Of a stretch of 64,000 nucleotides of DNA, positions 1-64,000 are shown one piece after another (position 1 is the stretch's first letter; every line of letters starts with the position of its first letter). Origin of the DNA: Kangiella taiwanensis (GTDB lineage Bacteria > Pseudomonadota > Gammaproteobacteria > Enterobacterales > Kangiellaceae); NCBI RefSeq assembly GCF_020005165.1, contig NZ_JAHCLT010000002.1:310001-374000 (forward strand). Direction: 5' to 3'. The notes beneath the pieces are model-generated. The model worked only from the letters and a program-made list of their open reading frames with translations, made no database searches and was not told the DNA's origin. A program made the position numbers and the translations under genes.

Positions 1-2791
1 AGCCATCGCCAAAGTTCCATGAGTAGCTATAGTTCCCATCACCACCACCAACATTAGACGTGAAGTTAACTTTTAATCCATTCGCTGAAGTGTTCATCGA
101 AGCATTAAGCGCAGCGACGACTTGAACAACTTTAGACACTTCAACTGCTTGTTTATCACTGCTGGTAACACTTAGGGTAATCGTATATTCGCCAGTCAGG
201 GCATAGGTATGCTCTCCTGAACGGTTACTACTGGTCGCGCCATCACCAAAATCCCAAGAGTAGGTATAGTCAGGTGAACCACCAACAGCATTACCTGATA
301 CTGAAACTTTTGCACCATTGACTGAAGACACAATCTCGGCCTGTAACTCATCAGCAATACTGACTGACTTCGACTTGCTGTCGACTGTCGCTTCGCCGTC
401 AGTAACGGTTAGAGTGACCGTGTAAACACCGCTTTGAGCGTAAGTGTGCGTTGGATTTGCGTCAACCGAAACAGCAGAACCATCACCAAAGTCCCATGCA
501 TACGTATAATTAGCATCACCACCTTTAGTGTTATTGCTAAACGCTACTTGCTTGTAGTCGATATCAAATCCAAAATCAGCTGTTAAGGCAGGCGTCGCCT
601 TCGAAATTTTAACCGTAGCGGTACTGCTATTAGTAGCCTGCGCAGTAACCTCGATTGATAGACCGTGAGTTGGTAATACTAAGCCTGACTCTGGCTGCTG
701 TGGTAGAGAGTAATCTAAACTATCATCAAATGTTGCCGTTGATGATAAATGTGAGTCTCCACTGTAGCTTTTTTGGTTATACAAACCAAAGGCCGCGTCT
801 ATCACCTGTAAGCTAGAGCTTGCTATCGAGCCATTACGTTTTATTGGGTTCTGATCAGCATCAACTACACCCAAGAAGCCATGTCCAGGATGCTCTTCAA
901 CTTTGTTATCAGAGTATGCTTCATCGGCAAACCAAACTAATACGCCTGGGGTGTAAACAGTCCTTTTCAAACCTTCATCTTGACCATTCTCACTGCGTAA
1001 TTGGACCCAGTAATGTTGTGCTTTACCATCAGTTTTATCGCTCACTCTGAGGAAGCCATTTAAAGTCAAACTGCCTTCAGTTTCAGCGCCATCGGTAAAG
1101 ATATCGGAACCATTATTCAGAACCAAATCATCAATGACGAGACCGTAACCACCAACAGCAGGGTCAGTAACGTACTTAATCTCTACTGTCACCGACTGAC
1201 CCGCATATGCTGATAAATCAAACGTTAAATCTAGCCACCCTAATGCTCCTTCAGCACCAGAAATAGTTTTTGATTCTCCAGTAATGAAGTGAGTGACGCC
1301 ACTATGGTATTGGTTATTTACTTTTGTGTGGTTACCTGCGATAGGGTTTCCGTTAACAAGTACCTGCGCATAATCATAGTCAACTTCAATATCCCATCGG
1401 GCCTTCATGCTCAATACACTGTTGCCAGATGCCGGAATATTGACATCAAAAGATAGGGCGTTGTTTAGATAATGTCCTTCGTCTGAGTAATACTGATATG
1501 AGCCAGAGTATGGTGGCGCAAAGTCGACTAACGGCTTAGGCATATCAATTCTGATTTGGTTTAAGCCGTTATGATTTACAGCTTCAACTAAATCAAAATT
1601 TTGTGAGCCTGTTGCCATCGCTTTAAAATCAACGGTTTGCTCATCTATCCAATCGCCGCCATAGACAGACTGGAAATAGGCACGAGCGTAAGGACTGAAG
1701 CCTGTTGGCTGAGTACCAGCAACCTCACCTGCCCAACTACCGCCAGCCATCACTGACCAGTATCCCACTGGTGAGCCCACTGCAGAGCCAGCAATGTCAT
1801 ATTCATCAGGTACACCTAAGTCATGACCAAATTCATGAACGACAACACCTGTGGCGGCATCGATGGATTGAATAGTATAGCCAAACAGCTTCTTCCCTGT
1901 GCCTGGAATGGTATAACCATTTGTGTTGGTGTCAACAAAGAAACGATGCGACCAAATAGCATCCTCACCTAAATTACCACCGCCGGCTTCCTCGCCGATG
2001 CTCGAATGATAAACCATAACGTGATCGATCATTCCGTCCGCTTCATCGACATTACCATCACCATCTAGGTCATAAGGGTCTTCAATGTCATAATCTGCAA
2101 GATTAATACTATTCGCGGCGACAGCTTTAGTCACAGCCTCTTTAATTAAAGCAGGTACATTTTTATCGTTATCATTGCTGTCCGGATCGTTTTGCCCATA
2201 ATGCTTTGCATTATTATCTGCTGTGACCCAGCCAAAAGTTTGACCTGTGAAATTAAAAGTGCCGCCCGACTCATTTTGATAATACTGATAACCAGATGTG
2301 AAGTTTTGACCACTCGGCCCTGTAAAGCCCGTGGTAGAGAACATTAAATCTTGATAGTGGGACACAGGATAAGAGCTGTAGTACATATCCGTATCACCTG
2401 AAGTTAAACCATGCGCATTATGCTTTAAATCTGGGAAATCAATCAATACCGCAAGGACTTTAACTGTTTTTTCATCAGTACGCTTATGGCTTTTGCTCTC
2501 CCCTTTAAGATACGAAGTTTGCTGACGTTGCAGGCGAGCTTGTTCAATTTTGGGTAACGCTACATTGTTGGAGCGGACGCCTTTTAAATAAGTCGCTAAG
2601 GCCGCCTCGCGCTGCGAGTCTGTAGCGTTAGCATCAAGCTCTCCACGCTTTTCTAGCCAATAAATGATCCGCTCATGGTTAACAAGCGCAGGATCTTTTG
2701 GGCTTACTTGAGCACCACTTTCCAGTGCAGCTGCATTTACACTGGGTATTATTGCTGCAGCCAACAAGCCAGCAAGAAGCTTTATCTTCAT
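1..2791 (-). CDS. M6-family secreted metalloprotease with PKD repeats (3' end beyond window)
   Basis: Seen: an open frame from ATG at 2791 to the window edge, 930 residues, C-terminus missing. It begins with a signal peptide (MKIKLLAGLLAAAIIPSVNA). The zinc site HEFGHDLGVPD lies at residues 319-329 (HExxHxxGxxD, typical of immune inhibitor A/PrtV-type M6 peptidases), followed by a Met-turn-like SVMAGG. After a beta-rich region come PKD repeats with the YxWxFGDG core near residues 767, 843 and 925; the third is cut by the window edge. Known: M6 enzymes are secreted proteases that attack host or environmental proteins, and PKD repeats mediate surface or substrate binding. The start ATG overlaps the TGA stop of the upstream lipoprotein gene (ATGA), which implies translational coupling. 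Family assignment is confident; the substrate is unknown. Confidence 0.88.
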   Translation of the reverse strand, partial: MKIKLLAGLLAAAIIPSVNAAALESGAQVSPKDPALVNHERIIYWLEKRGELDANATDSQREAALATYLKGVRSNNVALPKIEQARLQRQQTSYLKGESKSHKRTDEKTVKVLAVLIDFPDLKHNAHGLTSGDTDMYYSSYPVSHYQDLMFSTTGFTGPSGQNFTSGYQYYQNESGGTFNFTGQTFGWVTADNNAKHYGQNDPDSNDNDKNVPALIKEAVTKAVAANSINLADYDIEDPYDLDGDGNVDEADGMIDHVMVYHSSIGEEAGGGNLGEDAIWSHRFFVDTNTNGYTIPGTGKKLFGYTIQSIDAATGVVVHEFGHDLGVPDEYDIAGSAVGSPVGYWSVMAGGSWAGEVAGTQPTGFSPYARAYFQSVYGGDWIDEQTVDFKAMATGSQNFDLVEAVNHNGLNQIRIDMPKPLVDFAPPYSGSYQYYSDEGHYLNNALSFDVNIPASGNSVLSMKARWDIEVDYDYAQVLVNGNPIAGNHTKVNNQYHSGVTHFITGESKTISGAEGALGWLDLTFDLSAYAGQSVTVEIKYVTDPAVGGYGLVIDDLVLNNGSDIFTDGAETEGSLTLNGFLRVSDKTDGKAQHYWVQLRSENGQDEGLKRTVYTPGVLVWFADEAYSDNKVEEHPGHGFLGVVDADQNPIKRNGSIASSSLQVIDAAFGLYNQKSYSGDSHLSSTATFDDSLDYSLPQQPESGLVLPTHGLSIEVTAQATNSSTATVKISKATPALTADFGFDIDYKQVAFSNNTKGGDANYTYAWDFGDGSAVSVDANPTHTYAQSGVYTVTLTVTDGEATVDSKSKSVSIADELQAEIVSSVNGAKVSVSGNAVGGSPDYTYSWDFGDGATSSNRSGEHTYALTGEYTITLSVTSSDKQAVEVSKVVQVVAALNASMNTSANGLKVNFTSNVGGGDGNYSYSWNFGDG

Positions 2792-3069
2792 TTCTTAGTT
2801 CCTTTTACACAATTAATATAAGTAGCATTTTTCTTATTAATATAGTCACGAATGACCTGCTCTTTTTCAGAATGGGTCATGTCCTCAGTAATGAGCCCTT
2901 TTTCTTTTAACATAGGCTCAAGTTTCCAAATGTTTTGTGGTGCTGGAGGAGCACTACAAACAGGCTGGATGGGGTCATTGGTAACGCTATCGTTAGTAGG
3001 TTCTGTGCCTTTGTTCGCGCATGAAGCCAGGAGCATCAGGCCAATGAACGGTAAGTATTTGTTGGTCAT
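2788..3069 (-). CDS. Small lipoprotein coupled to the M6 protease
   Basis: 93 residues. The N-terminus MTNKYLPFIGLMLLASC is a lipoprotein signal with lipobox LASC, so Cys17 would be lipidated. The mature part is Thr/Asn/Pro-rich, then a polar helix-prone stretch with two further Cys (residues 38 and about 87) that could form a disulfide. I do not recognise a family. Its stop overlaps the start codon of the M6 protease by 4 nt (ATGA), so the two are almost certainly translated together. An inhibitor, chaperone or anchoring partner of the protease is possible but is inference only. Confidence 0.7.
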   Translation of the reverse strand: MTNKYLPFIGLMLLASCANKGTEPTNDSVTNDPIQPVCSAPPAPQNIWKLEPMLKEKGLITEDMTHSEKEQVIRDYINKKNATYINCVKGTKK

Positions 3070-3270
3070 TAGATCAGGGTAGTTTTTTTATTAGTCGAGT
3101 ATTTCAATCGATACAAGTCATATCTGCAAGCAGTTAATGCCGCTGAAACACTTTGTAACATTTTGCTAAATTGTACATAATTAGTACAGTTAATCGTTTT
3201 TTTAGTTTTGATTATTAAGATACTGAATTCTTTCTCACTAAAACCCTATAACTTATTGAATATTAAGCAC

Positions 3271-3306
3271 AAAAAAAAGAGAGGTTATACAACCTCTCTC
3301 TTTTTA
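3271..3306 (-). terminator. Rho-independent terminator after the DUF4785/lipase operon
   Basis: A 9-bp perfect stem (AGAGAGGTT 3278-3286 with its complement at 3291-3299) and a 4-nt loop. On the minus strand it is followed by eight U, and on the plus strand by a shorter T run, so it could work in both directions. It lies just downstream of the DUF4785 gene stop at 3334. The rest of 3070-3333 holds no gene. Confidence 0.8.
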
Positions 3307-3333
3307 TTATAATTGTATATTATCGATACAGCA

Positions 3334-4536
3334 TCAGTGGCTCATAACAGCCATTTGACCTTGATCTCGCAGTTGTAACTGCTTCAAAGTATATGGAGCG
3401 CTTACACCTGACTGATGTATCAGCTCAGGGTCGAACTTCATGTAAATAGCACCCTCTCCCGCCGCTAAATTAGCCGCACTGTGGGTTACCATAACGGGTT
3501 TTAATGCACCACTTTGGTCAGTACCGTAAAGCACTGCACGCACCTCATAACGACCATCAGTTTTCGCATTAACCGGAATTGCAGCGACCGGACTCTGCTT
3601 TTGTCCTGTAATCACAGGGCTTGAAGAGACTTTGGCTGTTTGTTGTGCGAATGCGAAAGGCAACTGCCCGTTTCGCTGAATTAACTGCCCATCGACTTTT
3701 AGCTGTGCTTCGGTATGCAACTCCCATAAAGCGCCTGGAACGGAATGCGCCGACATATCCAATGGCTTTGCAACTGAATACCCGTCCTTAGATTGATTAA
3801 AGTCGATATCGAACGTTTTGCCTGTTGGAGATACTAGTCGGCCTTTAATGCTAACAATATGTTCAGCCTTTCCCTGGTTAAAGACACGAGCATCTACTTT
3901 TAAGACTTCACCGCTTAGGTAATTACTCTTATTCGCAGTCAGGTGCATTTCAGTATCACTGTTCTTTTCGAACACATTAATTCGATACTTAGCATGGCTA
4001 GCGATGCCCTTGTCTGCTTTCAGAGTAAAACGCCCAGCACCTAAAGTATCGTCCAGTTTAAAGCCTGTCGTGCCTTGCTGAAAGCCCATGCCATTTTTTT
4101 GCATCGCACTGCTACTGACTAATGTGTCAAATGCTTTACCCTGTTTAAGAACTTGCCCTTTTGGGGTTTTAAGCGATAACTGCTGCGGCTCAACCGCGCT
4201 TTTACCATCAAACGCTGAGATTCTAACGAGTGCCCCTTTCGCCGATGTGTTTAGCGCAATGCCAGACTTTAACTGTGCACCACTTACATCCAACATATAT
4301 TGACGACTTTGGACATGAGCCTGCTTCTGGGAAAAGTCGAGTTGGTTGATATCATTGATCGGGAAGCTGTAACTCACCGGCTTCATTTCGCGCTGGCTGT
4401 CGGGTTGAGCCGGTGCGCTATCAGCAGGATTCCCTGTGTAGGAATTGCCTATTTGTGATTTTGAGCTAGCAGTATCATTAGCCACCGAAACTGTACTCAG
4501 TGAAAGAATCATTGAAGTTAATAGTATATGTTTCAT
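3334..4536 (-). CDS. Secreted DUF4785-type protein
   Basis: 400 residues with a signal peptide (MKHILLTSMILSLSTVSVA). The mature protein is low in cysteine and rich in beta-strand patterns. A central segment (about residues 195-300, containing YLSGEVLKVDARVFNQG and GRLVSPTGKTFDI) looks like an immunoglobulin-like fold, and a C-terminal segment (about 320-390, GRYEVRAVLYGTDQSG) looks like another. From memory this matches the DUF4785 family of secreted proteins of Legionella, Shewanella and relatives, whose function is unknown. It follows the lipase gene by 9 nt in the same direction and ends at a strong terminator, so the two form an operon. A role in lipase folding, secretion or substrate binding would be inference. 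Confidence 0.7.
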   Translation of the reverse strand: MKHILLTSMILSLSTVSVANDTASSKSQIGNSYTGNPADSAPAQPDSQREMKPVSYSFPINDINQLDFSQKQAHVQSRQYMLDVSGAQLKSGIALNTSAKGALVRISAFDGKSAVEPQQLSLKTPKGQVLKQGKAFDTLVSSSAMQKNGMGFQQGTTGFKLDDTLGAGRFTLKADKGIASHAKYRINVFEKNSDTEMHLTANKSNYLSGEVLKVDARVFNQGKAEHIVSIKGRLVSPTGKTFDIDFNQSKDGYSVAKPLDMSAHSVPGALWELHTEAQLKVDGQLIQRNGQLPFAFAQQTAKVSSSPVITGQKQSPVAAIPVNAKTDGRYEVRAVLYGTDQSGALKPVMVTHSAANLAAGEGAIYMKFDPELIHQSGVSAPYTLKQLQLRDQGQMAVMSH

Positions 4537-4545
4537 GATAGCTCC

Positions 4546-5400
4546 TTAAATTCGGTTGCGTAAAAATACATCAAGTCCAAAGCACTTACGTCTGCTTTGC
4601 GCATGACTTAAAGGCTCATCACCATACGTTTTGCTGGTGTCATAGAACCAAACCGAACCCGCTGCATTTTGCGAGCTGCAATTCAAAAAGCCGTCTGAGC
4701 AACTATCTAGCCAGTTTTGCGTAAACTCCAAGCCAACATTCTGTGAATATCCGCCACAGTAACTGTCACCATCCCAGATAGCAGACTCAACATCAGTACC
4801 AACAACGCTTCTGAAAGGTTTAGGCAGCGCTGGACGTCCGGAGGTGCCATATAACCAATTCGCGTTGTAACTTGCCATCCACGCCTCTTGTTGCATACGT
4901 ACCGCATCATTCTTGTAACCTAGTAACCACCCTAAAGCCGATTCAAAGACGTTACCGTCAATCACAGCATCAGCCAGTGGTGTTCCGGCACTCGACGGTG
5001 CCAAAGCAATGACTTCATCAATACGGTTGATAATATTCGGATAACGGCTATCCCAAGTTGGGTTCGACATAATCCAACGTGCGACATTACCGCCATTAGA
5101 GTGAGTAATAAGCGTTAAGCTCGTGATATTCTTCTGGTTAATAAAAGTTGTCAATTGGCCCGCTAAACAACCAGCAGCACCTGACGTCCACATGTATTGA
5201 GTGAAATCACAATTTATCACTGTGTAATTGCTAGAGTTTGGCAGCCCGCTTACAACGGATTGAACAAAGCTACCTGTCCAATAATCGTTGTAAGCATCAC
5301 TTTGACTGCCCGTACCATGGACAAACGCTACGCCAGTATTAGCGTGACTAAGCCCAGCAAAGGTGAGAGCTGCGATCAGCAGCAAGACTTTTCTAAACAT
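4546..5400 (-). CDS. Secreted alpha/beta-hydrolase, lipase-like
   Basis: 284 residues with a signal peptide ending near SHA-20. After it comes VAFVHGTGSQ (residues 25-33), an oxyanion-hole HG motif. The nucleophile elbow is THSNGG with Ser101, a variant of GxSxG in which Thr replaces the first Gly. A C-terminal LSHAQSR could supply the catalytic His, with an Asp in the DGFLNC region as acid. Several Cys pairs suggest disulfides, as in exported lipases. It is the first gene of a two-gene operon with the DUF4785 protein; the minus-strand leader before ATG has a G-rich Shine-Dalgarno (GGGGGT). Substrate (lipid ester or other) cannot be decided from sequence. Confidence 0.75.
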   Translation of the reverse strand: MFRKVLLLIAALTFAGLSHANTGVAFVHGTGSQSDAYNDYWTGSFVQSVVSGLPNSSNYTVINCDFTQYMWTSGAAGCLAGQLTTFINQKNITSLTLITHSNGGNVARWIMSNPTWDSRYPNIINRIDEVIALAPSSAGTPLADAVIDGNVFESALGWLLGYKNDAVRMQQEAWMASYNANWLYGTSGRPALPKPFRSVVGTDVESAIWDGDSYCGGYSQNVGLEFTQNWLDSCSDGFLNCSSQNAAGSVWFYDTSKTYGDEPLSHAQSRRKCFGLDVFLRNRI

Positions 5401-5839
5401 CGACTACCCCCATCGGTGTTATTTGTGTGTTTGTTATATTGATGTGTTTTCAGCCTCATCATTCATTAGAATAACTAAGCCGAATAAACTTATATCATCA
5501 ATAATTCTTAGTGTAAAAAACACTAGTTTAAAACTAGAAAGGTGAAAACTAAGAGAAAAACAAACAAACAAACATTCGTATGCCATTGTTTTTGTTTAAT
5601 AAAATCATTTTATTAAAACAAACAATTAAAACGACACTGCGTATTTAAACAGGCGCCTTGATTTTTAAGTTAAATCTGACTCATTACGAAAGGAATTGAT
5701 GATATTTTTGGATGGCTATACCTCTGGTACAACCAGCTTTAAAGCTTAAGTGTGATCTAGTTAACACAAATAATTCAGCGGAAAGCGAAACGAATCGATA
5801 AAAGTACTTAAAAAGATTTCAATAGACTTCTGAAGGAGA
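5401..5839. other. Gene-free AT-rich intergenic stretch
   Basis: 439 nt between the lipase start and the tRNA-Leu 3' end. No coding frame with a plausible start is seen. It contains a short CAAA tetranucleotide run near 5560-5575 and A/T-rich tracts, and presumably holds the lipase promoter (minus strand) and the end of the tRNA transcript. No clear terminator hairpin was found. Confidence 0.5.
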
Positions 5840-5926
5840 TGGTACCAGAGGGCGGACTCGAACCGCCACACCCGTGAAGGCGGGGGATTTTGAATCCCCT
5901 GTGTCTACCAATTTCACCACTCTGGC
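5840..5926 (-). tRNA. tRNA-Leu, anticodon CAA
   Basis: 87 nt on the minus strand including an encoded CCA (5840-5842). The acceptor stem GCCAGAG pairs with CTCTGGT with a G1-U72 wobble. The D-arm is GTGGTGAAATTGGTAGACAC and the anticodon stem GGGGA/TCCCC encloses TTCAAAA, giving anticodon CAA (Leu, UUG codon). There is a long variable arm, as expected for a class II tRNA, and a T-arm GGTTCGAGTCC. It is the only complete tRNA recognised in the window. Confidence 0.95.
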
Positions 5927-6021
5927 ATTAATTTTAATCCTAGCTCCAAGCTAACCTTGAATACTAGCAACGCTCCGCGCTGCACCCTGTGCACCGAGTG
6001 GCACTCCTGACTCCGTCAGTC

Positions 6022-6048
6022 GTCTACCAATTTCACCACTCTGGCATT
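6022..6048 (-). pseudogene. Duplicated 5' fragment of the tRNA-Leu gene
   Basis: 27 nt identical to 5903-5929, i.e. two bases before the tRNA plus the first 24 to 25 bases of tRNA-Leu (acceptor 5' strand and D-arm). It lies about 120 nt upstream of the intact gene in transcription order. Beyond it, instead of an anticodon arm, come tiny palindromes in 5965-6021 (CTGAC-GGA-GTCAG, GAGTG-C-CACTC, TGCAC-AGG-GTGCA). No T-arm or 3' acceptor strand is present, so it cannot be a functional tRNA. The likely origin is a decayed tandem tRNA copy, or a repeat element that captured the tRNA end. Confidence 0.8.
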
Positions 6049-6058
6049 TTAAATTTCA

Positions 6059-6095
6059 GCACTTTTGAGTCTGTAGACTTACTCCTCAAAAGTGC
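6059..6095 (-). other. Hairpin at the predicted 5' end of the tRNA-Leu transcript
   Basis: An 11-bp perfect inverted repeat (GCACTTTTGAG at 6059-6069, complement at 6085-6095) with a 15-nt loop. The tRNA promoter would start transcription at about 6094-6095, which is the first base of this hairpin. It could protect the 5' end of the precursor or act as a processing signal. A terminator role for the upstream XRE operon is less likely, because no U-run follows on the minus strand. Confidence 0.5.
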
Positions 6096-6100
6096 GAGGC

Positions 6101-6128
6101 ATTATAAACCAATAGACTGTTTTTGCAA
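6101..6128 (-). promoter_or_regulatory. Sigma-70 promoter for tRNA-Leu with GC-rich discriminator
   Basis: On the minus strand: -35 TTGCAA (6123-6128), 16-nt spacer, perfect -10 TATAAT (6101-6106), then a GC-rich discriminator GCCTCGC. GC-rich discriminators are typical of stringently controlled stable-RNA promoters. It lies immediately upstream of the hairpin, the tRNA fragment and the tRNA. Confidence 0.7.
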
Positions 6129-6145
6129 TACTCGCAAAGCCCTTT

Positions 6146-6370
6146 TTAAGCCGTTTCTTCATCTTCCTTAATTAAACTAAAGACCTCTTCCACTGCTGTA
6201 TTAAAATATGCAGCTATTTTCAGCGCTATGATGGTTGAGGGAACGAATTTTCCTACTTCAATCGTGCTGATAGTTTTTCTCGACACGCCAATCGCCTCGG
6301 CCAAGTCGCTTTGGCTCATCCTATGTTCCGCTCGAAAAACTCGAATGCGGTTATCCAGTTCGGGGTGCAT
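6146..6370 (-). CDS. Small XRE/Cro-CI-type HTH regulator
   Basis: 74 residues, almost entirely one helix-turn-helix domain. MSQSDLAEAIGVSRKTIS (about residues 18-35) carries the two HTH helices, and IEVGKFVPS is the typical following turn. It belongs to the small YozG-like XRE regulators of about 65 to 75 residues. Its ATG lies 4 nt downstream of the stop of the membrane protein gene, so the two are co-transcribed and probably coupled. It likely represses its own operon or senses through the membrane partner (inference). Confidence 0.85.
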   Translation of the reverse strand: MHPELDNRIRVFRAEHRMSQSDLAEAIGVSRKTISTIEVGKFVPSTIIALKIAAYFNTAVEEVFSLIKEDEETA

Positions 6371-6374
6371 TGCA

Positions 6375-6842
6375 CTACTCCTCCAAGCCTTCTAAATCAT
6401 CTTCTCGCGTCAACCAAAAGAAGCTCACGCTAGCTGACAGCACGGCAACCGCAAACAGTAACACGAAATAAAATTTTAACGGTAACGCCAAACCATCTAG
6501 AAACTTAGACAAACCCAGTAGAACAACAATGGTTAAAGTTAATGCTATCCAACCATTTTTAAAACTCGCTAACATGGCGCCTGAAACAAAGCTCTCAGGC
6601 TCATTCTTTACAACAACCTTACCGGTTAATTTTTGCTTAATAACTGGCCATAAAGAGACAAACGTTACAATCACGGTTAGCCCAGAACCGATAATTGCTA
6701 TAAAGTCCAAAATTTCGTTTAAACGTCCTTTATCGGTCAGTGTTTCCCACAATAAAAACAAATAGGTAATACCGCATACCAGCATTCCTCGGGCAACACC
6801 TGTCTGAACCCTATCCACAGTTTCTGCGCAATTATGACTCAT
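6375..6842 (-). CDS. Four-helix membrane protein paired with the XRE regulator
   Basis: 155 residues with four hydrophobic segments at about 18-33, 46-66, 97-113 and 121-143, separated by a charged loop (about 68-90, KQKLTGKVVVKNEPE) and ending in an acidic tail. No catalytic motif is visible and I do not recognise a named family. It is the first gene of a two-gene operon with the XRE regulator. Such pairs (small XRE regulator plus small membrane protein) occur widely in bacteria without an assigned function. Confidence 0.65.
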   Translation of the reverse strand: MSHNCAETVDRVQTGVARGMLVCGITYLFLLWETLTDKGRLNEILDFIAIIGSGLTVIVTFVSLWPVIKQKLTGKVVVKNEPESFVSGAMLASFKNGWIALTLTIVVLLGLSKFLDGLALPLKFYFVLLFAVAVLSASVSFFWLTREDDLEGLEE

Positions 6843-6974
6843 TTCTTACTCCTTAGTTGTATCAAACCCTATAAATTCAAGAGTATCAAAAAGACAATCT
6901 AACAACCCTTTTTGAAACCCTTAGGTGCCATTATGATATCTTTGCTCCACAAGCCAAGTCTTTCTAATGAATAT

Positions 6975-7002
6975 AAAAAAAGCCCGATTCTAAGATCGGG
7001 CT
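6975..7002 (-). terminator. Terminator after the DUF885 gene
   Basis: An 8-bp perfect stem (AGCCCGAT 6981-6988, ATCGGGCT 6995-7002) with a 6-nt loop, followed on the minus strand by seven U. It lies 35 nt after the DUF885 stop. Confidence 0.85.
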
Positions 7003-7037
7003 TGGTTTCTAACGAATGTATTAGCAATACATTGAAA

Positions 7038-8819
7038 TTATGGGCTTTTTTCCTGCAAGGCGCTTTTCTCTTCTTCAATAAACTGGTTAATTTGATCTTC
7101 CAGTACGCTCAATGGGATCGATCCATTCGCTAATACTGCATCATGAAACTTACGAATATCGAAATGTTCGCCAAGCTCTTGTTCAGCTTTTTCACGAAGC
7201 TCTAATATTTTTAATTCGCCCAGTTTGTATGACAGTGCTTGCGCTGGCCAGCTAATATAACGATCGATTTCAGTACGAACGTTGTGGGTGGATAAAGCCG
7301 TGTTACTCGCCATCATGTCTATGGCCTTTTCTCTGCTCCAACCTTTTGCATGCATGCCAGTATCGACCACCAAGCGCATGGCACGCCACATCTCATACGT
7401 CAAGCGGCCAAAGTTACTGTATGGGTCCTTATAAAATCCCGCCTCTAGCCCAAGTTTTTCGCTATAGAGTCCCCAGCCTTCACCAAACGCAGAAATATAA
7501 GTGTTCTGACGAAACTTGGGTAAGTGCGTTAACTCTTGTGCCAACGCCGTTTGAAGGTGATGGCCAGGAACCGCTTCATGCAACGTTAAGGCTTCCAAGT
7601 TGTACAGTGGGCGTTTTTCTAAGGCATACGTATTCACCCAATACTCGCCTGCTCTGGTGCTATCGATTGGCGCTCCTGAATAGCGTCCCGTTGTGTACTT
7701 CGGAGCGATTTCCGCTGGTACCGGCACCACCCCGTAGGGTTGGCGCGGTAATTTCCCAAAGAACTTCGGCAACTGGTGATCCATCTTCTTCGACATATAC
7801 GCCGCTTCTTTTAAAAGCTCTTCGGGTGTTTTGGCATAGAACTGCTCGTCAGTTCTTAGGAAATGCAAGAACTCCTCGAATGAGCCCTCAAATCCTGTTG
7901 CTTCAATCACCTGCTCCATCTCTTTGCGAATTCTTGCCACCTCACTCAAGCCAATCTCATGGATCTCATCAGGCGTTAAGTCCAGCGTCGTGTATAACTT
8001 AATCTGGTTTTGGTAGAAAGCTTCGCCATCAGGGTAGTCAGTCGCAGCAATCGTCTCTTTTGCCGCAGGCAAATACTCTTTTTCAAAGAAAGTCAGGTAA
8101 GCTTGATATTGAGGTACTACGGTGGCGCTAATAATGTCTGCAGCTTCTTTCTGTAAAGCTTCTTGATCTTCCTTACTTATCGTCTCAGGAAATGACTTCA
8201 AAGGACGGTACCATACGGTTTCAGTCGCATCGTCTTTAATATAGACCTTGATACTGTCTGAGTAACCATCTAATACAGCTTTTGTTACAGTAAAGCCACG
8301 CTTCATCCCAGCGCGCATATTCGAGACATTTTGCTCAAAGAAGGTAGGGATAGCCTTTAATAGCTCCAGATAATCTCTGTAGTCTTGCGTTGTTCTAAAG
8401 CGAAAACTATTCGCGAGATTGGTTGTTTGCGCATGAAAGCCATACTCTGACGTTAACGGCATTTCATAAGTTTTAAAATCGATTTCAGCAACATCTTGCT
8501 TGAGCTGAGTCATCATCATGTCGTAGCTGATTTGCTCGTCAGCTAGCAGATTTTCACGTTTAATGCTTTCCAGTTCGTTAATTAACTCTAACAGCTTTGC
8601 TTTACGACGCTGATAAGCTTGCGGACTGACATCGCGTAACTTGCCTTTTGCTGACTCATCGCCCTGACGCGCAGCCCAAACTGGATTTTGCGACATACGA
8701 TATTCTTGTACATCTTCAAAGAATTCGTTCAACCACTGGCTGTAATCTTCGCCCGCTACTGCCGAAACGCTACTCGCCAGTAAAGCACCTGAAATTATGA
8801 GTTTTTTAGTAATATTCAT
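7038..8819 (-). CDS. DUF885-family exported protein, probable metallopeptidase
   Basis: 593 residues from ATG at 8819 (a TTG 18 nt upstream is in frame, but the ATG has the closer GGGAAAG Shine-Dalgarno and gives a clean signal peptide, MNITKKLIISGALLASSVSAVA). The family signature LHEAVPGHHLQ is at about residues 413-423, and the FGEGWGLYSEKLG motif follows. The HEAxPGHH motif resembles a zinc-binding HExxH-like site with a downstream Glu, and members of the family have been proposed as carboxypeptidase-like metallopeptidases. The length of about 600 is normal for the family. It is transcribed alone, divergent from the RDD protein, and ends at a strong terminator. The substrate is not known. 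Confidence 0.8.
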   Translation of the reverse strand: MNITKKLIISGALLASSVSAVAGEDYSQWLNEFFEDVQEYRMSQNPVWAARQGDESAKGKLRDVSPQAYQRRKAKLLELINELESIKRENLLADEQISYDMMMTQLKQDVAEIDFKTYEMPLTSEYGFHAQTTNLANSFRFRTTQDYRDYLELLKAIPTFFEQNVSNMRAGMKRGFTVTKAVLDGYSDSIKVYIKDDATETVWYRPLKSFPETISKEDQEALQKEAADIISATVVPQYQAYLTFFEKEYLPAAKETIAATDYPDGEAFYQNQIKLYTTLDLTPDEIHEIGLSEVARIRKEMEQVIEATGFEGSFEEFLHFLRTDEQFYAKTPEELLKEAAYMSKKMDHQLPKFFGKLPRQPYGVVPVPAEIAPKYTTGRYSGAPIDSTRAGEYWVNTYALEKRPLYNLEALTLHEAVPGHHLQTALAQELTHLPKFRQNTYISAFGEGWGLYSEKLGLEAGFYKDPYSNFGRLTYEMWRAMRLVVDTGMHAKGWSREKAIDMMASNTALSTHNVRTEIDRYISWPAQALSYKLGELKILELREKAEQELGEHFDIRKFHDAVLANGSIPLSVLEDQINQFIEEEKSALQEKSP

Positions 8820-8975
8820 TGTCTTTCCCAACACCAAAAGAATTCACCTTTTATATCAGGAAAAACTAACCTATGAAAGCCAAGCGCTACAAATGCTGTA
8901 AAAGAATGTTTCAACTAGTCTCAAAGGCCCGACTTTGCTAGACTAGCGCCAGTTTTACACAGCACTTAACCTAGC

Positions 8976-9449
8976 ATGGCTCAAAACGCACAATCACTTA
9001 TTACCTCTCCAGCACCAATTACCAAAAAACTGGGCGCTTGGTTGTATGATATTTTAATCAGCGTCGCAATCTGGTTTTTGTGGGGGTTATTCACGTTCCC
9101 ACTGATTCGCTGGATGCTCGGGGTCAATGACATGAGCGCAGAAACCGGCTGGCAAGACACCATGACCTACCAAGTCTACTCACTGTTCCCAACGCTATTA
9201 TTATTGCTGTACTTTGTGGGCTCACACGTTCGCTATGGCCAAACCGTCGGCATGAGCGCTTGGAAAATTATGGTGGTACAAGACGACGGCAAACCGGTGA
9301 CCTTTGGGCCAGCGCTGTTTAGAGCCATTATTTCGGTCTTAGGCATTGGCATGCTAATGAGTCCCTTTACAAAGAAACGCCTTGGTTGGCACGATATGCT
9401 AACCAAAACGCGTGTCGTTGCTTTGCCAGAAAAAGAAAAGAAGAAATAG
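8976..9449 (+). CDS. RDD-family membrane protein
   Basis: 157 residues. The N-terminal part ITKKLGAWLYDILISVAIWF is the RDD signature region in degenerate form (R/x-D in the first helix), and three hydrophobic segments are visible (about 23-45, 65-85, 110-128). The C-terminal TKKRLGWHDMLTKTRVV is the characteristic RDD ending with HD. RDD proteins are small inner-membrane proteins of mostly unknown role, with some linked to ion exchange. It starts at ATG 8976, divergent from DUF885 and convergent with lptG. Confidence 0.85.
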   Translation: MAQNAQSLITSPAPITKKLGAWLYDILISVAIWFLWGLFTFPLIRWMLGVNDMSAETGWQDTMTYQVYSLFPTLLLLLYFVGSHVRYGQTVGMSAWKIMVVQDDGKPVTFGPALFRAIISVLGIGMLMSPFTKKRLGWHDMLTKTRVVALPEKEKKK

Positions 9450-9520
9450 TTTCTCAACGCAATAGAAGTCAGAGGGCTCGCACCGAATATACCTCTGAAA
9501 AGTTAGTCTCAGGGTTAAGC

Positions 9521-10642
9521 CTACCCCGCCCTTCTCAGCAGATACCAAGCTGCCACTGCAAATATAAGCGGTGGCATTAATGCTCCTAAAAACGCGGGGA
9601 CTCCAGCCACTAAACTCACAGGGCCAAAGGATCGAACCGCGAAGAAGTAGACCATGCCGGTTAAAACACCGACTAAGACTCTTGCCCCCATCGAAACACT
9701 TCGCATCGGGCCGAAAATAAACGACGCTGCCAAAATAATCATAACCGCGGTACTGATTGGCTGGAAAATCTTTTGCCAAAACGCCAGATCATAGTTTTTG
9801 GTTTCGAGACCATTATTCTCAAGGTAGCTACGGTACTGATACAGGTTCAGGATATTCATATTTTCTGGTTCAATACTCAGCGCAGATAAGTTATCAAGGC
9901 TAATGTCCGTATCCCAAGCCTGCTGTGTAAAGGGTAAACGTTCGACACGGTTGAAGCGCTGAATCGAGCCATCAGTAATACTCTCATTAGATTCAGCCTC
10001 GGCGCCATCAGAGCCGAGCTGTGTCACGATACCTTGATTGAGCTGCCATGCTCCTCTAACTAACTCAGCGGACTGAGCATGTATCATTGTCGTCAGCTCA
10101 TTCTCGCGATTAAACTCATAGACAGTAACATCACTTAATCGCGAACTTCCCATTACCTCGCCTACGTGGACCATATTGGCGCCATCTTTAAGCCACAAGC
10201 CTTGATTACTGTCGACAAACTGCTCGCCGTATAAGGCGCGGTTACGTAAGTTTTCAGCCATTAACGTGGTCTTAGGCGCCACATATTCGCCTAGAAACAC
10301 CGAGAAAGCGATGAGTATCAAGCCATAAGACAAAGCAGCACCAATGATTTGCCAGGTCGTTTTCCCCGCAGCTCGCATCACCGTTAGCTCACTTCTTGAT
10401 GCCAACACACCCAAGCCAGCAATCGAACCAATCAAGATGGCCATGGGGAAAAATTCATAAATATACTGCGGCGACAAAAGCAATGAGTAGGACAAACCAT
10501 CAATAAAGGCGTAAGTTCCTTTATCAAAGTCACCACTTTCGTCAATCAAAGCGAATAAAACACGGATAATCGCCAAGGTGAATAGCGTCATCAACGAAGT
10601 GGCTAAAATCGTTTTGCCGATATAAAACCTTAGGATATTCAT
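9521..10642 (-). CDS. lptG: LPS export permease LptG
   Basis: 373 residues. LptG forms, with LptF and the ATPase LptB, the inner-membrane transporter that extracts lipopolysaccharide and passes it to LptC/LptA. The N-terminus RFYIGKTILATSLMTLFTLAIIRVLFALIDE is the first helix of the YjgP/YjgQ family, the SELTVMRAAGKTTWQI stretch (about residues 83-98) is the cytoplasmic coupling helix for LptB, a beta-jellyroll periplasmic domain spans about 130-270, and three C-terminal helices end the protein. Its ATG overlaps the lptF stop by 4 nt (ATGA). The lptF-lptG pair, divergent from pepA, is the usual gammaproteobacterial order. Confidence 0.95.
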   Translation of the reverse strand: MNILRFYIGKTILATSLMTLFTLAIIRVLFALIDESGDFDKGTYAFIDGLSYSLLLSPQYIYEFFPMAILIGSIAGLGVLASRSELTVMRAAGKTTWQIIGAALSYGLILIAFSVFLGEYVAPKTTLMAENLRNRALYGEQFVDSNQGLWLKDGANMVHVGEVMGSSRLSDVTVYEFNRENELTTMIHAQSAELVRGAWQLNQGIVTQLGSDGAEAESNESITDGSIQRFNRVERLPFTQQAWDTDISLDNLSALSIEPENMNILNLYQYRSYLENNGLETKNYDLAFWQKIFQPISTAVMIILAASFIFGPMRSVSMGARVLVGVLTGMVYFFAVRSFGPVSLVAGVPAFLGALMPPLIFAVAAWYLLRRAG

Positions 10643-11748
10643 GCGCCATCGCCTCCAACTGAAGGTGTCCCTGTATTTTTCGTATTGGCGCGACCATGAG
10701 CATAAAGCAATCGTGCCGCAAGAAGCCCCATCACCACATAGATTGGAATAAAGCCTAACCAGCCGGGGATTTTCTCAGCTTCAACCCACTTCCTGAACAC
10801 CACAATTAAGATGATGTAACCGATGTAGACCATCAACGCAGGTAGCATCTTGGCAAATTTTCCCTCACGTGGACGGACACGGCTCAAAGGAATGGCCAAA
10901 AACAACAAGAAAGGTACCGACAAAGGCACCGCTAAACGCCAGTGCAACTCAGCCCAACTCTGCCCATCACCCGCTTGAATTAGGTCTACGGTTGGCGTGG
11001 CAGAAATTTTACGGCGCGACACGATCGAGCGCTCGGCTTCAAGACGGGCGTAATAATGTTCGAACTCAGTAATCTTGCGAACCCTTTTGTCTGAATCCAG
11101 TTCGTAAACAAAACCATCGTTCAACTGTAGAAAGTTTTTGTCCAATGCCTCGTCGTAATAACGCTCCGCAGACTTAGCAGAAATAATACGCGTGTAAGGG
11201 CTGTTTTCAGCTGGAAGTTCCGCTAAGAAAAAATTACCTAAATGGCTAGAGCTTTCAGAAGAGTCAGCGTAGACCACACCCTCTCCTTCTTGAAAAATTT
11301 GGAAGCGCCCAGGCTCGAGCATGCTCAGTTCTAATTTGCTCGCGTGCTCGTCACGGATCTGATAAGTCGTTTCATTAGCCACTGGCGCAAGCCACAAAGC
11401 AACGGCGCCGCCGATTAAAGCAACAATCACTGCGATAGGGAGCAATAAACTGATTAATTTTCGTTCACTTACGCCAACAGAGCGCAAGACTGCCATTTCA
11501 CTATCAACATACAAGCGACTGAAGGCTAATAAACATCCTAAGAAGAAAGCCAACGGCAATAAGAATCCGAGTAGAACAGGCGAATAGAGTAAAACCATCT
11601 GCCACACCATGGTGCCGGTGATGTCTCCAGAAGCAGCTTGCGCTAAGTATTTAACGATTCGCTGGCTGATAAAAATAGCGAACAGTACGCCCAAAATTGC
11701 TAGCGTGCTGGTGAAAACTTCGCGGTTTAAATATCGACTTAATATCAA
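10639..11748 (-). CDS. lptF: LPS export permease LptF
   Basis: 369 residues, YjgP/YjgQ family. It opens with MILSRYLNREVFTSTLAILG, has an LptB-coupling segment DSEMAVLRSVGVSERKL at about residues 81-97, a periplasmic jellyroll domain (about 130-255) and C-terminal helices. It is the partner of LptG in the LptB2FG complex. It is the first gene of the operon and its start is 122 nt from the divergent pepA start. Confidence 0.95.
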   Translation of the reverse strand: MILSRYLNREVFTSTLAILGVLFAIFISQRIVKYLAQAASGDITGTMVWQMVLLYSPVLLGFLLPLAFFLGCLLAFSRLYVDSEMAVLRSVGVSERKLISLLLPIAVIVALIGGAVALWLAPVANETTYQIRDEHASKLELSMLEPGRFQIFQEGEGVVYADSSESSSHLGNFFLAELPAENSPYTRIISAKSAERYYDEALDKNFLQLNDGFVYELDSDKRVRKITEFEHYYARLEAERSIVSRRKISATPTVDLIQAGDGQSWAELHWRLAVPLSVPFLLFLAIPLSRVRPREGKFAKMLPALMVYIGYIILIVVFRKWVEAEKIPGWLGFIPIYVVMGLLAARLLYAHGRANTKNTGTPSVGGDGA

Positions 11749-11870
11749 GTGTATTCTTAATCAGTTGACTGCCCGAAACTGGTATTTATGGCAATATCAG
11801 TTAAACTATGGGGCACGGTTTATGCCAATATCGGCATTATAAACGAAAATTAACAATTTGCAGGTGATCT

Positions 11871-13361
11871 ATGGAATTCTTTGTAAAGAGTGGTAGCCCA
11901 GAAAAACAAAAAACAGGTTGCTTAATCGTAGGTGTTTTCGAAAATCGAAAACTATCTGCTCCAGCGCAGCAAATCGACGACATCAGCGAAGGCTATGTGA
12001 ACTCGATCGTGAAGCGTGGTGATATGGAAGGTAAGTTTGGACAAACTTTGTTACTGCACAGCGTTCCAGGAACCAGTTGTGACCGCGTATTACTTGTTGG
12101 CTGCGGTAAAGAGCGTGAGTTCGATGCTATCAAATACAAAAAGATTTGCGGTAAAGTGATCAAGCTACTCAATGAAACAGGCGCAACTGACGCGATTAAT
12201 TCACTACCGTTATTAAATGTCAAAGGACAGGAGCTTTACTCTAAAGTGCGTTTCGCTGTGGAAGCTGCGAACGATAGTTTGTATGTCTTTGACCAACTTA
12301 AAAGTGAAAAGTCAGAAGCTCGTCGCCCCCTGCGAAAAATGACTTTGTTCATCGAGTCTCGAGCAGACCTTCCTGAAGGTGAAAAAGCTATCAAGCACGC
12401 TTGCTCTATTGCTGCGGGCCAAGCGCTGACTCGTGACTTGGCGAACATGCCAGGCAACATTTGTAACCCTCGTTATTTAGCTGGCCGCGCTGAAGAGTTA
12501 GCCAAAGAGTACTCAAGCATCACGACAAACATTCTTGATGAGTCAGAACTTAAAGAAATGGGCGCTGGTGCCTTTGTATCAGTATCACAAGGTTCTGATG
12601 AGCCGGGAAAACTGATCTGCATGGAATACAACGGCGGAAATAAAGGCGATAAGCCGCTGGTTTTCGTAGGCAAAGGTATTACCTTTGATACAGGCGGTAT
12701 TTCGTTGAAGCCTGGCGCCAAGATGGACGAAATGAAATTCGATATGGGTGGCGCAGCTTCAGTATTTGGCTTAATCAAGTCGGTTGCTGAAATGGGCCTG
12801 CCAATCAATGTTATCGGCGTGGTTGCCGCTGCTGAAAACATGCCAAGCGGAAAAGCTAGCCGTCCAGGCGACGTGGTGACATCATTATCCGGTCAAACCA
12901 TCGAAATTTTAAACACGGATGCCGAAGGCCGTTTAGTGCTGTGTGACGCATTAACCTATATTGATAAATACGATCCTGAGATTGTCATTGATGTCGCGAC
13001 ACTGACTGGAGCCGTTATCGTTGCATTAGGCCACGAAGCGTCGGGCGTGATGAGCAACAACAATGCTTTAGCGAACGAAATAGAAACAGCCAGTGAAATG
13101 GCGACTGATCGCGTATGGCGTTTACCGATTTGGGATGAGTACCACGAGCAACTTAAGAGTAATGTTGCTGACTTTACTAACCTTGGTGGCATGCCAGCAG
13201 GAAGTATTACTGCGGGCTGCTTCTTATCGAAGTTCACCAAGAAGTACCGTTGGGCTCATATCGATATCGCAGGTACTGCATGGAAGTCAGGCGCGGAAAA
13301 AGGCGCTACTGGACGTCCAGTACCACTATTATCACAAATCGTGATTAACCGTGCTAAATAA
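11871..13361 (+). CDS. pepA: Leucyl aminopeptidase PepA
   Basis: 496 residues (E. coli PepA 503). M17 family: an N-terminal macro-like domain to about residue 170, then the di-metal catalytic domain. Visible motifs are VGKGITFDTGGISLKPG (metal-binding K and D), the signature NTDAEGRL from residue 348, and VIDVATLTGA. It removes N-terminal residues in the cytoplasm and in E. coli also acts as a DNA-binding architectural and repressor protein. Its position next to lptF, with holC and valS downstream, is conserved in gammaproteobacteria. Confidence 0.96.
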   Translation: MEFFVKSGSPEKQKTGCLIVGVFENRKLSAPAQQIDDISEGYVNSIVKRGDMEGKFGQTLLLHSVPGTSCDRVLLVGCGKEREFDAIKYKKICGKVIKLLNETGATDAINSLPLLNVKGQELYSKVRFAVEAANDSLYVFDQLKSEKSEARRPLRKMTLFIESRADLPEGEKAIKHACSIAAGQALTRDLANMPGNICNPRYLAGRAEELAKEYSSITTNILDESELKEMGAGAFVSVSQGSDEPGKLICMEYNGGNKGDKPLVFVGKGITFDTGGISLKPGAKMDEMKFDMGGAASVFGLIKSVAEMGLPINVIGVVAAAENMPSGKASRPGDVVTSLSGQTIEILNTDAEGRLVLCDALTYIDKYDPEIVIDVATLTGAVIVALGHEASGVMSNNNALANEIETASEMATDRVWRLPIWDEYHEQLKSNVADFTNLGGMPAGSITAGCFLSKFTKKYRWAHIDIAGTAWKSGAEKGATGRPVPLLSQIVINRAK

Positions 13362-13370
13362 GGTTAAATC

Positions 13371-13811
13371 ATGACCCAAGTAGGTTTTCACTTACTGGAA
13401 AGTCAATCAGGCGCAGAAGCTTATCTGCGCCTGATTGGTAAGTGTGTGCAAAGTTTATACAAACAAGGTCGAAAGGTGTATATCCACGCCAAAGATCAAG
13501 AACAGGCTCATGCCGTTGATGAGTGGCTTTGGACTCAAGAACTTGATGACTTTGTACCCCACAACATTGTCGGCGAAGGCCCAAACCGCCCACCGCCTGT
13601 GCAAATTGGCTACGCCACCTCTGAGCAAAAACCACCTGAAGAGCAACATGACTGCCTGATTAATTTAAGCGGTGAAGTACAACCTTTTTTCAGTTACTTC
13701 CTCAAATGCTTCGAAATTGTGCCGAATGAAGACGCTGAAAAAGAAGCCGCGCGTGAACGCTATAAATTTTATCGCGGACGTGGCTATCCGCTCGACCACA
13801 AAAAGTATTAA
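13371..13811 (+). CDS. holC: DNA polymerase III chi subunit
   Basis: 146 residues. The N-terminus VGFHLLESQSGAEAYLRLIGKCVQSLYKQGRKVYIHA is the conserved chi fold, and the WTQELDDFVPHNIVGE and LINLSGEVQPFF segments match the family. Chi binds SSB and, through psi, the clamp loader. The C-terminus is Arg/Tyr-rich (YKFYRGRGYPLDHKKY). It lies 9 nt after pepA, probably in the same transcript, as in other gammaproteobacteria. Confidence 0.93.
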   Translation: MTQVGFHLLESQSGAEAYLRLIGKCVQSLYKQGRKVYIHAKDQEQAHAVDEWLWTQELDDFVPHNIVGEGPNRPPPVQIGYATSEQKPPEEQHDCLINLSGEVQPFFSYFLKCFEIVPNEDAEKEAARERYKFYRGRGYPLDHKKY

Positions 13812-13828
13812 GTGCGTCAGAAGCAAGC

Positions 13829-14719
13829 ATGACATTTGAACATATCACTAAAGGTCGTATTGCTTTAGCACTAAGCAATATCGCGCCTTTGGTCGGTGTG
13901 CTCCTTGGTTACTGGAGTGCTTTCGACGTTATCTTCCTTTATTGGTTTGAAAATATCATCATTGGTCTATTTACTGTTTGCCGCATGACCATACGCCCAG
14001 ATAACTCTGCATTATTCGCTATCGGTGGCCTTTTCACTGCAGGCTTCTTCTGTTTGCACTATGGTTTTTTTACCTACGGGCACGGTATGTTCGTGGCAAG
14101 CTTCTTTGAAGATCAGCTCCTTAGTGGCAGCTCTGCTACCGATGGTAGCCTGCTCTATGTCGTGGAACACATGCTATCGAATCAGGGTATACAGCTGACC
14201 CTAGTAGCCATGTTTATTGCACACCTCGCGGAATTCATCATTGCGTACCGAGAAAAGAACATTGATTCAATACCAGAGGAAATGTTCAAACCCTATAAAC
14301 GAATTATCGTATTGCACATCGCCATTATCTTTGGTGGGTTTATCGCCATGACACTTGATAACACTCTGGGCGTGGCACTAGTGATGATCGCACTTAAAGT
14401 CTTTTTTGACCTAAAACCTCCTAAGTTTGCGCAAAAGAAATTAGCAGGGCTGGACAAGAACCTCAGTGATGACGAGGCGAGAGATAAAATTCGCCAGCAG
14501 TTAGCGAAGCCAGAAATTAAAATCAACGGCCAAACCCACCAGTTTGATAGCATTGAAGAGATGGTTAATTCTGACATCTACAAAAAGTATTCAAAATGGG
14601 TTCGCTGGTTCCTACCCAAAAAACATTGGGCACTTTATCAAGAAGTCCTTGCAGAACGCATCGAAGAAGAGCGACAATCAGCAGCCTCGATAGAACCAAA
14701 AGAAATAAAGCCGACCTAA
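13829..14719 (+). CDS. DUF6498-type integral membrane protein
   Basis: 296 residues. The N-terminal WSAFDVIFLYWFENIIIGLFTVCRM resembles the DUF6498 signature (YWxEN in a membrane helix). About six hydrophobic segments cover residues 12-200, then comes a hydrophilic cytoplasmic tail of about 95 residues rich in Lys, Glu and Arg. No enzymatic motif is seen. It starts 17 nt after holC and is inserted between holC and valS, which are adjacent in many relatives. The function is unknown. Confidence 0.7.
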   Translation: MTFEHITKGRIALALSNIAPLVGVLLGYWSAFDVIFLYWFENIIIGLFTVCRMTIRPDNSALFAIGGLFTAGFFCLHYGFFTYGHGMFVASFFEDQLLSGSSATDGSLLYVVEHMLSNQGIQLTLVAMFIAHLAEFIIAYREKNIDSIPEEMFKPYKRIIVLHIAIIFGGFIAMTLDNTLGVALVMIALKVFFDLKPPKFAQKKLAGLDKNLSDDEARDKIRQQLAKPEIKINGQTHQFDSIEEMVNSDIYKKYSKWVRWFLPKKHWALYQEVLAERIEEERQSAASIEPKEIKPT

Positions 14720-14810
14720 AGTTTGTAATATTTGGTCAACAGTGATATTTCTTATGGAAATAACGTCATAAAAACGACACACTACAACAAACCTTGGTGA
14801 TTGGATTAGC

Positions 14811-15362
14811 ATGAAGGGCTTCACGAGCTACGCATTAAAAAACCTAAAAAGCACAGGCAGCATTGCCCGCAGTTCTAAATTCTTAGCACGAAATTTAGCT
14901 AAGCAAATCCCTTCGGATGCTAAAACCGTGATTGAGCTCGGTGCCGGTGATGGAATCATCACACGCGAACTCCTTAAGTACATGCCTCAACAGGCGCACC
15001 TTACAGCTTACGAAATTTCGGAAGAACTACTTCCTTTACTGCAAAAGATTGAGCACCCGCAATTCACGCTCAAACACAGCTCGGCGCTCGATATCGTGCA
15101 AGACTTTGCAATAGATAGCGTTGATTGCCTGGTCTCATGCTTACCGCTAGCGCTTTTCCCGCTAGAGATGAAACACGAGCTGCTGACGCATATTCGCTCA
15201 GTTTTAAAGCCGAATGGTCTGTTTTTACAGTATCAGTACTGGCTAAGCGACAAAGCGCTGATCAAAGAATACTTCCCACACTTAAAGATGAACTGGGTTC
15301 CGTTAAATCTCCCGCCTTCGTTTGTTTATACAGGCGTCAAGGACGCGGAAAAAGAAACCTAG
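14811..15362 (+). CDS. Class I SAM-dependent methyltransferase, PmtA-like
   Basis: 183 residues. SAM motif I is VIELGAGDG (about residues 40-48), with an acidic residue ending strand 2 (TAYEIS) and a motif-IV-like CLVSCLPLALFP near residues 105-116. The length and the lack of a substrate domain match the short phospholipid N-methyltransferase/rRNA-methyltransferase-like group. Phosphatidylethanolamine methylation is one possibility, but the sequence does not prove it. It sits between the DUF6498 gene and valS. Confidence 0.7.
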   Translation: MKGFTSYALKNLKSTGSIARSSKFLARNLAKQIPSDAKTVIELGAGDGIITRELLKYMPQQAHLTAYEISEELLPLLQKIEHPQFTLKHSSALDIVQDFAIDSVDCLVSCLPLALFPLEMKHELLTHIRSVLKPNGLFLQYQYWLSDKALIKEYFPHLKMNWVPLNLPPSFVYTGVKDAEKET

Positions 15363-15544
15363 TAATTCTTTATTTATCAACCAGTTAAGATTACCACTCA
15401 ATTAAAATCTCCATTTTATTCAAAGAATCGTCGAGACTGCAGCGACCTTTCTTTGAATAAATCGCCTTCAAATATAGATATCTCCCTCACAAGCGTTATA
15501 ATTCAAGGCTTTGTTACAGAAACTGCATAAACCACGATAAAACC

Positions 15545-18328
15545 ATGGAAAAAGCATACAACCCGCAAGCAATCGAGCAAGAAACCTACAAAAAGTGGGA
15601 AGATAACGACTATTTCTCACCAAAAGGCGGCGCCAAAGGCAATGATGACAGTTACTGCATTATGATTCCTCCGCCAAACGTCACGGGTAGCTTACACATG
15701 GGACACGCTTTCCAGCACACCATCATGGATGCCCTAACCCGCTATCACCGCATGAAAGGTGAAAATACGCTATGGCAGCCAGGCTCGGATCACGCAGGTA
15801 TCGCGACACAAATGGTGGTTGAGCGTTTACTCGATCGTGAAGGTAAAAGCCGCCATGACTTAGGTCGCGAGGCGTTTGTTGATCGTATTTGGGAATGGAA
15901 AGAACAGTCTGGTGGCACCATCACACAACAAATGCGCCGCATGGGCGACTCGTGTGACTGGTCACGCGAAGCATTCACCATGGATGACGACTTATCGGAA
16001 GCGGTTCTAGAAACTTTCGTTCAGCTGTATGACGAAGGGTTAATCTATCGCGGCGATAGACTGGTTAACTGGGACCCAAAATTACTGACTGCAGTTTCAG
16101 ATCTAGAAGTCGAGTCACACGAAGAAAACGGTCACATGTGGCATATGCGCTACCCGCTTAGCGATGGCTCAGGTCACGTGATTATCGCTACCACTCGCCC
16201 AGAAACCATGCTCGGCGACAGTGCAGTCGCGGTGCACCCTGAAGACGAACGTTACCAAGACTTGATCGGCAAAACCATCGACTTGCCGCTCACAGGTCGT
16301 CAAATCCCAATCATTGCAGATGATTATGTTGAAAAGGACTTTGGTAGTGGTTGTGTAAAAATCACACCTGCTCACGACTTCAACGACTACGAAATGGGTC
16401 AGCGTCATGATCTAGAAATGATCAATATTCTAACGCCGACGGCTCATATTAACGATAACGCGCCTGAAGCCTATCGTGGCTTAGACCGTTATGATGCACG
16501 TAAAAAGATCGTCGAAGATTTCGAAGCTTTAGGTTTAATGGAAAAGATTGAGCCACACAAACTTAAAGTGCCTCGCGGTGATCGCAGTGGCGTAGTCATT
16601 GAGCCATACTTGACTCCTCAGTGGTACGTTAAAATCGCTCCGTTGGCAGAGCCAGCGCTAAAAGCGGTTAAAGACGGTGATATTAAATTTGTGCCTGAAA
16701 ACTGGTCAAACACTTACTACCACTGGATGGAAAACATTCAGGATTGGTGTATCAGCCGTCAACTATGGTGGGGGCATCAAATTCCAGCTTGGTACGACAA
16801 CAAAGGCGATGTTTACGTTGGTCGCACTGAAGAAGAAGTGCGTGAAAAATATAACTTAGGCGATATTGAACTGCGCCGTGATGAAGACGTGCTCGACACA
16901 TGGTTCTCCTCAGCGCTTTGGCCTTTTGCTACTCTTGGCTGGCCAGAAGAAACACCTGAGTTAGAAACCTTCTTACCAACAAGCGTACTTGTTACTGGTT
17001 TCGACATCATCTTCTTCTGGGTTGCCAGAATGATCATGATGGGCTTAAAGTTCACAGGCAAAATTCCGTTCAAAGAGATCTATATCACTGGCCTGATTCG
17101 TGACGAGCAGGGTCAGAAAATGTCTAAGTCGAAAGGTAATGTTTTAGACCCCATCGATATTATTGACGGTATTGAACTAGAAGCCTTAGTCGAAAAACGT
17201 ACCACTGGCATGATGAATCCGAAGGCGGCTGAAAAGATTGCTAAACGTACGCGCAAGCAATTCCCTGAAGGCATTGAAGCTTATGGTACTGACGCCATGC
17301 GCTTTACCTTCTGCGCTATGGCATCAACCTCACGCGACATTAACTTCGATTTGAATCGTGTAGAGGGTTATCGCAACTTCTGTAACAAGATTTGGAACGC
17401 AGCGCGTTATGTGCTGATGAACACCGAAGACCAAGATACAGGTCTAGACGGTGGTGATATGGAATTTAGCTTGGCTGATCGCTGGATCAAAAGTGAGCTA
17501 CAAAAAACCATCACCGAATTTGAAAAAGCCGTCAACACATACCGCTTCGACTTGGCTTCAAACGCTCTATATGAATTTACTTGGAACACTTATTGCGACT
17601 GGTACTTAGAGCTGTCAAAGCCCGTGCTTTACAGCGATGAATATTCTGATGCTGCGAAGCGCGGCACACGCCATACCTTGGTTTCTGTGCTTGAATCGCT
17701 GATGCGCTTATTGCACCCGTTCATGCCATTTATCACTGAAGAAATCTGGCAGAAAGTTTCACCACTGGCAGGCACACGCTCTGAAGGACGTCCAAGCATC
17801 ATGCTACAAGACTTCCCACAGGCTGATGAAGCACTGATTGATCCTAACGCCGAACAAGACATTGAATGGCTCAAGAAAGTCATCGTTGGCGTACGCAATA
17901 TCCGCGGTGAGATGAACATTGCTCCTGGCAAACCTCTTGACGTGTTATTTAGAAATGGTTCTGACAGTGACAAAGAACGCCTTGAGGGCAATAAAACCTT
18001 CTTATCAAAGCTGGCAAAACTGGAAACTATACAGTGGCTAGAGCCAGGTGAAGAAGCGCCTATGTCCGCGACGGCACTTGCTGGCAACATGGAAATCTTA
18101 ATCCCTATGGCTGGTTTGATTGACCTTGAGCAAGAACTTGCTCGATTGGATAAAGAAGCCGAAAAGTTGGAAAAGGATTTACAACGCATCTCTGGCAAGC
18201 TAAATAATCCAAACTTTACTGATAAGGCGCCAGAAGCTGTCGTCGAAAAAGAAAAAGCAAAATTGGCTGAAGTTGAGTCAACGTTGAAAAAGATCGAGGA
18301 GCAACGTCAACAGTTGAAGGCACTATAA
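15545..18328 (+). CDS. valS: Valyl-tRNA synthetase
   Basis: 927 residues. Class I synthetase: the HIGH motif is HMGH at residues 51-54 within [14 protein letters not shown], and KMSKS is at 525-529. The CP1 editing domain lies between them ([21 protein letters not shown] is the editing signature). After KMSKS comes the anticodon-binding domain, then a C-terminal tRNA-binding coiled coil (about 860-927, Lys/Glu-rich). Length is close to the usual 950. It charges tRNA-Val in the cytoplasm. It follows the pepA-holC block in its conserved position, although two accessory genes intervene. Confidence 0.97.
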
Positions 18329-18367
18329 TAACTTAACAACATAAACAAAAACGAAAGCGAGGGTATA

Positions 18368-18733
18368 ATGAAAACGTTAGCAATGAGTAGTTTACTGTTT
18401 TTAGCTGGTTCCATGGCTGTATCGGCTGATAGCTTAACCAACAAGCACTTTACCCTCGTTACCACTCACCAGAATGAGATCGGTGAAATTTGCCCAGAGA
18501 TGGATGCTGGGCAACATTTGAAATTTGAGTTTTCTTCCAACCATGAAGTTGAGTTTAACCTTCACTTTCACGAAGGTGAAAAAGTCTCCTACCCCATCGA
18601 GCCACAAACGTTAAGCTCAATCGATAGAACCTTTGAAGCGCCAATCAAGCAAACCTACTGCCTAATGTGGAAGGGGTTAAGTGAACAAGCTTCGAAGATA
18701 AAAGTGAACTATCAGATTTTGCCGACAAAGTAG
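18368..18733 (+). CDS. Small exported protein of unknown function
   Basis: 121 residues with a signal peptide (MKTLAMSSLLFLAGSMAVSA). The mature part is beta-rich and His-containing (FNLHFHEGEKVSYPIEPQ) with two Cys (in GEICPEM and TYCLMW) that may form a disulfide. The pattern recalls small cupredoxin- or emp24-like periplasmic beta sandwiches, but I recognise no family. It has a good Shine-Dalgarno (GAGGG) 5 nt before the ATG and ends at its own terminator. Confidence 0.7.
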   Translation: MKTLAMSSLLFLAGSMAVSADSLTNKHFTLVTTHQNEIGEICPEMDAGQHLKFEFSSNHEVEFNLHFHEGEKVSYPIEPQTLSSIDRTFEAPIKQTYCLMWKGLSEQASKIKVNYQILPTK

Positions 18734-18745
18734 CTATTAATAAAC

Positions 18746-18773
18746 AAGGGCCTTAACGGCCCTTATTATTTGA
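18746..18773 (+). terminator. Terminator between the exported protein gene and lysAC
   Basis: A 7-bp perfect stem (AAGGGCC 18746-18752, GGCCCTT 18758-18764) followed by a T-rich tract on the plus strand. It lies between convergent genes. Confidence 0.65.
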
Positions 18774-18782
18774 GGTGGAAGC

Positions 18783-21341
18783 TTATATACAGACCTCTTC
18801 TGCTGGCTGGCGCATATTGTATTGAGTCGCCATAACACGCCCGTAAGCACCGGCATTTTCGATCAATATCAAATCCCCTTCCTGTGTTTCAGGGAAAGGA
18901 ATTTCGACACCTAACTTATCGGTGCTTTCGCAAATAGGTCCCACAACAGTCGCTAAATGCTCTTTTTCGGCATCGAGTCGAGTCAAGTTTACGATATTGT
19001 GGAAAGACCCATAAAGCGCTGGCCGCATTAGCGAGTTCATGCCTGTATTCAGACCGACATAATAATAGTTTTGTTTCTGCTTTACTTGGGTGACTTTTGA
19101 AACGAGTACACCAGTATTGGCCGATATATAACGTCCTGGCTCAATCCATAACGCATACTGCGGATACTCGGCTTTAACTTCCAGTAAGCTGTGATCAATC
19201 TGACTCATGGTCAACTCAGTCTGTTGGGAACGTTCTTTAATACCAAAGCCACCACCCAGATTCAGATACTTAACACCGGGGAACATAGCCGCCGTTTCAG
19301 CCAATAAGCGAGCATGCTCAGCCCAGTGTTCATTAGTTAAGATTCCACTCCCCGCATGGGCATGAAGACCGACAACTTTGATATTATGCTTGTTGATAAT
19401 AGGCTGTAAATCTTCTAACTCATAGATCGGTATTCCAAACTTTGATGTGGCGCCAGCAGTACGCACATTTTCATGATGCCCTTTGCCAATATTAGGATCG
19501 ACACGTAAGAAAATTTCTTTGCCATCAAAAATTTCAGGCCAATGTTTTAATGGGTATGTACTGTCTAGCGTCAGGCGAATCCCTTTTTGCAGTATTTCAT
19601 CGTACTCTCGCTTATCCGCAAAGTTCGGAGTAAAAAATATTCTGCTTTTATCAATACTTGGGAATAAATTCAGAATATGATTTACCTCACCACTCGACAC
19701 TGTCTCGAAACCAACACCAGCATCATAGGCCGTTTGTAAAACATCTTGATTGTTGTTTGACTTTACCGCAAAAAACACACGGTCAATCGCACTGATACTT
19801 TGCAGATTCTGTATGTTCTGACGCACAGAGTCCAAGTGATAGATGTAGGCACTATCCCGTTCGGCTAAGCACATTTCAATCGTGCCTTTCCTGTCTTGCC
19901 ACCACTTTCTGCTCTGCGAATCAGACTCTGTTTGCTTCAACTCTTTAGCTGTAGGGCCTAACATTTCGCTGTTGGGATTATTCGTGATCAATAGCTCATG
20001 CAGAGCTGAAATAACTTTACTACTATGCTCATCATCAATCACAAAAGTTAAGTTCAGATCCGAAGCGGCTTGCGACAACAAGTAAACTTTATAGGTCTCA
20101 AAAATTGAAAAAGCAGGTGCAATCTTATGTAAAATGGCACGCACATTTTTACCCACGATAGACACTGCAGAACAGTTATGCATCACGTTGACGCGACACA
20201 TTTCGGATAACTCCTGAACTAGGCCCTTCAACTGCTTTTCATTGACCACTTGGGTTAAGCTATCTAGGCTTACCGTGATATTAGTCTCTGACGTTGATAC
20301 TAAATCCACAGACACATTGTGTTGTTTAAAGATAGCAAAGATATCTGCCAAGAAGCCCGCCTGCTGCCACATCCCCTGACTTTCCATTGATATCAAGGTA
20401 ATACGCTCCTTTGCAGTAATCGCCTTGACCATACCCCAGCTATTTTCAATACTGCTAATCACAGTCCCATCGATCTCAGGATCAATAGTCGAGCGAATAT
20501 ACACTGGGATCTGACTGATCTGTGCAGGACGGATAGCACGGGGGTGCAAAACTTTTGCACCAGCTGACGCCATCTCTTGGGCTTCTTCGTAATTAAGCTG
20601 TTTTAAGAGTCGAGCACTCGCTACTTGATTAGGATTAGCAGTAAAGATACCGGGCACATCAGTCCATATTTCTAAACGTTCTGCCTCTACCTTAGCCGCA
20701 AAATAAGCAGCAGAGGTATCAGAACCACCACGCCCTAACAGTACGGTTTCATCATCACTGGTATTGGCAATAAAGCCTTGTGTGATAACAATCGATGTAT
20801 CACTCACATCGTTTAATAAATGTTCATCACGCTCAAAATGGCAACTGGCACAAAGATAATCCATATTACGAGTTTCGCGAGCATATAAATACTCACGCGC
20901 ATCAAGCCAGCTTACGTCTTCATCAAAAAGCCTATTCAAGTAGGTTTGGCCAATGGTTGTCGACCACAACTCACCTTGTGACATGACTAAAGCACGAACA
21001 CGGTCACTGACTTCCCCCAGCAAATGGATACCGTCAATTAAACGCTTCAAGTAACTGTAACGCTCTGCCAGCAGGTCGCTAGGCAGCTCCATCTCAGCCA
21101 GCAAGTGTTGGTGTATATCGACCAATTCTTTATAAGCAGAGTGGTACTCTCCCTGTTGTGCCAAATTGATTAACGCTTCTAGGCGATTTGAAATGGTGCT
21201 TACTGCCGAATGAACAACAAAGGCTTTTTTCCCTTTGGCACGTTTTCGCTTAATGATACTCGCAATATTGTCCCAGTTTTGTCGAGTGGAAACGCTGGTT
21301 CCCCCAAATTTAAGCAAATGCCATGAATCGTTCGTTGTCAT
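18783..21341 (-). CDS. lysAC: Bifunctional aspartate kinase / diaminopimelate decarboxylase
   Basis: 852 residues from ATG at 21341; a TTG 15 nt upstream (21356) is in frame, but the ATG follows a TGAGGA Shine-Dalgarno at 8 nt. The N-terminal half is aspartokinase: LLKFGGTSVST at residues 9-19, then two ACT-type regulatory domains (about 310-455, with LISMESQGMWQQAG and VDLVSTSETNI). The C-terminal half is a fold III PLP decarboxylase: PLP Lys527 in FFAVKSNNNQ, EPGRYISAN, and the catalytic Cys804 in GPICESTDKL. It therefore joins the first and last steps of lysine synthesis in one polypeptide. Such fusions are known in Xanthomonadales and some other gammaproteobacteria. The gene is monocistronic and preceded by a candidate lysine attenuator. 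Confidence 0.95.
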   Translation of the reverse strand: MTTNDSWHLLKFGGTSVSTRQNWDNIASIIKRKRAKGKKAFVVHSAVSTISNRLEALINLAQQGEYHSAYKELVDIHQHLLAEMELPSDLLAERYSYLKRLIDGIHLLGEVSDRVRALVMSQGELWSTTIGQTYLNRLFDEDVSWLDAREYLYARETRNMDYLCASCHFERDEHLLNDVSDTSIVITQGFIANTSDDETVLLGRGGSDTSAAYFAAKVEAERLEIWTDVPGIFTANPNQVASARLLKQLNYEEAQEMASAGAKVLHPRAIRPAQISQIPVYIRSTIDPEIDGTVISSIENSWGMVKAITAKERITLISMESQGMWQQAGFLADIFAIFKQHNVSVDLVSTSETNITVSLDSLTQVVNEKQLKGLVQELSEMCRVNVMHNCSAVSIVGKNVRAILHKIAPAFSIFETYKVYLLSQAASDLNLTFVIDDEHSSKVISALHELLITNNPNSEMLGPTAKELKQTESDSQSRKWWQDRKGTIEMCLAERDSAYIYHLDSVRQNIQNLQSISAIDRVFFAVKSNNNQDVLQTAYDAGVGFETVSSGEVNHILNLFPSIDKSRIFFTPNFADKREYDEILQKGIRLTLDSTYPLKHWPEIFDGKEIFLRVDPNIGKGHHENVRTAGATSKFGIPIYELEDLQPIINKHNIKVVGLHAHAGSGILTNEHWAEHARLLAETAAMFPGVKYLNLGGGFGIKERSQQTELTMSQIDHSLLEVKAEYPQYALWIEPGRYISANTGVLVSKVTQVKQKQNYYYVGLNTGMNSLMRPALYGSFHNIVNLTRLDAEKEHLATVVGPICESTDKLGVEIPFPETQEGDLILIENAGAYGRVMATQYNMRQPAEEVCI

Positions 21342-21388
21342 CCTCTTTTTCCTCAATAGGTACTTTTGTTTTAACTGTAAATAGGCAT

Positions 21389-21424
21389 AAAAAAACCCGC
21401 AAAGGTTGTCCAGTGCGGGTTTTG
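21389..21424 (-). terminator. Attenuator terminator of the lysAC leader
   Basis: On the minus strand, ACCCGCA (21414-21420, segment 3) pairs with TGCGGGT (21395-21401, segment 4), extended by flanking A-T pairs, with a 12-nt loop and a run of seven U. It lies between the leader-peptide stop (21450) and the lysAC start (21341), so it would stop transcription before the gene. Segment 3 can alternatively pair with segment 2 (21452-21461) at the end of the leader ORF. Confidence 0.82.
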
Positions 21425-21449
21425 ATATTCGTTAAATTTATCGTTTAAG

Positions 21450-21524
21450 TCACCCACAGCAGAACAGGACACGTTTTTTAAGTGCCTTTTTGCTGTGTTT
21501 TTTAACGATAAATTGTATTTTCAT
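21450..21524 (-). CDS. Lysine-rich leader peptide of lysAC
   Basis: 24 codons from ATG at 21524 to TGA: a peptide starting MKIQFIVKKHSKKALKKR and ending VLFCCG. Seven of 24 residues are Lys, including pairs at 8-9, 12-13 and 16-17. It lies between a consensus promoter and an attenuator terminator upstream of a lysine-biosynthesis gene, which is the layout of trp/his/thr-type leader peptides. Codons 10-11 form segment 1 (CACAGCA) and codons 22-24 form segment 2 (TGCTGTGGGT). No Shine-Dalgarno is visible; the predicted transcription start coincides with the A of the ATG, so translation would be leaderless. Confidence 0.72.
   Translation of the reverse strand: MKIQFIVKKHSKKALKKRVLFCCG
21452..21497 (-). 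promoter_or_regulatory. Lysine attenuator: alternative RNA pairings 1:2 and 2:3
   Basis: On the minus strand, segment 1 CACAGCA (21491-21497) is perfectly complementary to TGCTGTG in segment 2 (21455-21461). The 3' part of segment 2, TGTGGGT (21452-21458), can instead pair with ACCCGCA (21414-21420, the 5' arm of the terminator), 7 bp with one G-U. A ribosome stalled at the Lys codons would mask segment 1 and free segment 2 to form the antiterminator; a ribosome at the stop codon would mask segment 2 and let the terminator form. Pairings are read from sequence; the mechanism is inference from known attenuators. Confidence 0.68.
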
Positions 21525-21531
21525 GATGTTG

Positions 21532-21559
21532 AATATAGTAAAAATCGACACTTTGTCAA
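21532..21559 (-). promoter_or_regulatory. Sigma-70 promoter of the lysAC leader
   Basis: On the minus strand: a perfect -35 TTGACA (21554-21559), 16-nt spacer, -10 TATATT (21532-21537). Seven nt after the -10 is the A of the leader-peptide ATG (21524), the expected transcription start. The promoter begins 12 nt after the tadA stop codon, so lysAC is transcribed separately from tadA. Confidence 0.78.
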
Positions 21560-21570
21560 ATATATTTTAG

Positions 21571-22050
21571 TTATTTATTGCGCTTGTTATCGCGTTTGGC
21601 CTTAAAGAAAGCTTTTAGTTGCGCTGAGCACGACTCCTTCATTAAGCCAGACTCTACCACACAATGATGGTTAAAAGACTCGTGCTGAAGAATATTTAGC
21701 ACGCTGCCACCAGCACCGGTACGCGGATCTTCAGTCGCATAAACCACTCGCCCAACCCTTGCATGCACTAAAGCCATAGCACACATGGCGCAGGGTTCTA
21801 GCGTTACATAGAGGGTCGTATCAACAAGGCGGTAGTTTTCAATCTTAGAACCCGCCTGCCGTAAAGCCACGACTTCGGCATGAGCTGTCGGATCGTTGTT
21901 TAATATTGGCTGATTAAAGCCTTCACCAATGACCTCACCGCCCTTCACCAAAACAGCACCCACAGGCACTTCCCCTTTCTCCTTAGCGACTTCCGCTAAC
22001 TCAAAGGCCCGCTGCATGTATTGGAGATCTTGTTCGGTGAAATTAGTCAT
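21571..22050 (-). CDS. tadA: tRNA adenosine(34) deaminase
   Basis: 159 residues. Zinc-deaminase motifs are HAE at residues 57-59 (catalytic Glu59) and PCAMC at 86-90, exactly as in TadA. It deaminates A34 to inosine in tRNA-Arg(ACG). The basic C-terminus (FFKAKRDNKRNK) is usual. Its position beside guaA is common in gammaproteobacteria. The 22051-22292 gap to guaA contains no gene that I can support. Confidence 0.95.
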   Translation of the reverse strand: MTNFTEQDLQYMQRAFELAEVAKEKGEVPVGAVLVKGGEVIGEGFNQPILNNDPTAHAEVVALRQAGSKIENYRLVDTTLYVTLEPCAMCAMALVHARVGRVVYATEDPRTGAGGSVLNILQHESFNHHCVVESGLMKESCSAQLKAFFKAKRDNKRNK

Positions 22051-22292
22051 GATTTAAAGTGATGGGTTACGCTACTCGCTAACCCATCCTATATTCTGTA
22101 ATATTTGAGCTTTTTGGCATAAGACGAGTAAAGTATTTATTCAAAAAGCTCCATTAGCGAGAAGAAACATTAAGTTTTTCGATTTATGCTAGGCGGAAAC
22201 TCGCGCAAAGAAGGAGTGTACACATGGTACATGACTGATTGAGCAAGTTTCCAACACCGCAAAAAGTGAAAAGGATATGTTTATTCCGCTAA

Positions 22293-23870
22293 TTACTCCC
22301 ATTCGATAGTAGCTGGCGGCTTCGACGAAATATCATATGTAACTCGCGAAATCCCATCGACTTCATTAATAATACGTCCTGACACATGCTCTAAGAACTC
22401 ATAAGGAAGATGTGCCCAACGAGCGGTCATAAAGTCGATCGTTTCTACCGCACGAAGTGCTACGACATAATCATATTTACGGCCATCGCCCATTACGCCT
22501 ACAGAGCGTACAGGCAGGAATACGGTAAACGACTGGCTAGTTTTATGGTACAAGTCATGCTTGTATAGTTCTTCGATAAAAATCGCGTCCGCACGACGTA
22601 ATAAGTCAGCGTACTCTTTTTTGACTTCACCTAAGATACGAACGCCTAAGCCTGGCCCTGGGAATGGGTGACGGTATAGCATGTCGTATGGTAAGCCTAG
22701 TTCTAAGCCAATTTTACGCACTTCATCTTTAAACAACTCACGCAAAGGTTCAACAAGCTTAAGCTCCATCGTTTCTGGCAAGCCACCGACGTTATGGTGC
22801 GACTTGATGACGTGAGCCTTACCGGTTTTGGCACCCGCAGATTCAATCACGTCAGGGTAGATCGTACCTTGCGCTAACCATTTTGCATTGGTTAATTTTT
22901 TAGACTCTTCATCGAAAATATCAACGAACACTTTACCAATGATTTTACGCTTTGCTTCTGGCTCATCGACACCTTTCAACTCGCTCAAGAAGCGATCTTC
23001 TGCATCAATGCGGATAATATTTAGGCCAAAATTATCACCAAACATAGCCATCACTTGGTCAGCTTCGTTCAAACGGAGTAACCCGTTATCAACGAAAACA
23101 CAGGTCAACTTATCACCAATCGCACGGTGTAAAAGCATCGCTGTTACTGAGGAATCGACACCACCAGATAGCCCTAAGACAACTTCTTCGTCGCCAACCT
23201 GTTCTTTAATCTGCTCAATGGCATCTTCGATGATGTTTTCAGCTGTCCATAAACGTTCACAGCCACAAATTTCAGTCACAAAGCGTTCTAACATACGACC
23301 GCCTTGCTTGGTGTGAGTGACTTCTGCGTGGAATTGAATGCCGTAGAAAGGTTTCTCTTTATGCGCCATCGCTGCGATTGGTGCATTCTCGCTTGAAGCG
23401 ATTACTTCGAAGCTTTCAGGCACCTCGATCACCTTGTCACCATGGCTCATCCATACGTCGAGTAATGCTTTACCTTCTGTATTGAATCGATCTTCAATAC
23501 CGTCGAGAAGATCATTTGGTGTATTGATAAAAACTTCAGCGTAGCCAAATTCACGTTTTTCAGAGCCACCGACTTTACCACCAAACTGATACGCCATGGT
23601 TTGCATTCCGTAGCAAATACCGAGAACAGGAACACCAAGCTCAAACACTAACTCAGGAGCACGAGGCGTACCTTCGCCGGATACTGACTCAGGACCACCT
23701 GATAGAATAATACCCTGAGGGTTAAACTCACGAATGTCATCGTCACTAACATCGAAAGGCACCAACTCACAGTAAACACCAATTTCACGAACACGGCGCG
23801 CAATCAGCTGTGTGTACTGAGAACCAAAGTCCAAAATCAATATACGATGATCATGAATATCTGTTTGCAT
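22293..23870 (-). CDS. guaA: GMP synthase (glutamine-hydrolysing)
   Basis: 525 residues, the E. coli length. The N-terminal class I amidotransferase domain has the nucleophile Cys in VLGICYGMQ (about residue 87) and the HAEVTHT motif. The central ATP-pyrophosphatase domain has the P-loop GLSGGVDSS, and the C-terminal dimerisation domain ends in PPATIEWE. It converts XMP to GMP. It lies downstream of guaB but is separated from it by about 250 nt containing a terminator-like hairpin, so guaB and guaA need not be equally expressed. Confidence 0.97.
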
Positions 23871-23927
23871 CTTCTTACCTTTCTAGGTTAGCTAACCGTA
23901 ATACGCCTGTTCGCGCATCACTTAAAA

Positions 23928-23962
23928 AATCAAAAAGCCGCAGTCAAATTTCTGCGGCTTCG
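23928..23962 (-). terminator. Terminator between guaB and guaA
   Basis: A 9-bp perfect stem (AAGCCGCAG 23935-23943, complement 23952-23960) with an 8-nt loop. On the minus strand it is followed by a U-rich tract (TTTTTGATTTTTT). It would terminate or attenuate guaB transcription before guaA. Confidence 0.75.
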
Positions 23963-24118
23963 TTTATCCGTCTTGTTACAACCAAAGGTCGTTAAATCTT
24001 ATAGCTGAGGTAAAATGCTTAAGGTCGAGGCAAATAAAATTGAGTTTGCGGAGTTTGTTTATGACAAATGAGCAAAAACTCAATTTTATTTAACAAAGAG
24101 ATTAAGTATTTTAACCAG

Positions 24119-25579
24119 CTATACTCGATAGTTTGGTGCCTCTTTCGTAATCGACACATCATGCACATGACTCTCGCTCATACCCGCATTCGTTACTCGA
24201 ACAAACTGCGCTTTAGTGCGAACGTCTTCGATGGTTTTGCAGCCAGTTAAGCCCATGCTTGAACGCAAGCCACCCATCATTTGGTGCACAATACTTGTCA
24301 TGTAGCCTTTATAAGGAACACGACCTTCAATACCTTCTGGAACCAATTTATCCGCAGCATTAGAGCTTTGGAAGTAACGGTCCGCAGAACTGTTCTTTTG
24401 CGACATGGCACCTAACGAGCCCATACCACGGTACGACTTATAAGAACGACCTTGGTACAACTCAACTTCGCCCGGTGCTTCTTCAGTACCCGCAAGCATT
24501 GAACCCACCATGACGCTGTAAGCGCCTGCGGCTAATGCTTTACACATGTCACCAGAGAAGCGGATACCACCGTCAGCAATAAACGGTACGCCAGAGCCTT
24601 CCAGCTCTTTCGCTACGCTTGAGATAGCAGAGATTTGCGGAACACCAACACCGGTGACGATACGTGTTGTACAAATCGAGCCAGGGCCGATCCCCACTTT
24701 AACGCCATCAGCACCAGCATCAACTAAGGCACGAGCGCCTGCGCCTGTAGCAACGTTACCGCCGATAACCTGTTTGTCTGGATAGTTTTCTTTAACCCAC
24801 TTAACACGGTCTAAAACGCCTTGCGAGTGTCCGTGAGATGTATCAACTAGAATAATATCCACACCAGCTTCGACGATTGCTGACACGCGATCCGGTGTTT
24901 CAGGACCCGTACCAACAGCTGCACCAACACGCAGATGACCATAACGGTCTTTGCAAGCGTTAGGCTTAGTTTCGGCGTTATTGATATCTTTTACTGTAAT
25001 TAAACCTTTTAGGTTAAAGTTATCATCAACCACTAAAAGTTTTTCGATACGATTGGTGTGTAACTTGTCCAAGATTTCTTCTTGGCTTGCGCCTTCCTGA
25101 ACAGTGACCAAACGCTCTTTTGGCGTCATCACTGACGATACAGGCTGACCATCGCGCGTTTCAAAACGAATATCACGATTAGTCACGATACCTACTAGCT
25201 GATCGCCTTCAACCACCGGCATGCCCGAAATACCATGTTGCTGAGTCATTTGCTTCAGCTGACCAATAGTCGTATCAGGAGTTACAGTGATTGGATCGCT
25301 AACGATACCGCTTTCGAATTTTTTCACGCGGCGAACATGCTCGGCTTGTTGCTCGATAGACATGTTCTTGTGAATGAAGCCCATCCCACCTTCTTGCGCC
25401 AACGCAATAGCAAGACTTGATTCTGTTACAGTATCCATCGCAGCGGAAACAAGTGGAATATTTAGAGCGAACTCACGGGTAATTTTAGTACGCAGATCAG
25501 CATCAGCTGGAAGGACAGTCGAATGCCCCGGTACTAATAAAACATCGTCAAAGGTTAGAGCTTCCTCTATAATGCGCAT
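24119..25579 (-). CDS. guaB: IMP dehydrogenase
   Basis: 486 residues from ATG at 25579 ([18 protein letters not shown]); an in-frame GTG lies 12 nt upstream. The TIM barrel is interrupted by two CBS domains (about residues 95-205, [15 protein letters not shown] and [11 protein letters not shown]). The catalytic loop is GSICTTR with the active Cys, followed by the flap motif GMGSLGAM. It oxidises IMP to XMP, the committed step of guanine nucleotide synthesis. It is divergent from xseA, as in E. coli. Confidence 0.97.
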
Positions 25580-25639
25580 AGGGTGTACCACGTATTATTT
25601 AGCGTCAGCACGACAGGCGCTGACTAGATGAAGCGCGTT

Positions 25640-25668
25640 ATTATAACGTGCCTGCACCATCAAGGTAA
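25640..25668 (-). promoter_or_regulatory. guaB promoter
   Basis: On the minus strand: -35 TTACCT (25663-25668), 17-nt spacer, perfect -10 TATAAT (25640-25645) and a GC-rich region after it (AACGCGC). This lies about 55 nt upstream of the guaB start. The weak -35 with a perfect -10 and GC-rich discriminator fits growth-rate control, as known for E. coli guaB. Confidence 0.55.
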
Positions 25669-25693
25669 ATAACTATTTCAAGCGATTTGCAGC

Positions 25694-27043
25694 ATGATAC
25701 AACCAATTTTACAACCGCAAGAACCTACTGAGCAGCGCAAGGTATACAGCGTCACCGAGTTAGCACTCAACGTACGCCGTCAACTCGAGAGCGAAATCGG
25801 TCAAATTTGGATTACTGGTGAAATTTCCAATCTCGCCACGCCTCGCTCTGGGCATTGGTACTTCACACTCAAAGACGCCGATTCACAACTTCGCTGCGCC
25901 ATGTTTAAAAACCGTAACCGCAGCGTGCGCTTCACCCCCGAAGATGGCCAACAAGTACTGATGCGGGCCAAGATTAGTTTGTATGAGCCACGCGGGGATT
26001 TACAGCTTATTGGCGAATACATGGAGCCTGCGGGCGAAGGTGCGCTACAAGTTGCTTTCAATCGTCTTAAGGAAAAGCTTAGTAATGAGGGGCTATTTGA
26101 CCAAGAGCTAAAGCGCCCTATTCCGACACTACCGAACAAAATCGGTATTATCACCTCACCTACAGGCGCTGCTATACGCGATGTGTTAACTGTCCTGAAG
26201 CGACGCATGCCTCAGGTTCCTGTCATCATTTATCCGACTCAGGTGCAGGGTGACAAAGCGGCTAAAACTCTGATTGAACAACTCCGTATCGCTAACCAAC
26301 GTGCTGAATGTGATGTCTTGTTGGTCACACGTGGGGGTGGCTCACTCGAGGATATGTGGTGTTTCAACGGTGAAAAGTTAGCCCGAGAGATTCGCAATAG
26401 CACGATTCCTGTGGTGTCAGCAGTTGGTCACGAAATAGATACATCAATTAGCGACTTGGTGGCCGATCTGAGAGCACCAACACCATCTGCCGCAGCTGAG
26501 CTTTTGGTTCCCAATCGTGCTGATATTATCCATAAGTTTCAGGCATTAGAACGCCGCCTAATCGCTGAGTTTCAGCATAAGTTACAAATCCAGCAGGCAA
26601 CACTGGATAAGCTCACGGCTAGGATAGTACACCCCAAGCAACAATTAACGCAAAGCCAGAAAGACTTGAGTCAGCTTATAAAGCAACTTCATAGTTCCAA
26701 GAAGCGCTACCTAGAAAACAGGAAGCAAACTTTAAGCTCCTATCAATCCCGTCTGCAATCCTATAAGCCGGCGAAACATCTAGAGCAAACAAAGCAACGG
26801 CTTTTATCTTGGCAAAAGCAGCTACAGCATGCCATGAAACAACAGCTAAACTCATCACAACAACACTTTGCACTAACAGCACAAAAACTCAATGATATCA
26901 GCCCGTTAGCTACGCTTGATAGAGGCTATACGATTACTACAGATGTGTCTGGAAAGGCATTGAAAACCGTCAAAGCTGCGAAAAAGGCTAAGACTATTGT
27001 GACACGGTTTGCTGATGGGGAACTAAGAAGTAAGCCTGAGTAA
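25694..27043 (+). CDS. xseA: Exodeoxyribonuclease VII large subunit
   Basis: 449 residues. The N-terminal OB-fold (about 15-115, VWITGEISN-like IWITGEISNLATPRSGHWYFTLKD) is followed by the catalytic domain with IGIITSPTGAAIRDVLTVLKRR, LLVTRGGGSLEDMWCFN and SAVGHEIDTSISDLVADLRAPTPSAAAEL split over about 145-265, then a long coiled coil (about 275-400) and a short C-terminal segment. With XseB it degrades single-stranded DNA. Divergent from guaB, in the standard position. Confidence 0.96.
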   Translation: MIQPILQPQEPTEQRKVYSVTELALNVRRQLESEIGQIWITGEISNLATPRSGHWYFTLKDADSQLRCAMFKNRNRSVRFTPEDGQQVLMRAKISLYEPRGDLQLIGEYMEPAGEGALQVAFNRLKEKLSNEGLFDQELKRPIPTLPNKIGIITSPTGAAIRDVLTVLKRRMPQVPVIIYPTQVQGDKAAKTLIEQLRIANQRAECDVLLVTRGGGSLEDMWCFNGEKLAREIRNSTIPVVSAVGHEIDTSISDLVADLRAPTPSAAAELLVPNRADIIHKFQALERRLIAEFQHKLQIQQATLDKLTARIVHPKQQLTQSQKDLSQLIKQLHSSKKRYLENRKQTLSSYQSRLQSYKPAKHLEQTKQRLLSWQKQLQHAMKQQLNSSQQHFALTAQKLNDISPLATLDRGYTITTDVSGKALKTVKAAKKAKTIVTRFADGELRSKPE

Positions 27044-27055
27044 AGGCTTACTTCT
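27026..27055. terminator. Inverted repeat between convergent xseA and der
   Basis: An 11-bp perfect stem (AGAAGTAAGCC 27026-27036, complement 27045-27055) with an 8-nt loop that includes the xseA stop codon. No strong U-run follows on either strand, so it is only a probable bidirectional terminator. Confidence 0.45.
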
Positions 27056-27068
27056 GAAGTGGATCGTT

Positions 27069-28484
27069 TTATCTTTTGCCGAACTTTTTAATGGCTCGCT
27101 TCTTCTTCAAGCGTTGGCGACGTGACAGCTCGCGACTTTTATTGGTTTTATCCGCAAAGGGATTGTCACCTTCTTTCGTCTCAAGACGAATTGGCGTTCC
27201 AATGAGATTCAACTTTTTGCGGAAGAAGTTAATTAAATAACGTTTGTAACTTTCCTGAAGCTTACTGACCTGCTTACCATGGATCACAATAATCGGCGGA
27301 TTATGACCACCTGGGTGAGCATAGCGTAGTTTAATTCGGCGGCCTTTAATTGCTGGCGGCTGATGACGTTCATAAGCCTCTTCCAGTAGGCGTGTTAATT
27401 TTGATGACGTCATCTCAATTAACGCACTTTGCCACGCTTCATCAACAGAATCCCACAGGTGCCCAACATTCGAACCATGCAACGCAGAAATGAAGTGTAC
27501 TCGTGCGAAGTCAACAAAACCTAAACGTCGATCTATTTCGAGTTTGACGTCCTCTCGCTGCTCCTCGGTCATACCATCCCACTTATTAATGGCAATGACC
27601 ATAGAGCGACCAGCGTCGATAACGTGGCTGATTAAACTCAGATCTTGATCGGTAATTGGCTCACGCGCGTCCATCACCATCACCACAACGTTAGCATCGC
27701 CTATCGCTTGGAGAGTCTTGAGGACCGAAAACTTTTCAACAGCTTCTTTAACTTTACCTCGGCGACGCACACCAGCCGTATCGATTAATGTGTATGGCTT
27801 ACCGCGGCGCTCCATCTCAATATAAATACTATCGCGCGTGGTACCCGGCATATCAAATACCACCACTCGCTCTTCGCCTAAGAAGCGGTTAATCAGAGTT
27901 GATTTGCCGACATTTGGACGCCCTACGACAGCCAGTTTTAAACCACGCGCCTGTAGCTCTTCAATGGTCTGCTCTTCTTCGTTGACTGGCTCTAATTTAA
28001 GACTGTCTAACACATTATCGATAAGCGTTGAAACACCTCGACCATGCTCAGCTGCAATCCCTAAGATATCGCTATAACCAAAGCTATAATACTCGGCTAA
28101 TGCGGCATCCGCGTGAACACCATCAATTTTATTAACCACTAGAAGAACTGGCTTTTGTTGACGTCGTAACTGCTCTGCGACATATTCATCGGCAGCAGTC
28201 ATCCCGGTACGAGCATCAACCATGAAGATGACGATGTCGGCTTCATCAACCGCTTGCAGCGATTGCTTAGCCATCAAATCATCAATACCTTCTTCATCGC
28301 CAGCGATACCACCGGTATCAACGACGATGAATGGTTGACCTTTTAATTTGGCCTGACCGTATTGACGATCACGAGTCAAGCCAGGAAGGTTAGCTACAAG
28401 GGCATCGCGCGACTTGGTCAGTCGATTGAATAACGTAGATTTGCCGACGTTGGGACGACCAACGAGCGCGATAACAGGAAGCAT
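27069..28484 (-). CDS. der: Double-GTPase ribosome assembly factor Der (EngA)
   Basis: 471 residues with two consecutive GTPase domains, each with its own P-loop GRPNVGKST (residues 9-17 and about 187-195), switch motifs (DTGG, DTAG) and NKxD (NKID, NKWD). A C-terminal KH-like domain (about 360-445) and a very basic tail ([17 protein letters not shown]) follow. Der is essential for maturation of the 50S subunit. It is the last gene of the hisS-yfgM-bamB-der series, 5 nt after bamB. Confidence 0.97.
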
Positions 28485-28489
28485 AAAAA

Positions 28490-29653
28490 TTACTCTTCAG
28501 AATCTTCTTCAACTTTGTTGAAGACATACATAAAACCAAAACGGCTGGTTAAGATCACTTCATTATCAGTAACGATTGGTTTATGCGCAAAACCGTAATC
28601 ATCTAAGTGATCACGTGCTACAAAGTCACCTGTCGACTTATCTAGAAAATGAACGTAACCTTCAAAGTCACCAATAACAAGGTTATCGCCTAATGCAGCC
28701 GCTGCTGTTGGGCTACGGTACTTCAAACCTTCTTGCTTCCAAGCAATATCACCCGTCGTGCGATTAATCGCCACCACAGAACCATCCGTCGTCACTGCAT
28801 AAACTCGTAAGGTATCTACAAACAGATCCTTTACTGTTGATAACTCTTCGCGCCACAAATAACGTCCATTACTCAGATCCATCGCAATGGCATAACCATT
28901 GTAGCCTGCTCCATAAAGCGTGCTGCCGTACACTACCGGAGTCGTATCAACATCAACAATTCTCGAAATGTCAGAACTGCCTCTTGGTGAGGATACTCGT
29001 TGTTCCCACAACAGATCACCTGTCTCAAGGTTAAAAGCGGCTAGTTTACCATTCGCGAATCCTGTTAATACTGCACCATCAACAGCTAAGGGTGCCGAAG
29101 TGCCTCGAATGGTGAGGTTCGGGATTACGCGATCATAAAACCACTCTTGCTCACCATCATTACTGTCTAGCGCAAAAATTCGGCCATCCGCAGTGCGCAC
29201 AACAACTTTTGTCGCTTCAATAGCAGGCTTAGCTAACACTTCGCTCGAGACATCCGCTCGCCAAACCTCAGAGCCATCTTCAACGTTTAAAACGATCACA
29301 CGAGCTTTCTTAGAGCCTATTGCAATTAAACCAGCGTTTGCGCTGATACCACCTGATAGCGGCTCGTTAAGCTCAACTTCCCAAACAATATCACCTGACT
29401 CACGGTCAAAAGCAGTCACTAAGCCCTCAACGTCAGCAGTGATAATATAGTCATTCCAAACTGCAGGAGTTAAGCCATTAAACTTTTCATCTGCACCTAC
29501 ACCAATAGATTCAGACCAACGAACATCAATCTCAAACTGAGACTCGACATCCTCAAGTTCTGTCGGCTCGTTAACGATTTCGTCAGAGCAAGCCACTAAC
29601 AGTGCGCAAGCTGCTAATGATGTTAATAATTTCGATTTAACGTTTAATGTCAT
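28490..29653 (-). CDS. bamB: Outer membrane assembly lipoprotein BamB
   Basis: 387 residues with a lipoprotein signal (lipobox LVAC, Cys22). The mature protein is an eight-bladed PQQ/WD40-like beta propeller; repeats such as [51 protein letters not shown] and GDIAWKQEG are visible. BamB binds BamA POTRA domains in the periplasm and aids insertion of outer-membrane beta barrels. Conserved position between yfgM and der. Confidence 0.95.
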
Positions 29654-29700
29654 AGATTATCCTGTTGTGAATACGGTTCGCTATCACGATGTTTTAATAA

Positions 29701-30333
29701 TTATTGCTCGACCCCAAACTCAGATAAACGCAGAGCCAACAAAGGATGCGGCGCTGTACTTGATGCGTCACGTGCTTCAATAAAAGTATTCTTTGCAGCT
29801 TCGCGATCACCTTTAGCCAATTGAGCTTCACCTTTAACCAACAGTGCGCTTGATTTGTAAGCGTCTGTTTTAACTGAGTCAGCCTGGTTAATAGCAGCGT
29901 CGTATTGCTCTTGTGCCAACAAAATTCGCGCTAAACGAATCTGCACTACTGGAGCGAAGGTCTTATTACCTTGGTCAACAACCCAGCGTAATTGTTCCAT
30001 AGCGCCATCTAAATTATCTTTAGACACCTCAATTTCAGCTAGCTTCATCGCTGCCAAAGCCGCATAGCTTGTCTTAGCGAAGTCTTTCTTTAACGCCTCC
30101 GCTTTCTCTGCAAACTGACTTTGCTCTTCACTGCCGGCGATAATGGTATCAACCGCTTCAGCGTAACGAGCAGAAGCCGTTTCTGCTTGCTCAACTTTAT
30201 AATCTTTGTAGTAATCCCAACCGAAAATACCACCAAAACCGATAACAGCCCCCAAAATAATGGCTTTACCGTTTTCTTTCCAAAAGGTTTTTATCGCCTC
30301 GACCTGTTGTTCTTCTGTTTCATACTGAGCCAT
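29701..30333 (-). CDS. yfgM: YfgM-type periplasmic TPR ancillary factor
   Basis: 210 residues: a short cytoplasmic N-terminus with YETEEQQVEAIKTFWKENGK, one transmembrane helix (about 22-42), then a periplasmic tetratricopeptide-like domain (about 60-205, alanine- and glutamine-rich helices). In E. coli YfgM associates with SecYEG and PpiD and affects envelope stress. It lies between hisS and bamB as in most gammaproteobacteria. Confidence 0.92.
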   Translation of the reverse strand: MAQYETEEQQVEAIKTFWKENGKAIILGAVIGFGGIFGWDYYKDYKVEQAETASARYAEAVDTIIAGSEEQSQFAEKAEALKKDFAKTSYAALAAMKLAEIEVSKDNLDGAMEQLRWVVDQGNKTFAPVVQIRLARILLAQEQYDAAINQADSVKTDAYKSSALLVKGEAQLAKGDREAAKNTFIEARDASSTAPHPLLALRLSEFGVEQ

Positions 30334-30357
30334 CTCTGGTCTCCTAACTCTTTACTG

Positions 30358-31626
30358 TTAAATTAAAGATTTCAGCTGCTCGACCAAGTCTGACTGAGAC
30401 AACTGCAATTGATCTTTTTGTTCACGCAAGAACTTAACACCTATTGTCTGCTCTTGCACCTCTTGTTCGCCAAGCACTAAAGCAATGCTTGCACCACTTT
30501 TATCCGCTCGCTTAAATTGTTTTTTAAAGTTGCCGCCGCCAAAATTATTGCGAACTCGTAACTCTGGCAATTGATCACGCAACCTTTCCGCCAATTGAAT
30601 GGCATTAATTCCTGCCGCTTCGCCCAAGGCCACCATATACACATCAGCCAACACTGTTTCGATAGGCGCCAATTCTTCCATCAAAGCAACAATCCGCTCA
30701 ATGCCCATCGCAAAACCACTTGCTGTGGTCGCGTGGCCGCCGAGCTGCTCGGTTAAACCATCGTAACGCCCACCAGCACAAATCGTGCCCTGTGCGCCAA
30801 GCTTGTCAGTAATCCATTCAAATACTGTGCGATTGTAATAATCCAAGCCACGAACAAGATTGGTATTAATTTCATACTCAATGCCATTAGCATCTAATAT
30901 GTTGCACAACTGCTTAAAATGCTCTTCTGACTCTGCGTCCAAGTTCTCAGACAATTTTGGCGCGTCCTTAACCAACGCTTGGACTTCTGGGTTCTTACTA
31001 TCGAGAATACGCAGTGGATTTGTCGTCAGGCGACGCTGACTATCCTCATCCAATTGGTCTTTTATCGGCTCTAAAAACGCAACCAACTTATCCCGATAAG
31101 CCGCACGAGCTTCATTTGAACCTAAAGAGTTGATTTCTAAACGAACCGAATCTGCAAGTCCTAACGCTTTCCACAAGCGAGCAGTCATCAAGATCAATTC
31201 AGCATCAACATCCGCTGTGGCGATTCCAAAGGTCTCAACACCAAGCTGATGAAACTGGCGATAACGTCCTTTTTGCGGGCGTTCATGCCGAAACATCGGC
31301 CCCATATACCACAAGCGCTGCTCTTGGTTATATAACAAACCATGCTCAATACCCGCACGAACACAGCTAGCCGTTCCTTCTGGTCGCAAGCTTAAGCTAT
31401 CACCGTTTCGGTCCTCAAACGTGTACATCTCTTTTTCAACAATATCAGTCACTTCGCCAACCGCTCGCTTAAACAGTTGAGTTTTCTCTACGATAGGCAT
31501 TCGAATTTCTGAATAGCCATAACTATCCATCAAACGACGCAAGATCGCTTCCAATTTGTGCCAATATGGAGTCTGTTCCGGCAATATGTCATTCATGCCG
31601 CGAATTGCTTGAATTTTTTGCGCCAA
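30358..31626 (-). CDS. hisS: Histidyl-tRNA synthetase
   Basis: 422 residues counted from TTG at 31626, which aligns with the E. coli start (M-A[11 protein letters not shown]); a further in-frame TTG lies 21 nt upstream and no ATG precedes MNDILPEQ. Class II synthetase motifs: motif 2 [21 protein letters not shown], HisA motif [15 protein letters not shown], motif 3 GFAMGIERI. The anticodon-binding domain occupies about 325-420. It charges tRNA-His. A TTG start for an essential gene suggests modest translation. Confidence 0.95.
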
Positions 31627-31686
31627 AATCAATCCCGATTCGTTCAAGTGAAATTTTTTGTGAAAGTGCGAAATTATAGCGAATTT

Positions 31687-31711
31687 GGCGAAAAACAGTA
31701 GTTTTTTCGCC
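31687..31711. terminator. Inverted repeat between ispG and hisS
   Basis: A 9-bp perfect stem (GGCGAAAAA 31687-31695, complement 31703-31711) with a 7-nt loop. The minus-strand arm ends in TTTTTCGCC, so there is no U-run after the stem. It may be a weak terminator or a processing site between ispG and hisS. Confidence 0.4.
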
Positions 31712-31755
31712 TAATTTTCAGAAATTATAAGGTTAATGCCCGCTCTTGTACTGAA

Positions 31756-32898
31756 TCAGGACTTAACTTCTTCGATAGGTAACTGCTCAGCGCCCTTTGC
31801 TTTTTCATTTTTCTGCGCTAAGTTAGCGGCAATCTGAGCTCGAATACGAGCCTCAAGCTCGTCGACCAAGTCCTCGTTAGGCACTTTATGGCTCTTTTCA
31901 CCACCTTCATACAGCATGCTTTTCTTGAATCCGCCTGTTAGCCCCACAGAGACTTCTTTTGCCTCTCCTGGGCCATTGACCACACAGCCAATCACCGCCA
32001 CATCAAGGTGCTCATTGATGTCTTCTAAACGCTCCTCAAGCTCATTAACCGTTTTAATCACGTCAAACTGTTGGCGTGAGCAAGACGGACAAGCAATCAA
32101 GTTAATGCCACGCTGACGCAACCCTAAACTTTTTAGGATATCGTAACCGACCTTAACTTCTTCAACAGGGTCTGCGGCCAACGAAATACGAATGGTATCG
32201 CCAATACCTTCAGCAAGGAGCATCCCCAGCCCTACGGAAGATTTAACCGTACCTGAGCGGAAGCTACCAGCTTCAGTAATTCCCAAATGCAACGGGTTGT
32301 CAATTTCTTTAGCTAAGATTCGATAAGCCGCAACCGTCATGTAAACATCTGACGCTTTTAAGCTGATCTTGTAATCTTTAAAATTATGACGTTCCAGAAT
32401 ATCAATGTGGCGATAAGCCGATTCAACCAACGCTTCTGGTGTTGGCTCACCGTACTTTTCCTGCAAGTCTTTCTCAAGAGAGCCTGCATTCACACCAATA
32501 CGAATTGGGATATTGCGCGCTTTTGCCGCATCGACAACCGCTTTGACACGCTCTTCAGCGCCAATATTACCTGGGTTAATACGCAAGCAATCCACGCCGT
32601 ACTCTGCGACCTTTAGGGCAATTCGATAATCAAAGTGAATATCCGCTACAAGAGGTACTGGCGATTGTTTTTTGCTCTCTTTGAAAGCTTCCGCGGCCTT
32701 CATCGTTGGCACCGAAACCCTGACGATATCTGCGCCAGTATTCGCTAGCGCTTGTATTTGTTGCACGGTGGCTTCGACATCACAGGTATCGGTATTGGTC
32801 ATGCTTTGAACCGCGATCGGCGCATCGCCACCGACAGGTACATTACCAACCATAATTTGACGGGATTTACGTCGCTTAATCCAAGAAGGGTTGTTCAT
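31756..32898 (-). CDS. ispG: 4-hydroxy-3-methylbut-2-enyl diphosphate synthase
   Basis: 380 residues. GcpE family: an N-terminal TIM barrel ([39 protein letters not shown]) and a C-terminal domain with the [4Fe-4S] cysteines in [12 protein letters not shown] and [10 protein letters not shown]. It makes HMBPP in the MEP isoprenoid pathway. It lies downstream of rodZ in the conserved order. Confidence 0.96.
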
Positions 32899-32979
32899 AC
32901 TACAGAATTCTCACTTGCCATACCAAAATGGCTTAAAGCATTTATTTATAAGCAAATAGGTTAAGGTGGTCTATCGCGC

Positions 32980-33975
32980 TTAAGAATTATCACCAAGGGT
33001 CAATTTGGCCGCACGCTCGTCCGAATACCCTGATAAATCTATCGCGCTACCATTATAGGTTAATTGTACCGCTGAAGCCTTACCTAACGTCAAGTTATAT
33101 GGGGCTTGCCCTGAAAGTTGCAAGTTGGTTCCTGCAGACTTGATACCGAGCGCCAATACTTTTCCACTAGCATCTTGGACTCGAACCCAGCAGTCACCAG
33201 TAAAACTAAGTGAGATGCTGCCACCAGATGTCACTTGCGGTTGAGGACTATTGTTAGACTGCTCAATACTAACACTTTCAGACTCTGAAGAGTCGCTCTC
33301 ACCTAGGTTAATTTCACCGCTTGTGGCAGATGGTTCCAATGAGTCATCGGCATCACCGCTGTTAGAAGCATCATTTAACAGTAACTCGCTCGGCTCGTCT
33401 TCTGAAGAACCTTCATCCGATGTAGTCTCTTGTGATGAGCTACCCGCCTCTGAGCTACCAATCTCTATCTGACTGCTGTTTTGCTCAGCGATAGGTAGAC
33501 CATCGATATTTTGAACTTGCTCTTCAGAACTATCAGACACAAACTTTTTCCAAAGCTCTTTTTCTACTACGACGTAATAAATTGCGAAAAGCAGTATTAA
33601 TATAATTAACGTTGTTACAGCTTTAAACAGCCAATTATTAGAGCCCATGGGTTTATCTAGCTCTAAGCCTTGTAGCCTTGGTGGCGGGGAACTGAATAAG
33701 TTATTTCTTCCGCAAAAGTCTCGGAAATTCGCACCAATATCAACATCATCCAGCTCGAGCAGCTCGGCGTAATTTTTTAGGTAACCGCGGTAAAACGTTA
33801 CCGGTAGATCACCTTCATAATCATCAGCCTCAATCTTTTTCAACACAGGAATGGTCAGTTTTAAACGTGTAGAAACCTCTTCCAGTGAAAGGCCTTGCTG
33901 TTCGCGCTTTTGTTTTAATAACGCCCCAGGGCCAAAGTCATGTTCCTGTGGCTGCTGCTCAGTTTTTTCAGTCAT
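32980..33975 (-). CDS. rodZ: Cytoskeleton protein RodZ
   Basis: 331 residues: a cytoplasmic HTH_25 domain (about 14-85, GALLKQKREQQGLSLEEVSTRLKLT), one transmembrane helix (about 113-135), a low-complexity periplasmic linker rich in Ser, Glu and Asp (about 145-245), and a C-terminal DUF4115 domain (about 250-325, SFTGDCWVRVQDASGKVLALG). RodZ links MreB filaments to the wall elongation machinery. The acidic linker is unusually Ser-rich. It sits 3 nt after pilW. Confidence 0.93.
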   Translation of the reverse strand: MTEKTEQQPQEHDFGPGALLKQKREQQGLSLEEVSTRLKLTIPVLKKIEADDYEGDLPVTFYRGYLKNYAELLELDDVDIGANFRDFCGRNNLFSSPPPRLQGLELDKPMGSNNWLFKAVTTLIILILLFAIYYVVVEKELWKKFVSDSSEEQVQNIDGLPIAEQNSSQIEIGSSEAGSSSQETTSDEGSSEDEPSELLLNDASNSGDADDSLEPSATSGEINLGESDSSESESVSIEQSNNSPQPQVTSGGSISLSFTGDCWVRVQDASGKVLALGIKSAGTNLQLSGQAPYNLTLGKASAVQLTYNGSAIDLSGYSDERAAKLTLGDNS

Positions 33976-33978
33976 AAG

Positions 33979-34770
33979 TTATCGAATATTTAGGTATTCA
34001 GTCGCCTGCCTAGAGTTTGGGTATAACTGCATCAGTTTTTCACCATAGCTTTGCATATTGCCCTTATGCCCTGTTGCGCTAGCAACCTTATACCCTAATA
34101 GCAACGAGTCTGCTGTTGGCTTGGTACGCCCTTCAAAACGGTATAAATAGTCTGCGGCACGTCTGAAATTACTTTTTTGATAATGTACGCCAGCTAAACC
34201 ATACAATGACTTGGTTAAATTTGGATTAAGAGTGAGTGCTTTTTCAAAATATTCTTCTGCTTGTGTGACCTGCTTCGCATCTAAACTGCAAAAGCCCGCG
34301 TTTTCGTAAGTTTCTCCAACAGAAGTATAATCAGGTTTAGAGATGGCTTTTAAAAAGTAATCAACACCCTTTGCATGCTCTTTTTTTGAGTCACATAAAA
34401 ATGCGCCATAAGCATTGAGGTAGTCTGGATTATTTGGCGCTTCATCAAGCGCCATTTTGTAGTATCTGTCCGCTTTGTCGAACTCATAAACGGCTTGATA
34501 ATAATAACCTAACCCGTACAAAACGTCAGGCAAGTCAGGTTTATGCTCATAAGCTTTGACGAGATTTTGCTTTGCCCGCTCCATGTAGCCAGCTTCGATG
34601 TATTTAAGCCCAAGCGCTAGCCTAGATTGTGCGGCTTTAGTCGCATCATATTTTCCGTCTGATACCTCAATGCGATCATTCGTCGCAGCTTTTGTCGTCG
34701 TTCGAGTCGTGGTTTGACAACCTGAAACCAATACAGCCGCTCCGAGCACAATCCAGTACATATACTTCAT
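33979..34770 (-). CDS. pilW: Type IV pilus biogenesis lipoprotein PilW/PilF (TPR)
   Basis: 263 residues with a lipoprotein signal (lipobox VSGC, Cys18) and about six tetratricopeptide repeats (for example LALGLKYIEAGYMERAKQNL, DVLYGLGYYYQAVYEFDKA, YENAGFCSLDAKQVTQAEEY). PilW/PilF is the pilotin that brings the secretin PilQ to the outer membrane. Its place between rlmN and rodZ is the standard one in type-IV-piliated gammaproteobacteria. No other pilus gene is in the window. Confidence 0.9.
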   Translation of the reverse strand: MKYMYWIVLGAAVLVSGCQTTTRTTTKAATNDRIEVSDGKYDATKAAQSRLALGLKYIEAGYMERAKQNLVKAYEHKPDLPDVLYGLGYYYQAVYEFDKADRYYKMALDEAPNNPDYLNAYGAFLCDSKKEHAKGVDYFLKAISKPDYTSVGETYENAGFCSLDAKQVTQAEEYFEKALTLNPNLTKSLYGLAGVHYQKSNFRRAADYLYRFEGRTKPTADSLLLGYKVASATGHKGNMQSYGEKLMQLYPNSRQATEYLNIR

Positions 34771-34811
34771 GAATACCTACCTGTTTTAATAATCGTTATA
34801 ATATCAGCCTC

Positions 34812-35948
34812 TTACACCAGCGCTCTGACGTCAATATCTCCAGAAAACTGAGTACGTCTTTGCTGACGTTTAGTTTTATCATTAATCTTACCCGCTAACT
34901 GCCCACACGCTGCATCAATGTCATCACCACGTGTACGTCTGACCACCACGACAAAACCATTTCTATGTAAATAATCACTAAAAGCATCAATCGCTTTCGG
35001 TGTAGACGTTTCGTAATGCGTCTGTGGAAATGGGTTGAACGGAATTAGATTAATCTTACAGGGCGTATTTTTCAATAGCTTAGCTAACTGTTTCGCATGT
35101 TCTATGCTGTCGTTAACATCTTTCAGCATGACATACTCTACCGTCACCTTACGCGCGGCGTTGGACTTTTCCATGTAACGGTGCACGCTCGCCATAAATT
35201 CTTTAATCGGATATTTCTTATTGATTGGCACCAAAACATCACGCAATTCATCGTTAGGTGCGTGTAACGAAATCGCCAGCGCCACATCAATATCATCGCC
35301 CATGCGATCCAATTGCGGCACCATACCCGAGGTACTCAAAGTCACACGACGCTTTGATAGCCCATAAGCAAAATCATCCAGCATTAAGCCCATGGCATTA
35401 ATCACAGGTTGGTAATTGGCCAATGGTTCACCCATGCCCATCATTACCACATTCGTGACAGCGCGATCATCGCTTTTGTGTTTACCATTCAGATAACGCG
35501 CCGCATGCCAAACCTGACCAATAATTTCTGCCGTGGTCAAATTACGGTTAAACCCTTGGTATCCTGTCGAACAGAAACTGCACTCAAGCGCACAGCCAAC
35601 CTGCGAAGATACACACAAAGTCCCGCGGTGACGCTCGGGAATAAACACGGTTTCGATGGCTTGCCCGCCTGGAATCTTAAGCGCCCACTTGATGGTGCCG
35701 TCGCTCGACTCTTGAACGCTTAGCACCTCAGGGCCTTCAATCACAGCTACGTCATCTAACTTCTGGCGACACGCCTTACTGATATTGGTCATCTCATCGA
35801 AATTATCGACGCCAAACTGATGAATCCACTTCATGACCTGTTGAGCACGAAATGGCTTTTCACCAAGTTCCACAAAGAACTCGACCATTTCATCGCGCGT
35901 CAGGTTGAGTAGGTTGGTTTTTTCGTTAACCGGTTGAGGATTACTCAT
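34812..35948 (-). CDS. rlmN: Dual-specificity 23S rRNA/tRNA C2-adenine methyltransferase RlmN
   Basis: 378 residues. Radical SAM CxxxCxxC motif in [16 protein letters not shown]-like [11 protein letters not shown], and the C-terminal methylated Cys in [12 protein letters not shown]. It methylates A2503 of 23S rRNA and A37 of some tRNAs. It is 5' of pilW-rodZ, the usual arrangement after ndk. Confidence 0.96.
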
Positions 35949-36462
35949 TATGATTACCTTTTTGCGATTAAAATCACCTGTTTCGCTATAACTGTGTTAA
36001 AAAAGTGTTCAAAGTACTCAACTACCTAATAAAGGTAACCTCCGTCTTTTCACAATTTTTGCCTTGTTCTAGCATCACCAGGCGCTTTTAAGACTTCATG
36101 ACAATTAAAGTCAAAAAAGTCATTTGTACAAATTTTACGCTATTCTAGGCTTTTACAGCGTTAATAGCAAAACAACAAAGCCCCATATCTCTAAGCTACT
36201 ACCTAACTTGAGGAAAGAGCCCTTCTACCCCGTAATATTAAGCCGAGAAACAATGAAGCCATAGCAAATCAAATCAGGGATGATTTGATTAGTGAAATTC
36301 AGGCCAAGGAAGGACTGTATTTCACGGTGCGTAAAATGGATGAATTGTTATGAGGGAAGTCATGCTTGCATGACCTTAATATTGGGGTGGCCTTCTCTTT
36401 GGCTACTTTCTCTTGGCCACGCAAGAGAAAGTAGCTCGCTGAGAAGCGAAATAAAAACTAAA
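35949..36462. repeat. Gene-free interval with three hairpins between rlmN and ndk
   Basis: 514 nt without a supportable gene. It holds three palindromes: a 10-bp perfect stem with GGGA loop (AATCAAATCA 36267-36276 / 36281-36290), a 7-bp stem GTCATGC (36359-36365 / 36368-36374), and a 14-bp perfect stem with a 6-nt loop (36402-36415 / 36422-36435), itself flanked by CTTCTC/GAGAAG. The last resembles a hairpin repeat found scattered in many gammaproteobacterial genomes. The upstream half holds the rlmN promoter region. Confidence 0.7.
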
Positions 36463-36894
36463 TTATCTTGTGCGAGGGCAAATCTCATCTGAAGAAAAGA
36501 AATAACTGATCTCACGCTCAGCTGATTCTGGGCTATCAGAACCGTGCGCAGCATTTTCGTCTACTGATACAGCGTAATCCGCACGAATCGTACCACGTAG
36601 AGCTTCCGCTGGGTTTGTAGCGCCCATGATTTCACGGTTTGCTTTGATAGCGTTCTCGCCTTCAAGTACTTGAACCATTACTGGGCCAGATGTCATGAAG
36701 TCTACTAATGCGCCGAAGAAAGGACGCTCTTTGTGCTCTGCGTAGAAACCTTCTGCTTTTTCGCGAGAAAGGTGGATCATTTTAGAAGCAACGATACGAA
36801 GACCTGCACGCTCGAAACGTGAGTAGATTTCGCCAATAACGTTTTTCGCTACTGCGTCAGGTTTTACGATTGAAAAAGTACGTTCAACAGCCAT
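36463..36894 (-). CDS. ndk: Nucleoside diphosphate kinase
   Basis: 143 residues from ATG at 36894 with a GGAG Shine-Dalgarno 6 nt before it (an in-frame start 12 nt upstream is less likely). The phosphorylated His is His117 in [19 protein letters not shown] and the C-terminal EICPRTR are typical. It equilibrates nucleoside triphosphates. Length equals E. coli Ndk. Confidence 0.97.
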
Positions 36895-37033
36895 TTTAGA
36901 CTCCAATAATAGTTAAAATCAATAAATTCAAAGACTTACCAAGACTACCTTCTTCGTAAGCCAGCCTTAAGTCAGCGACTGACTACCAAGCTTAAATTCG
37001 TCACAGGCCCAGTAAAACAGAATAACCCGTGTT

Positions 37034-37064
37034 AAAAAAGGGGATAGCCTTGGCTAACCCCTTT
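37034..37064 (-). terminator. Terminator after the BsuPI-domain gene
   Basis: A near-perfect stem (AAAGGGG..TAGCC with its complement, one internal mismatch) with a 2 to 4-nt loop, followed by six U on the minus strand. It ends the 37123-38103 gene before ndk. Confidence 0.75.
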
Positions 37065-37122
37065 AAAATCGCGCGTATTATACTGAATGTGTATTATTTG
37101 GGCAATGCTCACCACCCGCTAT

Positions 37123-38103
37123 TTAGTAATGAGTCATCATATTGTCCAAATGCAACACTGACTCTGAGCTGAGTGGGATATGGCTGAAACTACTAGCTTC
37201 TGGGGAAAAACTGCCCTTAATCTCAATTTTGATTTTATAAGTGCCTATATCTAAAGGCTGACTGTTAAGATCTTTGAGATCCAACGCTCCACCAAACCTT
37301 TCTGCTTCACCAGGTTTGATCTTCATTGAGTGTAATGCTTGGGTGAACATCATGTCTGATGACCACAGGCTAACCAACTGCTCGTTATCGTCATAGAGGT
37401 ATATCTCGAAAGTTTGTCCCGAGGTAAAATCGAGAGTAATCGTCTCATCGCTATGGTTGATAAGAGTAATTGAGGCTTCGATAGTATTTTGATTATTTAG
37501 CATCACGGTTTCTGCTGGAAACTGCGCAGAAAGCTCAATGCCTTCTTGGTTTGGTAATGTCATGTTACCCACCTTAGCATGCTCTAGTTCAAAAACAACC
37601 GGCCCAATCATTGAGTCTTTTGACCACTTAACCAACCCTATTCCCGGCACAAACCAAGCACTTTCTAAGCCTTCATCAAAACAATAGCCAGAAAAATCGA
37701 GGCGGACACTGCGATCAAAGTCACCAGCTGCGACTCGAACCTTGTCACTTTTACTGGCTAACGTAGCACGATCAGTGCAGCCATCGATCTTTACCCGATA
37801 CTCAGTCCCCACAGGGTCACTAGCATTGAGTAATAATTCGGCATTTTGCGACTCATTAAACCAATAGATTTCCTGACCATCATTCGATAACCATAACCAT
37901 TGATTTTTCTTACCAAAATAACTGGAGTACTGCTTCCAGTTTCCACCCTTGGTATCAATGAGGCTCATGCTTAACGATTGATTTTGAGAACTTTTGAAGC
38001 TTCGATAGTCCGCGGGTGAGGTCATTAGGTAGCTATCTGCAGAAGCAGCAACCCCAGCGAACAATGTTGATAAAGCAAATGTCAGTTTACTAAAAGTATT
38101 CAT
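37123..38103 (-). CDS. Exported protein with C-terminal BsuPI-like domain
   Basis: 326 residues from ATG at 38103, chosen because an AGGAGA Shine-Dalgarno lies 4 nt before it and a signal peptide follows (MNTFSKLTFALSTLFAGVAASA); the frame is open 81 nt further upstream. The C-terminal third (about 205-310: SITLINHSDETITLDFTSGQTFEIYLYD, SLWSSDMMFTQAL, IKPGEAERF, GTYKIKIEIKG) matches the BsuPI domain, first described in a Bacillus intracellular proteinase inhibitor. The N-terminal part (about 25-180) is beta-rich and unassigned. A periplasmic or secreted protease inhibitor is a reasonable guess, given the secreted proteases in this genome, but is unproven. Confidence 0.75.
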   Translation of the reverse strand: MNTFSKLTFALSTLFAGVAASADSYLMTSPADYRSFKSSQNQSLSMSLIDTKGGNWKQYSSYFGKKNQWLWLSNDGQEIYWFNESQNAELLLNASDPVGTEYRVKIDGCTDRATLASKSDKVRVAAGDFDRSVRLDFSGYCFDEGLESAWFVPGIGLVKWSKDSMIGPVVFELEHAKVGNMTLPNQEGIELSAQFPAETVMLNNQNTIEASITLINHSDETITLDFTSGQTFEIYLYDDNEQLVSLWSSDMMFTQALHSMKIKPGEAERFGGALDLKDLNSQPLDIGTYKIKIEIKGSFSPEASSFSHIPLSSESVLHLDNMMTHY

Positions 38104-38310
38104 GGTATCTCCTAAAAATAATATGGTGTTTTGCTTGATGCGAAACCAATTATTTTCAAAACAAACGCAGAAACCAGTGAACAAATTCTGACAATTATAA
38201 CACTATTGTTTATCCGCGAATAAATCCCAGATAAAACAATAGTTTAGAGAATACTATTAAAACTCAGTAACTTATGAAGGTTTAGTGACAGAACAAAAAG
38301 TGAGCGAAAG

Positions 38311-38994
38311 CTACTGATAAAGAGTTGGATCGGCAAAGCCCTGGGCTTCAAAACCCTGTTGACGCAAGAGACAGGAATCACACTCACCGCATGCCCTACC
38401 AGCATCATCCGCCTTATAGCAAGATACCGTTAGAGCGTAATCAACGCCTAACCTCATGCCCTCGGCAATAATCTGAGCTTTGGTCATATCGATCAGCGGC
38501 GCCTCGATGGTCGTCCTCTGGCCCTCTACGCCCGCTTTGGTGGCTAAGTTGGCCATAGTCTCAAAAGCTTGAATAAACTCTGGGCGGCAGTCTGGGTAGC
38601 CCGAATAGTCAACGGCATTGACACCGACGAAAATATGGTGCGCTTGTAGCACCTCAGCCCAGCCCAAGGCAATGGACAAAAAGACAGTGTTTCGAGCAGG
38701 AACATAGGTCACAGGAATCCCAGCTTCTTTCGAAATAGCTTCTCCGGTAGGCACATCAATCGAATGATCCGTTAAAGCAGAACCACCAATTTCTGACATG
38801 TCCAAATTAACTTCAATGTGCTTTTTCGCACCAAACTGAGCAGACACCTTCTTCGCAGCCTTAAGCTCAGCCACCGTGCGCTGACCATAGTTAAAGCTCA
38901 TGGTGTAACACTCAAAACCGCGATCTTTAGCCATAGCCAAAGCCGTTGTTGAGTCTAAACCACCAGAAAGTAATATTACTGCTCGTTTTGTCAT
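38311..38994 (-). CDS. queC: 7-cyano-7-deazaguanine synthase
   Basis: 227 residues. PP-loop [13 protein letters not shown] at residues 8-20 and the zinc cysteines in [21 protein letters not shown] near residues 193-213. QueC converts 7-carboxy-7-deazaguanine to preQ0 in queuosine synthesis. It lies with queE downstream of the tol-pal-cpoB operon, as in many gammaproteobacteria. Confidence 0.96.
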
Positions 38995-39071
38995 TTTGTT
39001 TTGCCTATTGTTTTAGCAAGATAATAGCAAGTTGTGCATTAACCCATTCTGACTTTTTCGCTTTATAGCGA

Positions 39072-39103
39072 GTTCCTTTTCTTGTATGGCCAAGAAAAGG
39101 AAC
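39072..39103. repeat. Perfect 13-bp hairpin repeat in the queE-queC gap
   Basis: GTTCCTTTTCTTG (39072-39084), 6-nt loop, exact complement (39091-39103). Its architecture (a C/T-rich arm ending in CTTG, a 6-nt loop with GGC or GCC, then CAAG) matches the 14-bp hairpin at 36402-36435, so both likely belong to one dispersed palindrome family. Spurious frames run through it on both strands. Confidence 0.65.
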
Positions 39104-39206
39104 CAAACGCTGCTTCACGACCTTTGCTCTGAATTTAGGCTCAAATAGAACCATTGATATTAACGCTAAATTGGAAGCAGGAAAAATGCTCAGTCTGCGC
39201 GGCATT

Positions 39207-39260
39207 CAATCAATTCAAACACAGAGCTTACTTAGGTAAGTGAGTATTTTGAATTGATTG
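39207..39260. repeat. Compound inverted repeat upstream of queC
   Basis: An outer 13-bp perfect stem (CAATCAATTCAAA 39207-39219 / 39248-39260) encloses an inner 5-bp stem CTTAC-TTAG-GTAAG (39227-39240). It sits between queE and queC on the minus-strand transcript and lacks a U-run, so it is more likely an RNA-stability or processing structure than a terminator. Confidence 0.55.
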
Positions 39261-39296
39261 GAATAACAAAGCAGATGAGTATTTTAACAATTCCTA

Positions 39297-39938
39297 TCAG
39301 ACGCCTTGCTTCTCACCCCAGATGATCTTATGAAGTTGAACCTGCATCCGAACCTTCAACCTATCTTTCAAAATCCACTCGGCTAAGTCGGCGTATTCAA
39401 CCTGCCCATAACTTGGGGAAAATAATACTTCACACTTATCTGTCAGGCTGTACTTATCAATAGTCATTTTGCACCAGTCATAGTCCTTTCGACTGCAAAT
39501 AACGAACTTAACCTGATCCGTTGGTTTTAAGTGGTCAATATTCTCATAGAGGTTACGTGACATTTCCCCTGAATCAGGGGTTTTGAGGTCCATCACCACC
39601 ATAACTCGCTTATCGAGCACAGAGATATCATGGGCACCACCAGTCTCTGTAGAGACTTTATAGCCTTTTTCACATAGCAGTTCATAGAACTCATAAGCAC
39701 GTTTTTGTGCTAGGGGTTCACCGCCAGTCATACAGATGTGCTGGCAGTTGTACTGCTCTATCTCAGCCAGAATATCTTCAAAGGTCATCCACTCCCCACC
39801 ACCAAAAGCATAATCGGTATCGCAATAGGTGCAACGTAACGGGCAACCGGTGAGTCGTACAAAGACTGTTGGTAGACCTACGGTTAGACTTTCGCCCTGT
39901 AGCGAGTGAAAAATTTCGGTGATTCTTAATTTGCTCAA
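39297..39938 (-). CDS. queE: 7-carboxy-7-deazaguanine synthase
   Basis: 213 residues. Radical SAM motif CPLRCTYCDTDYAF (CxxxCxxC) at about residues 32-45, preceded by SLQGESLTVGLPTVFVRLTG split around the substrate loop, and ICMTGGEPLAQ. QueE forms the 7-deazaguanine ring in queuosine synthesis and acts before QueC. It is the next gene after cpoB but a strong terminator intervenes. Confidence 0.95.
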   Translation of the reverse strand: MSKLRITEIFHSLQGESLTVGLPTVFVRLTGCPLRCTYCDTDYAFGGGEWMTFEDILAEIEQYNCQHICMTGGEPLAQKRAYEFYELLCEKGYKVSTETGGAHDISVLDKRVMVVMDLKTPDSGEMSRNLYENIDHLKPTDQVKFVICSRKDYDWCKMTIDKYSLTDKCEVLFSPSYGQVEYADLAEWILKDRLKVRMQVQLHKIIWGEKQGV

Positions 39939-39986
39939 AATGGACCTAAAAACAGGGAAATGGCTAGAAATTGTGCGGATTGTAAC

Positions 39987-40014
39987 AAAAAAGCTGTCTA
40001 ATAAGACAGCTTTT
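39987..40014 (-). terminator. Terminator of the tol-pal operon after cpoB
   Basis: An 11-bp perfect stem (AAAAGCTGTCT 39989-39999 / 40004-40014), 4-nt loop, followed by six U on the minus strand. It separates cpoB from queE. Confidence 0.85.
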
Positions 40015-40039
40015 CATGAGGCTTAGAGCAATTTATCAC

Positions 40040-40786
40040 TTATAGCGAGCTCAGTTTTACCTTGGCTAACTTGCCTGCTGTCGTGTTAGGAAATGCTTTC
40101 GCCAGCGCTTGGTACGTCTTTTTTGCTTCGGCTTTATTACCGCTCAGCTCATGAGTTTGAGCTAACTTCAGCATGGCTTTATCTTTAATCTCAGTATCTG
40201 GAAACTGAGTATAAACCGCTTCAAACTCAAAGGCCGCTTCTTTATATTCCTTGTCGTTTGCATGAAGCTGACCAAGGATATAATGGGCGTTAGCCGCTAA
40301 AGAGTGCTTAGGATAGTCTTTGACAAAACTTTTAAAAGAGCTCTTAGCAAATGCATATTCTTTGTTACTAAACTGCGAAAAGGCTTTGTTATAAGCTTTT
40401 TGCGCATCACTCAGATTTTGGTTGTTCGCATCGCTAGAACCTGAATCGGTTGCGCCTGCTTCACCAGATAGTTCTGAGCCAACTAAGCCACCTTGAGTCG
40501 CGTCAGTTAAGCGGCGGTCAAGATCGGCATACAATTCTTTTTGCTGACGTTGCAACTTTTGGATTTGATAACCTTGTTCTTCAGCTTGGCCACGTAAGTA
40601 ACTCACTTCTTGTTGAAGTTGCATTACCTGACGCATTAACTCGCCGACTAACTGATTTTGGTCATTCTCTTGGTATTGCTGAATCGCCTCTACTGCCTTC
40701 CCATCAACCACTGGGGCAGCAGCATTGCCCACAGCAGACGCTGTGAGCAATGATAGTGCGATTATTTTAGTAAAACGATTATTCAT
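40040..40786 (-). CDS. cpoB: Cell division coordinator CpoB (YbgF)
   Basis: 248 residues with a signal peptide (ends near GNAAA). A coiled-coil trimerisation region (about 45-90, LMRQVMQLQQEVSYLRGQAEEQ split by polar residues) is followed by a linker and a C-terminal TPR domain (about 125-246, AQKAYNKAFSQFSNKEYAFAKS and HYILGQLHANDKEYKEA). CpoB links peptidoglycan synthesis by PBP1B to Tol-driven outer membrane constriction. Last gene of the tol-pal operon. Confidence 0.94.
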   Translation of the reverse strand: MNNRFTKIIALSLLTASAVGNAAAPVVDGKAVEAIQQYQENDQNQLVGELMRQVMQLQQEVSYLRGQAEEQGYQIQKLQRQQKELYADLDRRLTDATQGGLVGSELSGEAGATDSGSSDANNQNLSDAQKAYNKAFSQFSNKEYAFAKSSFKSFVKDYPKHSLAANAHYILGQLHANDKEYKEAAFEFEAVYTQFPDTEIKDKAMLKLAQTHELSGNKAEAKKTYQALAKAFPNTTAGKLAKVKLSSL

Positions 40787-40841
40787 TTTTATAAAATAAT
40801 ACTCTTTTCAATCTTTTTTCAATAAAGCTTCGTTGTGAAGA

Positions 40842-41366
40842 TTACTGATATTTGATTTCTACACGACGGTTTTCTTGCCATGCTTGCTCAGTGTGACCAG
40901 GGTTAGCTGGAGACTCTTCACCAAAGCTGATCACTTCGATTTGACTACCAGAAACACCATAAGTTCTCATTAACTGAGCTACTGACTTTGCACGACGCTC
41001 ACCTAGAGCCAAGTTGTATTCTGGCGTACCACGCTCGTCCGCATGACCTTCAAGAATGACTTTCTTGCCAGTCGCTTGGATGTGCTTAGCGTGAACTTCT
41101 AACAACTCCATGTCGCCGCTACGAATAGCGTCGCTGTCGAAGTCGAAGTAGATAGTCGTGTTTTCCAACAATGCCGCGATACGTTGTCTTTCAGCTTCTT
41201 CAGCAGCACGTTGACGTGCTAATGCTTCAGCTTCAGCGTCCGAACCATCGTCTTGTTGTACAGTTGTGTCAGTAGTATCGTCTGCTGGCTCAGTTGTGCT
41301 ACATGCAGCTAAAGCGAATGCTGCTAACAAAGCCAATAGTAATTGTACCGAACGTTTCATTGTCAT
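40842..41366 (-). CDS. pal: Peptidoglycan-associated lipoprotein Pal
   Basis: 174 residues, lipobox ALAAC with Cys22, an Asp/Glu/Thr-rich linker, then the OmpA-like peptidoglycan-binding domain (about 70-174) with ILEGHADERGTPEYNLALGE and the RRVEIKY ending. It anchors the outer membrane to peptidoglycan and interacts with TolB. It is 32 nt after tolB. Confidence 0.97.
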   Translation of the reverse strand: MTMKRSVQLLLALLAAFALAACSTTEPADDTTDTTVQQDDGSDAEAEALARQRAAEEAERQRIAALLENTTIYFDFDSDAIRSGDMELLEVHAKHIQATGKKVILEGHADERGTPEYNLALGERRAKSVAQLMRTYGVSGSQIEVISFGEESPANPGHTEQAWQENRRVEIKYQ

Positions 41367-41397
41367 CCTCCAGGATTGTTATTTAACTTATTACTAA

Positions 41398-42762
41398 TTA
41401 CAAAATAAACGGAGACCACGCCGGTGCTTTAACTTCACCAACGTTGGCCGGTAGTCTTGCTTTAAAGCGTCCATCCATTGATACCGCACTTAAAACTTTT
41501 TGTTGCCCGTCAACCGTAGAGAAAATAATCATGCTACTGTTTGGAGCAACTGACAACGACTCATCCAGACTGGTCTTTGTTAAGACAGTCAGGTTCCCCG
41601 TGTCGATGTCTTGCGCGGCTACATGGAAATTACCATTGCTTTGGTGAACCATCACAATAGATTTCCCGTCTGGTGCAAACTCAGCACCAGCATTGTACCT
41701 CCCCTCAAAGGTTACCCTTTCTGCATCACCTCCTGCAAGCGAAACCCTATAAATTTGCGGTTTTCCTCCTCGATCTGAGGTGAATATCAAACTTTTGCCA
41801 TCTGGATGCCACGATGGCTCGGTGTCAATCGAGTAATGACGCGTGAGTCGCGTCAGCTTTTTCGTTGCTAGATCCATCACATAAAGCTCTGGATTACCAT
41901 CTTTCGATAACACCATCGCCATTTTTGTGCCATCTGGAGACCATGCAGGAGCACTGTTAAAGCCTTTATAGCTAGCAATAAGTTCGCGCTGTCCAGTCGT
42001 AATGGTTTGCACATAAATCTCTGAACGCCCGTTCTCGAAGCTCACATAAGCTAACTTTTCAGCGTCCGGAGACCAGCTCGGTGACATGATCGGTTTTTTT
42101 GAGGTGAATACTTGAGTCTGGTTAAAACCATCGCTATCCGCCACATTAAGCTGGTAAGGTTTAGCTGCGAGACGATCAACCTGAACGTAAGCAATTTGGG
42201 TCGCAAAAGCACCTCGCTCACCAGTTAGAGCTTCATAAATTTCATCCGCTGCAATATGTGCCGCCCAGCGGAAATTATCGTTATTGACCAGTTTAGTCTT
42301 TAGCACCATCAAGTGAAAAGACTGATCAACTAAAGGGTAGCTTCCTGATGGGATGCTTGATTCCATCACAGCCTTATCGTTATAGGGATCGATTAAGTCA
42401 TAAGACACCATGTACTTACCCGGCGCGGTTTCTTTGACGATGCCATAAACCACACCATCGACTCCCAACTCTTTCCAAGCATCAATGTCGACGTCGGTAA
42501 TTTGACTTGGTCGCTGCGGCAACTCCGAAAGCTCCACCGGCTTAAACTTACCACTACGCTCCAAATCATTCGCGATAATTTGCGCGAAATCATGCGGTGG
42601 CTGTACCGTCACCTCAGATTCACTTTCAAATGTGAACGGCACAACGGCAACAGGACGCGCGTCATCACGCCCTTCTGTAATGTAAATTTGCACCTCAGCA
42701 TTGGCCGCATAGGCCATCATGCCTAACCACAGTACCACCAGTTTTTTACAAATATGTTTCAT
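41398..42762 (-). CDS. tolB: Tol-Pal system protein TolB
   Basis: 454 residues with a signal peptide ([22 protein letters not shown]). N-terminal domain (about 25-160) with PVAVVPF, then a six-bladed beta propeller; blades such as [36 protein letters not shown] and [19 protein letters not shown] are visible. TolB is the periplasmic partner of Pal and TolA. The N-terminal TolA-binding box is present in the first mature residues (EVQIYITEG). Confidence 0.97.
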
Positions 42763-42784
42763 AGAGTCTCTACTCTCGGTTTGT

Positions 42785-43720
42785 TTAATCTTTTAAACTT
42801 GGATCAAAAGTAAATGTAATGGTTCTCAATTCCTCGATAACATCGGGGTTATCTGAGTAAGGTAGTGGCGAGGCGCGGTTAATTGCCGCGATACCCGTCT
42901 GGCAATACACATCGTCACCACCAACAATGATCGTATCTAACACCACACCACCTGGCGCTGTTTTAATCGTGATAGTACACGAGCCTGGCACGGATGGTTT
43001 ATTCCATAATCTTACTAACTTACTTCTAATTTGAGCCTTCAACTTTTCAAGCTCCGTCAAAGCTTGCGCTTTCTTAACATCACCTTCCATCGCGTCGAAA
43101 AACTCACCGTCTTCAGCGGCAAGCTCTTTTTGTAAGCGCTCAATCTCTTCTTGGCGCTTACGCTCAGCCTCTTCACGCTTCTTACGTTCGGCTTCTTCTT
43201 TCTTACGCTTTTCCTCAGCCAAGCGTTTTTTCTCAGCCTCTTCTTTGCGTTTACGTTCCGCTTCTTCCTTTTTACGCTTTTCCTCAGCCAAACGTTTCTT
43301 TTCGGCCTCTTCCTTCTTACGCTTCTCTTCCTCAAGCTTTTTCTCAAGCGCTAATTTCTTTTTACGCTCAAGTTCCGCCTGCTCTTTAGCACGCTGTTCT
43401 GCAGCTGCTTTTTCTTTAGCTTTTTGCTCAGCAAGTTCTTTCTCACGTTTGAGCTTTTCCAAACGTTCCTTTTCTTGCTGCTGTTTTTTCAAACGCTCTT
43501 CTTCACGCTTTTTCTCTTCGCGCTTCTTTTCTTCATCGGCGCTTGGCGGTGGCGGGTTCGTTTTAGGGGCTTGTGCAATTCGAGCTTGAATAGGAGCATC
43601 AACATACTTATGCTCTGGGATATTAGGCTCCCAGATAAACTTCCACACAATAGCGCCAATCAGCGCTAAGTGAAGCACTACCGACAAAATAATAGGTAAA
43701 GTCTTTTTCTTATCAGACAT
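42785..43720 (-). CDS. tolA: Cell envelope integrity protein TolA
   Basis: 311 residues: an N-terminal transmembrane helix (about 8-30) with the SHxLS-type motif replaced by [10 protein letters not shown], a long Lys/Glu/Ala/Arg-rich helical domain (about 60-215) of repeated [10 protein letters not shown]-like units, and a C-terminal globular domain (about 225-311) with [23 protein letters not shown]. TolA couples the TolQR motor to TolB/Pal. The repetitive coding of domain II explains the repeat-like DNA at 43100-43560. Confidence 0.95.
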
Positions 43721-43740
43721 CAGTCACCAAGTTCCGCCAC

Positions 43741-44184
43741 CTAATTAGGCTGTTGTGTCATCAAACCAACGTTTTCTATCCCTGCGACCTGTCTTAATTG
43801 ATCCATCAATTCCACCACATCACCATAAGGTACCGACTTATCACCGTTAATTAAAATTGGTGACTCAGGCGAAGTTTCAAGCTCAGTCAGCACCGTATCG
43901 AGCAGTTCTTCACGGCTCATGGGTTCTGGGCGCCCCGCAGAGCTACCAATTTCTAAATAGTACTGTCCATCAGAATTAACCGTCACAATAAACGGCGTAC
44001 TTTCGTCAGGCGACATCGGCTCAGCCTCAGCAGTCGGTAAATCGACCTGAATACCCGCGGTAATTAATGGCGCGGTAATCATAAAGATCACCAACAAAAC
44101 CAGCATTACGTCAATGTAAGGAACCACATTGATTTCAGCGTTCAGTCGGCGTCTTTGTCTGCGAACAAGTTGCGGCATAATCAA
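43741..44184 (-). CDS. tolR: Tol-Pal motor subunit TolR
   Basis: 147 residues. ExbD/TolR family: MPQLVRRQRRRLNAEINVVPYIDVMLVLLVIFMITAPL contains the transmembrane helix with the proton-carrying Asp (in YIDVMLVLL), then a periplasmic domain to GLMTQQ. It forms the proton-driven motor with TolQ. 5 nt after tolQ. Confidence 0.96.
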   Translation of the reverse strand: MIMPQLVRRQRRRLNAEINVVPYIDVMLVLLVIFMITAPLITAGIQVDLPTAEAEPMSPDESTPFIVTVNSDGQYYLEIGSSAGRPEPMSREELLDTVLTELETSPESPILINGDKSVPYGDVVELMDQLRQVAGIENVGLMTQQPN

Positions 44185-44189
44185 TAACC

Positions 44190-44870
44190 TTAGCTGTGCG
44201 CCTTACGGTGCAATATTCCTGAAAACTCTTCAAGGAAGTTTTCATAGCGGATTTCGATTCGCTGCAAACGGTTTGTAAAACGGTTGTATGCAATAACAGC
44301 AGGAATCGCTGCGAAGAGACCCATCGCCGTTGCAATCAAAGCTTCTGCGATACCTGGCGCAACCATGGCCAAGGTCGCCTGCTTAACGCTGCCCAATGCG
44401 ATAAATGAGGTCATGATGCCCCATACCGTGCCGAATAGACCAATGTATGGCGTTACCGAGCCCACTGTCGCTAAGAACGATAAGTTCTGCTCAAGCTTTT
44501 CCACTTCACGGCTGTGCGCCACACGCATCGCACGATGCGTACCATCCATCACCGCTTCAGGGCTGACGCCACTTTGTTGGCGAAGACGCATAAACTCTTT
44601 GTAACCCGCTAAAAACAATGACTCTAAGCCTTGTTTCTTTTGGTTACTTTGCGACAGCTCGGTCGATAGCTTGCTCAGATCGATACCTGACCAAAACTTA
44701 TCCTCAAACTGTTTACTCTTTTTTGAGGCAGTATTTAGGACACCAGATCGTTGAAAAATCAACGCCCAAGACATTACAGAAATGATCAAAAGTAACAGCA
44801 TAATTAACTGTACTGGAATACTGGCTTCTAAAATCAAACCAGCAATGGACATGTCATTAGCACCACTCAC
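44190..44870 (-). CDS. tolQ: Tol-Pal motor subunit TolQ
   Basis: 226 residues. MotA/TolQ/ExbB family with helices at about 14-36, 135-158 and 170-190; TVGSVTPYIGLFGTVWGIMTSF and the AEALIATAMGLFAAIPAVIAYN helix are conserved. Start: GTG at 44870 has a GAGGAG Shine-Dalgarno 7 nt upstream and overlaps the ybgC end by 14 nt; a TTG at 44876 and an ATG at 44852 are alternatives. Forms the stator of the TolQR proton motor. Confidence 0.94.
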   Translation of the reverse strand: MSGANDMSIAGLILEASIPVQLIMLLLLIISVMSWALIFQRSGVLNTASKKSKQFEDKFWSGIDLSKLSTELSQSNQKKQGLESLFLAGYKEFMRLRQQSGVSPEAVMDGTHRAMRVAHSREVEKLEQNLSFLATVGSVTPYIGLFGTVWGIMTSFIALGSVKQATLAMVAPGIAEALIATAMGLFAAIPAVIAYNRFTNRLQRIEIRYENFLEEFSGILHRKAHS

Positions 44871-45303
44871 GTGCAATCTCCTCTTGTAAATAATTAGGCA
44901 TAGGAGCAGGCGTCATGGTGTCCATATCAACGCAAGCCACCCGAATTGTTGCCTTATTCACTAGTTGTTGTTTATTGTCGTCCGATTCATCACTGTTTTC
45001 ATCAACACGATAAATCTCTTGCTCAAAAATAACGCTCGCCTTTCTGACTGAGCTAATTCGTGTTTTAACGACTAACTTATCGTTAAAACGAGCAGGTCGA
45101 AGGTATTTTGCATCAACATGCGCCACAGCAAAGGCCAAGCCCTTGTCGATCAAAACATCTTGCTCCCAGCCCAATGAACGCAACCATTCCGTACGACCAC
45201 GCTCATAAAACTTTAAATAATTGGCATAAAAAACCACGCCAGCCACATCAGTATCTTCATAGTAGACCCTGACAGGCCAACTAAATTCACGCTGTTTTGT
45301 CAT
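44857..45303 (-). CDS. ybgC: Tol-Pal-associated acyl-CoA thioesterase YbgC
   Basis: 148 residues, hot-dog fold. The active-site region YYEDTDVAGVVFYANYLKFYERGR near residues 15-38 contains the catalytic Asp of the 4-hydroxybenzoyl-CoA thioesterase type. First gene of the tol-pal operon, as in E. coli, overlapping tolQ. Confidence 0.95.
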   Translation of the reverse strand: MTKQREFSWPVRVYYEDTDVAGVVFYANYLKFYERGRTEWLRSLGWEQDVLIDKGLAFAVAHVDAKYLRPARFNDKLVVKTRISSVRKASVIFEQEIYRVDENSDESDDNKQQLVNKATIRVACVDMDTMTPAPMPNYLQEEIAREWC

Positions 45304-45407
45304 TAAATCACCAATGATGCGTATTATAACGTTTCAGTTTGCTAAAAGTGTTAAAGCAATCCCGAAAACAGTTACTTAACGAAAATTTACTTATTCAACT
45401 TTGTGTC

Positions 45408-46430
45408 TTAATTATTAAACAAATCATCCGAAGAAGGGATGACTCCAAAGTGCTCATAGGCATGTTTGGTCGCTATACGGCCTCTTGGCGTCCGCTGAAT
45501 AAAGCCCTGCTGAATTAAATACGGCTCTAACACATCATCAATCGTATCGCGCTCTTCACCAATCGCCGCGGCTAAGGTATCCAAACCCACAGGACCGCCA
45601 CCAAACTTCTCGATAATAGTCAGCAATAACTTACGATCCATGGTATCGAAGCCCTTAGCATCGACATCAAGCATGTCCAAAGCGCGGTCAGCAACTTTGT
45701 CGGTGATCAAACCATCAGACTTAATTTCCGCAAAATCACGCACACGGCGTAATAAGCGGTTAGCGATACGTGGCGTACCGCGAGAACGGCGTGCGATTTC
45801 CAGCGCGCCAGACTCTTCAATTTGCAAATCCAAGATCTTAGCTGAGCGCATGACAATCCCAGTTAAGTCTTTGATGTTATAAAATTCAAGGCGTTGGACG
45901 ATACCGAAGCGATCGCGTAAAGGTGATGTTAATAATCCCGCACGAGTGGTCGCGCCGACTAAGGTGAACGGCGGTAACTCAACTTTGATGGAACGTGCCG
46001 CTGGGCCTTCACCGATCATGATATCGAGCTGGTAATCCTCCATCGCGGGATAAAGCACCTCTTCAACATGGGGGCTTAGGCGATGAATTTCGTCGATAAA
46101 CAAAACGTCGTTTGGCTCAAGGTTGGTCAACATCGCCGCCAAGTCGCCCGCTTTTTCCAACACAGGCCCCGAGGTATGTTTAATACCCACGTTCATTTCG
46201 TTAGCGATAATGTTCGATAGCGTGGTTTTACCAAGGCCAGGAGGGCCAAAGATGAGAACATGATCCAACGCTTCTTTGCGCATTTGAGCCGCTTTAAGGA
46301 AAATCTCCATCTGCTCACGGACTTTTTCCTGCCCCACGTAATCCTGCAAGGTCGTCGGGCGAATAGCGCGGTCAAACTGCTCTTCGTCAGTGGTTTCGGT
46401 CGGATTTATTATTCTGTCATGCTCAATCAT
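45408..46430 (-). CDS. ruvB: Holliday junction branch migration ATPase RuvB
   Basis: 340 residues. AAA+ motor: Walker [10 protein letters not shown], Walker [10 protein letters not shown], sensor 1 GATTRAGLL, arginine finger in PLRDRFG, and a C-terminal winged-helix domain ([13 protein letters not shown]). With RuvA it drives branch migration. It stands upstream of ybgC as usual, but ruvA and ruvC are not adjacent: they lie 6.75 kb away beyond an accessory block. Confidence 0.97.
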
Positions 46431-46582
46431 GGATTTTTTGTGCTCGTAGCACCAAAAGCTCTAATGCGGTTAAGTCTACCAAGGGTTTGATTTATATGGA
46501 ACCTAAACCGTTGCTTTTCCACATTTGGCCAGAATCCGCCTTTTTCTTGTTAATTTAAGGAGTTAAGCGAGCTAAGTTCACT

Positions 46583-46656
46583 AGATTCCCGCCTTCGCGG
46601 GAATGACGGCTATCCCTTCCAAGTTTGAAACGTCACCCCCGCGAAGGCGGGGATCT
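46583..46656. repeat. Pair of inverted REP-like palindromes
   Basis: Two 26-nt elements (46583-46608 and 46631-46656) in opposite orientation, differing at 3 positions, each with the palindromic core CCCGCCTTCGCGGG. This GC-rich core is a very common dispersed intergenic repeat in Proteobacteria, and the pair resembles a BIME unit. It lies between yheS and ruvB; the rest of 46431-46672 shows nothing else. Confidence 0.8.
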
Positions 46657-46672
46657 CTAAACCTAATACATT

Positions 46673-48607
46673 CTAGCCAGCCCCTTCCAACTCCTCATTC
46701 AGCATCAGCCAATCTTCTTCCAGCGTTTCGAGGCGTTGAGTCACTTCCCCATACTCCGAGCTAAGCTCCGCCAACTTACCTTTGTTAGCATCGTCGTATA
46801 GGGATGGCTCAGCCATCAGCTCATCAAGTTCAGCTTTGCGTTTTTGCACCTTATCCATTTCCTGCTCAACTTTTCGCAGCTTGTTTTTCAATGGCTGCAA
46901 GGCTTTACGCTTCTCAGCGTCAATTCGACGTTGCTCTTTGCGCGAAATTTCTTTACCAGACATGTCAGGCTGCGCACCAGACGGTGCTTCATCAGCTTTC
47001 TCTCTATTCGCACGGCGCTCCATGGTCGATTGCTCAAGCGCCCACTTGGCATAATCGTCCAAATCACCTTGGAACGGTTTAACGCCTCCATCAGCCACTA
47101 AATACAAATCATCCGTCACGGTGCGTAGCATGTGCTTATCGTGCGACACCAGCACCACCGCGCCTTCGAAACCCTGCAACGCCACGTTCATGGCATGGCG
47201 CATTTCCAAGTCCAAGTGGTTGGTCGGTTCATCAAGCAACAGTACATTCGGCTTGGAATAGACCAGTAATGCCAGGACCAAACGCGCTTTTTCACCACCC
47301 GAAAACGGTGCCACAGGCTCCAGCGCTTTGTCGCCATTAAAATCAAAGCCACCCAAGAAATTGCGTAATTCCTGCTCAGTCGCGTCGGGATATTCACGCT
47401 GCAAGTGCTGAATCGGTGACATTTGCGGATGCAGCTGTTCGAGCTGATGCTGCGCAAAATAACCAATATTTAAGTGTTTGGCCTCGACGCGTTCACCAGT
47501 CTGAACCTCTAGCTCGCCCGCTAAGACCTTAATCAAGGTCGATTTACCAGCACCGTTCTTACCCAAAAGGCCAATCCGATCGTTCGGTAGTAAGGTAAAG
47601 CCCACTTTATTCAGAATCGTTACGGGGCCAGTGTCGGTATCGTAGCCAGCGTTAGCTTCTTTCAGCTGCAATAAAGGGCTCGGTACATGACCCAGTTCTG
47701 GAAAACTAAAGTTAAACGGCGAATCGACATGAGCCGCGGAAATCTTTTCCATACGCTCCAGAGCCTTGACGCGGCTTTGCGCCTGCTTGGCCTTGCTCGC
47801 CTTTGCTTTAAAGCGCGTGATATAGGATTGCATGTGCGCAATTTCTTTCTGTTGGCGCTCGTAATTCGCTTGTTGCTGCGCCAACTGCTCCGCGCGCTGG
47901 AGCTCAAAACTCGAATAGTTACCGCTGTATAACTTGATGTGCTGTTGTTCGATGTGCGCCACACGATCAATCACGCGGTCGAGAAAATCCCTATCATGCG
48001 AAATCAGCAGTACCGCGCCTTGATAAGATTCTAGCCATTTCTCTAGCCACACCACCGCCTCGAAATCCAAGTGGTTGGTTGGCTCATCGAGCAATAGCAA
48101 ATCCGAACGGCACATCAACGCCTGCGCCAAGTTCAAGCGCATGCGCCAACCGCCCGAAAAGCTGGATACTGGCAACTGTTCCTGCTCCGCGGTAAAACCC
48201 AAACCATGCATCAAAGCGCCTGCTCGCGCCCGCGCCGAATACCCCTGAATCGTGTCTAGCTGTTGGTGAAGTTTACCGATGGCATTGCCGTCTTCCTCAG
48301 CTTCCGCCTTCGCCAAAGCTGCCTCGATTTCAACAAGCTCAACATCACCCTCAATCACATACTCCAGCGCCGACGTCTCTACCGCAGGCGTCTCCTGACG
48401 CACGCTCGAAATCGTCACATTCCCCGCCATCGAGAAATTGCCCGAATCCTCCTCAAGCTCCCCACGGATCAACGCGAACAACGACGACTTACCGGTACCG
48501 TTAGCACCAGTCACACCAACCTTATCCTTCGGATTGATGATAAAACTCGCGTCTTCAAATAACACTTTTTTGCCACGGCGAAGCGCCATGTTCTCGAAAA
48601 ACAGCAT
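46673..48607 (-). CDS. yheS: ABC-F ATPase YheS
   Basis: 644 residues (E. coli YheS 637). Two ATP-binding domains, with Walker A GANGTGKSS (about residue 35) and GKNGAGKST (about residue 355), two SGG signatures (SSFSGGWRMRL, PFSGGEKARL) and Walker B LLLLDEPTNHLD twice. An inter-domain linker helix (KAKQAQSRVKALERM) and a C-terminal coiled coil (about 560-640) are present. ABC-F proteins act on ribosomes, not in transport. It opens the accessory block between ruvB and ruvA. Confidence 0.94.
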   Translation of the reverse strand: MLFFENMALRRGKKVLFEDASFIINPKDKVGVTGANGTGKSSLFALIRGELEEDSGNFSMAGNVTISSVRQETPAVETSALEYVIEGDVELVEIEAALAKAEAEEDGNAIGKLHQQLDTIQGYSARARAGALMHGLGFTAEQEQLPVSSFSGGWRMRLNLAQALMCRSDLLLLDEPTNHLDFEAVVWLEKWLESYQGAVLLISHDRDFLDRVIDRVAHIEQQHIKLYSGNYSSFELQRAEQLAQQQANYERQQKEIAHMQSYITRFKAKASKAKQAQSRVKALERMEKISAAHVDSPFNFSFPELGHVPSPLLQLKEANAGYDTDTGPVTILNKVGFTLLPNDRIGLLGKNGAGKSTLIKVLAGELEVQTGERVEAKHLNIGYFAQHQLEQLHPQMSPIQHLQREYPDATEQELRNFLGGFDFNGDKALEPVAPFSGGEKARLVLALLVYSKPNVLLLDEPTNHLDLEMRHAMNVALQGFEGAVVLVSHDKHMLRTVTDDLYLVADGGVKPFQGDLDDYAKWALEQSTMERRANREKADEAPSGAQPDMSGKEISRKEQRRIDAEKRKALQPLKNKLRKVEQEMDKVQKRKAELDELMAEPSLYDDANKGKLAELSSEYGEVTQRLETLEEDWLMLNEELEGAG

Positions 48608-48836
48608 GGAATTACGGATTGATAAAAGTTGCAGACATTATAAAGGGAAGTCGTGCGAGTACAATTGGAATTGGTGAGAGATACCGAGATCTTGGTATCC
48701 CAGCAATCACTTTCCATAACTCACTGATCTTGCTAGTATCCTCAATAACAAACAGGACATCAATTATAAGTAATTTAATAAAAAAGTTTATCGATGATGT
48801 CCGGCAATATAATGTTATGAATCATCGAGGTTTTAA

Positions 48837-49505
48837 GTGAGCAATGAAATTCGGGCGATAATTCAAAAAGCTGAAGAAACGCTCCAAACTGCTCGGTTTG
48901 GTTACGAGGACCTTACTTCCGGAAATCGCTACCGGAGGTATTCGGGCATCCGGAACTTGGTTGTTTTTGGACGGTCGGTAACTTTTGTAATTCAGAACCT
49001 TAAGACGCCAGTTGGTTCTAATCGTTTTGATGCTTGGTACCAACCGATACAGGAAAAAATGAAATCTGATGTTCTGATGAATTATTTCGTCAAGCTGAGA
49101 AACGAAATACTCAAGCAGGGAAAGCTTCCAGTAAGCACATCCGCCTTAATCAACTTCTCATCTTCTGACATGGCAAAATTAGGAACACCTCCTCCAGGGG
49201 CTAGTGGTTTTTTTATTGCAGATCAAACTGGCGGTAGTGGATGGGAAATCGAATTACCAGATGGGACAAAGGAAAAGTATTACGTTGAACTGCCCGAGAG
49301 TATGGCCAAAGTTCAGCAGCACTTCAGTGAATTGCCGGTTCCAGATGATGACGATTTGAAAAAGAAGTCTATTGAGGAGCTCTGCGAATACTACCTGAAA
49401 GAACTTGAGGAGGTCATAGATGAGGCTCGCAAAGCCTTCTTGGGAGAGGAGACCCAAAAAGTCGGCGGGAAGAGGCTTCCTCCTTATTTGAGAGTAGTGA
49501 AATAA
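48837..49505 (+). CDS. Hypothetical cytoplasmic protein
   Basis: 222 residues from GTG at 48837 with GAGG 6 nt upstream. No signal peptide or membrane helix. An N-terminal helical part (about 1-110, with aromatic-rich YRRYSGIRNLVVFGRSVTF) is followed by a short beta segment (about 125-155, GFFIADQTGGSGWEIELPDG) and a charged helical C-terminus (LKKKSIEELCEYYLKELEEV). I recognise no family. It stands alone in the accessory block between yheS and the repeat-flanked cassette. Confidence 0.65.
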   Translation: MSNEIRAIIQKAEETLQTARFGYEDLTSGNRYRRYSGIRNLVVFGRSVTFVIQNLKTPVGSNRFDAWYQPIQEKMKSDVLMNYFVKLRNEILKQGKLPVSTSALINFSSSDMAKLGTPPPGASGFFIADQTGGSGWEIELPDGTKEKYYVELPESMAKVQQHFSELPVPDDDDLKKKSIEELCEYYLKELEEVIDEARKAFLGEETQKVGGKRLPPYLRVVK

Positions 49506-49518
49506 AATTAATGGGGGC

Positions 49519-49559
49519 AGCAAGCGTAGCCTCGAAGGAACAAAGTGACTTCGAGGTTT
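49519..49559 (+). repeat. 41-bp palindromic direct repeat, copy 1
   Basis: Identical at 40 of 41 positions to 50345-50385. The core is an 8-bp stem CCTCGAAG/CTTCGAGG. It lies just after the 48837-49505 gene stop and upstream of two small genes that end just before copy 2. Immediately downstream is GGAGTCAGAGTACATT (49574-49589), similar to tracts that often accompany REP-family repeats. Confidence 0.85.
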
Positions 49560-49593
49560 GATCTCGAATAAATGGAGTCAGAGTACATTACTT

Positions 49594-49941
49594 GTGAATA
49601 AATACATTTCACTTTTTATAATAATTGCTATAGCTTCTGGCTGTTCTACTAGAAACATCAAGCAAAATTGTGATTACTTTAATGAGTCTGATTGGTCATT
49701 AATTACTGAACGATCATCAATGTTAAAGAAATTAAGCAAAACCTATGAATCCAGAAGCCCTAATAGAAAAGAGGCATGGTTTAGGAGTCAGAATCATAAG
49801 CTTGGGCTTTGTAGATATACACAAAAGCCTCCCTCAAGCCCATTTGCAAAGAGTTGTAGTTCATCATATATAGTCTTTATCAAAGAAAATGGTGAGTGGA
49901 TAATTGATAACGAAGCGATCACTTTGTGCTCATCGCACTAA
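49594..49941 (+). CDS. Small lipoprotein in repeat-flanked cassette
   Basis: 115 residues from GTG at 49594; an upstream TTG lies inside the repeat and is unlikely. The signal ends in lipobox ASGC (Cys17). The mature part is basic and polar with Cys residues (NCDYF, LCRYTQ, SCSSSY, TLCSSH) and an aromatic VFIKENGEWIIDNEAI segment that resembles lumazine-binding-like/SnoaL-type small domains ending in a beta hairpin. No family assigned. The gene is AT-rich compared with its neighbours, and lies between 41-bp repeats. Confidence 0.6.
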   Translation: MNKYISLFIIIAIASGCSTRNIKQNCDYFNESDWSLITERSSMLKKLSKTYESRSPNRKEAWFRSQNHKLGLCRYTQKPPSSPFAKSCSSSYIVFIKENGEWIIDNEAITLCSSH

Positions 49942-49952
49942 TTGGGGGGTTA

Positions 49953-50342
49953 ATGGAGGCTACTCAATTAATAAGTAATAACATGGAATCTATATATTTA
50001 GGCACTATACTTACTCTTTGGCCTCTACTCTTTTTCCTTGGTTACATCAGCTTATTACCACAGGCAGTGGAGTCTGGAGAGCTTGAAAAGAAATACAGTA
50101 AAACTTTCAGATTTATACAGTACTCCACAGGCTGGGACCACTCGGGCACTGTCTCAATTTACCTGATTATTTTATTTATGCCTGTTGTTTTTTTAGGTTA
50201 TACGTTCGGCTTTTTTCAGTCTTTTATGAAGGAAAAAAGCGCCAAGGTGTTTGGTTATTTTGTTGGGGCCTTAAACCTAGTTTTAATCATTGCCATTATT
50301 GGATACCTATCAGGATATTACTTTAAGGATGTATTACCATAG
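49953..50342 (+). CDS. Small membrane protein in repeat-flanked cassette
   Basis: 129 residues from ATG at 49953, preceded by a G-rich Shine-Dalgarno (GGGGGG); a GTG at 49926 that overlaps the lipoprotein gene is an alternative. Three hydrophobic segments (about 16-36, 65-90, 100-122). No motif recognised. AT-rich; its stop is followed at once by repeat copy 2. Confidence 0.6.
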   Translation: MEATQLISNNMESIYLGTILTLWPLLFFLGYISLLPQAVESGELEKKYSKTFRFIQYSTGWDHSGTVSIYLIILFMPVVFLGYTFGFFQSFMKEKSAKVFGYFVGALNLVLIIAIIGYLSGYYFKDVLP

Positions 50343-50344
50343 TG

Positions 50345-50385
50345 AGCAAGCGTAGCCTCGAAGGAACGAAGTGACTTCGAGGTTT
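50345..50385 (+). repeat. 41-bp palindromic direct repeat, copy 2
   Basis: Second copy of the element at 49519-49559 (one mismatch). It is followed by a related inverted hairpin at 50407-50438, so that CGTAGCCTCG (50351-50360) and CGAGGCTACG (50429-50438) face each other as in a BIME pair. Confidence 0.85.
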
Positions 50386-50406
50386 AATCCAAACTTTAAC
50401 CCCTTC

Positions 50407-50438
50407 CCTCGATTACGCTATCGCTAATCGAGGCTACG
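50407..50438. repeat. Inverted partner palindrome of the 41-bp repeat
   Basis: CCTCGATTA (50407-50415) and TAATCGAGG (50425-50433) form a 9-bp stem with a 9-nt loop, followed by CTACG, which is the reverse complement of the start of the 41-bp repeat core. Confidence 0.7.
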
Positions 50439-50518
50439 TAATTCTTACCTTTCCGTGCTTATCCCTGCTATCACAGCTATAATGGTGCTTTATCGCTCCT
50501 CCTCTGCTGGGAACCTGT

Positions 50519-51016
50519 ATGTCTGAAGAAATCAATTATAAGAATAATCCGTTAAATGGTGTTGGCTTAAAGGCTTTAGTCACTGAATTAGTTGAACATT
50601 ATGGTTTTGAGATTCTTCATGCTTACTTAAACCTAAACTGCTTTAAGACGAATCCTAGCGTTGAATCCAGCGTTAAGTTCCTTAAGAAAACCGACTGGGC
50701 GCGTGAAAAAGTTGAGGCTTTTTATATGTATCAATACAAAAGCCTGCCGCCTGTATCATCGGAACAGTTCCATATTCCACCGCGCGACCGCATCGTGTCG
50801 GATGATGAAAATACTGGCGAGCCTGCAAAGTTGAGCCTAGAAGACGCGGAGCAGCAGCGTGAGAAGCGTGCCAAGAAAGCGGCAGAGTACCAGAAAAGTG
50901 GTGGTCATAAGCATAAGAAAAGCTTCGGACAGTCGAGAACACGCCTATCTAGCAAAGGCTCAGCTAAGAAAGGTGGCGATCCTTGGGGAGGCTGGAAGAC
51001 AAATTCTGAGGATTAG
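50519..51016 (+). CDS. VF530-type DNA-binding protein
   Basis: 165 residues. The N-terminal domain (about 8-75, [25 protein letters not shown] and [22 protein letters not shown]) matches the VF530/DUF2132 family, a small helical fold thought to bind DNA. The C-terminal half adds a basic, low-complexity tail ([27 protein letters not shown]) that is longer than in most members and could bind nucleic acid. Stands alone in the accessory block. Confidence 0.82.
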
Positions 51017-51089
51017 GATGCAAAATTTAATGCCTCAGTAATATCGCTTGTGCTATTATTTTTTAGACATGGAACAAAGGAGTTAGATT

Positions 51090-51239
51090 ATGGGTCTTTG
51101 GGGATTTTTAAGCGTATGCGTCATTGCAGGCGTCATTTTCGTAATGTATGCAGCGTATCTCGATCACAAAAAAGAGATGAAAAAGCTGGAGTTAGAAGCT
51201 CAAAGCAATAAGGCCAGTGTCGTCAATAACGACGACTAA
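51090..51239 (+). CDS. 49-residue single-helix membrane protein, PspB-like
   Basis: 49 codons from ATG at 51090 with an AAGGAG Shine-Dalgarno 7 nt upstream. The N-terminus MGLWGFLSVCVIAGVIFVMYAAYLD is one transmembrane helix, followed by a charged helix (HKKEMKKLELEAQ) and an Asn/Asp end. Helix-plus-charged-coil layout resembles phage-shock PspB and related small envelope proteins, but no clear homology can be claimed. It is followed after 52 nt by another small membrane protein gene with an equally strong Shine-Dalgarno. Confidence 0.7.
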   Translation: MGLWGFLSVCVIAGVIFVMYAAYLDHKKEMKKLELEAQSNKASVVNNDD

Positions 51240-51291
51240 CATCACAAGGGCATGGAATAGGAAGACAAAGCTTTATCAGGAGGTAACACCG

Positions 51292-51567
51292 ATGGGAAGC
51301 AAAGAAGATAGACCGATTTGGGCGCGCGCCCTTACGTCAATAGCATCTCTGATGCTCATTGGCTCCTTCATTTTTGTCCTCATTGCAGGATTTAATCTAT
51401 ACATTACTTCAGTATTAGTCACAGGTGCAATGGGCCTTGCGATACCGAGCGCCATCTCTGCTGAAGGCATTCTTGATGCAGTTATAGGATTCTTTGAGGC
51501 CTTGGTCGAAGGGGTTATGGAGGCTCTATTCGGAATATTTCAGGCTATTACGTCTGTTTTTGGGTAA
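51292..51567 (+). CDS. 91-residue membrane protein
   Basis: Starts at ATG 51292 with AGGAGGT 7 nt upstream; an open frame upstream has no good start. Two hydrophobic segments (about 12-33 and 36-52), then a helical amphipathic C-terminus (EGILDAVIGFFEALVEGVMEALFGIFQAITSVFG) with regularly spaced Phe and acidic residues, reminiscent of membrane-surface helices. No family recognised. Probably co-transcribed with the 49-residue gene upstream. Confidence 0.65.
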   Translation: MGSKEDRPIWARALTSIASLMLIGSFIFVLIAGFNLYITSVLVTGAMGLAIPSAISAEGILDAVIGFFEALVEGVMEALFGIFQAITSVFG

Positions 51568-51655
51568 GGGCCATTGTAAAGCAGTCGATTTAATCAGCGC
51601 GAGCTCTATTCTAAAGTGGTATGATTGTCTTACACTTTAGAAGTTAAACTTTGAT

Positions 51656-51898
51656 ATGAAATTATTGGTAAGAAACCTCGCTCGAACTACGACGGAAGAA
51701 GCTGTTACTGAGCTATTCGAAGAATACGGTACCGTTCAATGGTGCAAATTAGTCATGGATAAGAATACAGGTGGCTCAAAAGGTTTTGGTTTTGTTGAAA
51801 TGCCAAAGCCAGGCGAAGCCAAGGCCGCGGTTAAGAACCTAAACGCTCGAAACCTTGATGGCAATAAAATTCGCGTTAAGAAGGCAGAAGATAAGTAA
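51656..51898 (+). CDS. Single-RRM RNA-binding protein
   Basis: 80 residues, one RNA recognition motif: RNP2 LLVRNL (residues 3-8) and RNP1 KGFGFVEM (about 43-50). This is the small bacterial Rbp type found in cyanobacteria and many proteobacteria, often cold- or stress-related. The basic C-terminus (RVKKAEDK) is short. Monocistronic. Confidence 0.88.
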   Translation: MKLLVRNLARTTTEEAVTELFEEYGTVQWCKLVMDKNTGGSKGFGFVEMPKPGEAKAAVKNLNARNLDGNKIRVKKAEDK

Positions 51899-51927
51899 GT
51901 AACTCCCTCTTTATTCTCAAAGCAGGC

Positions 51928-52434
51928 TTACCCTTTTGGCTGTAACGCTTGCTTTAACTCCTCTGGTTTCTCCGTTGTAATCACTAATTCACGTTTCTGA
52001 CCGTTAATCTTAAGTGTTACCGCTTGTTCTGCTCTACCGATATACCCCGTTTGTTTAATCGCGATTCGATAACCGTAGCCTAAAAAGTCAGCGGCAGGGT
52101 TACCCTCATAGTCTTTGACCGCTTCAATCGTCTCAAGCGGAAACTTTCGCTTACCAATCACACCCAAGCTCATGGTCAAAACGTCGTCAGTCACTCGTGT
52201 GATGATTTTTAGGCGAGATACGTAAAAGGTTAATAAGCCAGTAACGATAAAGATCGCTAATGCCCAAGGAGCCGGCAGAGCATTCTCCCCGACTGGCTTT
52301 CCGAGAAACTCTTGAGCAATGTACATGTAACCAAATAAGCCCATCAACAAAACGAGCAAAGTGACAATCACCACGATTATTTTAGTGGGCATCATTGCTT
52401 GATTTTCTTGGAAGGTATAATGTTTTGTAGCCAT
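51928..52434 (-). CDS. Membrane protein with bacterial PH-like domain
   Basis: 168 residues with two transmembrane helices (about 18-40 and 57-77), then a beta-rich C-terminal domain (about 85-160: DVLTMSLGVIGKRKFPLETIEAVKDY, GYRIAIKQTGYIGRAEQAVTL, RELVITTEKPEEL) in the style of bacterial PH or YdbS/YcxB-like domains. Role unknown. Minus strand between the RRM gene and a divergent exported protein gene. Confidence 0.6.
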   Translation of the reverse strand: MATKHYTFQENQAMMPTKIIVVIVTLLVLLMGLFGYMYIAQEFLGKPVGENALPAPWALAIFIVTGLLTFYVSRLKIITRVTDDVLTMSLGVIGKRKFPLETIEAVKDYEGNPAADFLGYGYRIAIKQTGYIGRAEQAVTLKINGQKRELVITTEKPEELKQALQPKG

Positions 52435-52590
52435 ATTTTAGAGTACAGAGTTTCAGTTAATGCTAGTGTAGTAGATTGCCAGACCTTAATACAAGGCTTT
52501 CAACGGTCAGTCGATGGGCGATTGCTCTTGTCGCTTAAAAGAACTAGACTGAGTGTATATTATTCATACAAAACAATGAGATAGGAAGTC

Positions 52591-53130
52591 ATGAGTAAAC
52601 TCAGCAGCATAATGTTAGGACTAACGATAGTAGCGGTAACATTACTCAACTCGGCCGATGCAGCTAATAGCAATAAGCTGACTCCGAGGGAAGAAGTCTT
52701 ATGGAACCAAGCATTTGCGGACGGTAATAAAGCGACCACACAGCAAAAGACCCAACCGGATATTTCTGGAAACTGGGTTGGTTATTATGAGTATGACAAA
52801 CCAAGCAGCCAGCCGCCGGGCATGTTTAACGCTGTCATTAAAGACTTAGGAGATCAGTTTTTGATTACATTCTTGGAGCCTAGCAACCACCAAGATAAGT
52901 ATGTTCAGTGGGGAGCAAACTCCAGCGCAAAGCGCCAGGGTAAATATATTGAATTCACCAAACACTATGGCCATAACGACACAAAGATTCAGTATAACTT
53001 AACCATTAGCCATAATGGTGCCATCATGGACGGCACATGGAAAATCAACGGTAACGCTTATGGCAGGGCTTTTTTCTACAGAGTTCCACTGCAAGACTTA
53101 AAAAAACTTCGTCAAGAAGCCATGAAGTAA
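52591..53130 (+). CDS. Exported protein of unknown function
   Basis: 179 residues with a signal peptide (MSKLSSIMLGLTIVAVTLLNSADA). The mature protein has a lipocalin-like small beta-barrel pattern (DISGNWVGYYEYD, GMFNAVIKDLGDQFLITFLE, KYIEFTKHYGHNDTKIQYNLTISHNGAIMDGTW across about 55-165). No family named with confidence. It ends at a strong terminator and is convergent with ruvA. Confidence 0.65.
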   Translation: MSKLSSIMLGLTIVAVTLLNSADAANSNKLTPREEVLWNQAFADGNKATTQQKTQPDISGNWVGYYEYDKPSSQPPGMFNAVIKDLGDQFLITFLEPSNHQDKYVQWGANSSAKRQGKYIEFTKHYGHNDTKIQYNLTISHNGAIMDGTWKINGNAYGRAFFYRVPLQDLKKLRQEAMK

Positions 53131-53144
53131 TCATTAAGCCTTTA

Positions 53145-53174
53145 AAGCTGCTACATCAAGCAGCTTTTTTTTTT
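53145..53174 (+). terminator. Terminator of the exported protein gene
   Basis: An 8-bp perfect stem (AAGCTGCT 53145-53152 / 53159-53166), 6-nt loop, then a run of about ten T on the plus strand. It lies between convergent genes, just before the end of ruvA. Confidence 0.88.
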
Positions 53175-53180
53175 GCCTTG

Positions 53181-53798
53181 CTAACCTGCTAGCTGGCGCA
53201 AAGCCAAACGAATCAACTCTTCACTCTTAAGCCCATCACCATCAACTTGTGCAACAGCTTTGCTGGCTTGCTGGGGCTTGTAACCTAAAGCAACTAGAGC
53301 GCTAACCGCTTCTTGGGTAACGTCACCGGCTCGAGGCACGTTAGTAGTAGGCGCTTCGGTGTCGCCAGAGCTTGGCAAGCCTGATACCGACCAATCTTTT
53401 AAGCGATCGGACATTTCTACCAGCAAACGCTCAGCAGTTTTTTTACCAACGCCAGGAAGTTTCACTAAACGATCAACATTGCCGTCATGAACCGTCATCA
53501 CAAATTCATCCGCTTCCATGCCCGATAAAATCGCCAGTGCTAATTTTGGACCAACACCATTCACTTTGATCAATTCACGGAATAATGTTTTATCTTTGTT
53601 GCTAATAAAGCCATACAGCGCATGTAAGTTTTCTGAAATAGACAAGTGTGTTGCAACTATCGCCTCAGCCCCTTCGTCAGGTAACTGATAAAAAGTCGTC
53701 ATCGGAACTTGAATTTCGTAGCCGACTCCTGCACTAGTCTCGATAATAATAAATGGCGGTGTTTTTTCTATAAGTGTTCCTCGAATTCGACCTATCAA
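53181..53798 (-). CDS. ruvA: Holliday junction DNA helicase subunit RuvA
   Basis: 205 residues from TTG at 53798 (reading [15 protein letters not shown], which aligns with the E. coli start MIGRLRG); the frame is open further upstream inside ruvC but that part does not look like RuvA. The OB domain, two HhH motifs ([14 protein letters not shown] and [15 protein letters not shown]) and the C-terminal RuvB-binding domain ([20 protein letters not shown]) are all visible. The TTG overlaps the ruvC TGA (TTGA), so the two are coupled. Confidence 0.95.
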
Positions 53799-54325
53799 CG
53801 TAATCGTCCTCTTGCTATTGTTTTTGCCCCTTTCAGCTGCGCTAAACCTTGGCTGGTATTGGCGTGACATAGTGCGATTGCCAACGCATCTGCCGCGTCA
53901 GCTTGCGGGCTTGAAGGAAGTTTAAGAAGCATTTTTACCATGTGTTGTACTTGAGTCTTGTCTGCCCCACCAGTTCCCACAACCGACTGTTTCACTTTTC
54001 TGGCTGGATACTCAAACACTGGAAGCGCGTAATGTGAAGCGCCGACAATAGCGGCGCCACGAGCCTGGCCAAGCTTTAGTGCTGAATCCGCATTCTTAGA
54101 CATAAACACGGATTCAATAGCGAACTCGTCAGGCTTAAACTCAAGAATGAGCTCACACACACTATCAAAGATCTGCTTCAATTTCAGATCCAGTGACTCG
54201 TCTTTAATACGGATACAGCCACTGGTGATGTATCTTGGTTTGTTTGCAGGAATATCGCCACCAACTTCAATAATACCAAAGCCGGTAATGCGCGAGCCGG
54301 GGTCTATTCCTAGAATTATCGCCAT
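53795..54325 (-). CDS. ruvC: Holliday junction resolvase RuvC
   Basis: 176 residues. RNase H-like fold with catalytic acidic residues: Asp8 in [12 protein letters not shown], a Glu in FAIESVFM, and the C-terminal pair in [16 protein letters not shown]. It cuts Holliday junctions brought by RuvAB. It is followed directly by ruvA, but ruvB is missing from the cluster and lies near 46 kb. Confidence 0.96.
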
Positions 54326-54710
54326 TTAGAGTTCCAAAAAAACATGGTCTGGTAAGTTAATACATGAATTGAAATTATCATACCATGACTAAAAATTATT
54401 GCTGTGGGATTTTATGTTCAGCAAAGAGTGTTTATCAAATGTTTGCAGCGAAATAGGATGGGTTAGCCTACCGCAACCTATTAGAAGTCGAAAGGCACTA
54501 GATCCCGTGGGCGAGCCGTATGACTGTTAGCATCGGTTATTATTTTATACAAAAAGGTGGGCCAAGGCCCACCCTACGGATTACTGTCGATTAGAAATGA
54601 ATTAGATGCAGCTGAGGCGCGGCAAAAGTTTTATAAAAAGCGGAGTTTACAAAATGTAAATGAGCACTTTTATAAAGCTTTTAACAAAGCCTCAGCAAAT
54701 ATAAACATTT
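54326..54710. repeat. Gene-free interval between yebC and ruvC with a palindromic repeat
   Basis: 385 nt with no supportable gene. It holds a perfect 8-bp palindromic hairpin GGTGGGCC-AA-GGCCCACC (54556-54573) followed by CTACGG, a form of the widespread GTGGGCC-type intergenic repeat, and an upstream related stretch GATGGGTTAGCCTACCGCAACC split around 54458-54479. A short open frame across it is an artefact. Confidence 0.65.
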
Positions 54711-55454
54711 CTATAGGTTGTCGTAGGACTCTGCAGGAATATCCGCATTAGTATATACGTTTTGAGTATCATCCAACTCTTCCAAACGATCAATCAGCCG
54801 AATCACTTTGGCACCCTCTGAAACGTCAAGCTCTGCCTGGGTCGATGGCAACATAGTCACTTCGGCATTTTCAGCTTCAAAACCTGCTTCTTTTAGTGCG
54901 TCTTTGACGTCTAAGTAATCTTCTGGTGTGGTTAACACTTCAAATGAACCATCATCGTGAGCAATAAAGTCTTCAGCCCCAGCTTCTAAGGCAGCTTCCA
55001 TTAATTCGTCTTCATTATAGTTGTCACCAAAAACGAACTGGCCACGCTTATCAAATAAATAAGCAACGGAACCGCTAGTCCCTAAGTTACCGCCATGTTT
55101 GGTGAATGCGTGTCGAACTTCGCCAACCGTACGGTTTTTGTTGTCTGTCATGCACTCTACAAGAATCGCAACACCACCTGGACCATAACCTTCGTAGTTT
55201 AACTCTTCGTAGTTATCACCTTCGGCATTACCAGTGCCACGGTCTACTGCCTTTTCGATGGTGTCTTTCTTCATGTTAGCGCCAAGCGCTTTATCCATGG
55301 CGGCACGTAAACGAGGGTTATCGTTTGGATCACCGCCACCTTCGCGAGCAGCAACCACTAACTCACGAATGATTTTAGTAAAGATTTTTCCACGCTTTGC
55401 GTCTTGGGCTGCTTTGCGGTGCTTGATGTTTGCCCATTTACTGTGACCCGCCAT
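54711..55454 (-). CDS. yebC: YebC/PmpR-type translation-associated regulator
   Basis: 247 residues. The N-terminus [23 protein letters not shown] is the YebC signature; domains 2 and 3 ([20 protein letters not shown]) follow. YebC-family proteins have been linked to relief of ribosome stalling at polyproline and to transcription control. It lies upstream of ruvC as usual. Confidence 0.95.
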
Positions 55455-55562
55455 TTTATACTCCTCTCGAACTTTTGGTCGTCACAATTTCTTTGTTATA
55501 AAGTTTGTTCGAGATTGTCATTTACAAGCTGTAAAATCCGCACTCTCTCAAACTTCATGCCT

Positions 55563-55770
55563 CGAAATTGTTTAGTCCAAAGCGTTCTCTACTTTGGGCC
55601 CTGACCAGTGAATCTGTCTCTGTCGACCTTCTTTTCTTTAAAACTTTCTAACTTAATCTTTCTTTATACTTTTAAATGCTTCTAAACTGTTTAGCCCAAA
55701 GCGTTCTACTTCTTTAGGCCCAACCTTATTTTCTTTAACGCTTTTCTAACTTAGCCTTTCTTCTTAATTT
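55563..55770. repeat. Imperfect tandem repeat spanning the aspS 3' end
   Basis: Two copies of a unit with the core TTTAGYCCAAAGCGTTCT (about 55569-55586 and 55689-55706), each followed by a C/T-rich block (TTTTCTTTAA...TTTCTAACTTA) and spaced about 120 nt. On the aspS strand each core forms a hairpin (CCAAAG paired with CTTTGG around a short loop). The copy nearest aspS runs into its last codons and stop. The rest of the 296-nt yebC-aspS gap holds no gene. Confidence 0.65.
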
Positions 55771-57520
55771 CGATACCCAGCTCATCAAGCAATTTGTCTT
55801 CAATATTGCTCGGTGCTTGTGTTAATGGGCAGCTGGCTGTGGTCGTTTTCGGGAACGCGATAACATCACGAATCGAATCTGCGCCGACCATTAACATGAC
55901 TAAGCGATCAAGACCGAATGCTAGTCCACCGTGTGGAGGGCAGCCGAATTTCAACGCGTCTAATAAGAAGCCAAACTTCTCGCGCTGCTCAGTTTCATCA
56001 ATACCAAGAATACCAAATACCGCTTCTTGCATCGCTTCGTTGTGAATACGAACCGAGCCACCGCCGACTTCGCTGCCGTTAAGCACCATGTCATACGCTT
56101 TAGATAAAGTTCCTGTTGGATCGTTTTTCACAGCATCCACATCATCTTCTTTTGGCGCGGTGAACGGATGGTGTAGCGCATGGACTTGACCATCAATTTC
56201 TTCAAACATTGGGAAATCAACAACCCAAAGCGGCTTCCACTCGTCTTTGACTAGGCCAAGGTCCTGCGCCGTCTTTAAGCGCAACGCGCCCATAGCGTCA
56301 GCAACCGTCATCTTGGTATCAGAGCCAAAGAAGATGATGTCGCCCTCTTCAGCACCGACTTTTTCAATGATGTTGAGCGCGACCTCTTCACCTAAGAACT
56401 TTAAGACTGGACTTTGGATACCTTCAGCACCAGCGCCATTAATCTTCATCCAAGCGAGGCCTTTGGCACCATAAACACCAACAAACTTTGTGTATTCGTC
56501 GATTTGTTTACGGCTAAATTGTGCACCACCTGGTACACGTAACGCCGCTACACGACTCTTGTCATCATTCGCTGGTCCTGCAAAAACTTTAAACTCAACG
56601 TCTTTAACCAGCTCATCAACTGTGACCAACTCAGTGTCCATGCGCAGATCAGGCTTATCCGAACCATAACGCTCCATCGCTTCCGCGTATGGCATGCGCG
56701 GGAACTCAGGAAGGTCAATATCTTTAAGTTCTTTAAACAGATGACGAATCAATCCTTCCATCAACTGCATAATCTCTTCTTGGTTTAAGAAAGACGTTTC
56801 AATATCCAGCTGAGTAAACTCTGGCTGACGATCTGCACGTAAATCTTCATCGCGAAAACACTTCACGATCTGGTAATAACGATCGAAACCAGACATCATC
56901 AACAGCTGTTTAAACAACTGAGGAGATTGTGGCAACGCATAAAATGATCCTTTGTGAACGCGGCTTGGCACTAAATAATCACGCGCACCCTCTGGAGTTG
57001 CTTTTGTCAAAATCGGCGTTTCCACGTCAATAAAACCGTGATCATCCATGTAACGACGCATGGCACTCGTCACTTTGTGACGGAAAATCAATTTCTGAGC
57101 CATTTCAGGACGACGCAGGTCCAAATAGCGATACTTGAGGCGCTGCTCTTCTGACGCTTCAAGGTTCTCATCAATTGGAATTGCAGGTGGTTTAGCACGG
57201 TTTAAGATTTCTATCTCTTGCGCTAGCACTTCAATCTCGCCCGATGCCATGTTTTTATTCACCATGTCATCAGGGCGCGCACGCACCTGACCTTTGACCT
57301 GAATGACGAACTCACTGCGCAGCTGTTCAGCTAAACTGAAAAGCTCTTTGAAGTCTGGATCGACGACGACTTGGATAATCCCAGTACGGTCTCTCAGCTG
57401 TAAAAAGATTAAGCCACCTAAATCACGACGACGGTGGACCCAGCCTGACAAAGTAACCGTTTGATTTTCTTCATTTTTTGATAAGTCGCCACAATAGTGA
57501 CTACGCATTTCAGTTGCCAT
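55751..57520 (-). CDS. aspS: Aspartyl-tRNA synthetase
   Basis: 589 residues, bacterial type. N-terminal OB anticodon-binding domain (about 1-105, [21 protein letters not shown]), class II catalytic core with motif 2 ([18 protein letters not shown]), the bacterial GAD insertion (about 285-420), and motif 3 ([13 protein letters not shown]). It charges tRNA-Asp. Upstream of yebC in the conserved order. Confidence 0.97.
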
Positions 57521-57651
57521 AAGTATTCTTTCTGCCTGAAGCTTTGTTGCTTATTAATCGGTTAACGCTGGAGTCTACCCTGCCAGCGTTAGAAAAGACG
57601 CCATATAGTACGTGAGACAAGGGTTTGTCGCAAGTTACCTGTCCCAAGCAA

Positions 57652-57718
57652 CTGTACAAAATTTGTCACAAAAGCGTCTTATGCCTGAAATTCGACTGTC
57701 ACAAACCTCTTAGATAAT
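57652..57718 (+). promoter_or_regulatory. PhoB-type promoter (tandem Pho boxes and -10) of the ornithine-lipid synthase
   Basis: Half-sites on an 11-bp register: CTGTACA (57652), TTGTCAC (57663), GCGTCTT (57674), CTGAAAT (57685) and CTGTCAC (57696). The E. coli Pho box is two CTGTCAT-like 7-mers separated by 4 bp. The last half-site ends at 57702, exactly 10 bp before a -10 box GATAAT (57713-57718), the spacing used by PhoB-activated promoters where the Pho box replaces the -35. A further good box follows at 57737-57754. Confidence 0.65.
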
Positions 57719-57736
57719 GCGAGCTATGAACAAAGC

Positions 57737-57754
57737 ATGTCATAAACCTGTAAT
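57737..57754 (+). promoter_or_regulatory. Second Pho box next to the start codon
   Basis: ATGTCAT-AAAC-CTGTAAT matches the 7-4-7 Pho box at 12 of 14 half-site positions. It ends 27 nt before the start codon at 57782, overlapping the leader, so it may strengthen PhoB binding or act from a second start. Confidence 0.6.
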
Positions 57755-57781
57755 TTATCGTGACAACAGGAAGGTGAACCC

Positions 57782-59482
57782 ATGATAGACAGTAAAGAGG
57801 TTGTTGAACAATTTCTACCCCAACTAGAGAAATCGCCTAAGCTTCAGTCTGGCGCAACTCGACTGCTGGCTCGACTGTTTCACCAAGAAGAAGTTAACGA
57901 TTTTATTGAACAAAACAAACACATGTCGCATGTGGACTTCCTTGAAACGGTGAATCAACGATTAGGGCTAAGCTACACAGTCTCAAATTCCAGTTTAGAG
58001 AATATCCCCGTGTCAGGCAGAGTGGTCATTATCGCAAACCACCCCCTAGGTTCGCTCGATGGCCTTGCTCTGCTTGCCCTAATACATTCGGTTAGAAAAG
58101 ACGTCAAAATAGTGGTCAACGAGCTGTTGTGGTCAATGTCACCGCTACGTCCTTTCTTTTTGCCCATTAACAACATGAGCAAAAGCGGCAACCCCAAGGA
58201 AAAACTCCTCAACATCCAACAGTCCTTAGAAGCAGAAGAAGCCGTTATTTTCTTCCCTGCTGGCGAGGTGTCGCGCTTATCCTTCAAGGGTATTCGTGAT
58301 GGCAAGTGGCGCTCAGGATTTTTAAAAATGGCCAAGCAAACCAAGTCGCCGATCCTTCCGGTACATGTTGGCGGCAAAAACTCACGTTTTTTCTATGGCT
58401 TCTCATTAATCGCTAAGCCATTAAGTGCTTTATTCCTGGTGCGTGAAATGTTTAAGAATGTCTCATTAACCTTGCCTATTAAAATTGGCAAACTTATCCC
58501 TTTTTCTTCTTTCAGCGGTATGTTGCCCAGCAGTAAAGAAAGTATCACTCGCTTCAAGCAACATGTCTACGGTCTAAAACGTGATCGTCAAGAGCTGTTT
58601 GAGACCGAACGAGCCATCGCTCACCCTGAAAGCCGAAAAGTCTTAATCGAAGAGCTGAATCAATGTGCTCAAATTGGTGAAACCGCAGATGGTAAAACCA
58701 TTTATTTGCTCGAAAATACTGCAGACTCGGCGCTGTTGCGTGAAATCGGGCGGTTACGTGAAATTGCTTTTCGCGCTGTAGGCGAAGGCACAGGTAATCG
58801 CCGAGACATGGATAAATTCGACTACTATTACAAACACATTGTTTTGTGGGATCAAAGCGATATGGAAATTGTCGGCAGCTACCGCATCGCCGATATTCAT
58901 ACCTTTAGCGAGGACCAAACCCTTTACTCAGAAACCTTGTTTAGCTACGAGGAAAGCTTACAGAAGAAGTTTCCCACGGCGATGGAACTGGGAAGAAGTT
59001 TCATTCAGCCGAAATACTGGGGAAAACGTAGCCTAGATTACCTATGGTTCGGTATTGGCGCTTATATCCGACAAAACCCACATATTCGTTATTTGTTTGG
59101 TTCTGTCAGCTTAAGCAATGATTACCCCAGCTACGCCAAAGACATGCTGGTGTATTATTTCAGCACCTACTATGGTTCAGAGCTAAACTTGGTCCGCTCG
59201 TTTAATCCTTATCGAATTAAGCCAGTTCAGAAAGCTAAATTGGAACAGTTATTTAATCACCTTGAGCAGCCAGAAGCCTTTAAAGTCCTTAAGAGAGAGC
59301 TTGGCTCTATGGGTGTCAGTGTTCCTACTCTATTTAAACAGTACAGCGACCTGTGTGAAGAAGACGGCGTCACCTTCTACGACTTTGGTGTTGACCCTGA
59401 TTTTGGCGACTGCGTGGATAGCGTTGTCTGGGTTGATATGCTGAAACTTAAAGAAAAAAAGCGTAAACGCTACATCGATTAA
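57782..59482 (+). CDS. olsF: Two-domain acyltransferase, OlsF-like ornithine lipid synthase
   Basis: 566 residues. The N-terminal half is a PlsC-type O-acyltransferase: IIANHPLGSLDGLALL (about 81-96, catalytic His and Asp, here HxxxxxD rather than HxxxxD), and FFPAGEVSRLSFKGIRDGKW near residues 158-177 as the FPEGT-like motif. The C-terminal half (about 290-540) is an OlsB/hemolysin-like GNAT N-acyltransferase (MEIVGSYRIAD, AMELGRSFIQPKYWGKRSLDYLW). OlsF of Serratia and Flavobacteria makes ornithine lipids with both activities in one chain. AAGG Shine-Dalgarno 8 to 9 nt upstream. The PhoB-type promoter supports this reading, because ornithine lipids replace phospholipids in phosphate starvation. 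Confidence 0.82.
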   Translation: MIDSKEVVEQFLPQLEKSPKLQSGATRLLARLFHQEEVNDFIEQNKHMSHVDFLETVNQRLGLSYTVSNSSLENIPVSGRVVIIANHPLGSLDGLALLALIHSVRKDVKIVVNELLWSMSPLRPFFLPINNMSKSGNPKEKLLNIQQSLEAEEAVIFFPAGEVSRLSFKGIRDGKWRSGFLKMAKQTKSPILPVHVGGKNSRFFYGFSLIAKPLSALFLVREMFKNVSLTLPIKIGKLIPFSSFSGMLPSSKESITRFKQHVYGLKRDRQELFETERAIAHPESRKVLIEELNQCAQIGETADGKTIYLLENTADSALLREIGRLREIAFRAVGEGTGNRRDMDKFDYYYKHIVLWDQSDMEIVGSYRIADIHTFSEDQTLYSETLFSYEESLQKKFPTAMELGRSFIQPKYWGKRSLDYLWFGIGAYIRQNPHIRYLFGSVSLSNDYPSYAKDMLVYYFSTYYGSELNLVRSFNPYRIKPVQKAKLEQLFNHLEQPEAFKVLKRELGSMGVSVPTLFKQYSDLCEEDGVTFYDFGVDPDFGDCVDSVVWVDMLKLKEKKRKRYID

Positions 59483-59525
59483 CTCACAAAATTCATAATA
59501 ATAAACTTCTCTAGTACAACACTTT

Positions 59526-59570
59526 AAGCCTGCGATGTGCCCCTATCAGCATTGCAGGCTTTTCTTTTTA
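59526..59570 (+). terminator. Terminator after the acyltransferase gene
   Basis: A 12-bp stem with one G-U pair (AAGCCTGCGATG / CATTGCAGGCTT, 59526-59537 and 59550-59561) followed by a T-rich run. Confidence 0.82.
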
Positions 59571-59625
59571 TTAGATCAGCGCTATAACTTTCTTTACCTT
59601 AAAAAATACACAACAAGGATCTGTG

Positions 59626-59976
59626 ATGAGTAAAACATTGATCAACTACGTTGAATTCCCCGCGAATAATTTAGAATCCACAAAGGATTTCTTCCAAAAA
59701 GCGTTTGGCTGGAAGTTTGTCGACTATGGCCCTGAATACAGCGCATTCAGCGAGTCGGGATTAGAAGGTGGCTTTTTTCAGTCAAACCTCAAGGCCAGCA
59801 CGGAAAACGGCAGCGCCCTCATCGTGCTCTACTCTGAGTCGTTAGAAGACACTCAAAAAGTGGTGGAAGATTTAGGCGGCACAGTCATCAAGCCTATCTT
59901 TTCATTCCCTGGCGGTCGCCGGTTTCACTTTACCGAACCAAGCGGTAATGAACTGGCGATTTGGTCGGATAAATAA
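59626..59976 (+). CDS. VOC-family (glyoxalase/dioxygenase-like) protein
   Basis: 116 residues from ATG at 59626 with AAGGA 6 nt upstream (a GTG 3 nt earlier is in frame). Two beta-alpha-beta-beta-beta units: INYVEFPANNLESTKDFFQKAFGW with YSAFSESGLEGGFF, then ALIVLYSESLEDTQKVVEDLGG and FTEPSGNELAIWSDK. The final Glu-containing strand is typical of metal-binding VOC proteins. Substrate unknown. Its stop overlaps the next start (TAATG). Confidence 0.85.
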   Translation: MSKTLINYVEFPANNLESTKDFFQKAFGWKFVDYGPEYSAFSESGLEGGFFQSNLKASTENGSALIVLYSESLEDTQKVVEDLGGTVIKPIFSFPGGRRFHFTEPSGNELAIWSDK

Positions 59977-60242
59977 TGTTTTACCTATTAGTCTTTACGG
60001 CCACCATATTCGTGCTATTTATAATAGTAATGAATGTTCTCTATTTAAGAATAGTTTTACCTACATTAGAAAATTCAAGCCCCGAGTTACTACCATCTAA
60101 GCAAAAGCAACAAATTAAAGAGTATTTGTCTGTATCTACAGACAACATGAGCAAAATCAATTTTTTACTAAAACATTATCAGCTCATAGCTATTTTGCTG
60201 TTACTTACTAACTTGTTTTTGGCATTGACAGTCTTAAATTAG
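59976..60242 (+). CDS. Small two-helix membrane protein
   Basis: 88 residues, start overlapping the VOC gene stop by one base (TAATG). Helices at about 1-23 and 66-86, with a polar loop (LPSKQKQQIKEYLSVSTDNM) between. No family recognised. Its end overlaps the convergent VOC gene by 4 nt. Confidence 0.65.
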   Translation: MFYLLVFTATIFVLFIIVMNVLYLRIVLPTLENSSPELLPSKQKQQIKEYLSVSTDNMSKINFLLKHYQLIAILLLLTNLFLALTVLN

Positions 60243-60643
60243 AACCGTGAGCGTAACTCGACAGTGTTGCCTTCAGGGTCTTGGATATAAATCGACTGTC
60301 CAAAGCCCTGGGCACCATAGCGCTCATCAAACTCTCCGACGTCAACGCCATGGCTTTCTAGGTGTTGCTTAATATCAGATTCAGAAATAGCTTTTAGCTG
60401 AAGACAGAAGTGGTCAAGGTTATTGCCGCTTGTTGAAGGGGCTTCGCCTCCCGTGCGCCCTAGCTTGCCATCGACTGTTACGAGATCGATTAAAGCACTC
60501 CCTGCACGCAACTGAGTCAACCCCAGTTCTTCAGAGGTTTCGCGCTCTAGAGTGCAGTTTAGGACACCACAGTAAAACTCTAGCATTGCTGCTAACTTGC
60601 TGGTTCGTAAGACAATGTGATCAATTCCGGCGATCTCGAACAT
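60239..60643 (-). CDS. VOC-family protein, glyoxalase-like
   Basis: 134 residues. IDHIVLRTSKLAAMLEFYCGVLNCTLERE at the N-terminus with the metal-ligand His, LDHFCLQLKAI with a second His, and the C-terminal YIQDPEGNTVELRSRF with the ligand Glu: the full set for a metal-dependent VOC enzyme. Closest in style to the YwbC/lactoylglutathione-lyase-like group. Unrelated in strand and sequence to the VOC gene at 59626. Confidence 0.87.
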   Translation of the reverse strand: MFEIAGIDHIVLRTSKLAAMLEFYCGVLNCTLERETSEELGLTQLRAGSALIDLVTVDGKLGRTGGEAPSTSGNNLDHFCLQLKAISESDIKQHLESHGVDVGEFDERYGAQGFGQSIYIQDPEGNTVELRSRF

Positions 60644-60736
60644 AGTGAATCTAGATCATTTGTTGTGACGTCAGTTTACTGCTGATGTTCGATGAACACC
60701 AGCAGAGCTCGATTGGTATTAATAAAGACAGCTGAG

Positions 60737-61957
60737 TTAGTTTTTATCGACAACTTTTACAAGCAACTCTTCAAGAAGTCGATAATACATGTGACACAAA
60801 CGATTGAGTTCACTAATCGAAACGCATTCGTTTGCTTGGTGAATGGTTTTATTGCAAGGCCCCAGTTCTATGACTTGAGTCGCCAGCTGCTTGATATAGC
60901 GACCATCAGAGATACCACCACCTGTCGTCAACTTGGTTTTGATCTGGCTTTCTTGTTGGATCACTTTTTGCACGGTTTTTCTGAGCTTACCGCGGCGTGT
61001 GATATAAGGCTCCGCTTCATGTTCCCATGAGAACTCTGCGTCCAAACCGTATTTTTTTGCTTTCTTTTCAACGTAACCAGTGATTTTTTCGAAAGAGTTC
61101 CGTGGTGAATAGCGAAAATTAAACAGCATTTCTAAACTCGCAGGCGTGACATTCATGGCGCCACTTCCCGAGTGTACTTTCACCAACTGGAAGCTGGTTG
61201 ACGGAAAGTAGCGGCTAGGCATATCCCAGCGTTTCGTCGCCAACTTATGAATCAACTTTGAAGAATTATGAATAGGATTACTAAGCTGCTCAGGATAACC
61301 TACATGGCCCTGCTTCCCTCGTATGGTGATTTTACCGTTAATCGAACCACGACGTCCGATTCTAATCGAATCACCCAGCCGTTTCTCTGTGGTCGGCTCG
61401 CCGACAATGGCGTAGTCAATAACTTCACCACGCTGCTGCAAGCTCGATACAATATGTTTAGTGCCATCGACAGCATCACCTTCTTCGTCGCTTGTCAGCA
61501 TAAAGCCAATACTGCCTTTGTGCTTAGGGTGTCTTTTGACAAAAGCTTCCACAGCCACAATCATCGCCGCCAAACTGCCTTTCATATCTGAAGCACCGCG
61601 ACCGAAAATCATGCCATCCTTTATCGTCGGAACAAAAGGCTCCGTGTCCCAGCGAGCATTTTGTCCCGGCGGCACCACATCAGTATGGCCAGAGAACACT
61701 ACTGATGGCTGTTCGAGAGACTCACCGCGTTTCGCCCACAAGTTCGTCACCTCAGCCTTGTTGAAATACTCCGTCGCAAACCCCACCGCCTCTAAGCGCT
61801 CAGCAAGAAGCTCACTACAGCCAGCGTCCACAGGCGTCACGGATGGTCTGCGTATCAGCTCTTGGACTAACTCTACAATAGCGCTTTGATACTGTGCCTG
61901 CTCAATAGGTGCGACGGCGTAAGGTAAGTCGGGTAAGCCTTTAAATGATTTAAACAT
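60737..61957 (-). CDS. dapE: Succinyl-diaminopimelate desuccinylase
   Basis: 406 residues; the family is usually about 375. M20 metallopeptidase fold: VFSGHTDVVPPG (metal His and Asp), GRGASDMKGSLAAMI (bridging Asp), SDEEGDAVDGT (catalytic and ligand Glu), and GEPTTEKRLGD. Start ATG 61957 has AGAGGA 5 nt upstream, so the roughly 30-residue N-terminal extension (FKSFKGLPDLPYAVAPIEQA) before LVQELIRRPSVTPVDAG appears genuine. It acts two steps before the decarboxylase half of LysAC in the same pathway. Confidence 0.94.
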   Translation of the reverse strand: MFKSFKGLPDLPYAVAPIEQAQYQSAIVELVQELIRRPSVTPVDAGCSELLAERLEAVGFATEYFNKAEVTNLWAKRGESLEQPSVVFSGHTDVVPPGQNARWDTEPFVPTIKDGMIFGRGASDMKGSLAAMIVAVEAFVKRHPKHKGSIGFMLTSDEEGDAVDGTKHIVSSLQQRGEVIDYAIVGEPTTEKRLGDSIRIGRRGSINGKITIRGKQGHVGYPEQLSNPIHNSSKLIHKLATKRWDMPSRYFPSTSFQLVKVHSGSGAMNVTPASLEMLFNFRYSPRNSFEKITGYVEKKAKKYGLDAEFSWEHEAEPYITRRGKLRKTVQKVIQQESQIKTKLTTGGGISDGRYIKQLATQVIELGPCNKTIHQANECVSISELNRLCHMYYRLLEELLVKVVDKN

Positions 61958-62132
61958 ACAAATCCTCTTAGGTTTTGCTCTTTATAAGCGATTTGCATGA
62001 CAGCCAGAGTACAACTTGATGACAGTTTGATGTTACTTTTGAAAATCAATAAGTTATATCAGAGAGGACTTCCTTTATATTGCCCATAACTTGTATTAGA
62101 GTATGTGAATCCATCACTAGATTGCGTTTATT

Positions 62133-63791
62133 ATGAAAAAAATGATTCTTACTTTGATAGCCGCTTTAGCCTGTAATTTTATGGGGACAGGCACTGCACA
62201 AGCGTTACCAACACTGCTACATAACGTCAAAGGCTATACTTTTGAAGATGGCGAGTTAAAGCAATTTAATAGCATTCTCTTCGAAGATAGCGTCATTTTA
62301 GCCACAGGCAGCCAAGAGGAACTGGCTGACTTGCACAGTTTTAGTATCTCCATTGATGGTAAAGGCAAAACGCTGTTACCCGGCTTAATTGATGCTCATG
62401 GCCACATACTCGGCTTAGGGCTGAACTTAATGCGCGTTAACCTTCGTGGGATTGAGTCTGAAGCTGAAACAGTCAAACAGGTTTCCGAATACGCAAACAA
62501 CAATCCTGATACTCGTTGGGTTTTGGGTCGAGGTTGGAACCAGGTGTTATGGCTAAATAAAGAGTTCCCGACGAAATCGTCACTGGATAAAGTGATCGCT
62601 GATCGCCCTGTGTGGTTAAGCCGTATTGACGGTCACGCCGGTTGGGCTAATAGCAAAGCACTGCAACTCGCTGGCATCGACAAAAACACTCCGGATCCTG
62701 AGGGCGGCAAAATTATCCGAGATGAACAGGGCCAAGCAACTGGCGTCTTGATTGATGCCGCAATGAGCTTAGTCGAAAATAAGATCCCGCCACTGAACAA
62801 GAAAGAACGCAAAACTGCACTCAAGCTAGCTTTTGACCACCTGATCAGTCTTGGTATTACCTCGGTTCATGATGCTGGTGTTGACTTTGAGACTTATAAA
62901 TTAATGCTGGAGCTTTCGGGTAAGAACCGTATCCCGCTTCGAGTTTACGCTATGCTGAGCGGTGCAGACCCTCGCTTAGAAACCATGCTTAAGTACGGAA
63001 AAGTTGAACATCCTTTCTTAAAAATACAGTCGGTCAAGCTCTACACAGACGGTGCCTTAGGTAGCCGTGGTGCCGCACTTCTTGAACCATACTCTGACGA
63101 GCCAGACAATAAGGGACTATTGCTGACTTCTTCCGACAAGCTAGGGAGATACTTAACACTGATCACTAAATACGGCTTCCAAACCAACATCCATGCAATT
63201 GGCGATGCGGCCAATCATATGGTGCTTGAGGAATTGTCGAAACTAAAGAAAGAAAGCTCCTCTAAAGTATTGCGCCATAGAATTGAGCACGCGCAAGTCG
63301 TTGTGCCAGAAGAAATCCCGATGTTTGCTAAACTTGGCGTCATCGCTTCAATGCAACCCACTCACGCCACGAGCGATATGAATATGGCAGGCGATCGCTT
63401 GGGCGAAGAGCGCCTAAAAGGCGCCTATGCATGGCGCACCTTCCTTGATAATGACGTGGTTATCGCTTCAGGTTCAGACTTCCCCGTCGAAAAGGCAAAC
63501 CCTTTCTTGGGACTGCATGCGGCAGTGACCCGCCAAGATTCTGACAACTTACCTAAAGAGGGCTGGCTTCCATCACAAAAACTGACTGTTGCCGAAGCAT
63601 TGAAAAGCTTCACCATTGATGCTGCGTTTGCTGGTTTTTGGGAAAACGCCATTGGCTCGCTAGAGGAAGGGAAAAAAGCCGACTTCATCCTCATTGATAA
63701 GGATATTTTTAAAATTTCTGAGGACAAAATTGATGATGTCCAAGTTCTAGAAACCTGGATTAATGGAAAGCGAATTCACTCAACTGAGTGA
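62133..63791 (+). CDS. Exported amidohydrolase family 3 (YtcJ-like)
   Basis: 552 residues with a signal peptide (MKKMILTLIAALACNFMGTGTAQA). Metal site LPGLIDAHGHILGLG (HxH), a conserved Lys/Glu-type region KLYTDGALGSRGAALLEPY, then NIHAIGDAANHMVLEEL and HRIEHAQVV with further ligand His, and ASGSDFPVEKANPF with the catalytic Asp. This is the YtcJ/NfdA-like amidohydrolase group, which hydrolyses amide or formamide bonds of unknown substrates. Exported to the periplasm or beyond. Monocistronic, followed by a terminator. Confidence 0.88.
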   Translation: MKKMILTLIAALACNFMGTGTAQALPTLLHNVKGYTFEDGELKQFNSILFEDSVILATGSQEELADLHSFSISIDGKGKTLLPGLIDAHGHILGLGLNLMRVNLRGIESEAETVKQVSEYANNNPDTRWVLGRGWNQVLWLNKEFPTKSSLDKVIADRPVWLSRIDGHAGWANSKALQLAGIDKNTPDPEGGKIIRDEQGQATGVLIDAAMSLVENKIPPLNKKERKTALKLAFDHLISLGITSVHDAGVDFETYKLMLELSGKNRIPLRVYAMLSGADPRLETMLKYGKVEHPFLKIQSVKLYTDGALGSRGAALLEPYSDEPDNKGLLLTSSDKLGRYLTLITKYGFQTNIHAIGDAANHMVLEELSKLKKESSSKVLRHRIEHAQVVVPEEIPMFAKLGVIASMQPTHATSDMNMAGDRLGEERLKGAYAWRTFLDNDVVIASGSDFPVEKANPFLGLHAAVTRQDSDNLPKEGWLPSQKLTVAEALKSFTIDAAFAGFWENAIGSLEEGKKADFILIDKDIFKISEDKIDDVQVLETWINGKRIHSTE

Positions 63792-63840
63792 TTCCTTAAA
63801 GTGATAATCCGTAGTGACTAGCTTGTCACTACAGCTCAAA

Positions 63841-63874
63841 CAATAAGCCAGCCTTAGTTGGCTTATTGTTTTTT
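63841..63874 (+). terminator. Terminator after the amidohydrolase gene
   Basis: A 10-bp perfect stem (CAATAAGCCA 63841-63850 / 63859-63868), 8-nt loop, then six T on the plus strand. It overlaps the stop codon of the convergent partial gene at 63863. Confidence 0.88.
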
Positions 63875-64000
63875 GCGCATTGCTTCTAACTCACTCCGTT
63901 TAATGCGTTTTACTGGTGGGTTCACCCAGTATGTATCCACATTGGAATGTGACGTTCTGCTAGCCTCATCAATATAGGCCATTTTTTCATAGTCCACTAT
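63863..64000 (-). CDS. C-terminal 45 residues of an unidentified protein
   Basis: An open frame on the minus strand from the window edge to TAA at 63863-63865: residues IVDYEKMAYIDEASRTSHSN, then VDTYWVNPPVKRIKRSELEA and MRKKQ. It is hydrophilic with a basic C-terminus. The start lies outside the window and no family can be named. Supported by the frame being open to the edge and by the neighbouring terminator. Confidence 0.55.
   Translation of the reverse strand: MVDYEKMAYIDEASRTSHSNVDTYWVNPPVKRIKRSELEAMRKKQ

Follow-up and report, generated by a model that had tools for sequence, protein, structure and literature searches.

The fused lysAC gene examined here is preceded by a leader that, judging from its sequence and conservation, very probably acts as a ribosome-mediated transcription attenuator sensing charged tRNA-Lys; we put the probability of this reading at roughly 0.88. 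The mechanism itself is ordinary ribosome-mediated attenuation, and it is the lysine specificity, the target, and the predicted leaderless start that are unusual. A codon-reading solution seems to have been applied to lysine, at a fused gene whose product catalyses the first step of the pathway as well as its final, lysine-specific one.

The lysAC locus and its leader

The window—the whole 64,000-nt stretch analysed, positions 310001-374000 of contig C2 in a 2.56-Mb genome—carries, in order along the minus strand, tadA, the leader region, and lysAC (Table 1), the last of which is thought to be the gene under the leader's control. LysAC matches the NCBIfam model for bifunctional aspartate kinase/diaminopimelate (DAP) decarboxylase (NF006515) at 1226.6 bits against a cut-off of 802, and has AA_kinase, ACT_9, and Orn_Arg_deC_N domains. 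No DAP decarboxylase other than that of LysAC was found in this genome; a second decarboxylase homologue scores as an exosortase-associated decarboxylase (TIGR03099). Aspartate kinase feeds methionine and threonine too, and further aspartate-pathway enzymes are encoded in the genome—a separate aspartate kinase (L029), ThrA, and a second kinase/dehydrogenase. Given these other kinases, the lysine-specific half of LysAC would therefore make lysine the fitting signal.

Table 1. Coordinates of the lysAC leader and of other features discussed (window positions unless a contig is named)
Feature	Position	Strand	Basis
tadA	22050-21571	-	NF008113 match
-35 box TTGACA	21559-21554	-	promoter scan
-10 box TATATT, 16 nt from -35 box	21537-21532	-	promoter scan
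Leader peptide ORF MKIQFIVKKHSKKALKKRVLFCCG, 24 codons + TGA	ATG 21524 to TGA 21450	-	ORF reading
Control region, codons K8-K17, three Lys-Lys pairs	21474..21503	-	Lys invariance
Segment 1 CACAGCA, partner of segment 2	21497-21491	-	folding, conservation
Inner hairpin GGCAC/GTGTC within 1:2 hairpin	21468..21486	-	both-side changes
Segment 2 TGCTGTGGGT, overlapping ORF end and first base of stop codon	21461-21452	-	folding
Segment 3 ACCCGCA, alternative partners segment 2 (antiterminator) or segment 4 (terminator)	21420-21414	-	folding
Intrinsic terminator, segments 3 + 4, ten pairs, seven T	21423-21389	-	folding
lysAC, aspartate kinase fused to DAP decarboxylase, 852 aa	ATG 21341, stop 18783	-	NF006515
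Small protein gene, convergent with lysAC	18368-18733	+	
TwoAYGGAY RNA	36251-36354	+	RF01731
thrA upstream region with leader MIIFNTTTTTTTIFLTEVAG (L130)	C2:642300-643400		

The promoter matches 11 of 12 consensus bases, and the ORF behind it encodes seven Lys, with the Lys-Lys pair occurring three times. At this single locus, the count of one promoter-like site in 401 bp is what shuffled sequence yields (mean 0.8), and the Lys enrichment is modest (P 0.0125 against dinucleotide shuffles). The fold of the leader (21540-21380) reaches -44.7 kcal/mol (z -5.7) and that of the terminator alone -17.3 kcal/mol (z -5.3), each with 0 of 200 shuffles as stable; the 1:2 hairpin alone reaches -16.8 kcal/mol (z -3.2) and the antiterminator region alone -14.4 kcal/mol (z -2.1; 9 of 200 shuffles as stable). 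The terminator is not listed by the terminator scan, which accepts loops of 3-8 only. The inner hairpin of the 1:2 structure is possibly an RNA polymerase pause hairpin.

A sequence-only reading of the window had described a promoter, a 24-codon ORF with seven Lys, and a terminator with seven T ahead of a fused lysAC; all three lie where it had placed them, on the minus strand, and the NF006515 score identifies the gene as a fused lysAC. Its segments 1 to 3 and the 1:2, 2:3, and 3:4 layout before lysAC are likewise borne out by the sequence, the pairings themselves being predicted by folding.

Conservation across the genus

Full-length LysAC is encoded by 19 of the 20 genomes of the genus (L002-L020), with G017 lacking it, and a Lys-rich ORF and terminator stand directly upstream of lysAC in all 19—it is this conservation that lifts the element above chance level, the leaders being related to one another and the counts not independent. 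Promoter and leader are complete in 18 of the 19; the contig of the other (L010) starts inside the leader. A covariance model (R1) finds the element once per genome in those 19, before lysAC only (the G011 element, split at contig ends, gives two rows), and does not find it in G017; R1 was built from these same leaders and shows uniqueness and placement, not independent discovery. Together, sequence and conservation document a putative promoter, an evidently translated ORF, its Lys codons, possible alternative pairings, a terminator, and the likely target.

The ORF is intact in all 18 complete leaders, with three to eight Lys codons in each and at least five in 17. Among nine main-clade leaders of 24 codons (a set that left out L015, which also has 24 codons but is divergent), Lys is invariant at codons 8, 9, 12, 13, 16, and 17. 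In codons 8-18 of the same nine leaders, first, second, and third positions are variable at 0, 1, and 7 of 11 sites, and over codons 7-19 the reading frame of the leader has 89 synonymous changes among 137 pairwise codon differences (65%), whereas the shifted frames give 12 of 149 and 13 of 139 (8-9%). Counted over all codons, the figures are 125 of 364 in frame versus 20 of 370 and 51 of 369. The stop codon varies (TGA, TAA, or TAG), and alignment gaps inside the ORF measure 12 or 24 nt. Judging from these codon patterns, translation of the leader ORF is under selection.

The divergent peptides of L015 (MTLSQAKKPIKKTLKKCVPWFCAW), L016 (MNINICNKSFAKKALKHKAMASYCG), L018 (MNLNCIQAKKSVKKTLKPSVWISCVW), and L020 (MNLSTCNKKRTKKVSKKDAKANYCG) have little in common but Lys. 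The exception, and the weakest case, is L019 (MNCIFVNAQIAMKQMMKMSKQDVPIVCAR), with three Lys and four internal Met. Lys is enriched over dinucleotide shuffles at the P 0.05 level in 11 of the 18 leaders, the others being L007-L009 and L016-L019 (P 0.39 for L019). The L019 leader, whose antiterminator is compensated (see below), might read both Lys and Met.

Alternative pairings and ribosome position

Folding predicts the 1:2, 2:3, and 3:4 pairings in all 18 complete leaders, every one of which has the terminator, and RNAalifold, given 19 leaders, recovers the terminator together with the inner hairpin of 1:2. That inner hairpin has both-side changes in four of its five pairs (19 leaders) and 100% of its cells paired (12 leaders); in the segment 1 helix, 86.9% of cells are paired in 12 leaders and there are no both-side changes. 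The 1:2 structure as a whole, in 12 main-clade leaders, has 92.4% of cells paired and five both-side cells (each matched by 7 of 500 shuffles), with a covariation score matched by 3 of 500, and of the five measures, two stay at shuffle level (how many pairs change on both sides, and how many pair types occur). Slid versions of the structure drop to 17-60% paired, and a longer outer helix shows 74.2% pairing with covariation matched by 0 of 500 shuffles.

For the 2:3 structure, 88.2% of cells are paired in the 12 main-clade leaders, no measure rises above shuffles, and the flanking pairs are unsupported; the absence of covariation in the main clade arises because the core of the antiterminator is nearly invariant there. 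Only among divergent relatives do sequence changes lend it support: pairing is in a different register in L015, L018, and L019, and in L019 segment 3 has changed and segment 2 has changed to match. Against a shuffled segment 2, 2:3 attains P ≤0.05 in 4 of 18 leaders, and 1:2 attains P 0.05 in 9 of 18, with 0 of 6 among the divergent ones (windows as used). The combined P for 2:3 is 2.4e-4 over eight representatives, hand-picked from related leaders. We regard the statistical support for an exclusive 2:3 antiterminator as moderate.

The sequence-only reading had suggested aligning relatives in search of conserved Lys codons with covarying segment pairs: the Lys codons are conserved and the inner 1:2 hairpin covaries, but 2:3 shows no covariation in the main clade. 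It had also counted the loss of Lys codons beside a retained terminator against itself, and no such loss was seen, all 18 leaders keeping both. Its interpretation as a lysine leader-peptide attenuator is supported by this comparison.

Stalling was modelled by folding each leader without segment 4 and with the RNA masked as far as 12 nt beyond the A-site codon's first base. Across the 18 leaders, 2:3 is predicted with the ribosome at 106 of 108 Lys codons versus 233 of 332 other codons, a contrast that is partly geometric, since the last codons cannot be permissive. With the ribosome at the stop codon, 2:3 forms in none of the 18 in this fold model. If the ribosome has not moved beyond the start codon, the model nonetheless gives 2:3 (at least 0.7) in seven of the 18 (L005, L009, L011, L014, L018, L019, and L020), and default termination without translation is therefore not conserved.

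A predicted leaderless start, and a similar spacing at thrA

In 17 of the 18 complete leaders, 34-36 nt separate the leader ATG from the start of TTGAC, counted from its first base (61 nt in L015), and the leader mRNA is therefore probably leaderless, with transcription predicted from this spacing to start at or within ~2 nt of the ATG. By the patterns used, no Shine-Dalgarno-like motif occurs 4-18 nt before the leader ATG in any of the 18 (L016 and L020 have AAGG nearer the ATG than that interval), and one occurs within the 25 nt preceding the lysAC match in 16 of 18. This probable leaderless start was absent from the sequence-only reading and is new here; it makes the efficiency of translation uncertain, and it would give access to a way of translating leader peptides that has received little study.

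In the same genome, thrA (NF006959, 938.7 bits) is preceded by a Thr-rich leader, MIIFNTTTTTTTIFLTEVAG, with a terminator and a TTGAC-to-ATG distance of 36 nt. Among 12 regions retrieved from upstream of aspartate-kinase-like genes in the genus, seven show a Thr leader, five of these seven with the 36-nt spacing; the thrA-like loci with Thr-rich leader and terminator are L130 and L154-L159. A Thr leader on thrA and a Lys leader on lysAC in one genome make codon specificity directly testable. For a leaderless attenuator leader there is a published case in the trpL of S. meliloti (PMC7298713).

Proposed mechanism and alternative explanations

The steps from transcription start through ribosome stalling and termination to a lysine response, which we infer, would run as follows. 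The promoter would start an mRNA with the leader ATG as its first codon. When Lys-tRNA is plentiful, the ribosome would pass the Lys codons to the stop codon and cover segment 2, so that the 3:4 terminator forms and transcription ends before lysAC. When Lys-tRNA is scarce, the ribosome would stall on a Lys codon over segment 1 and leave segment 2 free to pair with segment 3, blocking the terminator and letting lysAC be transcribed. If the leader were not translated, 1:2 would form and termination would be expected, at least in this genome.

The strong folding of the leader region would also suit an RNA that senses lysine or another ligand directly, in the manner of a riboswitch, or via a protein, with the Lys-rich ORF incidental, and the RNA found before lysAC or lysA in family f163 (see below), kept where its ORF is broken, indicates that such RNAs can exist. 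However, no Rfam family reaches its gathering score in the leader region, and the lysine riboswitch model (RF00168), which matches in four control genomes, E. coli among them, matches neither in the window nor in any of the 20 genus genomes; the in-frame synonymous bias is strong, the gaps measure 12 or 24 nt, and L015-L020 differ in RNA yet keep in-frame Lys codons, so we hold a ligand-sensing RNA to be very unlikely. Still further from likely, and in our view scarcely credible, is that the terminator merely ends tadA, with a plain lysAC promoter and a leader ORF that is not regulatory. It is true that tadA lies on the same strand and ends 148 nt before the terminator, but the promoter sits between the two and the terminator therefore acts on the lysAC transcript; moreover, the upstream gene in L016, L017, and L020 is another than tadA (by eye), and leader and terminator remain with lysAC there. 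The selection on the leader ORF argues in the same direction.

Two further explanations accept a working leader peptide. It might answer another amino acid or translation in general—Lys plus Met, for instance, or Arg—and an Arg does follow the last Lys-Lys pair in 12 complete main-clade leaders, the Met-rich peptide of L019 has few Lys, and the supply of Met and Thr draws on aspartate kinase as well; Lys, however, is the residue kept in the control region of all 18 leaders, and thrA has a Thr leader of its own in the same genome, which leaves this quite unlikely. The other, also unlikely if slightly less so, is a function of its own for the small basic peptide encoded by the ORF, or an effect in trans of the short attenuated RNA. 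Most of the main clade keeps KKHSKKALKKR or a close variant, and S. meliloti peTrpL and rnTrpL provide a reported precedent (PMC7298713), but the peptide is not conserved in L015-L020 beyond Lys and a few residues, and a role in trans would add to attenuation and not replace it.

Comparison with known systems

Attenuators of the classical kind control genes for Trp, His, Thr, Leu, Ile/Val, and Phe, and the lysine genes of the DAP pathway are usually placed under the riboswitch. The trp, his, thr, and leu attenuators of Proteobacteria (RF00513, RF00514, RF00506, RF00512) have the same anatomy as the element described here—a promoter, a short ORF rich in codons for the end product, 1:2, 2:3, and 3:4 pairings, a stop codon over segment 2, and a biosynthetic gene downstream. 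The present element differs from them in its Lys codons, its lysine gene, its predicted leaderless start, and a similarity below threshold: in a loose-threshold Rfam search of five loci, the best match to a Trp, His, Thr, or Leu leader model was Leu_leader at 25.6 bits against 50 (E 0.17). Matches of the IsrM sRNA model over the leader (23.6 bits in L002, 26.5 in L015; gathering score 376) were taken as chance.

In E. coli, lysC is preceded by the lysine riboswitch (RF00168), which, as the leader of lysAC is predicted to do, cuts short the expression of an aspartate kinase gene of the lysine pathway under ample lysine; unlike that leader, the riboswitch RNA binds lysine itself, and it is the element with no match in the 20 genus genomes. 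The lysine genes of Thermus thermophilus are reportedly controlled by Lys codons in a leader peptide, and the sequence-only reading, which knew of no characterised lysine leader-peptide attenuator, is thus probably wrong on this point. The Thermus case is said to concern the alpha-aminoadipate pathway, in another phylum, whereas here it is the DAP pathway and a fused lysAC. A literature search, largely confined to papers outside subscription, found no lysine leader-peptide attenuator. PMC2659441 has lysC under the riboswitch, PMC1262725 has Actinobacteria without a lysine RNA element and the riboswitch elsewhere, and the main text of PMC2965389 makes no mention of lysine. The S. meliloti trpL leader resembles ours in that the attenuated RNA begins at the ATG of the leader ORF (in ours, by prediction; PMC7298713 for trpL), and differs in concerning Trp, trpE(G), and an alphaproteobacterium.

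Searches outside the genus

Scans with R1 in the order and the class used stricter filters than the genus scan. R1 matched 18 of 295 genomes of the order, 16 of them from the genus and two weak (G408, E 8e-4; G485, E 4e-4), and one of 369 genomes of the class, the window's own. We rejected G408 and G485 as carriers of the same element, their matches being weak and without a Lys leader (by eye); these two loci, from another genus (L152 and L151, respectively), show two tandem terminator-like hairpins directly before an aspartate-kinase-like gene (by eye).

The lysAC gene itself was found in 8 of 274 class genomes, the window's own included, and in 26 of 40 genomes of the family, seven of these 26 from sister genera. 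The five readable sister-genus loci have no such leader (L125 and L128 were unreadable). In L122-L124, also of sister genera, lysAC seems by eye to lie behind a threonine-synthase-like gene and may belong to a thr operon. A scan for a terminator and short ORF upstream of 76 lysAC-like loci outside the genus (80 minus L080, L087, L088, L092, L114, L117, and L118, plus the order loci L119-L121), some with short upstream DNA and only those with a terminator-like site being displayed, gave no convincing Lys-rich leader; the seven class loci L032-L038 were inspected visually. One candidate, a KKKIK before a terminator in a Bacteroidia MAG (L106), was set aside, as what we take to be a Bacteroidetes -7 box seems to lie inside its ORF.

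A different lysAC leader in family f163

Another conserved attenuator-like RNA, in most cases with an ORF that looks leaderless, precedes lysAC in the gammaproteobacterial family f163 (L032, L165-L180, L184, and L186-L234), and a Chromatiales MAG (L042) has the same leader. A scripted scan of 68 loci, with some repeats, reported a leader ORF in 49, among them one false hit (L217). Of the remaining 48 rows, at least five of them repeats of a locus already counted, 47 have the start codon at 35 nt from the -35 box and one has it at 40 nt, a count biased by the scan, which accepted starts 33-41 nt after TTGAC, TTGAT, or TTGCC only, preferred 35, and required ARQR. The peptides mostly carry K-x-x-K before ARQR: among 42 distinct ones, Lys stands at -6 in 36 and at -3 in 33. 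A distance of 34-36 nt from the -35 box to the ATG recurs in Lys leaders, Thr leaders, and this unrelated lysAC leader.

In 14 f163 leaders, the 1:2 helix CACCCACG:CGTGGGTG shows complete pairing (112 of 112 cells), with seven both-side cells (matched by 0 of 500 shuffles), and 2:3 is 96.4% paired with no covariation above shuffles. A model of the element (R2) matched 86 of 356 genomes of that order, all in f163 except a weak match in G720, and 2 of 369 in the class (G186 and one weak). In nine genomes of genera g371 and g380 the element stands directly before an unfused lysA.

The f163 ORF is not always kept with the RNA. Start codon or frame is gone and the RNA retained in g380 (L217-L224) and in L171, L226, L230, and L234; L193 has ACG where a start codon is expected, and the ORFs of L216, L232, and L233 are without Lys in the control region. 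With the ORF broken and the RNA kept in such loci, we did not use f163 as support for the mechanism proposed in the window; its element is only partly explained and is separate from the window's. At somewhat less than even odds, we tentatively suggest that in bacteria with a fused lysAC, leaderless leader-peptide attenuators took the place of the lysine riboswitch on more than one occasion, in the genus and in f163. The f163 RNA, found before both lysAC and unfused lysA and outliving its ORF, may have become, or may always have been, a different lysine-linked switch.

Other features of the window

The small protein gene convergent with lysAC encodes a probably secreted product (by eye) without a Pfam match, and similar small proteins seem to adjoin lysAC in L005, L015, L016, and L018 (by eye). 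The window also contains a TwoAYGGAY RNA, which scores 48.5 bits against a cut-off of 43.
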